A stretch of 64,000 bases of DNA. Origin: Butyrivibrio hungatei NK4A153 (GTDB lineage: Bacteria; Bacillota; Clostridia; Lachnospirales; Lachnospiraceae). A program made the position numbers and the translations under genes. The notes under the pieces are model-generated. The model was not told the DNA's origin. It was given only the letters and a program-made list of their open reading frames with translations, and did no database searches. Each line of letters opens with the position of its first letter. Position 1 is the stretch's first letter. Shown here piece after piece: positions 1 through 64,000 of this stretch. The DNA is taken from positions 62,001 through 126,000 of the forward strand of contig NZ_AUJY01000011.1 of assembly GCF_000424465.1 (NCBI RefSeq), written 5' to 3'.

Positions 1-293
1 ATGTGATTTTATGGACACTTAAGGATGAGCTTTCTGCTGAGGAGAAGGTTTCTGTGAAGCAGGGAATTAAGGAAGGACTCGAAGCATTAAAGGGCAAGGT
101 ACCCGGAATTGTTGAGATTAAGGTCAACATCAATGGACTTGCATCTTCAAACGCAGACCTTATGCTTGATTCAACATTTGAGAATGAGGATGCGCTTAAG
201 AACTACGCAACTCATCCTGAGCATGTTGCAGTTGCCGATACCAAGGTAAGACCTTACACGAAGATCAGAAGCTGCCTTGATTATGAGGTATGA
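1..293 (+). CDS. Dabb-type stress-responsive alpha/beta-barrel protein, 5' end cut by window
   Basis: The reading frame is open from the first bases and ends at TGA 291-293. The visible residues (VILWTLKDELSAEEK near the start, then NADLMLDSTFENEDALKNY, HPEHVAV and a YTKIRSCLDYEV end) match the small Dabb (stress-responsive A/B barrel) family, whose members of about 95-105 residues normally begin MVKHIVxW. So only the first few residues lie upstream, and the GTG at position 3 is an internal valine rather than the start. Dabb proteins form dimeric ferredoxin-like barrels; their biochemical role is mostly unknown. Family assignment is fairly sure, function is not. Confidence 0.8.
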   Translation, partial: VILWTLKDELSAEEKVSVKQGIKEGLEALKGKVPGIVEIKVNINGLASSNADLMLDSTFENEDALKNYATHPEHVAVADTKVRPYTKIRSCLDYEV

Positions 294-306
294 TATAAGT
301 AATAGG

Positions 307-534
307 GCATATAAAGGTTGATTGCGCTTTTCTTTTTATATGCTTTTGAACTTGATGGCGTTAGGGGTAGCATATAATAGTATGACGAGAAAATTATCTT
401 ATATGCTTTTTCGCTCGGTTTAATGAGTGAAATGCATATAAGAATGATTGCCTAATGTTGAATTATATGTTTTTCAATTCTAAACGAGGCGCAAAATGCA
501 TATAAATAATTATTGGAAGCATGTTGTTATATGT
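307..534. repeat. Tandem array of four inverted-repeat units, period 63-64 bp
   Basis: The 465-bp gap 294-758 holds no gene. In it GCATATAA occurs at 307, 370, 434 and 498, and its complement TTATATGC or TTATATGT at 336, 399, 463 and 527. Arm-to-arm distance is exactly 29 bp in all four units and units repeat every 63, 64 and 64 bp, while the 21-bp loops differ in sequence. Every right arm is followed by a run of four to six T. In unit 4 the stem extends outwards through GGCGCAAAA and TTTTGCGCC. The rest of the gap, 535-690, shows nothing recognisable. Confidence 0.85.
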
Positions 535-692
535 TTTTTGCGCCGATAAGAGGCTATGTCATTTTGTGCTTTCTTCACTTTGATTAAGAGCTTCTAAGTA
601 GCCGGCTGTTATTATGTCCAAAATTGCAGAGTTAGAACATGTATAGATGTACGAGATAGGATGGTAAATAATGAATAAAAAGTTAACTTTTT

Positions 693-722
693 GTAGTAAA
701 AATTCCATGCATGTGATATGAT
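693..722 (+). promoter_or_regulatory. Weak candidate promoter of the lipoprotein gene
   Basis: TATGAT at 717-722 is a fair -10 box, preceded by GTAGTA at 693-698 (18-bp spacer) as a poor -35. It lies 36 bp before the lipoprotein start, which has the Shine-Dalgarno TTAGGAGAAAA. The placement is right but the -35 is not convincing. Confidence 0.35.
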
Positions 723-758
723 ACATAGCGTAATATTGTTTTTTAGGAGAAAATTGCT

Positions 759-1340
759 ATGAAAAAGAAATTTTTAACATTATGCGCTATCGTATCTATT
801 AGCGCTATGTCTATTGCTTGTGGGGATACAGCTACTGAGGGTGAAACAGCTGTTGCTGAGCTATCAGGTGTAGAAACTGATATTGATTTTGATGATGAGG
901 CAGATGCTGCGGAAGCAGAAGTGTCTGAAGAAGCGGATGATGCTGCATCTACCGATGGTAGTGGCGAAGAAGGAAAGTATTCTGTATTTACAGATGCCAG
1001 CGATGCTGAGGTAGAGGCATATGCACAGAAGGTTGTAGATGCAGTTCTTGCAAAAGACTGGGATTCTGTTGGCGATATGATTTCTTATCCTATCGGTTCT
1101 AAAGAGGATAACAACCTTTGCAATAATAAGGAAGAGTTTGTGGAATATGCCAAGAATACAGGCTTTGATGACAGCTATTTCAAATCACTTTCAGCATGGA
1201 AAGTTTCAGATTTATGGGGCAACTGGCAGGGTGGTTGTATTGATGATGGAAATATCTGGTTTAGTGGTGTAAATGATGAAGGATTCAAGATTCTTACATT
1301 GTTTGATTTACGCATGGGTGATGCTACAATAACAGATTAA
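759..1340 (+). CDS. Putative lipoprotein with acidic linker
   Basis: The protein is 193 residues. It opens with a typical lipoprotein signal: basic MKKK, a hydrophobic stretch, and lipobox SIAC with the modified Cys at residue 21. Residues about 25-75 are a low-complexity Glu/Asp/Ala-rich linker. The C-terminal 110 residues (EVEAYAQKVVDAVLAKDWD, then a Trp-rich part) look like a small compact domain, possibly NTF2/SnoaL-like, but I do not recognise the family. It should sit on the outer face of the cell membrane. It is a single-gene unit with its own ribosome site and a strong terminator just behind it. Confidence 0.75.
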   Translation: MKKKFLTLCAIVSISAMSIACGDTATEGETAVAELSGVETDIDFDDEADAAEAEVSEEADDAASTDGSGEEGKYSVFTDASDAEVEAYAQKVVDAVLAKDWDSVGDMISYPIGSKEDNNLCNNKEEFVEYAKNTGFDDSYFKSLSAWKVSDLWGNWQGGCIDDGNIWFSGVNDEGFKILTLFDLRMGDATITD

Positions 1341-1348
1341 ATTTAAAG

Positions 1349-1386
1349 GGCTAAGCACAAATAATCAGTGCTTAGCCTTGTTTTTT
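1349..1386. terminator. Intrinsic terminator between convergent genes
   Basis: A perfect 10-bp stem, GGCTAAGCAC (1349-1358) with GTGCTTAGCC (1368-1377), is followed by TTG and six T. It ends the lipoprotein gene; the HIT gene arrives from the other side. Confidence 0.9.
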
Positions 1387-1389
1387 CTA

Positions 1390-1809
1390 TCAAAGGTTTG
1401 CTTTGATCTTAGCGATAATCTCGTCGTACTCAGCATCAGTAAGGAACTTCTCCTGAGGATTCATCGCGAATACGCCGCCCCATTCATAACCATCCTTATA
1501 CTTGGGTACGAGATGCATGTGAAGGTGGCAGAGAGTATCACTGTAAGCGCCGTAGTTAACCTTATCGGGATTAAATGCAGCGTGGATAGCTTTAGCTGCG
1601 CGATTAACATCTGCAAAGAAAGCATTTCTTTCTTCATCAGAAATGTCTACCATTTCATGTACGTGATCCTTGTATGCAACGATGCATCTTCCGAGATGGC
1701 TCTGCTCCTTGAAGAGAACCAGCTGGCTTACACCGAGGTCACAGATTTTGATTCCGAATTTTGCGAGGGCTTCTCCGCCTGCGCAATAAGGACAATTGTT
1801 GTCTTTCAT
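1390..1809 (-). CDS. HIT family nucleotide-binding protein
   Basis: The protein is 139 residues, counted from the ATG at 1809, which has AAAGGAAT about nine bases upstream; a TTG start at 1827 would lie inside that ribosome site. The histidine-triad motif HLHMHLVP is at residues 95-102, and a CPYC pair at residues 6-9 is a possible metal site as in other HIT proteins. HIT proteins are small nucleotide hydrolases or transferases (Hint-like). The exact substrate cannot be told from sequence. It lies downstream of the ThrH-like gene on the same strand, about 50 bp away, so co-transcription is likely. Confidence 0.9.
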   Translation of the reverse strand: MKDNNCPYCAGGEALAKFGIKICDLGVSQLVLFKEQSHLGRCIVAYKDHVHEMVDISDEERNAFFADVNRAAKAIHAAFNPDKVNYGAYSDTLCHLHMHLVPKYKDGYEWGGVFAMNPQEKFLTDAEYDEIIAKIKANL

Positions 1810-1861
1810 AGTGCTTATTCCTTTCAAAACGTCATTTCATGCCGCGCGCGACATTCCTCTA

Positions 1862-2461
1862 TTATAATGCTTTTTTGATCGCTTGTAAAAGGTCATTGTA
1901 CTCTTCAAATGCAGGAAGAGCGGGATAATCAGCCTTGATCTTATCTGTAGAGCGGAAGAGGAAGCCAGCTTTTGATGCCTGGATCATTCCAAGATCGTTG
2001 TAGCTGTCGCCGCTTGCGATTGTGTCATAGCCGATTGACTGAAGAGCTTTAACTGTTGTGAGCTTGGAATTTTCAATTCTCATCTTAAAGCCTGTGATCT
2101 CACCGCTTTCTGCAACTTCAAGAGAATTGCAGAAGATTGTGGGCCATCCGAGCTTCTCCATGAGAGGAGTTGCAAACTGTGTGAAAGTATCACTGATGAT
2201 GATCACCTGAGTTGTCTTTCTGAGCTCGTCGAGGAACTCTTTTGCTCCCGGAAGCGGATCAATCTTAGCGATTGTGTCCTGAATCTCTTTGAGTCCAAGA
2301 CCATGCTCTTTAAGGATTCCGATTCTCCATTTCATAAGCTTATCGTAATCGGGCTCGTCTCTTGTTGTTCTCTTAAGTTCAGGGATTCCGCTTGCCTCGG
2401 CAAATGCGATCCAGATTTCGGGAACGAGCACGCCTTCAAGGTCTAAACAAACAATATTCAT
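1862..2461 (-). CDS. thrH: ThrH-like phosphoserine phosphatase/homoserine phosphotransferase
   Basis: A 199-residue HAD-superfamily enzyme. HAD motif I is DLEGVLVPE (residues 7-15): the second acid is Glu rather than Asp, as in Pseudomonas ThrH, with which the protein aligns over its whole length (IWIAFAEASGI, TTRDEPDYDKLM, VIIISDTF, ASGDSYNDLGM). ThrH dephosphorylates phosphoserine and can move the phosphate to homoserine. So a role in serine or threonine metabolism is likely. The start has AGGAG eight bases upstream and a divergent promoter region before it. Confidence 0.88.
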   Translation of the reverse strand: MNIVCLDLEGVLVPEIWIAFAEASGIPELKRTTRDEPDYDKLMKWRIGILKEHGLGLKEIQDTIAKIDPLPGAKEFLDELRKTTQVIIISDTFTQFATPLMEKLGWPTIFCNSLEVAESGEITGFKMRIENSKLTTVKALQSIGYDTIASGDSYNDLGMIQASKAGFLFRSTDKIKADYPALPAFEEYNDLLQAIKKAL

Positions 2462-2497
2462 TATTTTATGCTCCTATTTCGTATTTTTTCTTTGACG

Positions 2498-2526
2498 ATT
2501 TTAACACATTAAAGCGATACAGACAA
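2498..2526 (-). promoter_or_regulatory. Candidate promoter for thrH
   Basis: Read on the minus strand: TTGTCT (2526-2521), 17-bp spacer, TAAAAT (2503-2498), placed 37 bp before the ThrH start. It is back to back with the promoter of the next gene. Confidence 0.55.
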
Positions 2527-2533
2527 TGTTTTG

Positions 2534-2562
2534 TTGGACAAATCTCACATTAGGATTAATAT
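2534..2562 (+). promoter_or_regulatory. Candidate promoter for the Mbeg1-like gene
   Basis: TTGGAC (2534-2539), 17-bp spacer, TAATAT (2557-2562), 22 bp before the start codon. Spacing is ideal and the boxes are fair. Confidence 0.55.
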
Positions 2563-2584
2563 TAATTATAAGAGGTAAGAGATT

Positions 2585-4219
2585 ATGGCAAATCTTATAA
2601 ATTATATTAAATGGCGCGGGGATCTTGATTTTGAGCAGTCGCCCTTTAATGAGGTGGACAATCTTGCACTTTCGCTTCTTATATACAATGACTTAAACGG
2701 GATTGTTCCCGATTCGGAAAACGGCGGTAAGATTTCGGTCAAAAAAGCCGCCGACATATATTTTAGTACGCATTCTATCGATGGACTTTCGAGAGTCGAT
2801 TTTGATTGGGTGCTACTTTACATGGCAAAGAGTAAAAGGTTTGGGGAACTGACACTTTCTGATTATCTTGATGTCAACGATATGGACAAAGACATGCTCA
2901 TAACGGCAATGACAATTCATTTCCCGGATGGAAGCCTGTTTGTCTCATTTCGCGGAACAACAATGGATATCGATGACTGGAGGATGGACTTTAAGATAAG
3001 TTTTGAAGAGATCATGGCGCAAAAAGAAGCTGTGAACTATCTTAGATATATTTTGTCCAAGTACGCGGGTGATGTTTACGTTGGAGGACATTCAAAGGGC
3101 GGAAATCTGGCTATATATTCCGCGATGAATCTTCCGAATATAGTTCAGCCAAGGATCAAGCATGTTTACAGTAACGACGGCCCCGGAATCTGTCCTGAGC
3201 TTCTTAATGAAAAGAAATTTGCAAACGTAAAGTGGAAGCTTACGCATATTGTGCCTACGTACAGTATCGTGGGAATGCTCTTTGAACTTGATGTTCCGCA
3301 CAAGATAGTTGCAAGTGACGGAGAGAGAATGCTTCAGCACTCGGGAATGACCTGGAAAGTTGCGGGCGATCATTTTGTTACCAAGAAACATCTGACAGAG
3401 GAGAGCTCTGCGCTAAACAGGGTCATCGATGACTGGATAGAAAACGCTACAATGGAGCAGAGAGAGGCGTTTACGAGGGATATTTTTGATGCCATGAAAG
3501 CAGGTGGCGCGGTCTCTTTGTATGATATTTCAAAGGGCGGATTTCATGATTTTGGAACAATTCTTTTATCTGCGGCTCAGTCGGAGAGTAAGACCAAGAT
3601 CATTCTTGGAAAGTTCTTCGGATCGCTGTGGCGTGAATTTGAGAAAATAAGGGTTATGGAGGCACTTAAAACCCAGCAGGGACTTGTTGATGCTTTTCTT
3701 ATCCTTCTCGGTATCGTGTTCCTTGCAATTCCGAAGGCTATCTATAATATGATAGGCGGCGCCGTTGCGCTCACGTGTGCGCTGTTTAGCGCTTCGAGAA
3801 TAATAAAGGCGGGAATGCGCGATGAAAAGGCGTTTATCAAGCGTGGACGAATGCTTTTTCATATACTTGTCATGAGTTTCATGGTATTTATCGTATCGAA
3901 CATAGAGCGCATTCCGAAGTGGACGAACGTGTTTATCTCAATTGTTTTTTTTACAATGGCGTCAGCCAGCGTTCAGTACGTTATCAAGCATAAAAAGACA
4001 ATAAAACGCGCTGGAAGATTCTGGATGATCCTTATTGCTGTAGTCAACATCAATATCGGAATCATCTCACTTGCCACGCCGCAAAGGTTAACTTCCGTCA
4101 AGTCTCTTACGGTCGGAAGCTATCTGGTACTTATCGGAATCGTGAGACTGCTCATTCAGATTTTGTCGAAAAGACCTTCATCAAAGGACAATGGATACTC
4201 CTACGAAGATGATGACTGA
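2585..4219 (+). CDS. Mbeg1-like (DUF2974) alpha/beta-hydrolase with membrane C-terminus
   Basis: A 544-residue protein. The N-terminal 300 residues start MANLINYIKWRGDLDFEQSP, the typical opening of Mbeg1-like/DUF2974 proteins, and carry a lipase-type nucleophile elbow GGHSKGGN with Ser170 as the expected nucleophile. A VSFRGT segment before it is as in class 3 lipases. From about residue 365 there are four to five hydrophobic segments (around 370-410, 420-440, 445-465, 475-495 and 505-525). So a cytoplasmic hydrolase appears tethered to the membrane by a DUF308-like tail. The substrate is unknown. Ribosome site AAGAGGTAAGAG precedes the ATG; a terminator follows. Confidence 0.8.
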   Translation: MANLINYIKWRGDLDFEQSPFNEVDNLALSLLIYNDLNGIVPDSENGGKISVKKAADIYFSTHSIDGLSRVDFDWVLLYMAKSKRFGELTLSDYLDVNDMDKDMLITAMTIHFPDGSLFVSFRGTTMDIDDWRMDFKISFEEIMAQKEAVNYLRYILSKYAGDVYVGGHSKGGNLAIYSAMNLPNIVQPRIKHVYSNDGPGICPELLNEKKFANVKWKLTHIVPTYSIVGMLFELDVPHKIVASDGERMLQHSGMTWKVAGDHFVTKKHLTEESSALNRVIDDWIENATMEQREAFTRDIFDAMKAGGAVSLYDISKGGFHDFGTILLSAAQSESKTKIILGKFFGSLWREFEKIRVMEALKTQQGLVDAFLILLGIVFLAIPKAIYNMIGGAVALTCALFSASRIIKAGMRDEKAFIKRGRMLFHILVMSFMVFIVSNIERIPKWTNVFISIVFFTMASASVQYVIKHKKTIKRAGRFWMILIAVVNINIGIISLATPQRLTSVKSLTVGSYLVLIGIVRLLIQILSKRPSSKDNGYSYEDDD

Positions 4220-4236
4220 GAGATTTATACTGACGC

Positions 4237-4280
4237 AAAAGTACCACCACCGGGAGTCTACCGCAGTGATGGTACTTTTA
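4237..4280 (+). terminator. Intrinsic terminator behind the Mbeg1-like gene
   Basis: AAAAGTACCA (4237-4246) pairs with TGGTACTTTT (4270-4279), with a 23-base loop containing a smaller G/C stem, and TTTTATTATT follows. The rest of the gap to 4498 is AT-rich. It includes ATTTTAC/GTAAAAT (4408-4431) as a small inverted repeat ending in a TAAAAT -10-like box for the next gene. Confidence 0.7.
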
Positions 4281-4498
4281 TTATTGGTTTAAGGGAGGTT
4301 ATTTAGCAGGTTTATTTATCTTTGTAAGATATATCGGAGAAAAAAGATTACCCTTTAGAGGTTTATATTTATTTGATAGATTGTTTAGAAATGTAAAAAA
4401 CATCATGATTTTACGCTTTTTCGTGTAAAATAGAAATCGTGGGTTTAAAGTAGGGATGTCTTAGTTATAAAAGACAATAAAAAACTTGGAGGAGAATT

Positions 4499-6193
4499 AT
4501 GAAATGTAACAATTGTGGTAGAGAAATTAGTGATAGCAGCAATTTCTGTGTATACTGCGGGGTACAGGTAGTAAAACCGCAGTATACACAGAATGCTGCG
4601 GCTACGGGAAATATATCTTTGGCAAAACCGCAGAATGCACAGAATTCGGCCGCTATGGGGAATATGGCTTCAGCTAAGGTAAATACAAGTGATAAAAAAG
4701 GAAAGATCGCTCTTATAGTTTTGGTTGTGGTCATTTTTGCAGTCATATCCGGAATTATCGGAACGGTCGCTTTTAACCTGGTGAAAAAATATGTTATACC
4801 CGAGTTGGCAGGAATAACAGATACGAATACAAATACAAATGCGAACACTAATATTAGTGTTACGGGAAATGCGATGGTTGTTGCCGATGGAGCTATATTC
4901 AATTCATCCGGAGCGGTAAATGAGCAGTTTAAAGGAGCAGAAGGATATGAATTTTACTCAGATCCTGAGGGCACGGTTGGAGTTATCTTTGTTGAGGGTG
5001 AAGTATACTTGATCGATTCCGAGTTAAAGACAACGCTTATTGATGATAGCTGTGTGGACGTATCAATGAACTTTACGGGCAATTATGTTTATGTGGCAAC
5101 ATCAGAGAAATCCAAGCTCGGCAAAGGCTTATGCGTTTACAATACAAAAGATAACAGTTATAACTTGATAGAAGAGTGCGATATAATTGATTCATGCTGT
5201 ATTACAGCATCTCCGGACGGTAATACGGCGCTTGTTTCAAGAACAGACGGATTATTTATGATGGGGCTTGACGGAAAGAGTGAAAATATATTCGAAGCTG
5301 CGAATCAATATTTTAACGTGATTTCTGTATCAAATGACAGGCATGTTGCATATTTTTCGCCTCAAATGGGTGAAGGATTGTTTTGCTGGAAAGACGGCAA
5401 TGTTATTAAGATTTATGATGATGACTTTAGATCTTTTAGCGGTTATGTTGCGTTAAATGCTGATTGTAAAAAAATATTATTTAAGAAATTGGGTGAAGGA
5501 TTACGTTATTTTGATTCAGACGAAATGAGCGAGTCAAAAGTGATTCTGTCAGATTCACATATCGATGCGTATTATAAAGGAAGAGGATTTACTTTTTCGG
5601 ATATTTCAGTTAATTATTTCCCTGAGGCCGAAAACTTTGAAGGAATGTATTTAATTGCTGATAGAAGTAGTTATTGGCTTAATTCCGATATGGAAGCCGT
5701 TTGTAAAACGGATGGATATGCAACTTCATATTCAAGCAGAGAATTTAAAGTTTATGATATAGAGGAAAATTCGATAAATGCAATCACATATAAGGACGGG
5801 AAGACGCAGACAGAAGAGCTGTACCATGACGATCACGGCGTATATGATGTTGCAGTAAGTGATGATGAAAGTGTTATGTGGATCTTATTATATGATAAGA
5901 TCATTACTTACAAAGACGGAAAAGTTGTGGGTGAAGCACTTAAGGTTTCGAATGATGGCTTTTCCATAGGAAATATAATGAACGATCCATTGAGTGATAA
6001 AGCATATTGTATAAGTGATAGTGGAACTGTATTTGTTCTTGATGAAAACGGAAATCATGATGAGATTGGAAAGGTTGATAATGCATATGGTTTTTGGGAC
6101 GAGTATTCCGGTGGAAAAAGCCTTATTTCCGTTGAAAGTGAAGAAGATACTTTAGCATATATCATATATGGTAAGATTGTAAAAAAAGATTGA
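4499..6193 (+). CDS. Zinc-ribbon membrane protein with large extracytoplasmic domain
   Basis: A 564-residue protein of modular build. Residues 1-23 are a zinc ribbon (Cys3, Cys6, Cys17, Cys20, motif CxxC...CxxC). Residues about 26-60 hold two copies of an 18-residue Gln/Asn/Ala-rich repeat (KPQYTQNAAATGN, then KPQNAQNSAAMGN). One transmembrane helix follows at 70-95 and then an Asn/Thr linker. The remaining 450 residues, rich in short beta strands and SPDGN-, DGKxxxI-type turns, look like a beta-propeller. The ribbon should be cytoplasmic and the propeller outside. No function is known to me. Ribosome site GGAGGAG lies close to the ATG. Confidence 0.7.
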   Translation: MKCNNCGREISDSSNFCVYCGVQVVKPQYTQNAAATGNISLAKPQNAQNSAAMGNMASAKVNTSDKKGKIALIVLVVVIFAVISGIIGTVAFNLVKKYVIPELAGITDTNTNTNANTNISVTGNAMVVADGAIFNSSGAVNEQFKGAEGYEFYSDPEGTVGVIFVEGEVYLIDSELKTTLIDDSCVDVSMNFTGNYVYVATSEKSKLGKGLCVYNTKDNSYNLIEECDIIDSCCITASPDGNTALVSRTDGLFMMGLDGKSENIFEAANQYFNVISVSNDRHVAYFSPQMGEGLFCWKDGNVIKIYDDDFRSFSGYVALNADCKKILFKKLGEGLRYFDSDEMSESKVILSDSHIDAYYKGRGFTFSDISVNYFPEAENFEGMYLIADRSSYWLNSDMEAVCKTDGYATSYSSREFKVYDIEENSINAITYKDGKTQTEELYHDDHGVYDVAVSDDESVMWILLYDKIITYKDGKVVGEALKVSNDGFSIGNIMNDPLSDKAYCISDSGTVFVLDENGNHDEIGKVDNAYGFWDEYSGGKSLISVESEEDTLAYIIYGKIVKKD

Positions 6194-6212
6194 TAAATAA
6201 TAAATGAAAAAA

Positions 6213-6246
6213 CGCCGGTCGCACAATGCGGCCGGCGAAAATTTTT
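6213..6246. terminator. Bidirectional terminator
   Basis: GCCGGTCGCA (6213-6222) pairs with TGCGGCCGGC (6226-6235) across a CAA loop. ATTTTT follows on the plus strand, and a run of A before it gives T on the minus strand. It serves the zinc-ribbon gene and the convergent purC. Confidence 0.85.
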
Positions 6247-6253
6247 ATTTAGA

Positions 6254-7129
6254 TCAAACGTTAAGTTCTGAACCTGTGAGGAGCTTGTAAGCTTCAAGGT
6301 ATTTAGCGATTGTCTTGTCTATTACGTCCTGAGGAAGGCTGTAATCGCACTCAGGATTAGCCTTTAAGTAGTCACGAACGAACTGCTTGTCGAATGAAGG
6401 CTGACCATGTCCCGGCTCATAACCTTCAACGGGCCAGAAACGTGAGCTGTCAGGTGTGAGCATCTCGTCTGCAAGAACAACTTCGCCGTTCTCATCGATA
6501 CCGAACTCAAACTTTGTGTCTGCTATGATGATTCCGCGAGTGAGAGCGTAGTTTGCACATTTCTTGTAAAGAGCGATTGTGTAATCCTTGATCTTTGTTG
6601 CGTACTCAAGGCCCTTTCCGGGGAATGCCTTCTCGAGAACTTCTACGCTGCGGTCGAAGTCGATGTTCTCATCGTGATCACCGATTTCAGCCTTTGTGCT
6701 GGGAGTGTAGATGGGTTCAGGGAGCTTGTCGCATTCTTTGAGACCTTCGGGAAGCTTGATTCCGCATACAGTTCCGTTTTCCTTGTAGCTGTTCCAGCCA
6801 CTTCCTGTGATATATCCACGAACGATGCACTCAACGGGAACCATGTTGAGCTTTTTGCAAAGCATGCTGTTTCCTTTAAATTCCTCGCTTCTGAAAAATT
6901 CAGGCATATCGTTTGTATCAACGCTTACCATGTGGTTGTTTACGATGTCCTTGGTATAATCAAACCAGAACTTTGACATCTGGGTCAACACAGCACCCTT
7001 CTTAGTAACTTTGTTCTTGAGAATTACGTCGAAAGCGGAGATTCTGTCTGTTGCAACCATGATAAGGTTCTCTCCGATATCGTAAATTTCTCTTACTTTT
7101 CCTTCTTTTACGGGACTAAATGTCTGCAT
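6254..7129 (-). CDS. purC: SAICAR synthase (phosphoribosylaminoimidazole-succinocarboxamide synthase)
   Basis: PurC joins aspartate to CAIR with ATP in purine biosynthesis. The 291-residue protein has the expected GKVREIYDIGENLIMVATDRISAFDV start, VPVECIVRGYITGSGW and the SSRFWPVEGYEPG block. The length fits the longer, yeast-like PurC type (about 290-300) rather than the 235-residue bacterial form. Ribosome site TAGGAGGAG precedes the ATG. It lies 31 bp behind the ABC-F gene on the same strand, so the two are probably co-transcribed. No other pur gene is in the window. Confidence 0.95.
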   Translation of the reverse strand: MQTFSPVKEGKVREIYDIGENLIMVATDRISAFDVILKNKVTKKGAVLTQMSKFWFDYTKDIVNNHMVSVDTNDMPEFFRSEEFKGNSMLCKKLNMVPVECIVRGYITGSGWNSYKENGTVCGIKLPEGLKECDKLPEPIYTPSTKAEIGDHDENIDFDRSVEVLEKAFPGKGLEYATKIKDYTIALYKKCANYALTRGIIIADTKFEFGIDENGEVVLADEMLTPDSSRFWPVEGYEPGHGQPSFDKQFVRDYLKANPECDYSLPQDVIDKTIAKYLEAYKLLTGSELNV

Positions 7130-7160
7130 GCTTATGCTCCTCCTAATATAAATGCTTTAA

Positions 7161-8801
7161 TCAGTCGTCTTCCTCTTCTTCGGCAACTGTATTATAAACT
7201 GTACGTTTTCTGGCCATCTCATCACTTTCAAGATATTCGTCATAAGTAGAACGCTTGTCGACAAGTGATCCGTCGGGGAGAATTTCCATTATTCTGTTTG
7301 CTGTTGTCTGAACAACCTGATGGTCACGGCAAGCGAAAAGTTCTACGCCGGGGAATTTGATCATTCCGTCGTTGAGAGCGGAGATTGATTCCATATCAAG
7401 GTGGTTTGTAGGCTCGTCGAAGATAAGGCAGTTTGCGCCGCTTATCATCATCTTTGAAAGGAGACAGCGAACTTTTTCTCCTCCTGAAAGAACCTTAACC
7501 TTCTTGACACCGTCTTCGCCTGCAAAGAGCATTCTTCCAAGGAATCCTCTTACGTAAGTTGCGTCCTTTATCTCAGAATAGCCTGTAAGCCACTCGGTAA
7601 TGTTGTAGTCATTATCAAATTCTTTTGTATTATCCTTGGGGAAGTAAGCCTGTGAAGTTGTTACACCCCATTTGTATGTTCCCTCGTCGGGCTCAAGTTC
7701 GCCTGTAAGGATCTGGAAGAGAGTAGTCTTTGCGAGCTCGTTTCCGCCTACAAAAGCAATCTTGTCGTCGTGCTGTACGACGAATGAAATGTTGTCGAGA
7801 ATCTTCTCGCCGTTTATTGTCTTTGAAATTCCTGAAACGGTAAGAACTTCGTTACCGATCTCACGCTCGGGTCTAAAGTCGATGTAAGGATACTTTCTGC
7901 TTGAAGGCTTGATAGTATCGAGCTCAATCTTCTCAAGAGCTTTCTTTCTTGATGTAGCCTGCTTTGATTTACTTGCATTAGCAGAGAAACGTGCGATGAA
8001 CTCTTTAAGTTCCTTGATCTGTTCCTCTTTTTTCTTGTTTGCTTCCTTCATCTGGCGTATCATGAGCTGAGATGACTCGTACCAGAAGTCGTAGTTACCG
8101 GCATAGAGCTGAATCTTGCCGTAGTCTATATCAGCAATGTAAGTGCAGACTTTATTGAGGAAGTAACGGTCGTGAGATACGACAATGACCGTATTTTCGA
8201 AGTTGATAAGGAATTCCTCAAGCCATGCGATAGCATCGAGATCCAAGTGGTTTGTAGGCTCGTCGAGAAGCAGGATATCGGGGTTGCCGAAAAGAGCTCT
8301 TGCAAGAAGAACCTTGACCTTCTGATTACCGTCAAGTTCTTTCATGAGCTTGTAGTGATTTTCAGTTTCGATACCAAGTCCGTTAAGAAGGCTCTCTGCG
8401 TCTGATTCAGCTTCCCATCCGTTCATTTCTGCAAACTCAGCTTCGAGTTCACTTGCGCGGATTCCGTCTTCGTCAGTGAAATCTTCTTTTGCATAAATGG
8501 CGTCTTTTTCATTCTTGATCTCAAAAAGACGGGCATTTCCCGAAATAACGGTATCAAGAACTACCTTGTCGTCATATTTAAAGTGATCCTGTTCAAGGAA
8601 AGACAAACGCTGGCCGTCTGTGATAACGACATCGCCGTTTGTTGTCTCAATCTGACCTGATAAGATCTTCAAAAAGGTAGATTTTCCGGCGCCGTTTGCA
8701 CCGATGATTCCGTAGCAGTTTCCTTCGGTAAATTTGATATTTACGTCTTCGAAAAGAGCTTTTTTACCAACTCTCAGTGTTACGTTATTAGCACTTATCA
8801 T
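7161..8801 (-). CDS. ABC-F family ATPase (YbiT-like), second ATP site degenerate
   Basis: A 546-residue soluble twin-ATPase of the ABC-F ribosome-associated family. NBD1 has Walker A GANGAGKST (34-42), Walker B LLLDEPTNHLD and an H-loop SHDRYF near 207. The charged interdomain linker (NKKKEEQIKELKEF...) is the usual tRNA-interacting arm. NBD2 has signature LSGGEKVR near 437 and LIFDEPTNHLD. Three motifs are off consensus: the NBD1 signature reads LDGNQ, NBD2 Walker A reads GGNELAKTT (no GK), and the NBD2 H-loop reads ACRDH. All three belong to one composite ATP site. There are no membrane segments, so it is not an exporter. YbiT subfamily is the best fit. Confidence 0.9.
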   Translation of the reverse strand: MISANNVTLRVGKKALFEDVNIKFTEGNCYGIIGANGAGKSTFLKILSGQIETTNGDVVITDGQRLSFLEQDHFKYDDKVVLDTVISGNARLFEIKNEKDAIYAKEDFTDEDGIRASELEAEFAEMNGWEAESDAESLLNGLGIETENHYKLMKELDGNQKVKVLLARALFGNPDILLLDEPTNHLDLDAIAWLEEFLINFENTVIVVSHDRYFLNKVCTYIADIDYGKIQLYAGNYDFWYESSQLMIRQMKEANKKKEEQIKELKEFIARFSANASKSKQATSRKKALEKIELDTIKPSSRKYPYIDFRPEREIGNEVLTVSGISKTINGEKILDNISFVVQHDDKIAFVGGNELAKTTLFQILTGELEPDEGTYKWGVTTSQAYFPKDNTKEFDNDYNITEWLTGYSEIKDATYVRGFLGRMLFAGEDGVKKVKVLSGGEKVRCLLSKMMISGANCLIFDEPTNHLDMESISALNDGMIKFPGVELFACRDHQVVQTTANRIMEILPDGSLVDKRSTYDEYLESDEMARKRTVYNTVAEEEEDD

Positions 8802-8851
8802 TAAAAATAGCCTCGCTTATTAATATAGAAATAGTCTTTGCAACATTTCGT

Positions 8852-8880
8852 ATTATAGGAGAAACTCCTGTAAAATGCAA
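8852..8880 (-). promoter_or_regulatory. Promoter of the ABC-F/purC unit
   Basis: On the minus strand: TTGCAT (8880-8875), 17-bp spacer, TATAAT (8857-8852). The spacer holds a perfect AGGAG-AAA-CTCCT inverted repeat (8857-8869), a possible operator or RNA hairpin. The same -35/-10 pair with the same spacing drives the ATP synthase operon. Confidence 0.75.
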
Positions 8881-8883
8881 TAA

Positions 8884-8921
8884 GGACAAAAAATGAGAAG
8901 CCCATATATCAAAATATGGGC
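8884..8921 (-). terminator. Terminator of the AraC-family gene
   Basis: GCCCATAT (8900-8907) pairs with ATATGGGC (8914-8921). On the minus strand a run of six T follows at 8893-8888. Confidence 0.7.
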
Positions 8922-8965
8922 AGTTAAAAGCAGGGTGATGAATTATATTTTCAAATATAGCCGGA

Positions 8966-9826
8966 TTAAGCAGAAAAGCTTGCGCGATATTCACTTGGCG
9001 ACATATTCTTTTGCTCCTTAAAAACCCTGTTAAAAGAGGATATACTTTGAAAGCCTGACAGCATGGCAATTTCTGTCAGCGACATGCCGTCATTAGACAT
9101 AAGCTCCGCAGCTTTTTCGACTCGTATAAGATTCAACCACTTATTATAATTAAGGCCGGTTATTTCTTTAAAAATACGTGAGAAATAATCTTTGCTTATT
9201 CCGGCTCTTTTTGCCATTTCTGATTGTGTTAGGTTGTCATCTGTGAGATTATTTTTTATATAGTCCGTTACCTTTACCATTTTGAAAAACAGTTCGTCTG
9301 TGACGGAAGTATAATAGTTATCGGTAAGTTCACCGCTGAGTTCCTGCTTGTGATCGTCAAGAAGCATCATAAAATCAAAAAGGAGCTTGGTACACAGAAT
9401 TTCTTTGTTGTTTTTGTTCGATCTGAAGGTATCGCGCATCTTATGCGCAATCTCACCAAGTTTAAGGGCAAGTTCCCTGTGATTGTTTATGCAGATAACG
9501 TGAAGATTGTGATAGTAGTGGATGATACGTTTAAAGTCAAAAACGGCATCTGCTATCGCATTACTAAACTGCAGGATGATTGAGCATGTTCTGTCGGCAT
9601 CAACAATCTCGTGAATTTCCATAGGCCATATAAGCACGATATCACCTTCAACCAGGTTATATATTTTTTGACCGATCTTATATACATTTTTTTCACCGGG
9701 TCCAACGAGGATGATTTCACCAAAAGAGTGCCAGTGTGACGGAAACGTTCTTTCTTCCGAACCGGTAGCCAGATTAAATGCGTGGGTAGTTTGAAAAGGA
9801 AAAGTCTCATATTGACTTGGATCCAT
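8966..9826 (-). CDS. AraC family transcription regulator with N-terminal cupin domain
   Basis: A 286-residue regulator. Residues about 15-110 form a cupin-like sensor (HWHSFGEIILVGPGE, GDIVLIWPMEIHEI). Residues about 185-284 are the two helix-turn-helix units of the AraC/XylS family (QSEMAKRAGISKDYFSRIFK; LTEIAMLSGFQSISSFNRVF, ending MSPSEYR). Such proteins usually activate nearby sugar or alcohol metabolism genes. It is divergent from the broken alcohol dehydrogenase gene, 77 bp away, so that gene was probably its target. Ribosome site GGAGGT lies before the ATG. Confidence 0.9.
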   Translation of the reverse strand: MDPSQYETFPFQTTHAFNLATGSEERTFPSHWHSFGEIILVGPGEKNVYKIGQKIYNLVEGDIVLIWPMEIHEIVDADRTCSIILQFSNAIADAVFDFKRIIHYYHNLHVICINNHRELALKLGEIAHKMRDTFRSNKNNKEILCTKLLFDFMMLLDDHKQELSGELTDNYYTSVTDELFFKMVKVTDYIKNNLTDDNLTQSEMAKRAGISKDYFSRIFKEITGLNYNKWLNLIRVEKAAELMSNDGMSLTEIAMLSGFQSISSFNRVFKEQKNMSPSEYRASFSA

Positions 9827-9903
9827 GTTCGCACCTCCGTTTTTAATAAATTAAGTAATAGAATAATTTTATATGAATCTTATATAGAAAGGAATGGAAA
9901 AAA

Positions 9904-10928
9904 ATGGACAATTTTACCTTTTATTCTCCCACATATTTTGTTTTTGGAAAAGTGTAAAGCCAAATCCAAGGAGCGGCCTTGTATATGAAGGAATAAAGCT
10001 CTGCAAGGAAGAAAAAATAGATTTTGTTCTCGCTGTAGGAGGCGGAAGTACGATAGATTCTTCAAAAGCAATCGCGGCAGGAACATTGTATGACGGCGAT
10101 TTCTGGGATTTCTATCAGGGAAAAGAAAGAATTAAAGAGGCTCTTCCTGTAGGAACAATCCTTACGATCGCTGCAGCCGGAAGTGAAGGAAGTCCCGATT
10201 CCGTAATAACAAAAGAAGAGGGAATGTTTAAAAGAGGCGTGGGTTCCGATGCGCTCAGACCTAAATTCAGTATTTTGAACCCTGCACTTACACAAACTCT
10301 TCCCGCATATCAGACGGCTGCCGGTGTGACAGATATCATGGCACATCTTTATGAGAGATATCTTACCAATACCAAGGATGTTGAAGTTACGGACAGAATG
10401 ATCGAGGCGCTCCTTCTTACAATGAAGCATGAGGCTCCGAGAGTAATAGAAGATCCCAATAACTATGAGGCAAGAGCAAATATTATGTGGGCAGGAATGA
10501 TGGCTCACAACAATTCTTGCGGTGTGGGAAGAAGTCAGGACTGGAACAGCCACAATATTGAACATGAGCTCTCTGCGGTTTATGACTGTGCGCACGGTGC
10601 GGGACTTGCGGTTACCATGCCTGCGGTATTCAGCTATGTTATGAATCACGACGTTATGAGATTTGCAAAGGTTGCAACAAGAGTATGGGGCTGCCAGATG
10701 GACTTCGATCATCCCGAAGTTACTGCAAAAGAGGGAATCGAAGCATTTAGAAACTTCCTTATTTCTATCGGAATGCCAAAGAACTTTGAAGAGCTTGGCG
10801 CAAAAGAAGAGGATATCCCTAAGCTCGTTGAGGTACTTTGCAGAGGAGACGGAAGAAACGGAACAATTAGCGGTTTCGTGACTCTAAATGAAGATGATTG
10901 CACGAAGATTTACAAGATGATGGTATAA
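9904..10928 (+). pseudogene. Iron-containing alcohol dehydrogenase, broken by an internal out-of-frame deletion
   Basis: ATG 9904, behind AGAAAGGA, opens MDNFTFYSPTYFVFGK, the normal N-terminus of butanol-dehydrogenase/YqhD-type enzymes, and then meets TAA at 9955-9957. Homology resumes at 9954 in another frame with VKPNPRSGLVYEG and runs unbroken to the end: cofactor loop GGGSTIDSSKAIAAG, metal-site regions DIMAHLYERY, HNIEHELSAVYDCAHG. Compared with family members of about 385-390 residues, some 50 codons between the FGK and GGVxPNPR motifs are missing. A long open frame from 9894 exists, but it reads the first 60 bases out of frame (MEKNGQFYLLF...), so a normal product is unlikely. Confidence 0.85.
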
Positions 10929-10955
10929 AAAAGCTTATATTTAGGCGTGTTTATG

Positions 10956-10995
10956 GCAGAAGACTGTTGCATATCGGCAGTCTTCTGCTTTCTTT
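10956..10995 (+). terminator. Intrinsic terminator behind the dehydrogenase remnant
   Basis: GCAGAAGACTG (10956-10966) pairs with CAGTCTTCTGC (10978-10988), followed by TTTCTTT. Confidence 0.85.
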
Positions 10996-11052
10996 ATGAT
11001 AATTCTTCATATATAATATAATGTACAAAAAATGGGGATATGGAGATACACT

Positions 11053-12381
11053 ATGAAACTAAACTATAAGAGAACGGTACTTATCGGCTTTGCCTTTCTT
11101 TCAATCTGCGCATTCTGGCAGTTTTATGACAATGAGATTCCTAAGATATTGAAATACAGCTTTGGACTTGGCGAAACCGCGACCGGCATTGTAATGGCAC
11201 TTGATAATGTATTTGCACTTTTTCTTTTACCGCTGTTTGGAAATCTGTCGGATCACACGGACAGTAAGATCGGTAAAAGAATGCCGTATATTCTCGTTGG
11301 AACCGCTATGTCGGTTACTCTTTTGTATTTACTTATTGCAGTGGCAAGAAAGAGCGGAAATCTGCTCTTGTTTATGTTTGGACTGCTGTTTATTTTGTTT
11401 GCTATGGGAATCTACAGATCACCGGCCGTTTCGCTCATGCCCGATCTTACACCCGCACCCTTTAGAAGTTCGGGAAATGCGATAATAAATCTTATGGGAA
11501 CAGTCGGCGGTATTTTTGTTCTTATCATGACCAAGGTTTTGTTAAAAGAGGCGGAGGATCCGGCGAAAACGGATTACATGCCTTTTATCATTAGCATTAT
11601 TATCTGCATGGTTGTGTCCGTAGTAATATTATTTTTTACCATAAATGAAAAGAAAATAAAAAAAGAAGTAGAAGAACAGGGAGGCCTTAAGTCTTTCGGA
11701 GAGGCTTTCGATGAGAAAACTTCGGAAGATGGCGAAGGTATTTCCGGGGAAGAAACAAATGGTAAGATGCCTGCTGAGGTGAGAAGAAGTCTCATTTTTC
11801 TTCTGATCTCGGTATTTTTCTGGTTTACGGCTTACAATGCGGTGACTACGGCGTTTTCGCGTTTTGTGGGCGTTGTGTGGGATCTTCACAACAATGATTA
11901 CGCTACATGCCTTCTTGTTGCCACTGTTGCGGCTACACTCAGTTATATTCCCATTGCATATATATCAGGAAAGATAGGCAGAAAAAAGACTATTCTTTGC
12001 GGAATTGTTCTTATGGCTGCAAGCTACATTATTACAGGACTTTACCCGCATTTTTCAGCTTCTATAAATATCTTTTTTGCAATTGTGGGAATAGGATGGG
12101 CTGCGATCAACGTAAACTCTTATCCGATGGTTGTTGAGATGTGTAAAGCGGGAGAGATAGGTAAGTACACGGGAACATATTATACGTTCTCAATGGCTGC
12201 TCAGGTGTTTACACCTGTATTCTCGGGATATCTGCTTGAGCATATATCATATAAGACGTTATTCCCTTATGCATTTATCTTTTCAGTTTTGGCATTTTTA
12301 ACAATGCTTTTGGTCAAACACGGCGATGCGAGACCCGATATGAAGGGTAATATACTCGAGAATTTCGACGTTGATGATTAA
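11053..12381 (+). CDS. MFS transporter (GPH/SLC45-like sugar carrier)
   Basis: A 442-residue protein with about twelve hydrophobic segments. It has the loop 2-3 signature NLSDHTDSKIGKRMPYILVG, close to the GPH and SLC45 sucrose/glycoside carriers, and a second-half counterpart SGKIGRKKTILCG. A hydrophilic loop between helices 6 and 7 (about residues 200-235) is rich in Glu. I placed the start at the ATG at 11053, because GGAG lies eight bases upstream; an upstream ATG at 11032 has no ribosome site. Substrate is probably a sugar or glycoside; this is inference. Confidence 0.8.
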   Translation: MKLNYKRTVLIGFAFLSICAFWQFYDNEIPKILKYSFGLGETATGIVMALDNVFALFLLPLFGNLSDHTDSKIGKRMPYILVGTAMSVTLLYLLIAVARKSGNLLLFMFGLLFILFAMGIYRSPAVSLMPDLTPAPFRSSGNAIINLMGTVGGIFVLIMTKVLLKEAEDPAKTDYMPFIISIIICMVVSVVILFFTINEKKIKKEVEEQGGLKSFGEAFDEKTSEDGEGISGEETNGKMPAEVRRSLIFLLISVFFWFTAYNAVTTAFSRFVGVVWDLHNNDYATCLLVATVAATLSYIPIAYISGKIGRKKTILCGIVLMAASYIITGLYPHFSASINIFFAIVGIGWAAINVNSYPMVVEMCKAGEIGKYTGTYYTFSMAAQVFTPVFSGYLLEHISYKTLFPYAFIFSVLAFLTMLLVKHGDARPDMKGNILENFDVDD

Positions 12382-12491
12382 AATTATATGAAATTAATGT
12401 CGATTAACGCATTTAATTGTTGCGAATTAAACAATTAGGAAGTAAAATATGTAGCAGACGTGTTAAAAAATTATCAGTAGGAAGTGGATTA

Positions 12492-13391
12492 ATGCTTTTT
12501 ATTAGGGTTTTGTGCGAAATAGCACCTATAATGGTCGTTCTTTATTTGCTGATGATCATGCCAAGGATAGTACATAAACCTGACAGATTACCTCATTTAG
12601 GTGTGCGTTATGCGCATCGTGGACTTCATGACAATTCATCGGATGCACCGGAAAACACTATGGCGGCCTTTAAGAAGGCAGTGGATGCCGGCTACGGGAT
12701 TGAGTGTGATGTTCAGCTTACCAAGGATGGTGTTCCGGTTATTTTTCATGATTTTACTCTTGCCAGAGTGGCGAGATATTCAGAGGGTGAGATTCCCGAA
12801 GATGCAGTGAAGAATAAGGACGGGAGCTTCGGAGTTAAGGGTAAGGTAATTGACTATACATATGAAGAGCTTCAAAGGTTTCATATTCTTGATTCTGTTG
12901 AGAAAATCCCCAAATTCGAAGATTTTTTGGCGCTTGTAGACGGTAAAGTTCCGCTTATTGTGGAGCTTAAGATCGAATTTAAAAATTGTACTGTTTGTTC
13001 GAAAGCGGATGCGCTTCTTTCATCTTATAAAGGAGTTTATTGCATTGAGTCCTTCAATCCGCTCGGTTTGCTTTGGTATAGAAAGCATAAACCGCAGATC
13101 ATGAGAGGACAGCTCTCCGATGAGTTTCATAAGGAGTCGCCTTCGGAATTTAACAGCTTTCTTTACTTCGCGCTCACGAATCTTTTTCTGAATTTTTTAA
13201 CAAGACCCGATTTTATATCATACAATCACAAATATCCGGGTAACCTGTCATTATGGCTGTGCAGGCACCTGTATAAAAATGTCACAGCTGCATGGACTAT
13301 TAAGAGCGAAGAGGAGCTTGCAAGGGCAGAGCAGAATTTTGACATTTATATATTTGACAGTTTTGTTCCTGTAAAGGGGCCAAAAGTGTAA
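12492..13391 (+). CDS. Membrane-anchored glycerophosphodiester phosphodiesterase
   Basis: About 299 residues. One N-terminal transmembrane helix is followed by a GDPD TIM barrel with the expected residues: AHRGLHDN (catalytic His), APENTMAAF, ECDVQLTKDGVPVIFHD (metal Glu/Asp and second His), then VELKIE. It splits glycerophosphodiesters into glycerol-3-phosphate and an alcohol. Start is uncertain: ATG 12492 has AGGAAGTGG upstream and gives a clean signal-anchor, while a TTG at 12417 would add 25 residues without a good ribosome site. Confidence 0.85.
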   Translation: MLFIRVLCEIAPIMVVLYLLMIMPRIVHKPDRLPHLGVRYAHRGLHDNSSDAPENTMAAFKKAVDAGYGIECDVQLTKDGVPVIFHDFTLARVARYSEGEIPEDAVKNKDGSFGVKGKVIDYTYEELQRFHILDSVEKIPKFEDFLALVDGKVPLIVELKIEFKNCTVCSKADALLSSYKGVYCIESFNPLGLLWYRKHKPQIMRGQLSDEFHKESPSEFNSFLYFALTNLFLNFLTRPDFISYNHKYPGNLSLWLCRHLYKNVTAAWTIKSEEELARAEQNFDIYIFDSFVPVKGPKV

Positions 13392-13506
13392 TATTCAGAG
13401 GTTTTTTATTTAGAGGTTTTATATTTTATTAAATCGGTAATTATCCGCGTTTTTATTTCACGGTAGTGGTTTCCGCGGTAGTTATAAAAAAGAAATACAT
13501 GAAAGG

Positions 13507-13530
13507 TACCGGTTTTTAATAGTACCGGTA
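13507..13530 (+). promoter_or_regulatory. Small hairpin just upstream of the ppdK ribosome site
   Basis: TACCGGT (13507-13513) pairs with ACCGGTA (13524-13530) across a 10-base loop and abuts the Shine-Dalgarno AGAAAGG (13531-13537). GTACCGGT is also present twice as a direct repeat. It could protect or control the 5' end of a highly expressed mRNA. Confidence 0.45.
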
Positions 13531-13547
13531 AGAAAGGTATGACAAAA

Positions 13548-16376
13548 ATGGCGAACAAGTGGGTTTATATGTTCAATGAAGGTAACATGACAATGCGTAA
13601 CCTTCTCGGTGGTAAGGGTGCCAACCTTGCTGAGATGACAAGTATTGGTCTTCCTGTACCTCAGGGATTCACAATCACAACAGAGGCATGTACACAGTAC
13701 TATGAGGATGGCCGTAAGATTAACGACGAGATCATGGCTCAGGCTATGGAAGGCGTTAAGAAGATGGAAGAGATCAACGGAAAGAAATTCGGTGACCTTC
13801 AGAATCCTCTTCTTGTTTCTGTTCGTTCAGGAGCTCGTGCTTCTATGCCCGGTATGATGGATACAATCCTCAACCTCGGTCTTAATGATGAAGTAGTTGC
13901 AGCAATGATCAAGGGTAATCCCGATCCTGCATTCGAGCGTTTTGTATATGATTCATATCGTCGTTTCATCCAGATGTTCTCTGACGTAGTTATGGAGGTT
14001 GGTAAGAAGTACTTCGAGCAGCTTATCGACCAGATGAAAGAGAAGAAGGGTGTTAAGTTTGACGTTGACCTCACAGCAGCTGACCTTAAGGAGCTCGCTG
14101 AGCAGTTCAAGGCTGAGTATAAGAAACAGCTTGGCAAGGACTTCCCTTCAGATCCTGTAGAGCAGCTTAAGCTTGCTATCGAGGCTGTATTCCGTTCATG
14201 GGATAACCCTCGTGCTAACGTATATCGTCGTGATAACGATATCCCTTACTCATGGGGAACAGCTGTTAACGTAATGCCTATGGTATTCGGTAACCTTAAC
14301 AATGAGTCCGGTACAGGTGTTGCATTCACTCGTGACCCTGCTACAGGTGAGAATAAGCTTATGGGTGAGTTCCTTATCAACGCACAGGGTGAGGACGTAG
14401 TTGCAGGTGTTCGTACACCTATGCCTATCGCTCAGATGGAGAAGGAGTTCCCTGAGGCATACGCTGAGTTCATCAAAGTATGTGATACTCTTGAGAACCA
14501 CTATCATGACATGCAGGATATGGAGTTCACTGTTGAGAACAAGAAGCTCTATATGCTTCAGTGCCGTAACGGTAAGAGAACAGCTCCTGCTGCTCTTAAG
14601 ATCGCTTGCGACCTCGTTGATGAAGGACACAAGACTCCTGAAGAAGCAGTTGCTATGATTGATCCTCGTAACCTTGATACACTTCTTCACCCTCAGTTCG
14701 ATGCTGCTGCTCTTAAGGCTGCAACACCTATCGGAAAGGGTCTTGGTGCATCTCCCGGAGCTGCTTGCGGTAAGGTTGTATTCACAGCTGATGACGCAGT
14801 AGAATGGGCTGCAAGAGGCGAGAAGGTTGTTCTTGTTCGTCTTGAGACATCTCCTGAGGATATCACAGGTATGAAGGCTGCTCAGGGTATCCTTACAGTT
14901 CGTGGTGGTATGACATCACACGCTGCCGTAGTTGCTCGTGGAATGGGTGAGTGCTGCGTATCAGGTTGCGGTGACATCAACATGGACGAAGAAAACAAGA
15001 AGTTCACTCTTGGTGGAAAAACATTCACAGAGGGAGACTTCATTTCAATCGATGGTACAACAGGTAACATCTATGAAGGACAGATTGCTACAGTAGACGC
15101 TCAGATCGCCGGTGAGTTCGGACGTATCATGGCTTGGGCTGACCAGTTCAGAAAGCTTAAGGTTCGTACAAATGCTGATACACCTGCTGATGCTAAGAAG
15201 GCTAGAGAACTTGGTGCTGAGGGTATCGGTCTTTGCCGTACAGAGCACATGTTCTTCGAGGAAGACAGAATTGCTGCATTCCGTGAGATGATCTGTTCAG
15301 ATACAGTTGAAGAGAGAGAAGCTGCTCTTGATAAGATTCTTCCTTATCAGCAGAACGACTTCAAGGCTCTTTATGAGGCACTCGAAGGAAATCCTGTTAC
15401 AATCAGATTCCTTGATCCTCCGCTTCACGAGTTCGTTCCTACAACAGAGGACGAGATCAAGAAGCTTGCTGATGCTAAGGGCAAGAGCGTAGAAGATATC
15501 AAGGCTATCATCAATTCTCTTCACGAGTTCAACCCTATGATGGGTCACAGAGGATGTCGTCTTGCAGTTACATATCCTGAAATTGCTAAGATGCAGACTA
15601 AGGCTGTTATCCGTGCTGCTCTTGAAGTACAGAAGGCACACGCTGACTGGAACGTTAAGCCTGAGATCATGATTCCTCTTGTTTGCGAAGTTAAGGAGCT
15701 TAAGAACGTTAAGAAGGTAGTAGTAGAGACAGCTGACGCTGAGATCGCTGCTGCAGGCGCTAAGCTTGAGTACGAAGTTGGTACAATGATCGAGATCCCC
15801 AGAGCTGCTCTTACAGCTGACGAGATCGCTAAGGAAGCTGACTTCTTCTGCTTCGGTACTAACGACCTTACACAGATGACATTCGGATTCTCTCGTGATG
15901 ATGCAGGTAAGTTCCTTGATGCTTACTATGATGCTAAGATCTTCGAGAACGATCCTTTCGCTAAGCTTGACCAGACTGGTGTTGGTAAGCTTATGGAAAT
16001 GTCACTTAAGCTTGGTAAGCCCGTTAATCCCAGTCTCCACGTTGGTATCTGTGGTGAGCACGGTGGTGATCCTTCATCAGTTGAGTTCTGCCACAAGATC
16101 GGTCTTGACTATGTATCATGCTCACCTTTCCGTGTACCTGTTGCAAGACTTGCTGCTGCACAGGCTGCTATCGCTGAGAAGAGCGCATGCTGCGGTTCAA
16201 AGAACATCGTAGATGACGAGACAAAGGAAAAGCTCAAGGATGCTGCTGAGAAGGCTACAGTTATTGCTAAGGAACTTGCTGAGACATCAGCTGAGGTTGC
16301 TAAGGCAGGACTTGCAGGGCTTAAGGCTGGACTTGAGGAAGCTAAGAAAGTTTACAATAGCTCAAAGAAGAACTAA
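13548..16376 (+). CDS. ppdK: Pyruvate, phosphate dikinase with C-terminal extension
   Basis: PPDK interconverts pyruvate, ATP and Pi with PEP, AMP and PPi, and serves glycolysis or gluconeogenesis in anaerobes. Seen: nucleotide-binding domain (GGKGANLAEMTSIGLPVPQG; RSGARASMPGMMDT), phosphohistidine segment GGMTSHAAVVARG with His458, PEP-binding barrel (GLCRTEHMFFE, GTNDLTQMTFGFSRDD). The start at 13548 (MANKWVYMF) sits ten bases behind AGAAAGG; an ATG at 13539 is only one base behind it. The family is about 875 residues; this one has 942, with an extra Ala/Lys/Glu-rich helical tail from about residue 875. Uniform CGT/GCT/CTT-type codons indicate very high expression. Confidence 0.96.
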   Translation: MANKWVYMFNEGNMTMRNLLGGKGANLAEMTSIGLPVPQGFTITTEACTQYYEDGRKINDEIMAQAMEGVKKMEEINGKKFGDLQNPLLVSVRSGARASMPGMMDTILNLGLNDEVVAAMIKGNPDPAFERFVYDSYRRFIQMFSDVVMEVGKKYFEQLIDQMKEKKGVKFDVDLTAADLKELAEQFKAEYKKQLGKDFPSDPVEQLKLAIEAVFRSWDNPRANVYRRDNDIPYSWGTAVNVMPMVFGNLNNESGTGVAFTRDPATGENKLMGEFLINAQGEDVVAGVRTPMPIAQMEKEFPEAYAEFIKVCDTLENHYHDMQDMEFTVENKKLYMLQCRNGKRTAPAALKIACDLVDEGHKTPEEAVAMIDPRNLDTLLHPQFDAAALKAATPIGKGLGASPGAACGKVVFTADDAVEWAARGEKVVLVRLETSPEDITGMKAAQGILTVRGGMTSHAAVVARGMGECCVSGCGDINMDEENKKFTLGGKTFTEGDFISIDGTTGNIYEGQIATVDAQIAGEFGRIMAWADQFRKLKVRTNADTPADAKKARELGAEGIGLCRTEHMFFEEDRIAAFREMICSDTVEEREAALDKILPYQQNDFKALYEALEGNPVTIRFLDPPLHEFVPTTEDEIKKLADAKGKSVEDIKAIINSLHEFNPMMGHRGCRLAVTYPEIAKMQTKAVIRAALEVQKAHADWNVKPEIMIPLVCEVKELKNVKKVVVETADAEIAAAGAKLEYEVGTMIEIPRAALTADEIAKEADFFCFGTNDLTQMTFGFSRDDAGKFLDAYYDAKIFENDPFAKLDQTGVGKLMEMSLKLGKPVNPSLHVGICGEHGGDPSSVEFCHKIGLDYVSCSPFRVPVARLAAAQAAIAEKSACCGSKNIVDDETKEKLKDAAEKATVIAKELAETSAEVAKAGLAGLKAGLEEAKKVYNSSKKN

Positions 16377-16391
16377 TAGCTTATACAATAG

Positions 16392-16433
16392 AGGCTGTCG
16401 CACCGGTTTGATCTGGTGTGGCAGCCTTTCTTT
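16392..16433 (+). terminator. Terminator of ppdK
   Basis: AGGCTGTCGCACC (16392-16404) pairs with GGTGTGGCAGCCT (16415-16427), one mismatch, followed by TTTCTTT. Confidence 0.85.
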
Positions 16434-16435
16434 AC

Positions 16436-16629
16436 GCCCGGCCACAAAGGTATATATTCGGAGATGCGCTGTGTACGTCTGCGGCGTGATTTCCATAAAT
16501 TCTAAAACAGATAAATGCCTCATTTCATGTTATTCAGAACAATCGGCATTTATCTGTTTTAGAATTTTGGAAATCATCGTCCTCGTCCGAATACAGCGCA
16601 TCTTCGAATATATACCTTTGTGGCTGGGC
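16436..16629. mobile_element. 194-bp long inverted-repeat element (MITE-like)
   Basis: The 353-bp gap between ppdK and the MATE gene is mostly this structure. Outer arms: 16436-16472 and 16593-16629, 37 bp each with about two mismatches (GCCACAAAGGTATATATTCG on the left, its complement on the right). Inner arms: 16489-16519 and 16545-16574, with ATAAATTCTAAAACAGATAA on the left. A 25-base central loop separates them; the 16-18 bp between outer and inner arms do not pair well. There is no convincing coding content. It behaves like a non-autonomous element or a structured RNA; I see no clear target-site duplication. Confidence 0.6.
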
Positions 16630-16661
16630 TGTCTATGAAATGGCGGTAGACGCAAGAATAC

Positions 16662-16685
16662 GAGCTTCGAGAAGCTCGGCTTTTT
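16662..16685 (+). terminator. Second small hairpin with T tract
   Basis: GAGCTTC (16662-16668) pairs with GAAGCTC (16671-16677), then GGCTTTTTG. An outer CGCAA/TTGCG adds to the stem. It lies just before the 3' end of the MATE gene. Confidence 0.6.
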
Positions 16686-16729
16686 GCGAGAAGATGTGTT
16701 CAGGGAATAATTTTTTTTACTGTATTTAT

Positions 16730-18076
16730 TCAGATGGCTTTTTCTTTATTGCGGATTTCGTAGAAGTATACGACAAAAAGTATTAGATCGGCGAGGATCC
16801 AGGCGCTGATTTCGCCGTAGAAGATGCCGGTGTAGCCTATGATTTTTGTCATGACTGTTGCGCATAGAACTCTCATTAATAGTTGTCCTGCGCTGGATAT
16901 CATGGGGACAAGGGTGTTTCCGATGCCTTGTAATGCGGCTCTTACGATGTAGAGGGTGTAGAGAAGGGGGTAGAAGAGGCCGATTATAAGGAGGTATTGG
17001 CGGCCGTATGAAAAGGCCATGGGAGAGGTTTTGTCTGCTTCGACGAATAATTTCATGGAACTTTCGCCGAAGAATATCATGATGAAGGAGCAGATTAGTG
17101 CTGTCACTATACCGAGTAAGAGTGCGGATTTTACGCCTGAATGGATGCGGTCGATCTTTTTGGCTCCGTAGTTTTGGGAGACGTATGCAACTATAGCCAT
17201 TCCGTATGATGAAGCGGCTATTTCGAGAAGGGCGTATATTTTTCCGCCAATTGTATAACCTGATAGTAAATCTATTCCGAACATGTTTACGTTTCGGTTT
17301 ACTATAAGACCTCCTATTGCGGTGATGATGCTTTGAATGGCCATAGGAAGGCCGGTGCTTATAAGTTTGTGGAATATATGCTTTTCCTTGTAAGAGTTTT
17401 TGCCAATTTTTTCTTTTATAGATTTAATCTTGAGAACGTGATAGCCGCATATGATCATGACAAGGCATTCTGAAAGGATTGTTCCCAGTGCGGCTCCGGC
17501 AACGCCTAAGTGCATTATGCATATGAAAAGAAGGTCGAGAACGATGTTACAGAGTGATGATATTGTCATTGCCAATAAAGGAATATGGCTGTTTCCGCAG
17601 CTTCTAAGAGTTGCGGCGAAGAACTGATAAAAGATAAGAAAAGGAATTCCTGCGAATATGACGGCGGCATATGTATATGCGTAGTCAAATGCCTCGGGCA
17701 GTGTGCCTATCAAATTCAGAAAAGGTCTTAAACATATGAGAAGTATCGGGATGAGTAAAATGGAAATAATGATGCATATGGTTTGAGCTTTTTTGTAGTA
17801 ATAATAAAAAGCCTGTTCATTCTTTTCGCCGTACTTATTGCCCAAAAGCACTGAGAATCCCTGAATCAGTCCGATCAATGAAGCGGTTACGAGAAAGATG
17901 AGCCAATCGGTGCCTCCGATTGAGGCTATTCCAAGAGCACCTATTTTCTTGCCTATGATAATGCTGTCAACGACAGTATATAGCTGCTGGAATATATTTC
18001 CCAATATCATGGATGAAGAAAAAGAAAGAATGAGTTTGAAGGGATTGCCTGTTGTCATGTCCTGATCTTTTGCCAT
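16730..18076 (-). CDS. MATE family efflux transporter
   Basis: A 448-residue membrane protein with about twelve helices in two similar halves. The first part has TTGNPFKLILSFSSSMILGNIFQQLYTVVDSIIIGK and the second half SGYTIGGKIYALLEIAASSYGMAIVAYVSQNYGAKK, both typical of the NorM/DinF-like MATE exporters, which swap Na+ or H+ for drugs or metabolites. I used the ATG at 18076 (MAKDQDMTTG), as in relatives; a TTG at 18130 would add 18 residues. The substrate is unknown. Confidence 0.88.
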   Translation of the reverse strand: MAKDQDMTTGNPFKLILSFSSSMILGNIFQQLYTVVDSIIIGKKIGALGIASIGGTDWLIFLVTASLIGLIQGFSVLLGNKYGEKNEQAFYYYYKKAQTICIIISILLIPILLICLRPFLNLIGTLPEAFDYAYTYAAVIFAGIPFLIFYQFFAATLRSCGNSHIPLLAMTISSLCNIVLDLLFICIMHLGVAGAALGTILSECLVMIICGYHVLKIKSIKEKIGKNSYKEKHIFHKLISTGLPMAIQSIITAIGGLIVNRNVNMFGIDLLSGYTIGGKIYALLEIAASSYGMAIVAYVSQNYGAKKIDRIHSGVKSALLLGIVTALICSFIMIFFGESSMKLFVEADKTSPMAFSYGRQYLLIIGLFYPLLYTLYIVRAALQGIGNTLVPMISSAGQLLMRVLCATVMTKIIGYTGIFYGEISAWILADLILFVVYFYEIRNKEKAI

Positions 18077-18130
18077 TGTGTCTGATTTTTTCCCTGTTTT
18101 ATTTTGAGTAGATTTGAAATAGATTATCAA

Positions 18131-18173
18131 ATAAAAAGTAGGAGACGAGTATCTGTATATCGTTTCCTACTTT
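18131..18173 (-). terminator. Terminator behind the truncated lipoprotein copy
   Basis: Stem AAAGTAGGAGACGA (18136-18149) with TCGTTTCCTACTTT (18160-18173), one mismatch; on the minus strand TTTTTATTT follows. Confidence 0.75.
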
Positions 18174-18216
18174 CTGATTTGCTTATTTATAGTATACCAC
18201 AATTTGCGTTAGCCGA

Positions 18217-18540
18217 TCATTCTAATGTTGTTGCATTTAACAGCTCGGCATCATATTCATCGTCAAGGCCTGATGCATCGTAAAGTGAAATGTAGTTATC
18301 TTTGACAAGGCATAATATTCTTCTGTTTAACTTGGCGCCGTTGAATGTTCCTGAAATCTTAAGTGAAGGATGTTCTTCGCCTAAGAAAGTGACTTTTTCA
18401 ACTTCTGCAGTTACACCGGTTAAACCTTGGCCTTCAAAATCTTTTACAACTGTTTCTTTTTCGGCTTCGAGAATGGCTTCTTCAGTATTTGCAGAGCCGA
18501 TTTTTTTGAGCGTTACGGTAACGTTTGCTTTGCCCTGCGC
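18217..18540 (-). pseudogene. 5'-truncated copy of the lipoprotein gene at 20953-21705
   Basis: The encoded 105-110 residues align with the C-terminal half of the lipoprotein 2.7 kb away: GLTGVTAEVEKVTFLGEEHPSL here against GLTDVTAEMETVKFLGEDHPSL there, and the same ends (GSGLEADNYDSELLSAEKTE versus ASGLDDEYDAELLNATTLE). The signal peptide, acidic linker and first 130 residues are gone; similarity stops near 18530, next to a CCTGCGCAGG palindrome (18534-18543). Beyond it lies unrelated DNA with the coupling-protein remnant. An open frame up to 18558 begins with unrelated MFYYCPAQ. There is no export signal, so it is probably dead. Confidence 0.75.
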
Positions 18541-18587
18541 AGGACAATAATAAAACATTTTTTACAAGGAGGATCGTGTATGATTAA

Positions 18588-19193
18588 CAACGAAGTAATC
18601 TGCTTTGTGAGAAGGCTGATGATGTGTACGGCGGCAGACTTCCAGTCCACGTCAGATGCCTCATCGATGAGACAGCTAATATCGGGCAGATCCCGAACTT
18701 GGAGAAGCTGGTGGCAACCATCCGAAGCCGTGAGATTAGTGCATGCCTGTTCCTACAGGCGAAGTCACAGCTGAAAGCTATCTATAAGGACAACACGGAT
18801 ACCATCATAGGAAATATGGATTCTCAGCTGTTCCTTGGTGGCACTTAACCAACCACGCTGAAGGATTTATCCCAGTTTCTTGGAAAAGAAACCATCGATA
18901 TGTATAACACCGGTGAGAGCAGGGGCAACAATCCTTCCTACTCCATGAACTATCAGAAGAGTGGAAAGGACCTCATGACTGTGGATGAAATCGCAGTCAT
19001 GGATGGTGACAAGTGCATCCTGCAGCTTCGAGATGTACGTCCATTTTTGTCGGACAAATATGATGTCACCCAGCATCCGCTTTATAAGGAGACTGGCGAG
19101 TATGATGAGAGGAATAAGTTGGATATCCAACGGTTTCTGCATCAGGGGATAAAGTTGAAAAGTGGAGAAATGTTTGATGTGGTGAGGGTCTAA
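18588..19193 (+). pseudogene. Remnant of a VirD4/TraG-type conjugative coupling protein
   Basis: The frame reads NLLCEKADDVYGGRLPVHVR, LIDETANIGQIPNLEKLVAT, IRSREISACLFLQAKSQLKA, IIGNMDSQLFLGGT, the C-terminal half of the Walker B/ATPase region of TraG/VirD4 coupling proteins carried by Tn916- or Tn1549-like conjugative elements. At 18846-18848 a TAA interrupts it, and the very next codons continue in the same frame (PTTLKDLSQFLGKETIDMYN...RPFLSDKYDVTQHP). The family has Glu at that point (GGxEPTTLK), so one GAA-to-TAA change explains the stop. The first two thirds of the gene, including Walker A, are absent. A strong AAGGAGG plus ATG at 18580 reads another frame. Confidence 0.85.
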
Positions 19194-19203
19194 GGTAATT
19201 TAG

Positions 19204-19255
19204 GCACCTCTTTAGCACTATGATAATGTATAATAAACATAGTGCTGAGAGGTGC
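19204..19255. promoter_or_regulatory. Long inverted repeat with a -10 box in its loop
   Basis: GCACCTCTTTAGCACTATG (19204-19222) and CATAGTGCTGAGAGGTGC (19238-19255) are complementary apart from a small bulge. The 15-base loop holds TATAAT (19229-19234), 49 bp before the YkgJ-type gene. It may be an operator-flanked promoter or an attenuating hairpin. Confidence 0.5.
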
Positions 19256-19282
19256 TCAATAATACATACGGAGAATGACAGA

Positions 19283-19966
19283 ATGAGATTATTTAAAAAA
19301 CATAGTTCAGTTAGAAAAGGATCCTTTGAATATTTAAAAGAAGAATTAGTCAATTATATTGCTACGAATAAACACGAAATAACAAGAACCATAAATGAAC
19401 GAGCGAAAGGTGATCCATTAAAGGCCTATGAGGGTATGCTGGAAGTATACGATGAAGTGCTGAACAGAATTGAAGATAAGTGTGAATTTAAATCTACTTG
19501 TAAAAAGGGATGTGCAGATTGTTGCTATCAAGCAATTTATGTAAATTATCTTGAGGCGAAAATAATACTTGATTCTATAGATAAATTATACCGTCGTCAA
19601 CGTGAAAAGATAAGAAAAGTAGCTCAAGAAAATATGAGAATCATTGAAGAAAATAAGATTCCTCTTAAACTTTTAATGGTAGATGATGAAACTGATATTC
19701 AAAAAAAATACTTAAAGTTAAAGTTGCCATGCCCTCTTTTAGGAGAAGAGCATAGTTGCATAATCTATAATGATAGACCTACCGTTTGTCAGCGATACAG
19801 AAATTATGGAGAAGCATGTAAATGCGAAGGGCAGATTTCAAATGATTCTTATTCTTTTCCAGAATTAGCAGATGAGCAAGTTTTGATTGAAATGGCAATA
19901 AATGGAGAAAAATCACCAGATACAAGATTTTTTTTATTGTCTTCGTTATTAGCAAATGAAATCTAA
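19283..19966 (+). CDS. YkgJ-like cysteine-cluster protein
   Basis: A 227-residue protein. The cysteine cluster CEFKSTCKKGCADCC (about residues 67-81) and the later CPLLGEEHSCIIYNDRPTVC pattern match the YkgJ/CxxCxxCC family, thought to bind Zn or an Fe-S centre; function unsettled. The start at 19283 has GGAG nine bases upstream; a start at 19220 would lie in the inverted repeat. Codon use is more AT-rich than in neighbouring core genes, and it lies between two gene remnants, so it may have arrived with the mobile DNA. Confidence 0.75.
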   Translation: MRLFKKHSSVRKGSFEYLKEELVNYIATNKHEITRTINERAKGDPLKAYEGMLEVYDEVLNRIEDKCEFKSTCKKGCADCCYQAIYVNYLEAKIILDSIDKLYRRQREKIRKVAQENMRIIEENKIPLKLLMVDDETDIQKKYLKLKLPCPLLGEEHSCIIYNDRPTVCQRYRNYGEACKCEGQISNDSYSFPELADEQVLIEMAINGEKSPDTRFFLLSSLLANEI

Positions 19967-20005
19967 ATAATTACCATGCTGTTGTCGATAAGAAGTCGAT
20001 TATAA

Positions 20006-20341
20006 AGCTATCTGGCACAGGTATCCTCAGAACAGGTGCCTGCATTTAATGTGACATTTGAGCCTGGTTGTCGTAACTTCTGGCATATTCATCATGCAAA
20101 ATCCGGTGGAGGGCAGATGCTCATATGTATAGGTGGCAGAGGCTGGTATCAGGAGGAGGGAAAAGAAGCAGTGGAGCTTACTCCGGGTAAAGTTGTGAAT
20201 ATTCCGGTAGGTGTAAAACATTGGCATGGAGCTGCTGCAGATTTCTGGATGAGTCATCTTGCTTTTGAGATTCATGGTGAGGGTGGTTCAACAGAGTGGT
20301 GTGAACCGGTTTCGGATAAACTATATGGTGAATTAAAATGA
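20006..20341 (+). pseudogene. 5'-truncated cupin-domain gene
   Basis: The readable part starts SYLAQVSSEQVPAFNVTFEPG and continues HIHHAKSGGGQM, GRGWYQEEGK, VNIPVGVKHWHGAA, the metal-binding cupin barrel seen in carboxymuconolactone-decarboxylase-associated cupins. Metal ligands (two His of HIHH, Gln, the HWHG His) are kept. Relatives have about 30-40 more residues at the N-terminus; here the frame is stopped by TAA immediately before AGC 20006. A GTG at 20036 could start a shorter protein but has no ribosome site. The 3' end is intact and overlaps the next gene (ATGATG), so the old operon junction survives. Confidence 0.6.
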
Positions 20342-20883
20342 TGTCGAAAAGAATTGTTGCAATACTGGTGGTCTTTTTGTTGCTGTTAACAGGGTGTAAA
20401 GCGAATAGTTCCGGTGATTTTCAAGAAGATGATAATGCTGTGCAGATGGAATCCGGTGTTCAAACAGATATAAATGAGCTAAAGGAGCAGACTGAGATGA
20501 AAAACGTGGATGAAAGCACTCTGGCTGATAATCAGATTCGTGTAACTGTAGGAAACAGTTCTTTTATTGTGAATCTTGAAGACAATGAAACAGCCAAAGC
20601 TTTGAGAGAAATGCTTACAGATGAGGATTTGACTATTTCAGCGTCAAATTACGGAGGATTTGAGAAAGTCTGCCGGTTAGGAAAAACTCTACCATGTAAT
20701 GACACGCAGATTACAACTGAGGTCGGCGATGTAATGTTATACAGCGGGAATCAGATTGTATTTTTTTATGGTGCTAATTCATGGACTTATACGAAACTTG
20801 GTAAAGTGGAAGAGCCGAGTTTAGAAACACTTGAAAAGATATTAAGTGGACCGGAGACGGAAATTACACTAAGTATAAGGTAG
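20338..20883 (+). CDS. Lipoprotein with cyclophilin-like domain
   Basis: A 181-residue protein. Signal with lipobox LTGC (Cys20), a polar linker, then about 110 residues (IRVTVGNSSFIVNLEDNETAKALREML, GDVMLYSGNQIVFFYG) that match the cyclophilin-like fold family found in Clostridia next to cupin and flavodoxin or aldo-keto reductase genes. No prolyl isomerase activity can be assumed. It overlaps the truncated cupin by four bases, so translation was coupled; with the 5' cupin end gone its own promoter is unclear. Confidence 0.8.
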   Translation: MMSKRIVAILVVFLLLLTGCKANSSGDFQEDDNAVQMESGVQTDINELKEQTEMKNVDESTLADNQIRVTVGNSSFIVNLEDNETAKALREMLTDEDLTISASNYGGFEKVCRLGKTLPCNDTQITTEVGDVMLYSGNQIVFFYGANSWTYTKLGKVEEPSLETLEKILSGPETEITLSIR

Positions 20884-20891
20884 TAAAGGGG

Positions 20892-20946
20892 AGTCAAAGG
20901 GACGGTTCTTTTGACTTGCTGAGTCAGCCGAACCGTCCCCTTGACT
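20892..20946. terminator. Hairpin of the GGGACGGTTC repeat type between convergent genes
   Basis: AGTCAAAGGGACGGTTC (20892-20908) pairs with GAACCGTCCCCTTGACT (20930-20946). The core GGGACGGTTC/GAACCGTCCC with flanking TTGAC is a dispersed repeat common in clostridial intergenic DNA. It has no long T run, but it separates two genes that point at each other. Confidence 0.65.
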
Positions 20947-20952
20947 TGCCAT

Positions 20953-21705
20953 TTATTCTGTTTTTTCTGCGCTTAATAATTCTGAGTCATAGTTATCGGC
21001 TTCAAGTCCCGATCCTGTGAAAGTTATAATATAACCGTCTTTGATAAGACAGATACATCTCTGGTACAGAACTGTGCCGTTTATTTTTGCATTAAGTACA
21101 AGTGAAGGATGATCTTCGCCTAAGAACTTAACTGTCTCCATCTCGGCAGTTACATCTGTTAATCCCTGAGCTTCAAGAGCTGAAATTGAAGGTTCTTTCT
21201 GAGATTCCATAATTGACTGCTCATTTGCAAGTGCTCCTGCAAGTGAACCTACACTCTGAAGAACAACATTAAGTGTTTTGCCTGTTGTTCCGTCAACAGC
21301 GTAAGTTACTACCATAATACTACCGCTGTCGAGAGCTTTCTTTGCAGCTTTGTTATCTTTGAATGCATCAAGATCTGTTATTGTGCTGTTTAATGTCTGA
21401 AGCTCTTCAGCATTTGCAAATTTGTAGTTATCGCCTAAAGAAAACTTAACCCCAAAAAACTTGTTTTCATATGTGGTTCCGTTTACAACACCTGAAATGT
21501 TTTCGCCGGAATCACTTGCGTCAGAGCTTTCTGAAGATGTGCTTTCTGCAGCGTTTTCGTTTGAAGAATCAGAAGGTGCTGCTTCAGCGGATGCTTCGCT
21601 TTCTGCATTGTTGTTTGTTGCAGGCTCAACTTTCTGAGCTCCGCAAGCAACAGAGCTTGTTGCTAATGCAAGTGCGAACATTGTTGCCAATAATTTCTTT
21701 TTCAT
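20953..21705 (-). CDS. Putative lipoprotein, parent of the truncated copy
   Basis: A 250-residue protein. MKKK, hydrophobic stretch, lipobox SVAC (Cys21), then a Ser/Glu/Ala-rich linker to about residue 65, then a compact domain (GTTYENKFFGVKFSLGDNYKF...). The C-terminal 110 residues recur as the gene remnant at 18217. I do not know the family name; many Lachnospiraceae carry such surface lipoproteins. Ribosome site TAGGAGAG lies seven bases from the ATG. Confidence 0.78.
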   Translation of the reverse strand: MKKKLLATMFALALATSSVACGAQKVEPATNNNAESEASAEAAPSDSSNENAAESTSSESSDASDSGENISGVVNGTTYENKFFGVKFSLGDNYKFANAEELQTLNSTITDLDAFKDNKAAKKALDSGSIMVVTYAVDGTTGKTLNVVLQSVGSLAGALANEQSIMESQKEPSISALEAQGLTDVTAEMETVKFLGEDHPSLVLNAKINGTVLYQRCICLIKDGYIITFTGSGLEADNYDSELLSAEKTE

Positions 21706-21743
21706 AACTTTTCTCTCCTAAATTTAAAATAAAAACTCGTTTC

Positions 21744-21749
21744 ATTCTA
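21744..21749 (-). promoter_or_regulatory. Extended -10 for the lipoprotein gene
   Basis: On the minus strand TGCTAGAAT (TG + one base + TAGAAT at 21749-21744) lies 39 bp before the start. The -35 (TAGCAT, 17-bp spacer) is weak. Confidence 0.5.
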
Positions 21750-21851
21750 GCACATAATATTTGAGAATGCTATTAAAAAATTAACTGTTTTATCGTTTGC
21801 GTAATAAACACAGATTTGAACTGGGTTTATAAGGGGGGGATTAATTAGTTC

Positions 21852-21880
21852 TTGAGCGGTAAATGTAATAATGATAAAAT
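21852..21880 (+). promoter_or_regulatory. Promoter of the FapA-type gene
   Basis: TTGAGC (21852-21857), 17-bp spacer, TAAAAT (21875-21880) with an upstream TG (TGATAAAAT), 74 bp before the start. Confidence 0.7.
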
Positions 21881-21953
21881 TGTTATAAGAAATAGATAAT
21901 TAATAGTGCATTGCAGGCCGATATTCCATGACCGGTTGGGAGATGTGACATCT

Positions 21954-24479
21954 ATGGATGCTCAGGAACTTGATTTAGAACTTGATCTTGAAAATGAAAC
22001 GATGTCTTACTCCGGTCTCTCTTCGCTTAATAAGAGTGCGTTGGAGAGAGAACTAGAGATGTGCAAAAAATTAGGGGCTGACGCTGATAAGCTTCGGGCT
22101 CTTAATTTTAATGCACTTCAGCTTTCAGAGATACGAAAGGGTATCAATGATAAAGTTGATGTTGCAAAATATATGGATCCCAGAAAATCGTGGACTGAGA
22201 TGGAAGAGCTCAGGATTGAAATGACTCAGAACATCGATATGAGTTCATACAGAGAACAGGGATTTGATGTTCAGCAGATTTCTCAGATAAGAAAGGGAAT
22301 TGCTGCGGGAATTGATGTATCTGCATATGCAAAGAGGGAATACCTTGCGGATCAGATGAGAGAGCTCCGCATCGGCCTCAGCAGGGGAGAAGGTGTTCCT
22401 ATCATTTTCTTTCAGGACCCGGCATTTGACAGCCTTCAAATGCGTGAGATCAGAAAAGGTCTCGAAGCGGGAATTGATATCTCTAAATACGCTTCTGTTG
22501 ATATTCCTTACATGAAAATGAGAGCGATCAGAAAAAGTGCGGAAGACGGACTTTTCTTTGATGAGGCTCAGATACGCAGTTACAATGCGAGCATACTTGA
22601 AGAACTGCATGCCGCGTATAAGGATAATGTAGATATAAGTCAGTATGTAAGGGAAAAGTATGATGCGGAGCAGATTGAGCAGATAAGAATATGTCTTAAG
22701 GAAAAAATATCTATAGATAAATATATCAATCCGGATATGAGAAGCGATGCGATAAAAGAAATCAGGATAGGCCTTGAGAACGGCATCGACGTCGGAAGAT
22801 ATGCTGATGCGTCGTATGGCTGGCAACAGATGTATGAGATGCGCATAGGACTTGAGCATCAGATTGATATTACTCCATATACCAATCCTCTTTATCAGGC
22901 CGATCAGATGAGAGAGCTCAGACTCGGTATAGAAGACGGACTTGATATCAGCGCATTTTCATCGATGATGTACACTGCCCGTGATATGCGTCGCATAAGA
23001 GAACGCATATTGGGAGAGGGATATGGCTTTGTAGGGCACAGAGTACATGATGAAGAAGTGCTTGATAGGACTGACGGTGTTCCCAATGAAACTGTTCTTC
23101 TTAACTACATGCTTGAAAACAGGGATGAGTTTCTGTCGTTTACTTCCGATGAGATGATATGCTGGATTAAGCTTCCTGCGCGAAATGACGGCGCAGTATA
23201 TACTGAAGATCTGATCATGAGCTTCCTTGTTCAGTGCAGAATAATGGCGGGAATCAACAAAGAAGCAATTTCAAATATGCTAAGTAACTTAAATCATAAT
23301 GAGAAATATGTTGTTGCCGCAGGAAAAGCCGCTGTTAACGGAGTTGACGGCTATTATGAATTCTTGGTGGATATGGAGCAGGAGCAGGAGCCTGTGATAT
23401 TGAATGACGGAACGGCGGATCTTTCGAATATCGAAGCAATCAAGCAGGTTAAGGCCGGCGATAAGATTGCAATATATCACAAGGCGAAAAAAGGAGAAGA
23501 CGGATATAACGTATACGGAGAAGCTCTGCGGGCAAGAAACGGTAAAGAAATCCCAATCTTAAAAGGCGAGGGATTTATGATACTGAATGACAGGGTTACT
23601 TATGTTGCAAAATACTCCGGTGCCATCAGCATGGTCGACGGAGTGATAAATATCGAAAAGATTATGATACTTCCCGAAGTAAAGATAACCGATAATAAGA
23701 TTGTTTATGACGGGGTTGTATATGTAACCGGAGATGTTCATTCCGGATGTGATATTAATGCGTCGGGAGACGTGATAATAGGCGGCCATATGGAAAGCTC
23801 TGAAATAGTTAGCGGAAGGAATGTTATCATTAAAGGGGGTGCGACATGTCCCATCAGAGGCTCGATAAAAGCAAAGGGAGATGTCTCGGCGAAATTCTTT
23901 GAGGGTGTAACGATAAGCGGAAAAAATATTTCCGCTAACTATTTCATAAACTGCAATGTCGTCGCGAGCGGACTTATCAGAACATATGGAAGAGTGGGAA
24001 CTATATACGGAGGAAGTGTTCAGAGTCTTTTTGGAATTGAAACGGCGTCAGTCGGAAACAAAGCCGGTGCAAAGACCATTGTCACTCTTGGCGTAAACAA
24101 TACCATACTTGCTGAGCTCAGCAATATCAACAAAGCAATAAGCAGAGAGGAAGAGGAACTTAACAGCCTTAAAGTGCAAAGAGACAGGCTTTCCGAGGAT
24201 GCATCCGCCGACAGACAGAGGATGCAATGGAAGATCAAGGTTAATGCTGCGATAGGAATGAAGGAAGGCAAGATAAAAGACCTTGAAGCGAAAAAGAGTA
24301 AGGTCCAGGCTGAAATTGACAAAGGAAGCGAGGCAAGAGCAACAATTACCGAAGTTGCTTATTCCGGAACGGTGTTTGTCATTGACAGAATGGTACTTAG
24401 AATTGAGGAAGACAGAAAGACATATGATAAATTGACGATCAAAGCAAGCGCCGACAGAGACAGTATAGAAGTAATGTAA
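21954..24479 (+). CDS. FapA/DUF342 protein with twelve 26-residue N-terminal repeats
   Basis: About 841 residues. Residues 56-350 are some twelve copies of a 26-residue unit of the form QMxEIRxGLxxGIDxSxYAxxxY, each likely a pair of short helices. After a hinge (DEEVLDRTDGVPNET) comes a FapA/DUF342 domain: NDGTADLSNIEAIKQVKAGD, then VYVTGDVHSGCDINASGDV and IIGGHMESSEIVSGRNVIIK, stacked beta-helix turns like those of polymer-forming proteins. A coiled coil (ISREEEELNSLKVQRDRL) lies near the C-terminus. FapA influences flagellar assembly or polar localisation in Vibrio; here no flagellar gene is near. ATG 21954 has GGGAG eleven bases upstream; GTG 21906 is less likely. Confidence 0.75.
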   Translation: MDAQELDLELDLENETMSYSGLSSLNKSALERELEMCKKLGADADKLRALNFNALQLSEIRKGINDKVDVAKYMDPRKSWTEMEELRIEMTQNIDMSSYREQGFDVQQISQIRKGIAAGIDVSAYAKREYLADQMRELRIGLSRGEGVPIIFFQDPAFDSLQMREIRKGLEAGIDISKYASVDIPYMKMRAIRKSAEDGLFFDEAQIRSYNASILEELHAAYKDNVDISQYVREKYDAEQIEQIRICLKEKISIDKYINPDMRSDAIKEIRIGLENGIDVGRYADASYGWQQMYEMRIGLEHQIDITPYTNPLYQADQMRELRLGIEDGLDISAFSSMMYTARDMRRIRERILGEGYGFVGHRVHDEEVLDRTDGVPNETVLLNYMLENRDEFLSFTSDEMICWIKLPARNDGAVYTEDLIMSFLVQCRIMAGINKEAISNMLSNLNHNEKYVVAAGKAAVNGVDGYYEFLVDMEQEQEPVILNDGTADLSNIEAIKQVKAGDKIAIYHKAKKGEDGYNVYGEALRARNGKEIPILKGEGFMILNDRVTYVAKYSGAISMVDGVINIEKIMILPEVKITDNKIVYDGVVYVTGDVHSGCDINASGDVIIGGHMESSEIVSGRNVIIKGGATCPIRGSIKAKGDVSAKFFEGVTISGKNISANYFINCNVVASGLIRTYGRVGTIYGGSVQSLFGIETASVGNKAGAKTIVTLGVNNTILAELSNINKAISREEEELNSLKVQRDRLSEDASADRQRMQWKIKVNAAIGMKEGKIKDLEAKKSKVQAEIDKGSEARATITEVAYSGTVFVIDRMVLRIEEDRKTYDKLTIKASADRDSIEVM

Positions 24480-24501
24480 AACATGGTACAAAAATAATAT
24501 C

Positions 24502-24555
24502 AAAAGCTTTAACTTTGCCAAAACACCAAATTAAGCAAAGTTAAGGCTTTTTTTT
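24502..24555 (+). terminator. Terminator between FapA gene and ATP synthase operon
   Basis: AAAAGCTTTAACTTTGC (24502-24518) pairs with GCAAAGTTAAGGCTTTT (24535-24551), one mismatch, followed by T. It separates the two units. Confidence 0.85.
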
Positions 24556-24558
24556 ACA

Positions 24559-24587
24559 TTGCATTATTAAAGTGGATTTTCTATAAT
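24559..24587 (+). promoter_or_regulatory. Promoter of the ATP synthase operon
   Basis: TTGCAT (24559-24564), 17-bp spacer, perfect TATAAT (24582-24587). The first gene starts 30 bp downstream. Same boxes as the ABC-F promoter. Confidence 0.75.
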
Positions 24588-24617
24588 TATTGTATATTTT
24601 TGGGGAAGGTATACGCT

Positions 24618-25307
24618 ATGGATTTAAAAGAGATTCTTAATGAACTTTTGATGGAAGATAAAACGTTCCTTAGAATTCCCGTCGGAAGCGGAACTTTGGA
24701 AATATATAAGTCCGTTGTCCTGACATGGGTGGTTATGCTTGTTTTGTTTATTCTTATGCTAATCCTTACAAGGGATTTTAAGGTACATAATATTTCAAAA
24801 CGCCAGGCTGCGGTTGAAAGCTTTGTGTTATGGATAAGAGGTGTTACCGGCGGAATGCTGGGAGAAGAGGCAATGGGATATGCCGATTATATTGCTACGG
24901 TGCTTATATTCATTGCTTTTTCCAATATGGTCGGATTATTTGGTGTTGTACCTGCGACCATGGATCTTAACGTGACGATAGCGCTTTCAATCATGAGCAT
25001 TATTCTTGTTGAAGCCGCAGGCTTTAAGAAGAAAGGTCTCAGGAACTGGCTCAAAGGCTTTGCACAGCCAATGGCTGTGATCGCACCCATGAATGTTTTG
25101 GAGCTTCTTATAAGACCGTTGTCTCTTTGCATGAGACTTTTCGGTAATATTCTCGGAGCTACGGTTATCATGGAGCTTATCAAAGCTGTCGCACCGGTAA
25201 TCGTACCGGCAATGTTTAGCTTGTATTTTGACATATTTGACGGAGCAATCCAGGCATATGTCTTTGTCTTTTTGACGTCATTATACATTAAAGAAGCCGT
25301 TGAATAA
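24618..25307 (+). CDS. atpB: ATP synthase F0 subunit a
   Basis: A 229-residue membrane subunit that forms the ion half-channels against the c ring. The key block PLSLCMRLFGNILGATVIMELI carries the essential Arg (Arg173), and NMVGLFGVVPATMDLNVTIALS is the usual fourth-helix region. The ATG at 24618 sits eight bases behind GGGGAAGG; the TTG at 24600 is upstream of that site. First gene of a seven-gene operon (a, c, b, alpha, gamma, beta, epsilon); no atpI precedes it. Confidence 0.93.
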   Translation: MDLKEILNELLMEDKTFLRIPVGSGTLEIYKSVVLTWVVMLVLFILMLILTRDFKVHNISKRQAAVESFVLWIRGVTGGMLGEEAMGYADYIATVLIFIAFSNMVGLFGVVPATMDLNVTIALSIMSIILVEAAGFKKKGLRNWLKGFAQPMAVIAPMNVLELLIRPLSLCMRLFGNILGATVIMELIKAVAPVIVPAMFSLYFDIFDGAIQAYVFVFLTSLYIKEAVE

Positions 25308-25329
25308 TACGGCACAAGGAGGAAATAAA

Positions 25330-25548
25330 ATGGATTTAACAGCAATAGGAGCAGCTATAGCTGCATTCACAGGATTAGGAGCAGGACTTGGTATCGGTAT
25401 AGCTACTGCAAAAGCTACAGATGCGGTTGCAAGACAGCCGGAAGCTGACGGTAAGATAATGAAGCTTCTTCTTTTGGGTTGTGCACTTGCAGAGGCTACA
25501 GCTATCTACGGATTTGTAGTTGCTATTATGATTATTATTTTCAAATAA
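25330..25548 (+). CDS. atpE: ATP synthase F0 subunit c
   Basis: A 72-residue hairpin of two helices with the RQPEA loop and the ion-binding Glu55 in LAEATAIYGF. Compared with the sodium-type c subunit of Ilyobacter (GPGVGQG and AEST), the Gln is replaced by Ile22 and the Ser by Ala56, so two sodium ligands are absent and proton coupling is more likely. ATG 25330 follows AAGGAGG with ideal spacing. Confidence 0.95.
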   Translation: MDLTAIGAAIAAFTGLGAGLGIGIATAKATDAVARQPEADGKIMKLLLLGCALAEATAIYGFVVAIMIIIFK

Positions 25549-25572
25549 TTATCGACAAAAAGGGGTTACGAC

Positions 25573-26064
25573 GTGTTAAATGTAGATTGGATACAAATTG
25601 GTTTAACTATATTTAATCTTTTGTTTTTGTATTTGCTGGCGAAAAAATTTCTTTTCGGCAGGGTCGACGCTATTCTCATGCAGAGAAGAGAAGAAGTGGA
25701 CAGCGCTACAAAAGCGGCAGATGCCGCTAAACAGGAAGCGTTTGAGACCAAAAAAGAATATGAAGAAAAGATTGCTCATGTTGATGAAGAGAAAGAGCAG
25801 ATCCTTGGCGACATCAAGAAGCAGGGATATGCGGAATATGAGCGTATTGTTAATGACGCCAGGAAAAAGGGCGATCAGATTATTGTTGAGGCTAAGCACA
25901 ATGCCGAAGTTGAGAATGAACGTGCCAAAGAGGTATACGCAGCTCAGCTTACAGATATGGTTATAGATGCGGCATCCAAGATTGCCGCTACCAAGCACAG
26001 TGCTGCCGACGACAAAGAATTATACGACAAATTTATAAACGAAGCCGGAGCAAAGAATGAGTGA
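25573..26064 (+). CDS. atpF: ATP synthase F0 subunit b
   Basis: A 163-residue peripheral-stalk subunit: one N-terminal transmembrane helix ([22 protein letters not shown]), then a long charged coiled coil ([23 protein letters not shown]...). Normal length; no delta domain is fused to it, unlike mycobacterial b-delta. GTG start at 25573 behind AAAAAGGGG. The last eight bases overlap the alpha gene. Confidence 0.93.
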
Positions 26065-27830
26065 ATTATTGAAAGCTAAACTGCGCTATGCGGGCATTGC
26101 TCCCAGTGAGGAACAGCTTTCCAAGATAAAGGGAATACTCCTTAAGAAGTTTGACGTTCCGGAAATTGATATGGAACTTGTTCAGGACACTTCTATCGGA
26201 GGCGGATTCATCGTATCATGCAAGAACTTTGAATACGACTGGTCCGATGCGGGAAGAGCAAGGCAGCTTCGTGCAGAATTAAATAACTTAAGCAGGAAGA
26301 CCGGAGACAGAGAAACCGGCAAGATCATCAGCATGCTCAGCAGCAAAGTTGAGAACTTTGATCTTGCAATTGGTGACAGAGAAGTCGGAACGGTAACCTG
26401 GGTTGGAGACGGAATCGCTAATATCGACGGTATCGAGCATGCTTTCTATGGCGAGATCATCGAGTTTGAAGGCGGAACCAAAGGTATGGCCCAGGATATA
26501 CGTGAAGATCACATCGGATGTATCCTGTTTGGTAACGATACAGGCATCAGACAGGGAACAAGAGCTGTCAGAACTTACAAGGAAGCCGGAATACCTGTCG
26601 GAGAAGCATTTATCGGAAGAGTAATAGATGCTCTCGGAACGCCTATTGACGGACTTGGAGATATCAAGGAATCCGGATACAGACCGGTTGAACAGCCGGC
26701 ACCCGGAATTATTGAGAGACAGTCCGTAAACGAGCCTATGGAAACGGGAATCTTGTCTATTGATACCATGTTCCCTATAGGACGCGGACAGAGAGAGCTT
26801 ATTATCGGTGACAGGCAGACCGGTAAGACATCGATTGCCCTTGATACCATTATTAACCAGAAGGGCAAAAACGTAATATGTATATATGTTGCGATCGGTC
26901 AGAAAGCATCTACCGTTTCAAAGATCATACAGACACTTAAGAAGACGGGAGCTATGGACTATTCGATAGTTGTAAGCTCAACAGCTTCAGATATGGCGCC
27001 GCTTCAGTATATTGCGCCGTATTCCGGAACAGCAATGGCTGAGTATTTCATGCATCAGGGTAAGGATTGCCTTATTGTTTATGACGATCTTTCCAAGCAT
27101 GCCGTTGCATACAGAGCGATCTCGCTTCTTCTTGAGAGATCGCCGGGAAGAGAAGCGTATCCCGGAGATGTATTCTATTTGCACTCAAGATTGCTTGAGA
27201 GATCAAGTAAGCTTTCATCGGAACTTGGAGGAGGTTCAATTACTGCACTTCCTATCATTGAGACGCAGGCTGGTGATGTATCTTCATACATTCCTACCAA
27301 CGTTATATCTATTACGGACGGACAGATCTTCCTTGAGAGTGACCTGTTCTTTGAGGGAATGAGACCTGCCGTTAACGTAGGACTTTCCGTATCCCGTGTA
27401 GGTAGCGCGGCTCAGACCAAAGCAATGAAAAAAGCAGCGGGAAGTATTAGAGTGAATCTTGCACAGTACAGAGAAATGGCTGTGTTTACACAGTTTAGTT
27501 CAGATCTTGATGAGACAACCAAGAATCAGCTTGCACACGGAAATGTTCTTATGGAACTTCTTAAGCAGCCGCTTGAGCATCCGCTTGCAATGCACGAGCA
27601 GGTAATCATTCTGGTTGCTGTCGGTGCGGGCAGACTTGATATGGTCCCTGTTAAAAAAGTCAGGGAATACAAAGAAAGACTTCTTGCTTATTTTGATACG
27701 GAACAGGGCGATATCTGCGAAGAACTTTCTAAGAGCGGCGATTTGTCAGATCAGTTAAAGAAGAAAATTATCGAAGCCGTTGATGAATTTAACGACAGCG
27801 AGAACAAGAGACTTAAGGAAGAATTGGAAA

Positions 27831-27844
<14 letters not shown>
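26057..27844 (+). CDS. atpA: ATP synthase F1 subunit alpha with N-terminal delta-like domain
   Basis: A 595-residue protein, about 90 longer than normal alpha. From about residue 83 it is ordinary alpha: [17 protein letters not shown], Walker [39 protein letters not shown]. Residues 1-78 align with the C-terminal domain of subunit delta: [16 protein letters not shown] matches E. coli SEQQLAKISAAMEKRL, and [20 protein letters not shown] matches the [20 protein letters not shown] stretch. The operon has no atpH, and the N-terminal alpha-binding half of delta is missing. The start is sound: ATG with GGAG seven bases upstream, overlapping atpF. So the delta function seems to be carried, in part, by alpha. 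Confidence 0.92.
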
Positions 27845-30163
<2,319 letters not shown>

Positions 30164-30166
30164 AAT

Positions 30167-30592
30167 ATGAATGGTAATAAGGTAATGACCTTCGGACTGA
30201 GGGTAATTTCCGTCAACGGAATATTTTATGACGACAGGGCGGAAGAGATCATTTTACCTTGCGCAGACGGTGAGCTCGCCGTACTTGCCAATCATGAGGA
30301 AATGATCCTTGCGTTATCTGACGGTGTGATCAAGATTAAAAAGCCCGGTGGGGAGTGGCTTTATGGTGTGGTTAGTCTTGGTTCTGTTCAGGTTGCAAAC
30401 AACAGATGTATCGTGCTTGTAAATACTGTAGAGAAACCCGAGGATATCGACAAACAGAGAGCTAGGGAGGCTTATGAATTCGCGATGGAACATTTGCAGC
30501 AGAAGCAGTCCATTAAGGAATTCAAGAAATCACAGGCCGGTCTTGCAAGAGCGCTTACAAGACTTAAGGCTGCATCAAAATACGTTGATTGA
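30167..30592 (+). CDS. atpC: ATP synthase F1 subunit epsilon
   Basis: A 141-residue subunit with the usual beta-sandwich (FYDDRAEEIILPCADGELAVLANHEEMILAL) and a C-terminal helical hairpin ending ALTRLKAASKYVD. Start ATG 30167, three bases behind the beta stop. It ends the ATP synthase genes; the next lipoprotein starts two bases later and may be co-transcribed. Confidence 0.93.
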   Translation: MNGNKVMTFGLRVISVNGIFYDDRAEEIILPCADGELAVLANHEEMILALSDGVIKIKKPGGEWLYGVVSLGSVQVANNRCIVLVNTVEKPEDIDKQRAREAYEFAMEHLQQKQSIKEFKKSQAGLARALTRLKAASKYVD

Positions 30593-30593
30593 T

Positions 30594-31184
30594 ATGGAGA
30601 TTGTTTTGGAGAAGAAGAGAAAATTCAAGATTGTTAATGTTGTTTTTAGTATGACATTTTTTATGGTGTTAACAATTATGACGGGGTGTGGGAAGAAAGA
30701 GGATAGTGCTCTTTCTGCGTATAAGACAAGTATGTCGGAGTTTTACGACAAACTTGCGGAGTATGACAGTTCGATAAACGGTATAAATCCTGATTCCGAC
30801 TCTGCAAAAGAGGAACTTCTCGGTTACCTTGATGAGATGAATGAGGCTTATAAGGCTATGGGGGATCTCAAAGTTCCGAATGAATTTTCAGGTATTGCGG
30901 ATATTGCATCCGAGGCAAAAGATTATATGCAGATGGCGAATGAATGCTATCACAAAGCATATGACAATGAGTTTGATGAAGAGAGCTTATCTCTTGCAAG
31001 TCAGTATTACGAACGTGCAAATAAAAGAACCTTCATAATGTTGCAGGTTCTTCACGGGGAAAATCCCACGGATGAAGGCGTTTCGGTAACTACCGAAGAT
31101 GCATTCAAATTTGCCACTATTAGTGACGATGACGAAGCTGAAGAAACAGAAGAAGTTACAGAAGATACAGAAAGCACTGAGTAA
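30594..31184 (+). CDS. Putative lipoprotein at the end of the ATP synthase operon
   Basis: About 196 residues with an N-terminal hydrophobic segment and a lipobox-like MTGC (Cys32 from ATG 30594). A TTG at 30606 with GGAG six bases upstream would give a more standard signal length and is the better ribosome fit. The body is helical (SALSAYKTSMSEFYDKLAEYDSSI...) and the C-terminal 25 residues are Glu/Thr-rich. Family unknown to me. It directly abuts atpC but has no evident link to ATP synthase. Confidence 0.72.
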   Translation: MEIVLEKKRKFKIVNVVFSMTFFMVLTIMTGCGKKEDSALSAYKTSMSEFYDKLAEYDSSINGINPDSDSAKEELLGYLDEMNEAYKAMGDLKVPNEFSGIADIASEAKDYMQMANECYHKAYDNEFDEESLSLASQYYERANKRTFIMLQVLHGENPTDEGVSVTTEDAFKFATISDDDEAEETEEVTEDTESTE

Positions 31185-31201
31185 TATCAGTGCTTCTTTT
31201 C
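31172..31201 (+). terminator. Terminator overlapping the lipoprotein stop codon
   Basis: AAGCACTG (31172-31179) pairs with CAGTGCTT (31188-31195), loop contains the TAA stop, then TTCTTTT. It closes the ATP synthase unit. Confidence 0.75.
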
Positions 31202-31205
31202 TGAA

Positions 31206-32279
31206 ATGGCCAAAATAATGAAAGAAAACAAATTCTTATATCTTGTAAATTTTATAGCATGCATGCTGGTTATCGTGATACATACAAGGTTTCCCGGAAA
31301 CTTTGGAACAGCGATGGATGCCGTAAGCAGAATAGCGGTGCCTTATTTCTTTGCACTATCCGGAAGATTTCTTTTACGAGACGGGGATGAAGATACAGAT
31401 AAGATAAGGGAAAAGAGCGGAAGATATCTCGTTAAGTTACTTAAGATAACGGGGATTGTCTATGCCGTTTATTTTGTATTTTCTCTTTTAATTCATATTT
31501 ATCTTGGCGATTCGATCAAAGAGTGGCTTGTATCCAAATATTCTTTGAAGGAAGCGCTTTGGTTTGTACTTTTTAATTCCGGTACTTTTGTTTATGACTC
31601 TGTATTTACGTTCGATCATATGTGGTTTCTTTTTGCACTCATTTATGCAATCGGGCTGATCTATATATTTGCGGGAGTTCTCAGAAAATGGTACAAATGG
31701 CTGATCGAAGGCCTTCTTTTTATGTTATATTTTGGAGAGGCGCTTCAGACTTATTATCCGATAAGGCCTTTTGATATCAGCATTACAACGTGGTATGTTA
31801 TGAGAAACTGGCTGTTTGTCGGCCTTCCGTTTGTGCTTACAGGAATTCTTTTATCTGATATTTTCAGGAAAAAGAAACAGGAATACGGCGATTCTTATGT
31901 TGAAGTGATGGCAAAGAAAAAGCCCGTATTTATTCTTATGATCGCGGCAGGGATAGCCTGTTCGGTCGCAGAGACTTTTATTTTTGGGAAAAAAGAAGTC
32001 TATATAGGCTCGCTTATAGCTGTTATCGGAATATTTCTTTTGTCCGAGTGCGAAGCCGGTTACGGAAAGTTTCTGTATAAGATTGGGAAAAAGAGTTCCG
32101 ATGTAATTTACTATTATCATGTACTTGTTATTGCGGTACTTGATAGATTATCATACAGTGGGGTGATTCCTTATCCGTCAATGTGGGTTAAACCTGTGTT
32201 GGTGATGATATTGTGCTTGATGTTTTTTTATGTTGCCCCGATAGTTTTTGAGCAAAAGATTTGTGTAAAAGGAAAATGA
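31206..32279 (+). CDS. Acyltransferase-3-like membrane protein
   Basis: A 357-residue protein with about ten hydrophobic segments. The N-terminus FLYLVNFIACMLVIVIHTRFPG, with a His in the second part of the first helix, and the FFALSGRFLL segment match the acyltransferase 3 family that adds acetyl or succinyl groups to surface sugars. TFDHMWFLFALIYAIGLIYI fits too. The start is unsure: ATG 31206 and ATG 31218 both lack a good ribosome site. Separated from the gene before by a terminator; only a few bases from the methionine synthase gene. Confidence 0.75.
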   Translation: MAKIMKENKFLYLVNFIACMLVIVIHTRFPGNFGTAMDAVSRIAVPYFFALSGRFLLRDGDEDTDKIREKSGRYLVKLLKITGIVYAVYFVFSLLIHIYLGDSIKEWLVSKYSLKEALWFVLFNSGTFVYDSVFTFDHMWFLFALIYAIGLIYIFAGVLRKWYKWLIEGLLFMLYFGEALQTYYPIRPFDISITTWYVMRNWLFVGLPFVLTGILLSDIFRKKKQEYGDSYVEVMAKKKPVFILMIAAGIACSVAETFIFGKKEVYIGSLIAVIGIFLLSECEAGYGKFLYKIGKKSSDVIYYYHVLVIAVLDRLSYSGVIPYPSMWVKPVLVMILCLMFFYVAPIVFEQKICVKGK

Positions 32280-32282
32280 TCT

Positions 32283-34751
32283 ATGACCAGAGAAGAATTT
32301 TTGAAATTTAGCGAAGACAGGATAATATTTCTTGACGGAGCTACGGGATCCAATCTCATTAAAGCGGGAATGCCGGTCGGAGTATGCCCTGAAGACTGGA
32401 TTCTTAATCATAAAGATGTAATGAAAAATCTTCAGAGTGCTTATGCAGGTGCGGGCTCTGATATTGTCTATGCCCCCACTTTTACGGGAAACAGGATAAA
32501 GCTTGCAGACTATGGCTTTGAAGGAAGAATTGAAGAAATAAATTCCGAACTGGTCAAGCTTTCCAAGGAGGCGGTCGGCGAAAGAGCGCTTGTTGCAGGC
32601 GACCTTACCATGACGGGAAAGCAGCTTAAGCCTATTGGCGACCTTGATTTTGAAGAACTTGTAGATGTTTATAAAGAACAGATAAGAATACTTGAGAGCG
32701 CAGGATGTGATCTTCTTGTTGTTGAGACGATGATGAGCCTTCAGGAATGCAGAGCTGCGCTTATTGCGGCAAAAGAGGTGTCCGATCTTGCGGTAATGGT
32801 TACTCTTACTTTTGAGGCGGACGGAAGAACGCTCTTTGGTTCGGATGCTGCGGCAAGTGCAATAACATTGGAAGCTCTCGGCGCATGTGCGATAGGTGCG
32901 AACTGCTCGACGGGACCCGATAAGATGGTTGAGATCATTGGAAATATGGCTTCTGTAACAAGTATTCCGATCATTGCAAAACCTAACGCAGGACTTCCTT
33001 CAGTCGATGAAAACGGAAACACCGAGTATGACATGGACTGCGAAACTTTTGTAATTGAGATGGAGAAGCTTATAAATGCGGGTGCATCTGTCCTTGGTGG
33101 ATGCTGCGGAACAACTCCCGACTTTATAAGAGGACTTAAGGAAAGATACGGCAATCTGAAGCCTTCTACGATAAGAGATGATGAAGGAAATCCTATTCGC
33201 AGAAAAGATGCTTCAAGGAGATATCTTTCTTCAGAAAGAAGCAGTCTGTCATTTGGAATGGACGATCTTTTCATGATAGTAGGTGAGAGAATAAATCCTA
33301 CAGGTAAGAAGAAGCTTCAGGAACAGCTCCGCGAGGGCAATCTTGATATGGTCATCGACTTTGCAGAGAAACAGGAAGAAGACGGAGCGTCTATTCTTGA
33401 TATCAATGTCGGTATGAGCGGAATTGATGAAAAGGGCATGATGCTCACGGTTATGGAGGAAGTTACTTCCATAACGGATCTTCCTCTTTGCCTTGATACG
33501 AGTAGCGCGGAGGTTATGGAAGCGGCTCTCAGAAGGTATCCGGGAAGAGCGCTTATGAATTCCATATCACTTGAGAAGGGTAAAGCCGAGGTATTTCTTC
33601 CGATTGCGAAGAAATACGGAGCTATGTTCATCCTTCTTCCGCTTAATCCGGAGGGGCTTCCCAAGAACACCGAAGAGAAGATCGGCAATATCGTTAAGCT
33701 CTCCGAGATGGCAAAAGATATGGGCATGACAAAGCAGGACATTGTTGTTGACGGTCTTGTTGCGACAGTCGGAGCGGATCCCGCTGCGGCACTCAATACG
33801 CTTGATACAATTGATTATTGTTATAAAAACGGTTTCGCTACAATATGCGGACTTTCAAATATTTCATTCGGACTTCCTCAGAGAAGTAACGTAAATACGG
33901 CATTTTTGACCATGGCAATAGAGAAGGGACTTTCGATGGCAATTGCCAATCCTTCTCAGGAAATGCTGGTAAATGCTGCGTTTGCATCAGACCTTCTTAA
34001 GAAGAAGGAAGGCGCCGATCTTCGCTACATCCGGAGGATGCAAAGATATGAAATGAAGAATGAAAGTGGTGCACCTTCGGGAAAAGAGGTTAAAATCACC
34101 ACTAACTCTAATGAAGACATTCTTGATATAATAAAAAAAGATGTGCTCACGGGTTCTAAGCGCAGCATCGTTAAGAATACCGAAAAAGCCGTGAATATGG
34201 GAATCGAGCCGAGGGTTATTCTGGACACTGTCCTGATGCCTGCGATCAACGAAGTGGGTGACCTTTTTGACAAGGGCAAATACTTCCTTCCGCAGCTTAT
34301 AGCCGGAGCTGAGGCGATGAAACTTTCAATCGCTTATCTTGAGCCGCTTCTTAAAGGCGACGATGATGACGGCAAGGAACTTCCTGCAATTGTTATTGCT
34401 ACTGTGCACGGAGATATTCACGATATAGGTAAGAACCTGGTAGCACTTATGCTTAAAAATTACGGATTCAATGTGATCGATCTTGGAAAAGATGTGCCCA
34501 AGGAAGAGATAGTAAAGGCTGCGAAAGAAAATAACGCCAGCATAATCGCTCTTTCCGCACTTATGACCACAACAATGAAAGAGATGCGAAACGTTGTCGA
34601 CCTTGCTCATGAAGAAAATCTTGATTCCAAGATAATAATAGGGGGTGCCGTTGTGACTCCCGATTACGCGGAAGAGATCGGAGCGGACGGATATTCAACC
34701 GATGCCGCAGATGCAGTGAGACTGGTAAAACAGATTTTAAGCATAGACTAA
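32283..34751 (+). CDS. Cobalamin-dependent methionine synthase without reactivation domain
   Basis: An 822-residue protein with MetH modules in order: homocysteine-binding barrel (1-290; zinc ligands Cys208, Cys274, Cys275 in GANCS and GGCCGT), methyltetrahydrofolate barrel (about 315-580; GERINPTGKK, DINVGM), B12 cap (about 600-690), B12 domain (690-822; DIHDIGKN with His713 as the cobalt ligand). It transfers the methyl group of methyl-THF to homocysteine. The S-adenosylmethionine reactivation domain of E. coli MetH (about 330 residues) is absent, as in many anaerobes that use a separate reactivation protein, not seen here. No B12 or SAM riboswitch lies upstream; the gene starts three bases after its neighbour. 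Confidence 0.92.
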   Translation: MTREEFLKFSEDRIIFLDGATGSNLIKAGMPVGVCPEDWILNHKDVMKNLQSAYAGAGSDIVYAPTFTGNRIKLADYGFEGRIEEINSELVKLSKEAVGERALVAGDLTMTGKQLKPIGDLDFEELVDVYKEQIRILESAGCDLLVVETMMSLQECRAALIAAKEVSDLAVMVTLTFEADGRTLFGSDAAASAITLEALGACAIGANCSTGPDKMVEIIGNMASVTSIPIIAKPNAGLPSVDENGNTEYDMDCETFVIEMEKLINAGASVLGGCCGTTPDFIRGLKERYGNLKPSTIRDDEGNPIRRKDASRRYLSSERSSLSFGMDDLFMIVGERINPTGKKKLQEQLREGNLDMVIDFAEKQEEDGASILDINVGMSGIDEKGMMLTVMEEVTSITDLPLCLDTSSAEVMEAALRRYPGRALMNSISLEKGKAEVFLPIAKKYGAMFILLPLNPEGLPKNTEEKIGNIVKLSEMAKDMGMTKQDIVVDGLVATVGADPAAALNTLDTIDYCYKNGFATICGLSNISFGLPQRSNVNTAFLTMAIEKGLSMAIANPSQEMLVNAAFASDLLKKKEGADLRYIRRMQRYEMKNESGAPSGKEVKITTNSNEDILDIIKKDVLTGSKRSIVKNTEKAVNMGIEPRVILDTVLMPAINEVGDLFDKGKYFLPQLIAGAEAMKLSIAYLEPLLKGDDDDGKELPAIVIATVHGDIHDIGKNLVALMLKNYGFNVIDLGKDVPKEEIVKAAKENNASIIALSALMTTTMKEMRNVVDLAHEENLDSKIIIGGAVVTPDYAEEIGADGYSTDAADAVRLVKQILSID

Positions 34752-34775
34752 TAGAATAGATTTTGGAGGAACGAC

Positions 34776-36407
34776 ATGATAGGAGCTGAGGCTATAGTAA
34801 AATGCCTTGAAAAAGAGAAGACAGAAGTTGTATTCGGTTACTCGGGAGTTGCGATTGATCCATTTTGGAACAAGATTCTCGAATCTGACATCAAGAGAGT
34901 ACTTATAAGAACCGAGCAGAACGCCGCACATTGCGCAAACGGATATGCAAGGATCAGTGGTAAGGTTGGTGTCTGTGCCGTGACTTCGGGCCCCGGTGCC
35001 ACAAATCTTATTACAGGTATTGCAACGGCTTATGCCGACAGTATTCCTCTTGTTGCTATCACAGGTCAGGTAAACAGCGACATGATCGGAAGTGACGTTT
35101 TCCAGGAAGCTGACATTACCGGAGCTGTCGAGTCTTTTGTAAAATACAGTTATCTTGTAAGGGATGTTAATGACATTCCCAGGATTTTTAAAGAAGCTTT
35201 TTATCTTGCGGGAACGGGACGAAAAGGACCCGTCCTTATAGATATTCCTTTTGACGTGCAGAATGCGCAGCTTGAAGGGAAATTCAGCTATCCCGAGACG
35301 ATTTCCATGAGAACCTATAAGCCCACAGTTAAGGGAAATATGGTTCAGATAAAGAAAGTAATAAAAGAAGTTGAGAAGGCGAAGAGACCTATTATCTGTG
35401 TCGGAGGCGGTGTTCACTTAAGTAAGGCGACCGCTGAGATCAGAAAGTTTGCCGAACTTAACAGTGTGCCTGTTGTTTCTACAATGATGGGTATCGGCGT
35501 AATGCCTACAGAACATCCTCTGTATTTTGGAATGGTCGGAAATAACGGTCAGAGCTATGCAAACAGAGCGATGAACGAGTCGGATCTTCTTCTTATGGTA
35601 GGTGCGAGAGTTGCTGACAGAGCAGTCAACAGACCGGATCTTATAACCGAGAATAAGGTTATGGTCCATATTGATGTTGATCCTGCCGAGATCGGTAAAA
35701 ATGTCGGACCTACGATTCCGCTTGTAGGTGATATTAAGCATATTTTTGCTGATTTCCTTGAGCAGGATGAACATGCGGACGATCACTCGGAGTGGCTTGA
35801 TATTTTAAACGGTTACAAGAAAGATGCGGCTGTTAAGACTAAGCCCGCAAAGAGCGGATATGTAAAGCCAAAGGATTTCATCGTAAGACTCTCAGAGCTT
35901 ATGAAGGACGATGCGATCTACGTTGCGGACGTAGGACAGAATCAGATGTGGTCCTGTGCATATCATATAGTAAAGAATGGCAGATTCATTACATCAGGCG
36001 GTATGGGAACTATGGGATATTCAATCCCCGCAGCCATGGGCGCAAAACTTGTAGATAAGAAAAAACAGGTTGTTGCGGTTACCGGCGACGGTGCTTTCCA
36101 GATGTCGATGATGGAACTTGCAACAATGAGACAGTACGGAATAAACGTAAAGATTGTTGTCATGAAGAACGGTTTCCTTGGAATGGTAAGAGAGCATCAG
36201 CACTTTGCTTATAATGACAATTATTCCATGGTTGAACTTCAGGGTGATCCCGATCTTTCTCTTATTGCCGCAGCATACGGAATGGAATATGAGAAGGTTG
36301 ACGGAAACAGTGACATAGATGCCGAGATCAAAAAGTTCTTAAAGGACGATAAGTCGGCTCTTATGGAAGTCTGTGTAGATCCCATGGAACTTACAAAAGA
36401 GAAGTGA
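34776..36407 (+). CDS. ilvB: Acetolactate synthase large subunit
   Basis: A 543-residue thiamine-diphosphate enzyme for the first shared step to valine, leucine and isoleucine. The activating Glu is in RTEQNAAH; FQEADI, SGPGATNLITGIATAYADS and the cofactor motif GDGAFQMSMMELATMRQYGI are present. Oddities: the usual GYPGGA loop reads GYSGVA, and the enzyme is shorter than the typical 560-590. Pairing with two small subunits supports acetolactate synthase over other members of the family. Ribosome site GGAGG; 24 bp behind the methionine synthase gene. Confidence 0.9.
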   Translation: MIGAEAIVKCLEKEKTEVVFGYSGVAIDPFWNKILESDIKRVLIRTEQNAAHCANGYARISGKVGVCAVTSGPGATNLITGIATAYADSIPLVAITGQVNSDMIGSDVFQEADITGAVESFVKYSYLVRDVNDIPRIFKEAFYLAGTGRKGPVLIDIPFDVQNAQLEGKFSYPETISMRTYKPTVKGNMVQIKKVIKEVEKAKRPIICVGGGVHLSKATAEIRKFAELNSVPVVSTMMGIGVMPTEHPLYFGMVGNNGQSYANRAMNESDLLLMVGARVADRAVNRPDLITENKVMVHIDVDPAEIGKNVGPTIPLVGDIKHIFADFLEQDEHADDHSEWLDILNGYKKDAAVKTKPAKSGYVKPKDFIVRLSELMKDDAIYVADVGQNQMWSCAYHIVKNGRFITSGGMGTMGYSIPAAMGAKLVDKKKQVVAVTGDGAFQMSMMELATMRQYGINVKIVVMKNGFLGMVREHQHFAYNDNYSMVELQGDPDLSLIAAAYGMEYEKVDGNSDIDAEIKKFLKDDKSALMEVCVDPMELTKEK

Positions 36408-36447
36408 TGATCGCTGTCACATATGATATTAGATAAGGAGCCCAGAT

Positions 36448-36930
36448 ATGAAGCGTATTTATTCAGTTCTTGTAGAAAACAGAGCAGGTGTCCTTTCCAA
36501 GGTATCCGGTTTGTTCTCAAGAAGAAATTTTAATATTGATTCACTTGTTGTAGGTGAGACAGCTGATAAGAGTGTGTCCTGCATGACAATTGTCTCATCG
36601 GGAGATGAGCGTACGATCGAACAGATCGAGAAACAGCTCAACAAGAAAATAGATGTCATCAAGGTAAAGACATTTAAAGAGAGTCTTAGTATAAACAGAG
36701 AGCTTATGCTAATCAAAGTAAAATACAATAAAGAAAACAGAAGAGACATCATGGAAAACTGCCAGATCATGAATGCGCAGATTGTCGATATGTCAAAGAA
36801 CATGATGGTTATTCAGATCTGTGATACGTCTGAAAGAATAGAACTCTTTATCGAAATGCTCAGAAGTGTAAGTATTGTCGAGATTGCGCGCACCGGAACG
36901 GTTGCTCTTACAAAATGCAAAGAACAATAA
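36448..36930 (+). CDS. ilvN: Acetolactate synthase small subunit, first copy
   Basis: A 160-residue regulatory subunit: N-terminal ACT domain (YSVLVENRAGVLSKVSGLFSRRNFNIDSLVVG) and C-terminal domain. It binds the large subunit and gives feedback control by valine. It follows ilvB by 40 bp with AAGGAG upstream, so it is in the ilvB transcript. About half its residues differ from the next copy (for example no YTRITI but SCMTIV). Confidence 0.9.
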   Translation: MKRIYSVLVENRAGVLSKVSGLFSRRNFNIDSLVVGETADKSVSCMTIVSSGDERTIEQIEKQLNKKIDVIKVKTFKESLSINRELMLIKVKYNKENRRDIMENCQIMNAQIVDMSKNMMVIQICDTSERIELFIEMLRSVSIVEIARTGTVALTKCKEQ

Positions 36931-36998
36931 CGGCTTAAATCCGTCAATACAGCGCTTTATCGAGTTGAATCGGTAAAAATTTAAAGTGAAAAAGAAAA

Positions 36999-37013
36999 AC
37001 TTGTTGAACAAGT
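36999..37013. promoter_or_regulatory. Palindrome overlapping the ilvN2 -35 box
   Basis: ACTTGTTGAACAAGT is a perfect 7-1-7 palindrome that covers the -35 TTGAAC. A repressor bound here would block the promoter. I cannot name the regulator; it does not match the CodY box. Confidence 0.55.
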
Positions 37014-37032
37014 GTGCTTGTAGTGCTACAAT
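37004..37032 (+). promoter_or_regulatory. Promoter of ilvN2-ilvC
   Basis: TTGAAC (37004-37009), 17-bp spacer, TACAAT (37027-37032). It lies in the 167-bp gap between the two small-subunit genes, so the second copy and ilvC can be read apart from ilvB. GCATATAA, the arm of the array at 307-534, follows directly at 37033-37040. Confidence 0.75.
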
Positions 37033-37097
37033 GCATATAATTGGTTAAAAAAAGGGTGCATATTTATCCTGAAATAATCAAAGGAGCAGAAAGTAAA

Positions 37098-37601
37098 ATG
37101 CAGAAAAAAGTATTTCAGCTTCTCGTAGATAATAATCCCGGTGTTCTTTCGAGAATTTCGGGTTTGTTTTCAAGAAGAGGATATAATATTGAGAGTATCA
37201 CGGCCGGTGTAACAGCAGATCCCAGATACACAAGAATCACTATAGTGGCTTCGGGAGACGACGTCATACTCGATCAGATTGAGAAACAGGTTGGCAAATT
37301 GGTGGATGTCAGAGATATTCACGAACTTATGCCTTCGGACAGTGTTTACAGAGAACTTGCCATGGTCAAAGTTAAGGCGGCTGCCGAGCAGAGACAGAGT
37401 ATTCTTGCTACGGCAAATGTCTTCAGAGGAAATATTGTCGATGTCAGCGTTGATTCGGTCATCGTTGAGATTACAGGAAACCAGTCCAAGATTGATGCGT
37501 TCCTTAAACTTCTTGAGGGATATGAGATTCTTGAGCTTGCAAGAACAGGAATTGCGGGACTCGGAAGAGGAACAGACAAGGTCATTTACTTAGATGACTG
37601 A
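37098..37601 (+). CDS. ilvN: Acetolactate synthase small subunit, second copy
   Basis: A 167-residue ACT-domain regulatory subunit (FQLLVDNNPGVLSRISGLFSRRGYNIESITAG; TRITIVASGDD), closer to standard IlvN/IlvH than the first copy. ATG 37098 follows AAAGGAG; an ATT-less upstream frame from 37041 has no ribosome site. It has its own promoter and lies before ilvC. Confidence 0.93.
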   Translation: MQKKVFQLLVDNNPGVLSRISGLFSRRGYNIESITAGVTADPRYTRITIVASGDDVILDQIEKQVGKLVDVRDIHELMPSDSVYRELAMVKVKAAAEQRQSILATANVFRGNIVDVSVDSVIVEITGNQSKIDAFLKLLEGYEILELARTGIAGLGRGTDKVIYLDD

Positions 37602-37650
37602 TGATTAATTATTGATAATATATGATTTTGATCTTTCAAAATATATATAA

Positions 37651-38718
<1,068 letters not shown>

Positions 38719-38760
38719 TCCGTATATAATTGAAATTGTTTCAAAATAGGGATAATATAG

Positions 38761-38800
38761 AAAGAGTGTCGTTTATTTAAATGGCGACACTCTTTTTTCT
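38761..38800 (+). terminator. Terminator of ilvC
   Basis: AAAGAGTGTCG (38761-38771) pairs with CGACACTCTTT (38785-38795), followed by TTT-CTTT. Confidence 0.9.
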
Positions 38801-38837
38801 TTAGATTAAGCATTTTTTTATATACGAGGAGATTATA

Positions 38838-41318
38838 TTGGATACTGGATTGGAAACTACTAATACTAAGAAAAAAATTACGGAAAAAAGCTGGTATGTG
38901 CCTGTGGTAATGTTTCTTAGCGCATACCTTATGTATGTGATCGCTGTACTTCCGATTCTCATCAAGAGAGGAATGCCATTCTTTTACTATGGTGACTACA
39001 ATGTACAGCAGATCCCGTTTTATATCCTTGCACACAGAGCGGTACGAAACGGACAATTCTTTTGGAACTGGAATGTCGATTTAGGCGGAACAATGTTCGG
39101 AGATTTTGCATTTTATCTCTGGGGAAGTCCGTTCTTCTGGCTGACCACTCTTTTTCCTGAGAGTGCGATACCTTTCATGATGCCTTTTCTGATGGCACTT
39201 AAATATGCCGTATCGGCAACATGTGCTTATCTGTATATCAGAAAATATGTACATAAGTATACCTATGCCATGATCGGTGGCTATCTCTATGCCTTTTCAG
39301 GATTTAACGCATGCAACATAGTGTTCAACCATTTTACGGATGCAGTTGCATTCTTCCCGCTGTTCCTTTTGGCATTTGACAATCTCATGAATGCGCCCGC
39401 AAAAGAAGACGGTAAGTTTAAGTTTGCAGGAAAGCCGTTTGTATTATTTGCGCTTATGACAGCTTTTATGTCTATCGTGAATTACTACTTTTTCTTCGGA
39501 CAGGTTGTTTTTCTGGTTATCTATTTTGTTATCAGATATGTCGATCTTGAAGATAAAGAAATCGTTGCGGTCAGATTCGGAAGAGCATTCGCTGCGGGAG
39601 TTGTGGGAGTTTTGTTTGCCGGATTTTTCCTTATGCAGGCTTTTGTCGGTGTTCAGGGCAACACAAGACTTGATAATTATATAAACGGCTATGATATGCT
39701 TGTTTATCCAAGTGAAAAGCTTCTTTTTGATATCGTTAAGAGCCTTTCAATGCTTCCCGACATCATCGGAAAAGGAACACTTTTCTATACCGGAACCGTT
39801 AAGAATGCATCTCTTGCGGCTTATATTCCTTTGTTCGGAATTTCAGGCGTTATAGCATTCTTTTTACAGAATAAAAAGAAAAAGACCTGGCAGAAGACGC
39901 TTATCACGGTATGTGCGGTTATAGCAGTGGTGCCTGTATTAAATGCGGCATTTTCTATGTTTAACAGTTCATATTACGCAAGATGGTTCTATATGCCCAT
40001 CCTTATCATGTGCCTTATGACTTCAATGGCTGCTGAGCGTGGAAAGTCAATACAGATGAAGAAAGGCGCCGTTGCTGCGGTTATAATGTTCCTGTTCTTT
40101 GTTTTTGTATACCTACTTCCTTCCAAGAATGACAAGGGAGATATTGTATTCTTCAACATGACTGAGAATGTTCACATCTTTTTTAAGGATCTTCTATGGT
40201 CTTCAATTCTGTCATTTATGCTTTTGGTTACGATATTCCTTATCCCAAAGCGCTTTAAATTTGAGCAGAAGATGTTTGAAGAAAAGAAAGTAAGAATGCA
40301 CATCAGCTTCAGAGATCATCTTGTTCTCGGAATTGTAATTGTAAGCTGTGTTCTTTCTACATATGTTCCCATCGTCAACGGAAGTTCCATCATTTCCGAC
40401 AGGGGAAAAGAAAAGTGGCAGAATCAGATGCTCTTTAACAAGGTTAATGTTGATCAGTCAAGCTTCTGCAGAGGTGAAGTTGACAGCACATCGACCAACT
40501 ACGATATGGTCTGGGGAATACCTTCGATTCATTGCTTCTTAAGTACGGTTCCATCTGAGATCTTTGATTTCCTTGACGGCGCTGCAGGAATCACAAGAAC
40601 CGTTGAGACCAATATTCCCGTAAACAGAGCAGGTATCCGTTCAATCTTATCTGCAAGATATTACATGGAAAATGAGCAGGTTAGTAAGAACAGGCTCTTC
40701 AATGACGGCGAAGGTACGGAAGGATATTCATTCCGCGATAATCAGGACGGATTTGACGTATTTGAGAATTCAAATTACATCCCGATGGGATTTGCGTATG
40801 ATTACTACATAACCGAAGATGAGTGGGGCGACCTCGATCCTGCGGATTATGACTATGAACTTGCAAGAGTCCTTATCCTTTCAACTGAAGATGCGGCCAA
40901 ATATGCCGATTCACTTGGAATGGAAGAGATGAAGTCTGAGGAATTGTCAAATGCAAGTCTGACTTACAGCAAGTTTACGGAAGAGTGTAGAAAGAGAGCG
41001 CAGACCGCATGTACATCATTTACAACCGATACATACGGATTCAGCGCAAAGACAGCCAATCTCGAGGAAGGAAGACTCGTATTTTTCTCGGTTCCTGCGA
41101 CAGAAGGCTTTAGCTGTACGGTTGACGGACAGGATACGGATATAGTAAAAGCCGATTACGGTCTTATGGCTATTCCTGTACCTGCGGGAGTTCATGACAT
41201 CAGAGTTACCTACACACCTGAAGGATTCAAGGCAGGCCTTGCGATGTCGATTGTGGGAGCGGCTTTATTGGTGATTTATTCGATCTATACATTAAAAATT
41301 ATCAAGAAAAACGATTAA
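38838..41318 (+). CDS. YfhO family membrane protein
   Basis: An 826-residue protein with about twelve to fourteen transmembrane segments in the first 600 residues and a large extracellular part. YGDYNVQQIPFYILAHRAVRNGQFFWNWNVDLGG is the conserved first loop of the YfhO family, related to GT-C glycosyltransferases; Bacillus YfhO glycosylates lipoteichoic acid. One more helix lies at the C-terminus. TTG start at 38838 behind GAGGAG. It likely decorates a cell-surface polymer; the sugar is unknown. Confidence 0.85.
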   Translation: MDTGLETTNTKKKITEKSWYVPVVMFLSAYLMYVIAVLPILIKRGMPFFYYGDYNVQQIPFYILAHRAVRNGQFFWNWNVDLGGTMFGDFAFYLWGSPFFWLTTLFPESAIPFMMPFLMALKYAVSATCAYLYIRKYVHKYTYAMIGGYLYAFSGFNACNIVFNHFTDAVAFFPLFLLAFDNLMNAPAKEDGKFKFAGKPFVLFALMTAFMSIVNYYFFFGQVVFLVIYFVIRYVDLEDKEIVAVRFGRAFAAGVVGVLFAGFFLMQAFVGVQGNTRLDNYINGYDMLVYPSEKLLFDIVKSLSMLPDIIGKGTLFYTGTVKNASLAAYIPLFGISGVIAFFLQNKKKKTWQKTLITVCAVIAVVPVLNAAFSMFNSSYYARWFYMPILIMCLMTSMAAERGKSIQMKKGAVAAVIMFLFFVFVYLLPSKNDKGDIVFFNMTENVHIFFKDLLWSSILSFMLLVTIFLIPKRFKFEQKMFEEKKVRMHISFRDHLVLGIVIVSCVLSTYVPIVNGSSIISDRGKEKWQNQMLFNKVNVDQSSFCRGEVDSTSTNYDMVWGIPSIHCFLSTVPSEIFDFLDGAAGITRTVETNIPVNRAGIRSILSARYYMENEQVSKNRLFNDGEGTEGYSFRDNQDGFDVFENSNYIPMGFAYDYYITEDEWGDLDPADYDYELARVLILSTEDAAKYADSLGMEEMKSEELSNASLTYSKFTEECRKRAQTACTSFTTDTYGFSAKTANLEEGRLVFFSVPATEGFSCTVDGQDTDIVKADYGLMAIPVPAGVHDIRVTYTPEGFKAGLAMSIVGAALLVIYSIYTLKIIKKND

Positions 41319-41375
41319 ATTTGTCATGTTCTTTATGTTAGAACGTTGTGTTATATTTAGTAGTATATTTTTGAT

Positions 41376-41381
41376 TATAAT
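41376..41381 (+). promoter_or_regulatory. Possible -10 box of leuCD
   Basis: TATAAT 21 bp before the leuC start; no good -35 at 16-18 bp. The 83-bp gap is too short for a T-box leader. Confidence 0.4.
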
Positions 41382-41401
41382 TAATTGAAGGAGATTACAA
41401 T

Positions 41402-42673
41402 ATGAGCGGAATGACTATGAGCCAGAAGATATTGGCAGCCCATGCCGGACTTCCCGAGGTAAAAGCAGGGCAGCTTATCGAGGCTAATCTTGATCTTGTT
41501 CTTGGCAATGACATTACAAGTCCCGTTGCTATTAACGAGATGGCTAAATTTACAAAGGACGGCGTGTTTGACAAAGATAAGATCGCTCTTGTCCCCGATC
41601 ACTTTACTCCTAACAAGGATATTAAGTCTGCAGAGAACTGCAAGTGCGTAAGAGAATTCGCAAGAAAGAATAAGATCACAAACTACTTTGAAGTAGGCCA
41701 GATGGGAATTGAGCATGCGCTTCTTCCCGAGCAGGGACTTACGGTTCCGGGTGACCTTATCATCGGCGCAGATTCACATACATGTACATATGGTGCGCTC
41801 GGCGCATTCTCAACAGGTATCGGTTCTACCGATATGGCTGCCGGAATGGCTACAGGTAAGGGATGGTTCAAGGTTCCCGGTGCCATTAAGTTCAACATCA
41901 TCGGAAAGCCCTCAAAGTGGGTTAGCGGTAAGGATGTTATCCTTCATATTATCGGTATGATCGGTGTTGACGGAGCTCTTTATAAATCAATGGAGTTTGT
42001 TGGCGAAGGTATCAAGAACCTTACAATGGATGACAGACTTACAATTGCAAATATGGCTATCGAAGCAGGCGGAAAGAACGGTATTTTCCCTGTTGATGAT
42101 ATTGCAAAAGAATATCTCAAGGAGCATGCTCCCGGTAAGGAGTATACTGTTTATGAAGCAGATCCGGATGCTGAATACGACGAGGAGTATACAATTGACT
42201 TAAGCACTCTTAAGCCTACAGTTGCTTTCCCTCATCTTCCCGAGAATACACATACATTTGATGAGATTGAAGATACCAAGATCGATCAGGTTGTTATCGG
42301 ATCTTGTACAAACGGAAGAATCGGAGATCTCAGAACTGCTGCCGAAGTTATTAAGGGAAGAAAGATTGCTCAGGGAATCAGATGTATTGTTATCCCCGCA
42401 ACTCAGAAGATCTTTTTACAGGCTATGGAAGAAGGACTTATCAAGAGCTTTGTTGAAGCCGGTGCGATCGTATCAACACCTACCTGTGGTCCTTGCCTTG
42501 GCGGATATATGGGCGTCCTTGCTTCAAAAGAGAGATGCGTTTCTACAACAAACAGAAACTTTGTCGGCAGAATGGGTGCAATAGATTCTGAGATTTATCT
42601 TGCTTCTCCGGCTGTAGCCGCTGCAAGTGCGATCACAGGAAAAATTTCACAACCCGCTGAACTTGGATTATAA
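41402..42673 (+). CDS. leuC: 3-isopropylmalate dehydratase large subunit
   Basis: A 423-residue aconitase-family subunit of the shorter archaeal/clostridial type (about 420). Fe-S ligand cysteines lie in [12 protein letters not shown] and [30 protein letters not shown] is the substrate-site block. It isomerises isopropylmalate in leucine synthesis together with LeuD. leuA and leuB are not in the window. AAGGAGA precedes the ATG. Confidence 0.95.
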
Positions 42674-42685
42674 GGAGAATAGAAA

Positions 42686-43183
42686 ATGAAGGCTGCAAAA
42701 GGTACAGTTTTTAAATATGGTGATAATGTAGATACAGACGTAATCATTCCTGCCCGTTATCTTAACAGTACATCGGGTGAAGAGCTTGCAAAGCATTGCA
42801 TGGAAGATATCGATAAGGACTTTACAAAGAATGTTAAAGCAGGAGATATCATCGTTGCCGAGAAGAATTTTGGCTGCGGATCTTCAAGAGAACATGCGCC
42901 TCTCTCAATCAAGTGTGCCGGCGTAAGTTGCGTTATTGCAAAGAGCTTTGCCAGAATCTTTTATAGAAACAGCATCAATATCGGACTTCCCATCATTGAA
43001 TGTGAGGAAGCCGCAGATGCTATCAAGAACGGAGATATTGTAAGCGTAGACTTTGACTCCGGCATCATCACGGATGAAACAACAGGGGAGAAATTCCGTG
43101 GACAGGCTTTCCCTGAATTCATGCAAAAGATAATTGATTCTGAGGGGCTTATCAATTATATAAACTCATCGGAGGAGAAATAA
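42686..43183 (+). CDS. leuD: 3-isopropylmalate dehydratase small subunit
   Basis: A 165-residue swivel subunit: [51 protein letters not shown]. It forms the dehydratase with LeuC, 12 bp upstream. Normal length for the short class. Confidence 0.95.
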
Positions 43184-43186
43184 AAA

Positions 43187-44173
43187 ATGAACAGATTATT
43201 CTGCGTGATTCCTTGTTATAACGAACAGGAAGTATTACCTGAGACATCCAAAAGACTAAAGGAAAAAATAGAAGACCTTGTCGGAAGAAAGATGATTGCT
43301 CCCGACAGCAGGATTCTACTGGTAAACGACGGTTCAAAGGATGAAACATGGAATATAATTAAAAAACTTCATGAAGAGGATGAAGTCTTTCAGGGAATAA
43401 ATCTTTCAAAGAATATGGGGCATCAGAACGCTCTTTTGGCAGGACTTATGACTGCCAAGGATCTTTGTGATATGGCCATTTCTCTTGATGCGGATCTTCA
43501 GGACGACATCAATGCGATCGATGCCATGGTTGATAAATTCAACAAGGAAGATTGCGAAGTTGTATACGGAGTAAGATCCAAGAGAACTACGGATACCTTC
43601 TTTAAGAGATTTACCGCTGAATCATATTACAAGCTCATTGATGCAATGGGTGCAAAGACAGTCTATAACCATGCGGATTACAGACTTCTTAGCAGAAGAG
43701 CTCTTCAGGCTCTTTCCGAGTTTGGGGAAGTAAATCTTTTCCTCAGAGGAATTGTTCCCATGCTCGGCTTTAAATCTGATATTGTATATTATGAGAGAGC
43801 TGAGAGATTTGCCGGAGAGAGTAAGTATCCTCTTAAGAAGATGCTCAGCTTTGCGATTGAGGGAATCACAAGTCTTAGTACAAAACCTATAAAGATGATA
43901 ACAGGACTTGGTTTCTTCATTTTCTTTGTAAGTATCGCGGTGTTTGTATATTCGCTTGTCAGACACTTTACAGGTCAGACTATTCAGGGATGGACAACTA
44001 CAGTTTTGTCTGTTTGGGCAATAGGTGGACTTATCATGATTTCTCTTGGTGTAATAGGAGAGTATATCGGCAAGATTTATCTTGAGACCAAGAATCGTCC
44101 GAGATTTATTATCGAGTCTTATGTCGGTGACAAAGAAGATGAAGAAATTGCCGATTGCGTATATAAGCGTTAA
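43187..44173 (+). CDS. Family 2 glycosyltransferase with two C-terminal membrane helices
   Basis: A 328-residue protein of the polyprenyl-phosphate glycosyltransferase type (DPM1/GtrB/YkoT). IPCYNEQEVLP, LLVNDGSKDETW, SLDADLQDDINAIDAMV with the DxD motif, YERAERFAGESKYPLKKM, then two helices at about 230-255 and 270-290. It likely loads a sugar on undecaprenyl phosphate at the inner membrane face, for transfer outside. Starts three bases after leuD. Confidence 0.88.
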   Translation: MNRLFCVIPCYNEQEVLPETSKRLKEKIEDLVGRKMIAPDSRILLVNDGSKDETWNIIKKLHEEDEVFQGINLSKNMGHQNALLAGLMTAKDLCDMAISLDADLQDDINAIDAMVDKFNKEDCEVVYGVRSKRTTDTFFKRFTAESYYKLIDAMGAKTVYNHADYRLLSRRALQALSEFGEVNLFLRGIVPMLGFKSDIVYYERAERFAGESKYPLKKMLSFAIEGITSLSTKPIKMITGLGFFIFFVSIAVFVYSLVRHFTGQTIQGWTTTVLSVWAIGGLIMISLGVIGEYIGKIYLETKNRPRFIIESYVGDKEDEEIADCVYKR

Positions 44174-44211
44174 ACTTTTGCATAAACTTTTTTATGAAAC
44201 GGAGATAGAAA

Positions 44212-45033
44212 ATGGCTAACGGACACGGTAAGAAGCCGGAGGACTTTAAGAAACAGATGGAGGACAACTTTAAAGTTGCTCCCGGAGAACATACACATGT
44301 TAAAAAAGTAATCGGAATAGTAAGTGGTAAGGGCGGCGTCGGAAAGAGCCTTGTGACAGGTCTTTCTGCAGTATATATGGCAAAAGACGGCTATAAGACC
44401 GCAATCCTTGATGCGGATATTACAGGACCTTCTATTCCCAAGATGTTTGGTATAGGACAGGCTAAGAACGCCGATGAGACAGGTCTTTTGCCTGCTGAAT
44501 CGGAAAAGGGCACAAAGGTGATGTCTCTTAATATGCTTATGGATAATGAGACAGATCCTGTTATCTGGAGAGGCCCCGTTATCGCAGGAATCGTTAAGCA
44601 ATTCTGGTCAGATGTAAACTGGGGCGATGTCGACTTTATGTTTGTCGATATGCCTCCGGGAACAGGTGATGTTCCGCTTACTGTTTTCCAGTCTCTTCCC
44701 GTGGACGGAATAATTGTTGTCGCAACTCCTCAGGAGCTTGTCGGCATGATAGTTGAAAAAGCAATAAATATGGCTGAGATGATGAAGATCCCGGTGCTTG
44801 GCATTGTGGAGAACATGAGCTATATGAACTGCCCTCATTGCGGAAAACCGATAAATATATTCGGCGAGAGCAAGATTGAGAGCTATGCGGCTTCAAAGGG
44901 AATCAACATTCTTGGAAGGATTCCTCTTGATCCGGCTATTTCAGCACTTTGTGACAGTGGAAAAATTGAAGAAATAAATGAGGATTATCTCGACAGCTTA
45001 AAGTATATTTTGAAAGAAATGACTGAGCAGTAA
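44212..45033 (+). CDS. Mrp/ApbC (NBP35) family Fe-S cluster carrier ATPase
   Basis: A 273-residue P-loop protein. Deviant Walker A GKGGVGKS, FVDMPPGTGDVPLTVFQSLP, and CPHCGKPINIFGES with the CxxC pair that holds a bridging 4Fe-4S cluster in the dimer. It is expected to deliver Fe-S clusters to enzymes; the LeuCD dehydratase is coded just upstream. The family name is sure; the client is inference. Confidence 0.92.
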   Translation: MANGHGKKPEDFKKQMEDNFKVAPGEHTHVKKVIGIVSGKGGVGKSLVTGLSAVYMAKDGYKTAILDADITGPSIPKMFGIGQAKNADETGLLPAESEKGTKVMSLNMLMDNETDPVIWRGPVIAGIVKQFWSDVNWGDVDFMFVDMPPGTGDVPLTVFQSLPVDGIIVVATPQELVGMIVEKAINMAEMMKIPVLGIVENMSYMNCPHCGKPINIFGESKIESYAASKGINILGRIPLDPAISALCDSGKIEEINEDYLDSLKYILKEMTEQ

Positions 45034-45058
45034 TGTCGGATGGTCGGGGGGCATAAAT

Positions 45059-46453
45059 ATGAAAATGAGACCGGAGAAAAACCAGGTAACATGGGCAATA
45101 ACGATTTTCTTCCTTAGCATTGCTATAATGCTCGCTTATTATGTGATATTCAACGGAATATCCGTAGTTAAGACAGTTTCAAAGGTGATAGATTCCCTAT
45201 CCGGAATTATAATAGGCGTTATCATCGCATTCGTTCTCATACCGCTTACGGATGGAATTGAGAGGAAGATTGTTATTCCCATATATCATTTGAGGGGGTA
45301 TGATATTTCGCGTTCAACAAACGCGAATGCCAAAAAGAGAAAACAGGCTAGGAAAATATCTGTTGCAATTACAATGCTTATTTTTCTGTTTGTGATATAT
45401 AGTTTGTTCAGGATCATCATTCCTGAACTGATAGACAGTATCAGGCAGATCGTAAGGAAGTTTCCTGAGTATGAAAAGCAGATAAATGAAGAATCACAGA
45501 TTTTGTTTGAGTCGAACTCTATCGAGGTTCAGAATTTTATCAATTCGCAGCTCGACCGTTCTTACGTTTCGCTAAGTGAGTTCCTTCAGGAAAAGCTTAT
45601 GCCGCTTGTACCGAGTGTTGATTCTTTCTTTAAGATGGCATCTCAGGGAGTGTTCTCTATTATCAAGGTTCTTTTTGACCTTGTTGTAGGACTTATCGTT
45701 GCGATATATGTCCTTAATTCCAAAGAGGTGTTTGCTACAAGAGGCAAGAAGATTGCCTATGCTTTGTTTAGAGAAGAATTTGCAAATGAAGTTATCGGCG
45801 GATTTAGATTTATCGGAGATATTTTTGAAGGATTTGTGGGAGGTAAGCTGGTTGATTCCGTAATAATAGGAATTATATGCTATATAGGATGTGTTCTTCT
45901 TAAACTTGATTATCCTTTGCTTATTTCTGTTATTGTAGGCGTGACCAATATTATTCCTTTCTTTGGACCGTATATCGGAGGAGCGATAGGAGCGATGCTT
46001 CTTTTGATAACTCCGGTAAAGGCACTTATTTTCCTGATATTTATTATCGTACTGCAGCAGTTTGACGGAAATATTTTAGGACCTGCCATTCTTGGAAATT
46101 CAACGGGACTTTCAAGCTTTTGGGTTCTCTTTTCAATCACGTTCTTTGGCGGAATGTGGGGAATAGTAGGATGGCTTGTGGGTGTTCCCATTTTTGCCGT
46201 CATATATGCCTTTATATCGAGGATTACCAATATCCTTCTTACCAAGAAAGAACTCAGTGTCGCGACGGAGGATTATGACGATCTTGCGTATATAGAGAAT
46301 AAAGAATATAAGACGCTTACCGATGAGCATAATGATAAGTACAATGCACACAAAGAAGTCGGTATGGTGACAAAGCTCTATCACAACGGCCGCGATAAGG
46401 TGAAGGGGATTGTCGAAAAGGTTAAAAAGAAAGATAAACCCGACAAGAAATAA
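45059..46453 (+). CDS. AI-2E/YdbI family transporter
   Basis: A 464-residue protein with about eight membrane segments. FFGPYIGGAIGAMLLL, QQFDGNILGPAILGNSTGLSSFWVLF and GIVGWLVGVPIFAVIYAFI are family blocks; members export autoinducer-2 or move Na+/H+ ions. The C-terminal 75 residues are hydrophilic and Lys/Asp-rich. Weak ribosome site (GGGGG). Confidence 0.87.
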   Translation: MKMRPEKNQVTWAITIFFLSIAIMLAYYVIFNGISVVKTVSKVIDSLSGIIIGVIIAFVLIPLTDGIERKIVIPIYHLRGYDISRSTNANAKKRKQARKISVAITMLIFLFVIYSLFRIIIPELIDSIRQIVRKFPEYEKQINEESQILFESNSIEVQNFINSQLDRSYVSLSEFLQEKLMPLVPSVDSFFKMASQGVFSIIKVLFDLVVGLIVAIYVLNSKEVFATRGKKIAYALFREEFANEVIGGFRFIGDIFEGFVGGKLVDSVIIGIICYIGCVLLKLDYPLLISVIVGVTNIIPFFGPYIGGAIGAMLLLITPVKALIFLIFIIVLQQFDGNILGPAILGNSTGLSSFWVLFSITFFGGMWGIVGWLVGVPIFAVIYAFISRITNILLTKKELSVATEDYDDLAYIENKEYKTLTDEHNDKYNAHKEVGMVTKLYHNGRDKVKGIVEKVKKKDKPDKK

Positions 46454-46470
46454 TTGTTTTTATTCGTTAC

Positions 46471-46498
46471 TTGACGTTCAAAAATATTGGACTATAAT
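46471..46498 (+). promoter_or_regulatory. Promoter of ilvE
   Basis: TTGACG (46471-46476), 16-bp spacer, TATAAT (46493-46498): the best sigma-A match in the window, 55 bp before ilvE. Confidence 0.85.
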
Positions 46499-46553
46499 TT
46501 AACTATTAGCGCTTTGCCGCATTAAAGTATCTGGAAAGGGGATGCAGTGTAAA

Positions 46554-47585
46554 ATGAGTAAGAAAAATTTAGATTGGGCAAATATCGGCTTTAGTTACAT
46601 GGTTGCCGACAAAAGATTCGTTTCGAATTATAAAGACGGAAAATGGGATGACGGGGTCATTACCGAAGACAATATGATCGTTCTTAGTGAGGATGCAGGT
46701 GTTCTTCATTACGCGCAGGAGTGCTTTGAGGGACTTAAAGCATATGAGACTGAGGACGGCAAAATCGTAATTTTCAGACCTGACTTAAATGCAAAGAGAA
46801 TGGTAGATTCAGCTACAAGACTTGAGATGCCTGCTTTCCCTGAAGATAAATTTATCGAAGCTGTTGAGAAAGTTGTTAAGGCTAACCTTGACTGGGTTCC
46901 TCCATACGGAAGTGGAGCAACACTTTACATCAGACCTGTTATGTTCGCTACAGGAAATGTTATCGGTGTTAAGCCTGCTGACGAGTATCAGTTCAGAATT
47001 TTCGTAACACCCGTAGGACCTTACTTCAAGGGTGGTGCTAAGCCTATCGTTGTTAAGATAAGTGATTTCGACAGAGCAGCACCGCACGGAACAGGAAACA
47101 TCAAGGCCGGACTTAACTATGCAATGAGCTTACATCCTATCGTAAAGGCTCACGAGGAAGGTTTTGCCGAGAACGTATATCTTGATGCAGAGAGCAGAAC
47201 ATACATCGAGGAGACAGGCGGAGCTAACATCATCTTCGTTACTAAGGAAGGCGGACTTGTAGTTCCCAAGTCACACACAGATTCAATTCTTCCTTCAATC
47301 ACAAGAAGATCGATCGTCTATGTTGCGAAAGAGATTCTTGGACTTAATGTTGAAGAGAGACCTGTTAAGCTTTCGGAAGTTGAGAACTTTGTTGAGATGG
47401 GACTTTGCGGAACAGCAGCTGTTATCAGCCCTGTTGGTAAGATCAACGATCACGGCAAAGAAATCTGCTTTGCAAGCGGAATGGAAGAGATGGGACCTGT
47501 TACCAAGAAACTCTATGATACACTTACAGGAATCCAGATGGGACGCATTGAAGCTCCCGAAGGATGGATCCACACAATTGAATAA
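46554..47585 (+). CDS. ilvE: Branched-chain amino acid aminotransferase
   Basis: A 343-residue fold-type IV PLP enzyme of the last step to valine, leucine and isoleucine. HYAQECFEGLKAYETEDG, the catalytic Lys in GTGNIKAGLNYAMSL, YIEETGGANIIFV, ILPSITRRSI. Start: ATG 46554 (MSKKNLDW), with AAAGGGG 12 bases upstream; ATG 46542 sits directly on that site. Confidence 0.95.
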   Translation: MSKKNLDWANIGFSYMVADKRFVSNYKDGKWDDGVITEDNMIVLSEDAGVLHYAQECFEGLKAYETEDGKIVIFRPDLNAKRMVDSATRLEMPAFPEDKFIEAVEKVVKANLDWVPPYGSGATLYIRPVMFATGNVIGVKPADEYQFRIFVTPVGPYFKGGAKPIVVKISDFDRAAPHGTGNIKAGLNYAMSLHPIVKAHEEGFAENVYLDAESRTYIEETGGANIIFVTKEGGLVVPKSHTDSILPSITRRSIVYVAKEILGLNVEERPVKLSEVENFVEMGLCGTAAVISPVGKINDHGKEICFASGMEEMGPVTKKLYDTLTGIQMGRIEAPEGWIHTIE

Positions 47586-47598
47586 ATTGAACAATATC

Positions 47599-47639
47599 GA
47601 AGCGGATGCAGAAATAACAATGCATCTGCTTCTTTTTTT
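47599..47639 (+). terminator. Terminator of ilvE
   Basis: GAAGCGGATGCA (47599-47610) pairs with TGCATCTGCTTC (47621-47632), one G-T pair, followed by seven T. Confidence 0.9.
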
Positions 47640-47661
47640 GCGCGATTTAATGCATAGAATG

Positions 47662-47670
47662 TGATATAAT
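47662..47670 (+). promoter_or_regulatory. Extended -10 promoter of the rlmH-phoH cluster
   Basis: TGATATAAT (TG + A + TATAAT at 47665-47670). The -35 region is poor, as common with extended -10 promoters. Confidence 0.6.
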
Positions 47671-47734
47671 GTATGAGATTATTTGATGATAGCCTGCGGT
47701 CTTTTTATGTAGACTTAAAAACAGGAGAATATTT

Positions 47735-48217
47735 TTGGGTAATATCAGTATAATTTGTGTCGGCAAGATCAAGGAGAAGTACTGGAATGATGCGATAACG
47801 GAATATTCCAAGAGACTTTCGAGATATTGCAAATTAAGCATAGTGGAAGTTGCCGACGAGAAAACTCCGGACAATGCTCCGCCTGCGGTAGAGGAGCAGA
47901 TAAGGAAAAAAGAAGCGGAGAGAATTTTAAAGAATATTGATGAGAGAGCACATGTCTGTGTGCTTGCCATAAAGGGCAAGAGATACACGTCGGAAGCTTT
48001 TTCTGAATATATAAGCGGACTTGGTGTAAACGGCACAAGTCACATACAATTTGTCATAGGTGGATCGCTTGGACTACATGAAAGCGTCCTTAAGAGGGCG
48101 GATTCATCAATCAGCTTTTCGGATATGACATTTCCTCATCAGATGATGAGAGTTATTCTTTTGGAACAGATTTATCGTGGTTATAAAATTTTCTGTGGAG
48201 AACCGTACCATAAATGA
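47735..48217 (+). CDS. rlmH: 23S rRNA pseudouridine-1915 N3-methyltransferase
   Basis: A 160-residue SPOUT-fold enzyme that methylates Psi1915 in 23S rRNA. ISIICVGKIKEKYW, FVIGGSLGLHESVLKRAD (SAM site) and the C-terminal MRVILLEQIYRGYKIFCGEPYHK are fully typical. TTG start with AGGAGA eight bases upstream. Its stop overlaps the phoH start (ATGA). Confidence 0.96.
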   Translation: MGNISIICVGKIKEKYWNDAITEYSKRLSRYCKLSIVEVADEKTPDNAPPAVEEQIRKKEAERILKNIDERAHVCVLAIKGKRYTSEAFSEYISGLGVNGTSHIQFVIGGSLGLHESVLKRADSSISFSDMTFPHQMMRVILLEQIYRGYKIFCGEPYHK

Positions 48218-49263
48218 GTGAGATTACAGAACTTAGATTAGCGCTTACCGCTGAGGATGAGCGCAATATATTCGGCGGAAACGACAGCTATATCCGCAAG
48301 ATTGAAGACAGTCTTCATGTTGAGATCATCGACAGAAACGGTGAACTTAGGATCATAGGTGAAAAAGAGGGAGCCAACAAGGCTTCAAGTATCATACGCG
48401 AGCTTGTTCAGCTTTCAAGGAGAGGCTCGAATATTGAAGAGCAGAGCGTTGATTACGCGATCTCATTAAAAGAAGATTCTGCTAAGAACAAGGATGTTGC
48501 ACAGAATGACAATGTTCTTGTTGATATAGACAGAGATATCATTTGTCATACGATCTCGGGTAAACCTATTAAACCCAAGACTCTCGGACAGAAGAAATAC
48601 ATTGATGCGATCAGAAATAAGATGATCGTTTTCGGACTCGGACCTGCCGGAACGGGTAAGACTTATCTTGCCATGGCTATGGCGATAACGGCGTTTCAGA
48701 GGGAAGAGGTCAGCAGGATCATTTTGACAAGACCTGCGATTGAGGCAGGAGAGAAACTCGGATTTTTGCCGGGTGATCTTCAGAGTAAGGTCGATCCTTA
48801 TTTAAGACCATTATATGATGCTCTTTACCAGATAATGGGCACTGAGAATTTTATCAAGAATATGGAAAAAGGGCTTATTGAAGTTGCGCCTCTTGCATAT
48901 ATGAGAGGAAGAACTTTGGATAACGCTTTTATAATTCTCGATGAGGCACAAAATACAACACCTGCACAGATGAAGATGTTTCTTACAAGAATCGGATTCG
49001 GCTCAAAGGTCATCATCACAGGTGATGCGACCCAGAAGGATCTTTCGGCAGATGTCAGATCCGGACTTGAGATTGCGGGAAATGTCTTAAAGGGAATTGA
49101 TGATATAGCTTTTTGTACACTTACCAGCAGCGATGTTGTGAGACATCCGCTTGTTCAGAAGATTGTTAAGGCTTACGAAGATTACGAGAAGAAAGCCGAA
49201 AACAAGAAGAAAAAGAAGTCTATACAAAAATTGGAGAAGCGTTCAGACAATGGCAAACGATAA
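48214..49263 (+). CDS. phoH: PhoH family ATPase
   Basis: A 349-residue protein with an N-terminal KH-like part, then the PhoH ATPase: PKTLGQKKYIDAIRNKMIVF, Walker A GPAGTGKTYLA, RPAIEAGEKLGFLPGDLQ, Walker B FIILDEAQNTTP, TGDATQKDL. The tail is Lys-rich. PhoH is tied to RNA metabolism. It is followed by the PgpH-like gene and ybeY, the standard Firmicute order. Confidence 0.94.
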   Translation: MSEITELRLALTAEDERNIFGGNDSYIRKIEDSLHVEIIDRNGELRIIGEKEGANKASSIIRELVQLSRRGSNIEEQSVDYAISLKEDSAKNKDVAQNDNVLVDIDRDIICHTISGKPIKPKTLGQKKYIDAIRNKMIVFGLGPAGTGKTYLAMAMAITAFQREEVSRIILTRPAIEAGEKLGFLPGDLQSKVDPYLRPLYDALYQIMGTENFIKNMEKGLIEVAPLAYMRGRTLDNAFIILDEAQNTTPAQMKMFLTRIGFGSKVIITGDATQKDLSADVRSGLEIAGNVLKGIDDIAFCTLTSSDVVRHPLVQKIVKAYEDYEKKAENKKKKKSIQKLEKRSDNGKR

Positions 49264-50461
49264 GATTTCGAATGTGAAAGTCAAATTGTTATATGCGGCA
49301 ATGCTTATTTTTACAGGAGTTATTGTATTTGCGTTTTCTTTTTTTACGGATAAAAGCTATGAAGCTACTTTGAGAAACACAATCGTATCTGTAGCAATCG
49401 CGGGGACAATTGTTTTTATGCTTGTTGATGCCGCGGCCGACGGACAGAACAGATTGTTATATGATAATAATGAGGTGAGAAACCGCTTTGTTGCGGGATA
49501 TTTTGTTGCACTCGTTTTGGCATGTGTATTTAGCCTGATACCTAATGTGTTTTGGCCGTACATGTCACTTTTTGTTATGCTTGCACTTTTTTCAAATACG
49601 GAAATCGGTATGATGACAGGTATAGGCTTTGTTTCGATTTCTGTCATGCTCGAAAAAAACGGAGGATGCGGAGAGTTATTTATGTATATCCTTGCCGGAG
49701 CGGTTGCCATAGCAATGTTCAGGGACTTGGAAGAAGATACCGAGATTGGTATTCCTACATTTATTTCTCTTATGATGCAGGCGGTATTCTTGGTTGCATA
49801 TAACGTGTTGTTCCAGAACAGAACTTTTTCCGCATACCTGCTTGTTTCACCGGCTATCAATATTATGCTCAATCTTACCATCCTTCTTATATTCCTGAAC
49901 ATTTTCGGTGTTTATGTTATAAGACGGACAAATGATATGTATATGGTAATCAATGATGCGGATTTCCCGCTTCTTGTTACTCTCAAGGAAAATAATAAAG
50001 ACGAATATTACAGAGCCATCCACACGGCATATATTGCCGAGAGAATGGCGCTCGGACTAAATATAAATGCAAGAGCGGTCAAGAACTGTTCTTATTATCA
50101 CAGGATAGGTGTGCTTGAAGGAAAGACACAATGGGATGATGTCAAACATATCTATACGGATAACAGCTTTCCGACGGAGGCGATGAATTTTTTACATGAT
50201 TATATCGAACCCAAGAAAAATGAGCCCAAATCCAAGGAAGCACTAGTTGTCAGGCTTGGCGAAATGCTTATTGCGTCCATAATGTATCTTCTTAAAAAAG
50301 ATAAGGATGCGAAGATAGATTATGACAATCTTATTGATTCGATAATAGACAAAAAGGTTTCCGAAGGTGAACTTAAAGATTACGATGTCACTTTCAGGGA
50401 ACTTGAAGTTATGAAGAAGATAATGAAAAAGGAGAAGCTTTACTATGACTTTTTGCGTTGA
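49250..50461 (+). CDS. PgpH-like membrane protein with degenerate HD domain
   Basis: A 403-residue protein in the place where Firmicutes have pgpH/yqfF (c-di-AMP phosphodiesterase) between phoH and ybeY. It has about seven membrane segments (residues 10-230) and a cytoplasmic C-terminal part like the HD domain: YRAIHTAYIAERMALGLNIN, then CSYYHRIGVLEG where PgpH has AxYHDIGK. Thus the catalytic Asp is Arg285 and the following Lys is Val. The extracellular 7TMR-HDED domain of PgpH (about 250 residues) is missing. So it is likely inactive as a phosphodiesterase; a binding role is possible. ATG 49250 overlaps phoH by 14 bases. Confidence 0.75.
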   Translation: MANDKISNVKVKLLYAAMLIFTGVIVFAFSFFTDKSYEATLRNTIVSVAIAGTIVFMLVDAAADGQNRLLYDNNEVRNRFVAGYFVALVLACVFSLIPNVFWPYMSLFVMLALFSNTEIGMMTGIGFVSISVMLEKNGGCGELFMYILAGAVAIAMFRDLEEDTEIGIPTFISLMMQAVFLVAYNVLFQNRTFSAYLLVSPAINIMLNLTILLIFLNIFGVYVIRRTNDMYMVINDADFPLLVTLKENNKDEYYRAIHTAYIAERMALGLNINARAVKNCSYYHRIGVLEGKTQWDDVKHIYTDNSFPTEAMNFLHDYIEPKKNEPKSKEALVVRLGEMLIASIMYLLKKDKDAKIDYDNLIDSIIDKKVSEGELKDYDVTFRELEVMKKIMKKEKLYYDFLR

Positions 50462-50948
50462 AAATGAGACGGGAGCTGTTTTTGATTTTGATCCCGAGGA
50501 AGTTGCGACGCTTGTTGCAAAAGAAGTCTTAAGGTCAGAGGGGTGTGACAGGGAAGTTGAGATAAGTCTCACGATCACCAATGATGAGGGGATTCAGGAG
50601 CTTAACAGAGAATTCAGGGAGATAGACAGGCCGACGGATGTTCTTTCTTTTCCCAATGTCTCGTATGAGGAACCTGGGGATTTCTCTGTTATGGAGGGAG
50701 AGCAGGAGGTCGATCTTCTCAATCCCGATACAGGAAATATTATGTTTGGCGATATTGTTGTGAACGAGGACAGGGTTAGAAGTCAGGCTGAAGAATACGG
50801 TCACAGCACAAAGAGGGAATTTGCTTTTCTCATCGCTCACAGCATGCTTCATCTGTGCGGTTACGATCACATGGAGGACGATGAAGCAAAGGTAATGGAA
50901 AAGAAACAGAGCGATGTTCTTAATACACTTGGAATAACAAGAGACTGA
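50445..50948 (+). CDS. ybeY: Endoribonuclease YbeY
   Basis: A 167-residue zinc protein for 16S rRNA 3'-end maturation and ribosome quality control. DVLSFP block and zinc site HSMLHLCGYDH are present. It overlaps the previous gene by 17 bases, with AAAGGAG upstream. Confidence 0.95.
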   Translation: MTFCVENETGAVFDFDPEEVATLVAKEVLRSEGCDREVEISLTITNDEGIQELNREFREIDRPTDVLSFPNVSYEEPGDFSVMEGEQEVDLLNPDTGNIMFGDIVVNEDRVRSQAEEYGHSTKREFAFLIAHSMLHLCGYDHMEDDEAKVMEKKQSDVLNTLGITRD

Positions 50949-50972
50949 AAATAATACAATTGGAGATCAAAC

Positions 50973-52604
50973 ATGAAAAAGTACTACGAAGAAAAAAGAA
51001 TAAGACCCGATGTGCTTACAGCCGCTGTATATTGGGCAATCATAATACTTATGTTATATGAGGTTGTGGCAATTAGAATTTACGGAGAAAAGGGAGCAGG
51101 TTATTCTGCGGGTTCTCTTGCGATATTTTTTGCATTTTATTGCTCTTTTGTTCTTGCCGTGCAGAAGGCCGTATGGGTAATGGTACGTGTAAGAGCCAGA
51201 AAATCCCAGTACAAAAATGCTGAGGAGAACATGAAGAAATCACTTAAGATATTTGCATTTACCGGCGTTCTTGTAACAGTGGTATTTACTATTATCGGAA
51301 TCAACTTCTCCGATCTTTTGCTTGGTTCCAAATGGGGAAGATTTCAGTTCCTTATTTCTACTTTTTCAGTTTTGTTCCTGTGTGTCCAGGGCGTTGTAAG
51401 AGGATATCTTCAGGGAGTCGGATATACCAAGCCCATTGTTATTTCCGATGCTTTGATGGCAATAGCGGCATTTCTTGTCGGAACTTTGTTTTCAGCGATC
51501 ATGTACGGATACGGACTTAAAGTAAATACGCTTATGCATATTGATGAATTCAGTGCAGTATACGGTTCGACCGGAATGACGATCGGACTTTTTGTCGCAT
51601 CTATCGTAGGACTTGTTCATACATCCGTAAGCTTTTATGTGAGAAGAAATGAGCTCGAAGAGATTGGAAAGAGAAGTGCTCCAAGATACGTTGACAGTAA
51701 GAATGACGTTATGTCGGGACTCAGACCTATTTTGTTCATGTATGCTTCACCGGGAATAGCTCTTTTGGTCGATCAGGTCTTTTACATGATCCATCACAGA
51801 ACTGTCGGAAGCAAGGCAGATCCTATTTATAACTACGGTATTTATGCGGGAAGAACGATTCCCATTGTAATAACATGTTCGCTTCTTTGCTGCCTTCCTT
51901 TTCTTATCGAGTGGAACAGGATAAGAGCAAGATTTGAGAGAGACGAGCCCGAGAATGCGGGAGAGAAGCTTTCCGGATTTGTAAAGCACTTTATTGAGGT
52001 CACGGTTCCTGCCTCGCTTCTTATCTTCACACTGGCTCCGTCGATAGATACGGTTGTTTATTGGAATGGAAATGATTTCAGTGTTGAGCTTTTGAGAGCT
52101 GCAAGTTGTCTTGTTATTCTTGTTCCTTTTGCGATTTTCTTTTCATGGATATTGTTCCATGCAGGTAAGTCTATCCTTATCGTTTTCGGACTTGGAATAA
52201 CATGGCTTGTTCATATCGCGATGCTCTTTGTGTGTGCGAGTGTAGGAAACATCGGATTGTACGGTGTTTTGATCCCTGTTATCGCTTCATTCTTTGTATA
52301 TGACGTTCTTTCGCTTATTGTATTTAAGAAAATGCTTAATGCAAATTATGCGCTTGCGGTCAACTTTGTAAAAACACTTGTTTCAGCAGCTGTTGCGGGA
52401 TTTGTTGTATTTCTGATCGATATGGTTTTGGTTAAGAATATAGGTGAGATTCTTACATTTTTAATCTGCACGCCTGTTTTCTATGTTGTATATCTTGCAA
52501 TCATGGTTATGAGCGGAAGTATTGATGAGAGGGAACTTCGCAGTATTCCTTTGGGCAAGTACTTTAAGTCACTGCCTGTTTTTATCAAGACTGACGAAGC
52601 GTAA
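50973..52604 (+). CDS. Polysaccharide flippase-like protein (MurJ/SpoVB superfamily)
   Basis: A 543-residue protein with about fourteen membrane helices. FLCVQGVVRGYLQGVGYTKPIVISD and GLRPILFMYASPGIALLVDQVFY are like the SpoVB/PST lipid-linked oligosaccharide flippases of Clostridia. It might move lipid II or teichoic precursors; exact cargo not known. In this position, other Firmicutes have dgkA or era, so this is a lineage-specific neighbour. Confidence 0.75.
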   Translation: MKKYYEEKRIRPDVLTAAVYWAIIILMLYEVVAIRIYGEKGAGYSAGSLAIFFAFYCSFVLAVQKAVWVMVRVRARKSQYKNAEENMKKSLKIFAFTGVLVTVVFTIIGINFSDLLLGSKWGRFQFLISTFSVLFLCVQGVVRGYLQGVGYTKPIVISDALMAIAAFLVGTLFSAIMYGYGLKVNTLMHIDEFSAVYGSTGMTIGLFVASIVGLVHTSVSFYVRRNELEEIGKRSAPRYVDSKNDVMSGLRPILFMYASPGIALLVDQVFYMIHHRTVGSKADPIYNYGIYAGRTIPIVITCSLLCCLPFLIEWNRIRARFERDEPENAGEKLSGFVKHFIEVTVPASLLIFTLAPSIDTVVYWNGNDFSVELLRAASCLVILVPFAIFFSWILFHAGKSILIVFGLGITWLVHIAMLFVCASVGNIGLYGVLIPVIASFFVYDVLSLIVFKKMLNANYALAVNFVKTLVSAAVAGFVVFLIDMVLVKNIGEILTFLICTPVFYVVYLAIMVMSGSIDERELRSIPLGKYFKSLPVFIKTDEA

Positions 52605-52615
52605 GAGGATTTAGT

Positions 52616-53845
52616 GTGAGTAAAAAAGTATATGTTGTAGGCGGTGGCGCTGCGGGAATGTGTGCTGCTATCTATGCGGCAAGAAACGGCGCCGATGTGA
52701 CGATTGTTGAGAAGAATACAAGACTTGGAAAAAAGCTTTCCGTTACGGGAAACGGAAGATGTAATCTTACCAATCTCGATATGCGCCCGGAATATTACAA
52801 TAAGGCTGCAGAGGGAAGAATGAAGAACTGGCTTTCACTCTACGGCCCCGAAGAGACGATAAAGTTTTTTAAATCGCTCGGTGTGATAGTAAAGAGTGAG
52901 AACGGTTATATCTATCCGATTTCGGGACAGGCTTCTACGGTTGTTAATGCGCTCATTAACGAGCTGAAAAGACTTAATGTGGATGTTGTTACGGAGAGTC
53001 AGGTTAAGACTGTAAAAAAGACTGAAAACGGCAAAATGCCGTATGTACTTGTTACCAATAAGGATAAGTACGAAGCCGATGCCGTTATTCTTGCACTCGG
53101 ATCTCTTTCGGGAGCAAAGAGTACAATGTCAACAGGCGACGGATATTATATCTGTAAGCAGCTTGGGATGAGTTTAAAAGATACATATCCTGCGCTTGTC
53201 GGATTTAAGTGCGAGGATGACGGAACCATGCCGGATGCGGGAGTAAGAGCTGCTGCAAGGATTTCTTTTTATCTCGGAGATGAGCTTTTGACTTCGGAGA
53301 GCGGAGAACTTCAGATATCCAAGGACGGTATTTCAGGTATTCCCGTTATGCAGGCGAGCAGGGAGATAATAAAGTTTGTGACCGAGAAAAAGCCTGTGGT
53401 TGCTTCTGCAGATTTTTTCCCCGAGTATGACGAAGAAGATTTCGAAGCTCTTAAACGAGATATGTATAAGCTTCGTGATAACAGGACGCTTGAGGAGTTT
53501 TTGCTTGGTTTTGCAAACAGCAATATAAATTCGATGGTGCTTAAGAAGATGAAACTTTCGCAGACCATGCATATGAAGAATATTGCAGACAGCATGGTAT
53601 CTTGTATACTGGACAGGTACAGAGATATACGTTTTAATCTTACGGATAGCTATGGATATATCCAGTCGCAGGTTACGACTGGCGGAATGAGCCTTGGTGA
53701 TATCGGCGATGATATGGCTGTTGCGGGATATCCCGGAGTATACTGTGTCGGAGAGCTTCTTGATGTTGACGGAAGGTGCGGAGGATATAATCTTCAGTTT
53801 GCATGGACGAGCGGAAGCATAGCCGGTACAGCCGCTTCGATGTAA
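52616..53845 (+). CDS. HI0933/BaiN-type FAD-dependent oxidoreductase
   Basis: A 409-residue flavoprotein. Dinucleotide motif VVGGGAAGMCAAIYAARNGA, VTGNGRCNLTN, and the C-terminal QSQVTTGGMSLGD and CVGELLDVDGRCGGYNLQFAW blocks mark the HI0933 family (some are bile-acid or flavin-linked reductases, BaiN). GTG start at 52616 behind AGAGGA. Substrate unknown. Confidence 0.9.
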   Translation: MSKKVYVVGGGAAGMCAAIYAARNGADVTIVEKNTRLGKKLSVTGNGRCNLTNLDMRPEYYNKAAEGRMKNWLSLYGPEETIKFFKSLGVIVKSENGYIYPISGQASTVVNALINELKRLNVDVVTESQVKTVKKTENGKMPYVLVTNKDKYEADAVILALGSLSGAKSTMSTGDGYYICKQLGMSLKDTYPALVGFKCEDDGTMPDAGVRAAARISFYLGDELLTSESGELQISKDGISGIPVMQASREIIKFVTEKKPVVASADFFPEYDEEDFEALKRDMYKLRDNRTLEEFLLGFANSNINSMVLKKMKLSQTMHMKNIADSMVSCILDRYRDIRFNLTDSYGYIQSQVTTGGMSLGDIGDDMAVAGYPGVYCVGELLDVDGRCGGYNLQFAWTSGSIAGTAASM

Positions 53846-53869
53846 GAAAGCATAGAAATCAGGAATTAT

Positions 53870-55576
53870 ATGATAAGAATCAATCAGATAAAAATACTTA
53901 ACGACGGTAATAATATACGTAGTCACAATGAGCTTTGCAATGTCTTAAAGAAAAAGGCAGCAAAGCTTTTGCGTATAACGGAAAATGATATTGAAGATCT
54001 TGTTATAATGCGTCAGTCGATTGATGCAAGGAAAAAACCTCAGATAGTGGATGTCTTTATGGTCGATGTTTCCGTAAAGAGAGCTTTGGATAAAAAATCT
54101 GAGGAAAAGATTGTTTCGAGATCGAAAGACAAAGGAATTTCGGTTGTGACTCCCGTTATTTACAATTTTTTGGAAAAAGCGGGAATCGGGGGAGAGATAC
54201 CTTCAAGAGCAGCCGGTGCAAAGATTGCCGTTATCGGATCGGGGCCTGCGGGACTTTTTTGCGCATATATGCTTGCTTCAAACGGCTTTAAACCTGTTGT
54301 GTTTGAAAGAGGAGCAGATGTCGACAAAAGGCAGGAAATAGTAGAAAAGTTCTGGGAGACGGGAAAGCTTGATACCCGCACGAATGTCCAGTTCGGAGAA
54401 GGCGGAGCGGGAACTTTTTCGGACGGCAAGTTAAATACGATGGTAAAAGACAAGGATGGAAGAGGAAGAAAAGCATTGTCCTTGTTTACGACTTTCGGCG
54501 CAGATAGTAAGATAATGTATGACGCAAAGCCTCATATCGGAACGGATGTACTTAGAAACGTCGTTAAGAATATGAGAAATGAGATCGTTTCTCTGGGCGG
54601 TGAGTTCAGGTTTGAAACGCAGGTGACTGATATCCTTACGGATGAAAGCGGCGCCGTAAAAGCGGTCGTTGCAAACGGCGAAGAGATTCCTTTTGACGTA
54701 GCCGTTCTTGCTATCGGACACAGTGCGAGAGATACTTTTTCAATGCTGAAAGACAGAAAAGTATCTATGCAGAAGAAGCCTTTTGCTGTGGGATTTAGGG
54801 TTGAGCATCCTCAGAAACTGATAAATCTTTCCCAGTACGGAATTGAGGAACCAAAGTCTCTTCCCGTAGCTTCATACAAACTTGTTATGAATACAAAAGA
54901 GGGACGCGGTGTTTATTCTTTTTGCATGTGCCCCGGAGGGTATGTCGTAAATGCTTCATCCGAGGAGGGAAGACTTGCGGTAAACGGAATGAGTTACAGC
55001 AAGAGAGATTCGGAGAATGCCAATTCCGCCATTATTATCACGGTCGACCCCAAGGATTTCGGATCGGATGATATACTTGCAGGTGTTGAGTTTCAGAGAA
55101 GGCTTGAAGAAAAGGCGTATGAGATTGGAAAAGGCAAGATTCCCGTTGAGTATTACGAAGATTTTAAGAAGGCGGTCGCACCGGACGGTGATGGATACCA
55201 TGAAGAAAAAAATCTGAAAGAACCTGTGAGATTCAGGGATGTGTGCAAGCCTTGTATGAAGGGTGCGTATACTTTTTCAAATGTTCACGAGATATTACCG
55301 GACGATCTTAATAAATCCTTTGTTGAAGGAATGGAGAAGTTCGGTACAATGATAAAGGGATATGATTCACCGGATGCTCTTATTGTCGGTGTTGAAACAA
55401 GAACTTCGTCTCCTGTAAGGATTAATCGAACAGAAAACGGTGAGTCGGAAAATATTAAAGGACTTTATCCGTGCGGTGAAGGAGCCGGATATGCAGGCGG
55501 AATCATGTCTGCAGCGATGGATGGTATCAAGATAGCCGAATTTATTGCAAAAAAATTAGTAGAAACTTTGCGCTGA
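53870..55576 (+). CDS. FAD-dependent dehydrogenase (COG2509 type)
   Basis: A 568-residue protein. The N-terminal 100 residues (VIMRQSIDARKKPQIVDVF) are family specific; then IAVIGSGPAGLFCAYMLASNG (FAD), FGEGGAGTFSDGKLNT, AVGFRVEHPQ, YTFSNVHEILPDDL and the final PCGEGAGYAGGIMSAAMDGI. Widely kept in Clostridia; no known reaction. It lies 24 bp behind the other flavoprotein. Confidence 0.88.
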   Translation: MIRINQIKILNDGNNIRSHNELCNVLKKKAAKLLRITENDIEDLVIMRQSIDARKKPQIVDVFMVDVSVKRALDKKSEEKIVSRSKDKGISVVTPVIYNFLEKAGIGGEIPSRAAGAKIAVIGSGPAGLFCAYMLASNGFKPVVFERGADVDKRQEIVEKFWETGKLDTRTNVQFGEGGAGTFSDGKLNTMVKDKDGRGRKALSLFTTFGADSKIMYDAKPHIGTDVLRNVVKNMRNEIVSLGGEFRFETQVTDILTDESGAVKAVVANGEEIPFDVAVLAIGHSARDTFSMLKDRKVSMQKKPFAVGFRVEHPQKLINLSQYGIEEPKSLPVASYKLVMNTKEGRGVYSFCMCPGGYVVNASSEEGRLAVNGMSYSKRDSENANSAIIITVDPKDFGSDDILAGVEFQRRLEEKAYEIGKGKIPVEYYEDFKKAVAPDGDGYHEEKNLKEPVRFRDVCKPCMKGAYTFSNVHEILPDDLNKSFVEGMEKFGTMIKGYDSPDALIVGVETRTSSPVRINRTENGESENIKGLYPCGEGAGYAGGIMSAAMDGIKIAEFIAKKLVETLR

Positions 55577-55599
55577 TTCAAATACAATGGAAGGTACCG

Positions 55600-56202
55600 A
55601 TGGAAAAAGACTTAATACGAAAAGATGTCTTACAAAAAAGAGATGAACTCAGTATATATAAGATTGAGGTGAAAAGCAGGGAGATATTCGAGGAACTTGT
55701 CACAAGACCCGAGTATGCCGAAGCCTCAAATATTCTTATTTATGCTTCTGTCAGAAATGAAGTTAAGACGGACGAGATTATCCTTGATGCGCTTGCGCTG
55801 GGGAAAAGAGTTTTTTGCCCTAAGGTTACAGATAAGAAAAATGGCATAATGAAGTTCGTCAGAATTTATGAGCCAGAAAACCTTGTTCCCGGTGATTATG
55901 GTCTTATGGAACCGGAGATTAAGGAGGACAGCGAGATATTCGATCCGGATTTTTATGCCGATGAATCAAATGTTCGCCGGATAGATGGTGAGAACGCCGG
56001 AAAGACGATGGTTATTGTTCCGGGAGTTGCTTTTGATGAGAAAGGCAACAGGATAGGTTACAAGGGAGGTTTCTACGACAGATTTCTCTCCAAAGTAAAC
56101 TATGCCGATACTGTGGCACTTTGCTATAAGATTCAGATTGTTGATGAGATTATACCGAGTGAGCATGATATTCCCGTAAAGAGTATCATTCACGAGAAAT
56201 AA
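55600..56202 (+). CDS. 5-formyltetrahydrofolate cyclo-ligase
   Basis: A 200-residue enzyme that converts 5-formyl-THF to methenyl-THF with ATP. The N-terminal RKDVLQKRDELS and the C-terminal VPGVAFDEKGNRIGYKGGFYDRFL are typical (usual motif GYGGGYYDR). Links to one-carbon metabolism. GGAAGG lies upstream. Confidence 0.92.
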   Translation: MEKDLIRKDVLQKRDELSIYKIEVKSREIFEELVTRPEYAEASNILIYASVRNEVKTDEIILDALALGKRVFCPKVTDKKNGIMKFVRIYEPENLVPGDYGLMEPEIKEDSEIFDPDFYADESNVRRIDGENAGKTMVIVPGVAFDEKGNRIGYKGGFYDRFLSKVNYADTVALCYKIQIVDEIIPSEHDIPVKSIIHEK

Positions 56203-56220
56203 AGGAGCTGGAGAACATAG

Positions 56221-57462
56221 ATGGAACTTATTGAGATTTGCAAAAAAGCTAAAAAAGTAAAATACGAGATTCAGTGTCTTACTACGAAAGAGAAAAATGA
56301 CGCTCTTATTGCGGTTGCGGATAAGCTTGTTGCGGAAGCGGACAGCATTATCGCGGCAAATGCGAAGGATTATGAGAGAGGCGTTTCAAACGGAATGAAT
56401 AAAGGCCTTTTGGACAGACTTCTTCTTGATAAAAAAAGAATTGAAGCCATGGCAGAGGGACTTAGGCAGGTTGCGGCCCTTCCCGATCCCGTAGGAGAAG
56501 AAATCGAAAGCTTTGAGCGTCCCAATGGTCTTAAAATTAAAAAAGTAAGGGTTCCTATGGGCGTTATCGGTATAATTTACGAGGCGAGGCCCAACGTTAC
56601 CGCGGATGCTTTTGCGCTTACTTTTAAAGCGGGTAATGCCGTTGTTTTAAAAGGCGGAAGTGATGCGATAGACAGTAATATTCAAATTGCAAATGTTATG
56701 AGAGCTGCGCTCGGGGAATGCGGCATCAATCCCGATGCGATACAGCTCATTGAAGATACGGACAGAGCGGTTACAACTAAGTTTATGCAGATGAATGAGT
56801 GCATAGATGTTCTTATTCCCAGAGGTAGTGCAAGACTTATAAATGCCGTTGTTGAAAATTCTACGATTCCCGTAATTGAGACCGGAACGGGTAATTGTCA
56901 CATCTATGTCGATAAGGATGCCGATATTGACAAAGCGATCCCTATCATTATCAATGCCAAAACTCAGAGAATAGGCGTATGTAACGCTGCTGAGTCCCTG
57001 GTTGTCCATGAGGATATTAAGGACAGATTCCTTCCTCTTTTTGAGAAAGCAATGAACGAGCATAACGTTGAGATAAGAGGCGACGAAGAGAGCCGCAAGC
57101 TTATGAACAGTGCTGTTTCTGCTACTGAAGAGGACTTTGGAAAAGAGTTCCTTGATTATATTATTTCTGTAAAGACGGTTAAGAACGTCGATGAAGCCAT
57201 TGAACATATAAATAAGTACAACACAAGCCACTCCGATTGCATTATCACGGAGAACGAAGAGAGTGCAAAGAGATTTCTTGACAGAGTGGATTCGGCTTGC
57301 GTATATGTAAATGCTTCAACAAGATTTACAGACGGATTTGAATTTGGATTCGGAGCCGAAATTGGTATAAGCACACAGAAGCTTCATGCGCGCGGACCTA
57401 TGGGGCTTAAAGAGCTTACATCATACAAGTATCAAATTACCGGAGAGGGGCAGATCAGATAA
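56221..57462 (+). CDS. proA: Gamma-glutamyl phosphate reductase
   Basis: A 413-residue enzyme of proline synthesis that reduces glutamyl-5-phosphate with NADPH. MGVIGIIYEARPNVTADAFAL, IQLIEDTDR, the catalytic Cys in AKTQRIGVCNAAESLVV-type block (NAKTQRIGVCNAAES) and GFGAEIGISTQKLHARGPMG are present. AAAGGAG upstream. proB is not in the window. Confidence 0.96.
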   Translation: MELIEICKKAKKVKYEIQCLTTKEKNDALIAVADKLVAEADSIIAANAKDYERGVSNGMNKGLLDRLLLDKKRIEAMAEGLRQVAALPDPVGEEIESFERPNGLKIKKVRVPMGVIGIIYEARPNVTADAFALTFKAGNAVVLKGGSDAIDSNIQIANVMRAALGECGINPDAIQLIEDTDRAVTTKFMQMNECIDVLIPRGSARLINAVVENSTIPVIETGTGNCHIYVDKDADIDKAIPIIINAKTQRIGVCNAAESLVVHEDIKDRFLPLFEKAMNEHNVEIRGDEESRKLMNSAVSATEEDFGKEFLDYIISVKTVKNVDEAIEHINKYNTSHSDCIITENEESAKRFLDRVDSACVYVNASTRFTDGFEFGFGAEIGISTQKLHARGPMGLKELTSYKYQITGEGQIR

Positions 57463-59408
57463 TGAAAAATAGAAAAGAAGATTCTGAATTGCTTGAGGCA
57501 AAACAGCATGTCATTGATGTGGCAAATGAGTTGCACAAAAAGGGCTATTTACCACGTACATGGGGAAGCGTGAGCTGCAGAGTCAACAAGGAAATCTTTG
57601 TGATCACTCCGAGTGGGATCAGATATGAAGATATGACGCCGGATATGATATGTCTTGTTAATCTCAAAAATCTGAACTTTATGGGAGAGTTTACTCCCTC
57701 TTTTGAAAGGGGAGTACATGCAGCTTGCTACAGAACCAGAAAAGATGTGGAGTTTGTCGCTCTTACACATCAGGTTTTTGCTTCATGTGCCGGAGTTTTG
57801 GGTCTTAAGAGAATATACACATATGTTGAGGACGAGGATGTTGTCATTCCTTGTGTTCCGTATGCTTATCCCGGAAGTGCCAAGCTTGCGGGAAATGTTG
57901 CTGCGACCGTTAAGAAGAACAGAGAGTCTGACAGTTTTATCCTGTCTAATCACGGTGCATTGTTTATGGGGGCAACTTCCGATGAAGTAATCGAGAATAT
58001 CGAGAGAACAGAGGATGCCTGTGATAACTTCCTTATGGATGTATGCAAGACTGATATGTATCATGGTGTTGAAGAGGGATTCGGAAGCCATATTGAAGAC
58101 GATGAGATTATTTATGATGTCGAGGATACACCTGAGCGTGTTAAACATATTCACAGAGAAATCTATGACAGAAGACCGGATGTAAAATATATCGTCCACA
58201 ATAAGTCTGATGCGGTTATGACGGTTTCAAGAACCGCAACTCATTTAAGACCTCTTTTGTTCGACTTTGCCGAGCTTGTCGGATATAGTGTAAAGATTCC
58301 GAGTAACGAGCATGGAAAAGACGGACACAGTTATCATAATATCAAGAAAAATTCAAATGCAGTTTTTGCGCTTAATGACGGCGCTTATTGCCTTGGTGAG
58401 ACTTTGGAAGATGCGGTTGCCGCATCGATAGTTCTCGATAAGGGATGTATTGCTTATCTTGCGGCGCTTCGTCATGGAGAGGGACATCCCATATCATATT
58501 TTGACTGCATTAAGATGAATAAGTACTATAAAAAGATTTATTCAAGAATTTCATCCGATTATCTTGAAGAGAAGTACAGAGATGAAAGAGATGAATTTGA
58601 AGATGACGAAGACGATGAAGAGGAAGATATCGTAAGAAAACCTTCAAGGAAATCCGCACGTGAAAATTCACGTGAATCATCGAGGGAGTCAAAGAGAGAA
58701 ACGACAAGAGAAACCGGAAAAAGATCGTTCAGAGATGAAGATTCTTTAAGAGAAAAAACCAGAGAATCTGTCAGGGAACCCAAGATAGAGTTAAGAAGAG
58801 AGTCTGACAGAAGGGCAAAGAGAAGCGTAGATATTGACTTAGATGTTGATTTAGATGAGGAATCTGAAATAGCTTCAAGCAAAATCGCCAGAAGAAATGC
58901 TGTAAGAGATTCAATAAAGAACTCACTCAGAAAGCCTGAACCTACAAGGGAGCTTTCAAAGCTACCTAAGAGGGAATCATTCAGAAGATCGCAAGATGAT
59001 TTCGAAGATGATTTTGAGGAAGAAGAGCTCACGCCCAAGAGAAGTTCAAAAAAAGAATCTTTCAATGATTCGATAAAGAGTCTCAGAAAAAATACAAGAT
59101 CTGCTTCAAGAATGAGTTTTTCGGAAGAATATGAAAATGACTTCGAGGATGAGCTTGAAGACGATTTCGAGAATGATTTTAACGATGACGAAGATCATGA
59201 TGATTACGAAGAAGAGTATATAGAGGGCTTTGAAGAAGAGTACGAAGACGACTTTGAAGAGGGCTTCGGAGACGATTTCGAAGAAGAATTCAGAGAAGAA
59301 TTCGGCGATGATTTCAGAGCTGATTACTCAAAATTGAGATCAAAAGGGAAAAGCGGTTCACGAGGCTTGTTTGGAGATGATTCAAGCAAGAGAACGAGGA
59401 GAAGATGA
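57462..59408 (+). CDS. Double class II aldolase-like protein with long charged tail
   Basis: A 648-residue protein. Residues 8-200 and 205-365 are two class II aldolase/adducin folds. Compared with fuculose-1-phosphate aldolase, domain 1 keeps the catalytic Glu (Glu82) and two zinc His (His103, His164), but the third (HNH) is Val105. Domain 2 has Val228, His246, Lys248 and Asp306 at the four places, so it is fully degenerate. From about 371 to the end is a low-complexity tail: first Arg/Ser/Glu repeats (RESSRESKRETTRE), later Asp/Glu/Phe repeats (EEYEDDFEEGFGDDFEEE), ending in a basic KRTRRR. It is in frame with the LD-carboxypeptidase gene that overlaps its stop. Likely a binding protein, not an aldolase; this is inference. 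Confidence 0.8.
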   Translation: MKNRKEDSELLEAKQHVIDVANELHKKGYLPRTWGSVSCRVNKEIFVITPSGIRYEDMTPDMICLVNLKNLNFMGEFTPSFERGVHAACYRTRKDVEFVALTHQVFASCAGVLGLKRIYTYVEDEDVVIPCVPYAYPGSAKLAGNVAATVKKNRESDSFILSNHGALFMGATSDEVIENIERTEDACDNFLMDVCKTDMYHGVEEGFGSHIEDDEIIYDVEDTPERVKHIHREIYDRRPDVKYIVHNKSDAVMTVSRTATHLRPLLFDFAELVGYSVKIPSNEHGKDGHSYHNIKKNSNAVFALNDGAYCLGETLEDAVAASIVLDKGCIAYLAALRHGEGHPISYFDCIKMNKYYKKIYSRISSDYLEEKYRDERDEFEDDEDDEEEDIVRKPSRKSARENSRESSRESKRETTRETGKRSFRDEDSLREKTRESVREPKIELRRESDRRAKRSVDIDLDVDLDEESEIASSKIARRNAVRDSIKNSLRKPEPTRELSKLPKRESFRRSQDDFEDDFEEEELTPKRSSKKESFNDSIKSLRKNTRSASRMSFSEEYENDFEDELEDDFENDFNDDEDHDDYEEEYIEGFEEEYEDDFEEGFGDDFEEEFREEFGDDFRADYSKLRSKGKSGSRGLFGDDSSKRTRRR

Positions 59409-60457
59409 TAAGAAAGCCTGAGAGCATAAAAAAAGGTGACACCATAGGAATTACGGCTCCGGCATTTGGTGCGGCAACAGAACCATACAGTTTTCTGATA
59501 GATATTGCGGAGAAAAAAATAAAAGAAAGAGGCTACAATATCATTGAGGGAAAGACTGCCAGGTTGGGAGACGGACTCGGTATCAGCACAGATCCGAAAG
59601 TTACCGGCGCAGAACTTATGGAGTTTTATAAAAGAGATGATATTGATGCGATAATATCTGCAGGTGGCGGCGAGCTTATGGTTGAGACAATCTCAAATGT
59701 TGATTTTGAGGTTATAAAAAACAGTAAGCCCAAGTGGTTTGTCGGATATTCCGACAATACAAGCTTTTTACTGCCGCTTGTTACGATTGCAAATACATGT
59801 GGAATTTACGGCCCGTGCATTTCGGGCTATGCCAAGGAGTGGGAAGCTACGGAATGTGATGCTTTTGCTCTTTTGGAGGGAACAAAGACTTCTTTCAAGG
59901 GATATGATAAGTTTGTAAAGCCCAAGGAAGGAAAAGAAGAAATTGATTATTCCAAGCCATTTTTTTACAACTGTGATACCAAGAAGGTACTGACAAATTT
60001 CGACTGCTCTTCAAAGAAAGCAGAGAAGACAGGCGAAAAGATAAATATGCAGGGAATACTTTTGGGCGGCTGTATAGATGTAATGGCTAATATGATAGGA
60101 ACAAGGTTTGACAGAGTTGCAGATTTTGCAAAAAAATGCGATGAAGGAATACTTTGGGTTATTGAAAACTGCGAGCTTAGTCCAATGAGCTACAGAAGGG
60201 CAATCTGGAACATGAAAGAAGCCGGATGGTTTGAAAATACAAAGGGCTTTATCATGGGAAGATCAAACGGATGCTTTGAAGGTGACCTCATGGGAGTAGA
60301 TAAGTTCAATGCAGTTACGGATCTTTTGCAGGAATACTGTGTTCCTATGATCTTTGATGCGGATATCGGACATATCGACCCGATGCTTCCCGTTATAATG
60401 GGTGCGAAAGCAAATGTATCGGCAGATATCGATAACCTTGAGATTGGATATTTATAA
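59405..60457 (+). CDS. LD-carboxypeptidase/MccF family (peptidase S66)
   Basis: A 350-residue protein with the S66 triad: Ser in FVGYSDNTSF, Glu in LWVIENCELSP and His in DIGHIDPMLP. S66 enzymes trim murein tetrapeptides (LdcA) or cleave aminoacyl-nucleotide toxins (MccF). The insert PFFYNCDTKKVL and length (350) fit the MccF-like branch at least as well as LdcA (about 305). The ATG overlaps the stop of the gene before by four bases. Confidence 0.87.
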   Translation: MIRKPESIKKGDTIGITAPAFGAATEPYSFLIDIAEKKIKERGYNIIEGKTARLGDGLGISTDPKVTGAELMEFYKRDDIDAIISAGGGELMVETISNVDFEVIKNSKPKWFVGYSDNTSFLLPLVTIANTCGIYGPCISGYAKEWEATECDAFALLEGTKTSFKGYDKFVKPKEGKEEIDYSKPFFYNCDTKKVLTNFDCSSKKAEKTGEKINMQGILLGGCIDVMANMIGTRFDRVADFAKKCDEGILWVIENCELSPMSYRRAIWNMKEAGWFENTKGFIMGRSNGCFEGDLMGVDKFNAVTDLLQEYCVPMIFDADIGHIDPMLPVIMGAKANVSADIDNLEIGYL

Positions 60458-60466
60458 CGTTATAAT
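60438..60466 (+). promoter_or_regulatory. Promoter of the secreted-protein gene
   Basis: TTGAGA (60438-60443), 17-bp spacer, TATAAT (60461-60466). A perfect TATAACGTTATA palindrome (60453-60464) covers the spacer end and the -10. The -35 lies inside the end of the carboxypeptidase gene. Confidence 0.65.
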
Positions 60467-60528
60467 TATAAATATAAAAACAAAAAGAGAAGAGACAATA
60501 AGATTAAGATAAGACGGAGGAAAAATTT

Positions 60529-61215
60529 ATGACTGGAATGAAAAAAAATCTTATTACTGCGCTTAGTACATTTTTGGTTGCGGGATCGCTCATGTCGGTT
60601 AATGCACATGCGGAAAGTGATCTCCCTATGTACTTTGACTTTGGGGATACTGTAATTAACATGAACGCAGGTAGCGAACACACAATGCATATGAGGTCCA
60701 AATTTAACTACACATATCATCTCGGACCTCACACAAGCGCAGGAACGTACCTTGAGTGCTCATTCAAGAGCGGAACACAGGATGTTATTTTCCATGTTGG
60801 CGCCGATGAACAGGCTAAAGACGTACCTTTCTATTTCTATATCGATGATGCAAAGGTTCAGTCAGACGGCACATATGACGAGGTTCTTGTACGTGTAGGA
60901 AATGCCGCTCAGGTTTCTGAGTCTGTTCAGGTTGAGCTTGCTAAGAAAGCAACAGGAACAGTAAAGAAGAACGGAAACGTTGCAATGCTTTACAATGATA
61001 AGGATGTTGCAATGGCATCATTCTCTCTTACAAACGGAAACGGACAGATGGCAACACTTTCATTAAAGGGCGTTGCAGTTAATGAGGGTTCAAAGTACTT
61101 TGATGTTGTTTCTGCAACAGATTCCACACCTGTTATTTCAGAATCAGACAAAGCTGTTATGGCAGCAAACGGATTTGCCGGTGTATGCGTAAACGGCAAG
61201 TATAAGAATTGGTAA
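60529..61215 (+). CDS. Secreted protein of unknown function
   Basis: A 228-residue protein with a Sec signal peptide (MTGMKKNLITALSTFLVAGS, then cut near VNAHAES). No lipobox Cys. The mature part is rich in beta-strand patterns (MYFDFGDTVINMNAGSEHTM, YHLGPHTSAGTYLECSF). I do not recognise the family. Strong GGAGG and good promoter; could be well expressed. Confidence 0.75.
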   Translation: MTGMKKNLITALSTFLVAGSLMSVNAHAESDLPMYFDFGDTVINMNAGSEHTMHMRSKFNYTYHLGPHTSAGTYLECSFKSGTQDVIFHVGADEQAKDVPFYFYIDDAKVQSDGTYDEVLVRVGNAAQVSESVQVELAKKATGTVKKNGNVAMLYNDKDVAMASFSLTNGNGQMATLSLKGVAVNEGSKYFDVVSATDSTPVISESDKAVMAANGFAGVCVNGKYKNW

Positions 61216-61257
61216 TTCTTAGATATTTCAATAAACATTCAGGAGGCATGTTGTAAA

Positions 61258-62322
61258 ATGGCTGGAAAAGACAAGTATGTGGCTTATGTATCTAGCTACA
61301 CTTCCGGACTTGGTTCCAAATATGGAATTAAAATTTATGACGTTGATATGAAAAACGGCAGATTTAAGGAGAAGCAGAAGGTTGAGATAACCAATTCATC
61401 TTATATTGGAATATCTCACAATAAGAAGACGCTTTATTCCATTACGGATGCGGGCGTTGAGGCTTATCATATTCTGCCCGACGGTGGCCTTGAGTTTTTG
61501 AATGAGGCTTCTATCAACGGAATGCGCGGATGTTATCTTAATATGGATCAGGAAGACAATTTCCTTTTGACAGCCGGATATCACGATGGCAAGGTGACAA
61601 TCCTTAAGCTTAATAAAGACGGAAGTATCGGTGAGATTACCGACGAGAGATACCACAAGGGTCTTGGAACGGCAGCCGGAAGAAACCACGTGCCTCACGT
61701 TCAGTGTATTAAAGTATCTAAGGATAATAAGTATCTTCTTGCAGCTGATCTTGGAATGGATAGAGTTAATGTATATTCTCTCAATGTAGAGTCCGGCAAG
61801 ATCAAAGAAGTTGATGTTATCCATTGCGATCAGGAGTCATCACCGAGACATATGCAGTTCTCTAAGGACGGAAGATTTCTTTATGTGTGCCTTGAGCAGA
61901 AATGCGGCATAGAAGTATATGAGTACGTAGATAACAACGGAGATCCCGAGTTTAACAAGATTCAGACTGTATCAAATTCAGATGAAGCCGATTCTATCGG
62001 TGTTGCAAGCAGTGCGCTTACATTCTCTGAGGATTACAACTATCTTGTAAGCTCAACAGCGGGAGAGAATAACGTAATTATCTACAAGGTTGATAAAGAG
62101 ACGGGACTTCTTACAAAGAAGATCCAGCTTCCTATCGCGGGTGAATATCCTAAGGATGCTGCGTTGTTCCCTGACAATAAGCATCTTGTATCACTCAATC
62201 ATGAGTCGGATTCAATGACATTCTTTAAAGTGGATCCCGAGGCAGGAACTCTTGTTATGAACGGACCCGAAGAACCCGTAAAGAGACCTAACTGCATCGT
62301 ATTCCACAAATTAGAGGGATAA
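61258..62322 (+). CDS. Lactonase-family seven-bladed beta-propeller protein
   Basis: A 354-residue protein of the YbhE/6-phosphogluconolactonase type. Blocks: YVSSYTSGLGSKYGIKIYDV, GTAAGRNHVPHVQCIKVSKD, KYLLAADLGMDRVNVYSL, ESSPRHMQFSKDGRFLYV. Role in the pentose phosphate path is possible, but many family members have other or unknown lactone substrates. No signal peptide. AGGAGG about twelve bases from ATG. Confidence 0.85.
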   Translation: MAGKDKYVAYVSSYTSGLGSKYGIKIYDVDMKNGRFKEKQKVEITNSSYIGISHNKKTLYSITDAGVEAYHILPDGGLEFLNEASINGMRGCYLNMDQEDNFLLTAGYHDGKVTILKLNKDGSIGEITDERYHKGLGTAAGRNHVPHVQCIKVSKDNKYLLAADLGMDRVNVYSLNVESGKIKEVDVIHCDQESSPRHMQFSKDGRFLYVCLEQKCGIEVYEYVDNNGDPEFNKIQTVSNSDEADSIGVASSALTFSEDYNYLVSSTAGENNVIIYKVDKETGLLTKKIQLPIAGEYPKDAALFPDNKHLVSLNHESDSMTFFKVDPEAGTLVMNGPEEPVKRPNCIVFHKLEG

Positions 62323-62330
62323 GAAACTAA

Positions 62331-62362
62331 CTGCCATATGCTGAACGCATATGGCAGTTTTT
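62331..62362. terminator. Terminator between lactonase gene and aroC
   Basis: CTGCCATATG (62331-62340) pairs perfectly with CATATGGCAG (62348-62357), followed by five T. Confidence 0.9.
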
Positions 62363-62364
62363 AA

Positions 62365-63462
62365 CTACTTATAGAAATTGATTATGTTTTGGGCCTTTGC
62401 GGACATGTTGGAGATAAGGAGATCGAGGAGAGTGAAAGCACACATGCTTTCGACTACTACGACGGCTCTTGGAACTACAACAGGGTCGTGACGGCCTTTT
62501 ATGTTTATTTCGATGTTTTCACCGGATTTGTTGACCGTGTTCTGGGAACGGGCAATGCTGGGAGTAGGTTTTACGTAAGCTCTGAGTATAATTTCGCTTC
62601 CGTCTGACATTCCTCCGAGTATTCCACCTGAATTGTTTGTTTTTTTGTTAATCTCATTATTTTCGATTACGAATTCATCGTTGTTTTCTGAACCGTAGAG
62701 TCGTGCTGCTTTTGTTCCGCATCCGATCTCAACGGCTTTAACTGCGCCGATACTCATAACGGCTCTTGCAAGGAGGGCATCCAGTTTATCAAATACGGGC
62801 TCACCGATTCCTGCGGGAACACCTTTTATACGACACTCAATAACACCGCCTATTGAATCCATGTTTTCGCGACATTTCATGATAAGATCCATTGCCTTTT
62901 TGTCAGCGTCCGCATCGGGCATAGAAGTGGGAGTTGTGTATATTGTGTTTCTGTCAAAGTTACTTTCGTTTATCTCTACGTCTCCGATAGAACGTGTATA
63001 AGCAAAGACATCGATTCCCATTTCGCCAAGCATTTTCTGACAGAGAGCGCCTGCAGCGACTCTTCCGATAGTTTCTCTTCCGGATGAGCGACCGCCTCCT
63101 CTGTAGTCTCTGAAACCGTATTTTTCATCAAAACAATAGTCTGCGTGTCCGGGGCGGTAGTAGCTTGCAATCTCGCTGTAATCCGCGGATCTCTGAGAAG
63201 TGTTTTTTACCATCATCGATATGGGAGTTCCGGTTGTCTTTCCCTCAAATATTCCGGAAAGAATGTGGACTTCGTCGTCCTCTTTTCTTGAAGTTGTGGC
63301 AGATGAAGTTCCGGGCTTTCTTCTGTCGAGAAACTTCTGAATATCTTCTTTTGAAAGATCAAGCCCTGCGGGGAAGCCGTCAACAACGACTCCGAGTGCT
63401 TCGCCGTGGGATTCTCCCCAGGTTGATATTGTTATGTTTTTTCCGAGTGTTGAACCTGACAT
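62365..63462 (-). CDS. aroC: Chorismate synthase
   Basis: A 365-residue FMN-dependent enzyme of the last shikimate step. Signatures GESHGEALGVVVDGFPAGL, RPGHADYCFDEKYGFRDYRGGGRSSGRET and the SGGILGGMSDG and RHDPVVVPRAVVVVE blocks. Length normal. GAAAGGAT lies five bases before the ATG. Stands alone on the minus strand. Confidence 0.97.
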   Translation of the reverse strand: MSGSTLGKNITISTWGESHGEALGVVVDGFPAGLDLSKEDIQKFLDRRKPGTSSATTSRKEDDEVHILSGIFEGKTTGTPISMMVKNTSQRSADYSEIASYYRPGHADYCFDEKYGFRDYRGGGRSSGRETIGRVAAGALCQKMLGEMGIDVFAYTRSIGDVEINESNFDRNTIYTTPTSMPDADADKKAMDLIMKCRENMDSIGGVIECRIKGVPAGIGEPVFDKLDALLARAVMSIGAVKAVEIGCGTKAARLYGSENNDEFVIENNEINKKTNNSGGILGGMSDGSEIILRAYVKPTPSIARSQNTVNKSGENIEINIKGRHDPVVVPRAVVVVESMCAFTLLDLLISNMSAKAQNIINFYK

Positions 63463-63565
63463 AGGTATCCTTTCATATTGTGTGAGAATTTTTGGAATAT
63501 ACTATATATAGCGCATTGCAGCGCGTAATTTGCTATAAAAAATGATGTAATAAACGCTAAATTGT

Positions 63566-63641
63566 TATATAATTATATAGACGTTATAACAAAAATGGCG
63601 TATAACGTGGAGCAATTCGCATAACATATCATATTATATGC
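63566..63641. promoter_or_regulatory. Cluster of palindromes before the last gene
   Basis: The gap 63463-63689 holds three symmetric sites: TATATAATTATATA (63566-63579), ACGTTATA/TATAACGT arms at 63581-63588 and 63601-63608, and GCATA...TATGC at 63619-63641 with TTATATGC at its right end. They lie 50-125 bp before the last gene, between it and the divergent aroC. Confidence 0.5.
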
Positions 63642-63689
63642 GTTGTCATATTACAAGCCAAGTATCCGAAATGAGAGGGGATTTCCGAT

Positions 63690-64000
63690 ATGAACGCTAG
63701 TAGCTTGCAGATGAAGCTTGCCTATAAAAATAAAATTTTTTCCAAGGTGAAAAGTTTTAACAGAAAACACAAAGCACTGACCTTTTTGGGCATTGCTTAC
63801 GCTTTTACGGCAATAGCACTTTACGATATTCTTTTTTACTTCTACAGAAGCAGTAAGAGGTATATTTGTCTTGCGTGCGGATTGCTGTTTTTTGTATTTA
63901 GCAGCAGTTTTTCGTATCCCGCGATGTCACTCAATATCAGTTTCGCTTCGGATGTGAGTATAGACGGGTATTCTTCCGATACGGAAGAAGTGCTTTCAAG
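63690..64000 (+). CDS. Membrane protein, 3' end beyond window
   Basis: ATG 63690 behind GAGAGGGGAT opens a frame that stays open to the window end (103 codons seen). MNASSLQMKLAYKNKIFSKV is polar and basic; then two hydrophobic segments (ALTFLGIAYAFTAIALYDIL and YICLACGLLFFVFSSSFSYP), then a polar part with SDVSIDGYSSDTEE. It could be an N-terminally membrane-anchored surface or signalling protein; too little is seen to name it. Confidence 0.65.
   Translation, partial: MNASSLQMKLAYKNKIFSKVKSFNRKHKALTFLGIAYAFTAIALYDILFYFYRSSKRYICLACGLLFFVFSSSFSYPAMSLNISFASDVSIDGYSSDTEEVLS

Follow-up and report, generated by a model that had tools for sequence, protein, structure and literature searches.

Short extragenic inverted repeats of the REP/REPIN kind are dispersed over bacterial chromosomes, with a chromosomal nuclease-type gene (RAYT, TnpA-REP) beside a copy; RAYT is a Y1/HUH tyrosine enzyme that acts on hairpins. 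The arrays described here resemble these systems in being dispersed extragenic inverted repeats (five arrays with GCATATAA arms and several with TGACTAA arms in the genome under study) and in that a gene of the cognate type adjoins copies of them; they differ in that the protein has a predicted PD-(D/E)XK-type C-terminus and no match to transposase families in the six members searched, and in that the arrays are helix-phased, their loops are free and a genome has several protein/arm pairs. Vsr-like (EDxHD) homing endonucleases, such as I-Bth0305I, invite comparison through a C-terminal fold resemblance (in a weak model), a multi-copy gene, and the absence of one gene copy from the same site in a relative; we know of no such endonuclease with a phased array of its own or with solo arrays left behind. 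PDC-S68, a phage-defence candidate in PADLOC, has a matching C-terminal domain, but its models span about 1,200 positions and are matched at the C-terminal end alone. TIGR units of TIGR-Tas arrays are 36 nt long, with 8–12-nt repeats alternating with 9-nt spacers (up to 12), and the Tas proteins carry a Nop domain (PMC12045711). They resemble our loci in that the array adjoins a nuclease gene and has repeats that change from locus to locus, whereas GCATATAA arrays consist of units of at least 53 bp with loops of about 19–21 and gaps of at least 26 bp, and the Nop domain and RNA guide there contrast with DNA-helix quantisation here (PMC12045711). Within open-licence papers in PMC, no description of such arrays was found, and the class is apparently undescribed, with REPIN/RAYT, homing endonucleases and TIGR-Tas as the nearest kinds, from each of which it differs, or may differ, in a defining feature.

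The window, that is, the whole stretch of 64,000 nucleotides from Butyrivibrio hungatei NK4A153 that was analysed, contains at 307–534 four units of the form GCATATAA-N21-TTATATG(C/T), as read directly from the letters (Table 1). A previous sequence-only reading had described them as inverted-repeat units with a constant arm offset of 29 bp and steps of 63–64 bp, and this is confirmed: the offset is 29 in all four units, the steps are 63, 64 and 64, the left arms are identical throughout, and the right arms vary in the last base alone (C/T). The pattern GCATATAA-N15..27-TTATATG matches the + strand of the window at 307, 370, 434 and 498 and, with two units matched from the − strand too, 6 times in total, against an expectation of 0.01 in window shuffles; none of 100 shuffles reached 6 matches or held two units 60–68 bp apart, so that the array withstood the shuffle test proposed for it. 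The 21-nt loops are as unconserved as had been stated (identity 0.286, compared with 0.284 from composition), and T runs are seen, again as stated, behind every right arm. No second run of inverted 7-mers like this one was found within the window. Isolated copies of the octamer lie at 30923, 37033, 45873, 49289, 49796 and 63634, with 2.9 ± 1.6 copies expected in shuffles of the whole window; none of these six is paired under GCATATAA-N15..27-TTATATG, and we therefore treat them as unrelated to the array, including the two, at 37033 and 63634, that had been linked to it.

Table 1. Features of the window locus, the array-linked gene of the same genome, and arm words found upstream of homologs of that gene (window coordinates unless a contig is named).
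Feature	Position	Strand	Description
Left flanking ORF	3..293	+	96 aa; outside the feature
Intergenic segment with array	294..667	.	missing at the same place in two relatives, G087 and G032
Unit 1	307..343	.	left arm 307-314 GCATATAA, right arm 336-343 TTATATGC
Unit 2	370..406	.	left arm 370-377, right arm 399-406 TTATATGC
Unit 3	434..470	.	left arm 434-441, right arm 463-470 TTATATGT
Unit 4	498..534	.	left arm 498-505, right arm 527-534 TTATATGT
Right flanking ORF	759..1340	+	193 aa; putative, lipoprotein-like by eye; outside the feature
Own-genome array-linked gene	contig C7, 151046-151855 (= L171:5047-5856)		~270-aa protein, GCATATAA array upstream
Arm word CCCTACTA			53-bp steps, upstream of homologs
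Arm word CGGCTACC			73.5-bp steps, upstream of homologs
Arm word TCCGACTG			53-bp steps, upstream of homologs
Arm word TACGTCCC			75-bp steps, upstream of homologs
Arm word CTACGTGA			64-bp steps, upstream of homologs
Arm word TTGACTAA			84-bp steps, upstream of homologs
Arm word GTATATAA			63/64- and 94-bp steps, upstream of homologs

Comparison of the locus among relatives, which had been suggested as a check, went against conservation at this site. G087 has 15 bp between the matching flanks, the match resuming at window position 678, and G032 has 23 bp, the match resuming at 668; G034 has another left neighbour and no array, and its match from 631 on leaves the right edge of the segment uncertain.

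Arrays of the same kind are present elsewhere. The own genome (G000; 3.37 Mb in 31 contigs) has 13 forward and 8 reverse matches to the array pattern and none to the reversed-pattern control; a covariance model of the unit finds there five arrays of 3–4 units, the window array included, along with a few weak isolated matches (E >0.3). The four besides the window array are at C5:208584, C6:1348, C7:98364 and C7:150758. Just past the C7:98k array and out of phase with it lies a near-perfect 38-bp hairpin with arm-like ends (L007:1834-1871), mostly present in G034 too. Of 79 genomes of the genus, 39 have model matches at E ≤0.3 and 6 have them at 1e-3 or better. A scan of GTDB species with the pattern GCATATAA-N20,21-TTATATG-N26,49-GCATATAA produced 86 stretches with 80 loci listed; among those listed are loci from Butyrivibrio, Pseudobutyrivibrio and other Lachnospiraceae, with six from P. 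xylanivorans DSM 14809, and arrays also occur outside this phylum, in Fibrobacter, some MAGs of which have four or five loci. A pattern with laxer arms, run family-wide, matched 10 of 397 genomes, several of these being single matches that look like chance, and the array pattern had no matches in viral contigs.

For the analysis of spacing, 40 of the 80 listed scan loci and 20 arrays from other searches were picked by hand, giving 60 arrays with 200 units, nearly all from Lachnospiraceae (with which the loosely named MAGs L200, L225 and L233 were counted) and Fibrobacter. Arrays of the hipB-operator type, isolated matches and duplicates of genomes already taken (e.g., L186, L204, L218 and L219) were left out by hand; the 60 arrays retain orthologous or near-duplicate pairs (L037/L198, L177/L178, L176/L241, L181/L245 and L187/L222, among others). 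In several Fibrobacter arrays (L177, L178, L181 and L245), the arms are extended by GGG/CCC and the steps reach about 105 bp, or 10 turns.

About 30 further scan matches, mostly from Bacteroidota, were set aside; where looked at, they are TTATATGC-N4-GCATATAA palindromes that recur every 40 bp or so. Among 26 such loci viewed, 25 were alike by eye and one (L240) was not; ORFs were listed for two. The palindromes (L183, L207 and others) precede a HipB-like HTH gene, and split HipA-like genes follow in the two loci with listed ORFs (gene names by eye); they are likely operators of hipBST-type operons. These operator arrays share with ours the octamer and the placement of several sites before a gene, and differ in the palindromic form, the short step and the HTH gene that follows.

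The unit steps of the 60 arrays fall at 62-65, 73-75, 82-86, 94-96, 104-106, 116, 126-128, 137-138, 169, 180 and 253 bp, with 195 bp as the exception. The best period over 140 steps is 10.55 bp (R 0.894); the 27 steps longer than the search constraint give 10.58 (R 0.83), and 24 distinct arm words upstream of homologs of the protein discussed below, with modal periods near 5, 6, 7 or 8 turns, give 10.52 (R 0.943). The left-to-right arm offset of 27–29 was fixed by the search and carries no evidential weight, and p-values are optimistic because arrays from related genomes are not independent. The whole-turn spacing noted for the window units, about six turns, is thus found across many arrays and species. 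The G013 array, with steps of 74, 74, 74, 75, 64, 64 and 64, changes by one helical turn within a single array; such changes are natural for DNA sites read on one face and hard to explain for RNA. Among the options offered by the sequence-only reading, these whole-turn steps favour an array on one helix face that a dimeric protein would bind.

Another of those options was a chain of RNA hairpins, which could represent terminators, small RNAs or a structured leader. It would account for the T runs behind the right arms and for the + strand folds, which beat those of shuffles (z -3.5 for the window array, -3.3 and -2.8 for two sister arrays), but inverted repeats fold well in any case, and no Rfam model matched the window at gathering score. 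We compared complementarity outside the arms within a unit with that obtained when right flanks were swapped inside the array (196 units of 56 arrays). At 1, 2 and 3 bases outside the arms, pairing is 0.62, 0.56 and 0.42 within the unit, compared with 0.59, 0.60 and 0.46 after swapping and 0.33, 0.45 and 0.27 for random partners. A slight excess over the same-array value, as hairpins would produce, appears at distance 1 (2.4 sd) and distance 7 (6 sd), but at the other six (2, 3, 4, 5, 6 and 8) units pair no better within themselves than with others of the same array, the values at 2, 3 and 6 being below the same-array ones. About 3 further bases of the arms are thus array-specific, and the arms of an array tend to share one longer form, a pattern that would fit reading by a protein. 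Hairpin RNA is thus disfavoured by quantisation at the B-DNA repeat and, less cleanly, by the flank test, and we consider it very improbable; the 10.55-bp period makes duplex DNA, read from one face, the most likely functional form of the array.

The history of the units differs between arrays. Loop identity within GCATATAA arrays ranges from 0.19 to 0.94 (45 arrays), and the earlier statement that the units do not stem from recent tandem duplication fits the window array, with its random-like loops, but some sister arrays have near-identical units. The arrays, we infer, lengthen by tandem duplication, and their loops then drift while the arms stay. If they were neutral, decayed repeats, regular only as a result of past tandem duplication, near-identical units would be expected in some arrays, as is the case; the window array and several others, on the other hand, combine near-random loops with intact arms, and the one-turn change inside the G013 array likewise argues against neutrality, which appears highly unlikely.

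Clustering of ORFs near 55 arrays showed that a family of ~270-aa proteins recurs beside arrays in both phyla; among the clusters listed, no other family was found within 200 bp of arrays in both. The gene lies 18–176 bp from the array in the seven loci measured; an eighth linked array, in L184, adjoins a gene cut by the locus end, and a wider tblastn search returned the identical 8 of 55. The array is upstream of the gene in seven of these eight loci and after it in L224; one of the eight belongs to the own genome, and the protein there is identical over 269 aa to that of Butyrivibrio hungatei XBD2006. In the remaining 47 arrays, no gene of the family is found in the fetched stretch, which extends more than 600 bp to both sides in 43 of the 55. 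Starting from the gene, we searched 560 bp upstream for inverted arms of any word and compared the result with 8 shuffles (homologs with at least 250 bp upstream, nine redundant loci skipped). Of 71 homologs, 61 had an array that exceeded every shuffle, as did 24 of 140 control genes, which cover a broader range of taxa; the excess was at least 3 in 32 of the 71 and in 2 of the 140. The 10 homologs with no array above shuffles include the gene on C3 of the own genome.

The protein itself is an orphan. For six members, no fitting family was found in Pfam or NCBIfam up to E 1, and no transposase or Nop family was among the matches at that threshold. The C-terminal half matches the C-terminus of the PADLOC models PDC-S68 (E 2e-22 to 2e-27 for the best model and three proteins) and, weakly, HEAT_CxxC_PDDEXK; the PADLOC models matched include a PD-(D/E)XK part. 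Across 75 homologs and the reference, E170, E216 and H217 are present in 76 of 76 sequences and D201 in 75. An AlphaFold2 model built from five sequences is weak (mean pLDDT 68.6, pTM 0.43); its C-terminus aligns with Bax1 (Z 8.0), the I-Bth0305I domain (PDB 3r3p; Z 7.8, rmsd 2.8, 86 aligned), Vsr (Z 6.8) and TnsA (5.8), a range that may be chance, with 3r3p and Vsr tied with unrelated rows. Its N-terminus is a helical hairpin with short strands. The C-terminus of this ~270-aa protein is predicted to be of the PD-(D/E)XK type and Vsr-like. That its nuclease-like domain recurs in the C-terminal ~120 positions of PDC-S68, itself a large candidate for phage defence, hints at a domain family of greater extent.

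An array beside a nuclease-like gene, with repeats fixed per locus and different between loci, would also be expected of an RNA-guided array of the TIGR-Tas kind in which the loops and gaps serve as guides, and the N-terminal coiled coil of the weak model weakly resembles TasH (Z 8.2). Units of at least 53 bp at whole turns and the lack of a Nop family in the six members searched speak against such an array, and we regard it as extremely improbable.

Foldseek gave no match at E 0.001 or better, a sequence search of the PDB a single irrelevant one (E 0.83), and PHROGs weak matches alone (best E 0.0016). The C-terminal part occurs in 10 viral contigs at 30–39% identity; a plasmid search gave no match, and a phage search one unannotated record (30% over 88% of the query). 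Within the genus, 69 of 79 genomes have homologs, up to 10 each, the own genome having 9; among Lachnospiraceae genomes, 82 of 250 have them, from 81 of 249 genera (about a third); in a phylum-wide sample, 7 of 299 genomes match, three from outside the family in the C-terminal part alone.

The arm words upstream of homologs differ between clades of the protein, and a word and its clade stay together in the other phylum. Protein identity and arm similarity are correlated (Mantel rho 0.37 over 40 homologs; p 0.0025, the lowest value attainable with 400 permutations), with rho 0.21 for pairs under 60% identity. The 40 were drawn from 75 homologs, with L260, L346, L347 and L351 (unresolved arms) dropped by hand; three of them (L292, L307 and L352) have modal steps of 43, 51 and 52, off whole turns or blurred by overlapping matches. 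Computed by protein half, the values (0.30 against 0.33) give no preference to the N-terminal half as the reading part. Three genomes, G087, G006 and G080, have good GCATATAA matches, and their best homologs score E 4e-90, 2e-67 and 3e-107, whereas the GCATATAA-linked homologs of the genus score far better, at E 1e-134 to 1e-138; two of the three genomes are 85–86% complete. The loops of the window array are, by eye, unlike those of the gene-linked GCATATAA array, which leaves recent copying of the one from the other unsupported.

These data bear on two further explanations. The arrays might serve as operators for some other protein that binds DNA, such as a repressor or a nucleoid protein, with the nuclease-like gene merely regulated or a passenger target: helical phasing fits any cooperative dimeric binder, the domain-wise Mantel values point to no DNA-reading part, and most arrays have no nuclease-like gene next door. 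We nevertheless think this unlikely, given that words differ between nuclease clades while word and clade go together across phyla, and that no second family emerged near arrays in both phyla among the clusters listed. Alternatively, they could be chromosome-organising or partition sites, that is, dispersed platforms for a nucleoid or segregation protein. Genomes do contain several arrays, mostly intergenic (5 of 55 overlap an ORF of at least 100 aa, of 402 aa in L227), and the orientation of flanking genes has no clear bias: among the 44 arrays (of 55) that have ORFs to the left and right, 27 pairs are tandem, 9 convergent and 8 divergent, with a background of 181/51/46. Against partition stand the coexistence in a genome of two or more arm families, each with gene-linked arrays of its own, the small share of genus genomes (the 6 of 79 above) with GCATATAA matches at E 1e-3 or better, and segments that are present or absent at single sites; such a role seems distinctly unlikely, and the partition- or origin-like site listed by the sequence-only reading is supported by nothing seen.

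A second array family in the own genome, TGACTAA-N20-TTAGTCA, is located at C1:2436, C2:128340, C4:98259, C5:104098, C6:40600 and C7:148865. The TGACTAA-arm pattern matches six of ten genomes searched: 16, 22 and 19 times in G000, G034 and G087, with no reversed-control match in these three, 6 times in G023, and once each in G032 and G064; the reversed control matches 1–2 times in three of the ten. The matches in G000, G034 and G087 are mostly grouped, often at steps of 73, 74 or 84 bp. Copies on C5 of G000 and C24 of G034 are gene-linked, and several more are solo. The six-unit array on C10 of G034 is homologous to the gene-linked C24 array (70% over 432 bp, within the arrays only) and has no homolog of the gene around it in a 5.5-kb stretch; no clean empty site was found for it, the own genome having other sequence there. 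On C7 of G000, members of the two families lie within 2 kb of each other (148865-149194 and 150758-150988), one on each side of a dapF-like gene (by eye); such proximity suggests that the families share insertion spots.

Arrays and gene segments alike have been gained and lost between species. Contig C3 of the own genome contains a 1.64-kb segment with a homolog that is replaced by 34 bp in G087; the array of this segment is weakly resolved, with TACGTGTA present three times at 63 bp, not above shuffles. In G034, the corresponding stretch is about 600 bp long and includes two GCATCRAA and two TTCGATGC sites of array-like appearance. These sites (L363:1123-1283, on C26 of G034) are intergenic, with steps of 125 and 62 bp, where the own genome has the homolog. 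No target duplication was recognised. The own genome has two arrays in common with G034, both embedded in blocks that are about 99% identical while the surroundings are about 83–98% identical, which suggests recent exchange or constraint; G087, too, shares the array before a trpE-like gene. Because both arrays are in such blocks, comparing arms with loops between the own genome and G034 is uninformative.

The window array has the inverted arms, the whole-turn steps and the word of the nuclease-linked array of its own genome. We consider it rather probable that it is a solo member of the helix-phased class, with the ~270-aa nuclease-like protein encoded elsewhere in the genome as its cognate reader. 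A dimer of this protein would read both inverted arms of one unit, and dimers on the same helix face would assemble cooperatively along the array. Placed upstream of the gene, an array might autoregulate it, stage its nuclease, or both; solo arrays would be spread copies, or remnants after gene loss, that still bind the protein. They could have spread by cutting and repair, in a homing-like manner, or by another route, or could have merely survived the loss of the gene. Binding, cleavage and mobility of the array/nuclease module are thus what we infer from the sequence patterns. The chances seem evenly balanced that this is a new kind of mobile module, in which paralogous Vsr-like nucleases would each read a phased half-site array of their own and form a filament on one face of the helix, while solo platforms spread across genomes and even phyla, as in Lachnospiraceae and Fibrobacter from the rumen, so that a genome would house several mutually blind nuclease/array populations.

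If this explanation is correct, an unannotated family of 270-aa proteins carries a ready-made code, the recognition word being repeated before each member's own gene. One could then test directly how such proteins recognise their DNA, how they assemble cooperatively on the helix and how selfish DNA spreads between genes; a set of intergenic repeats of gut and rumen bacteria that so far lack an explanation would also be accounted for.
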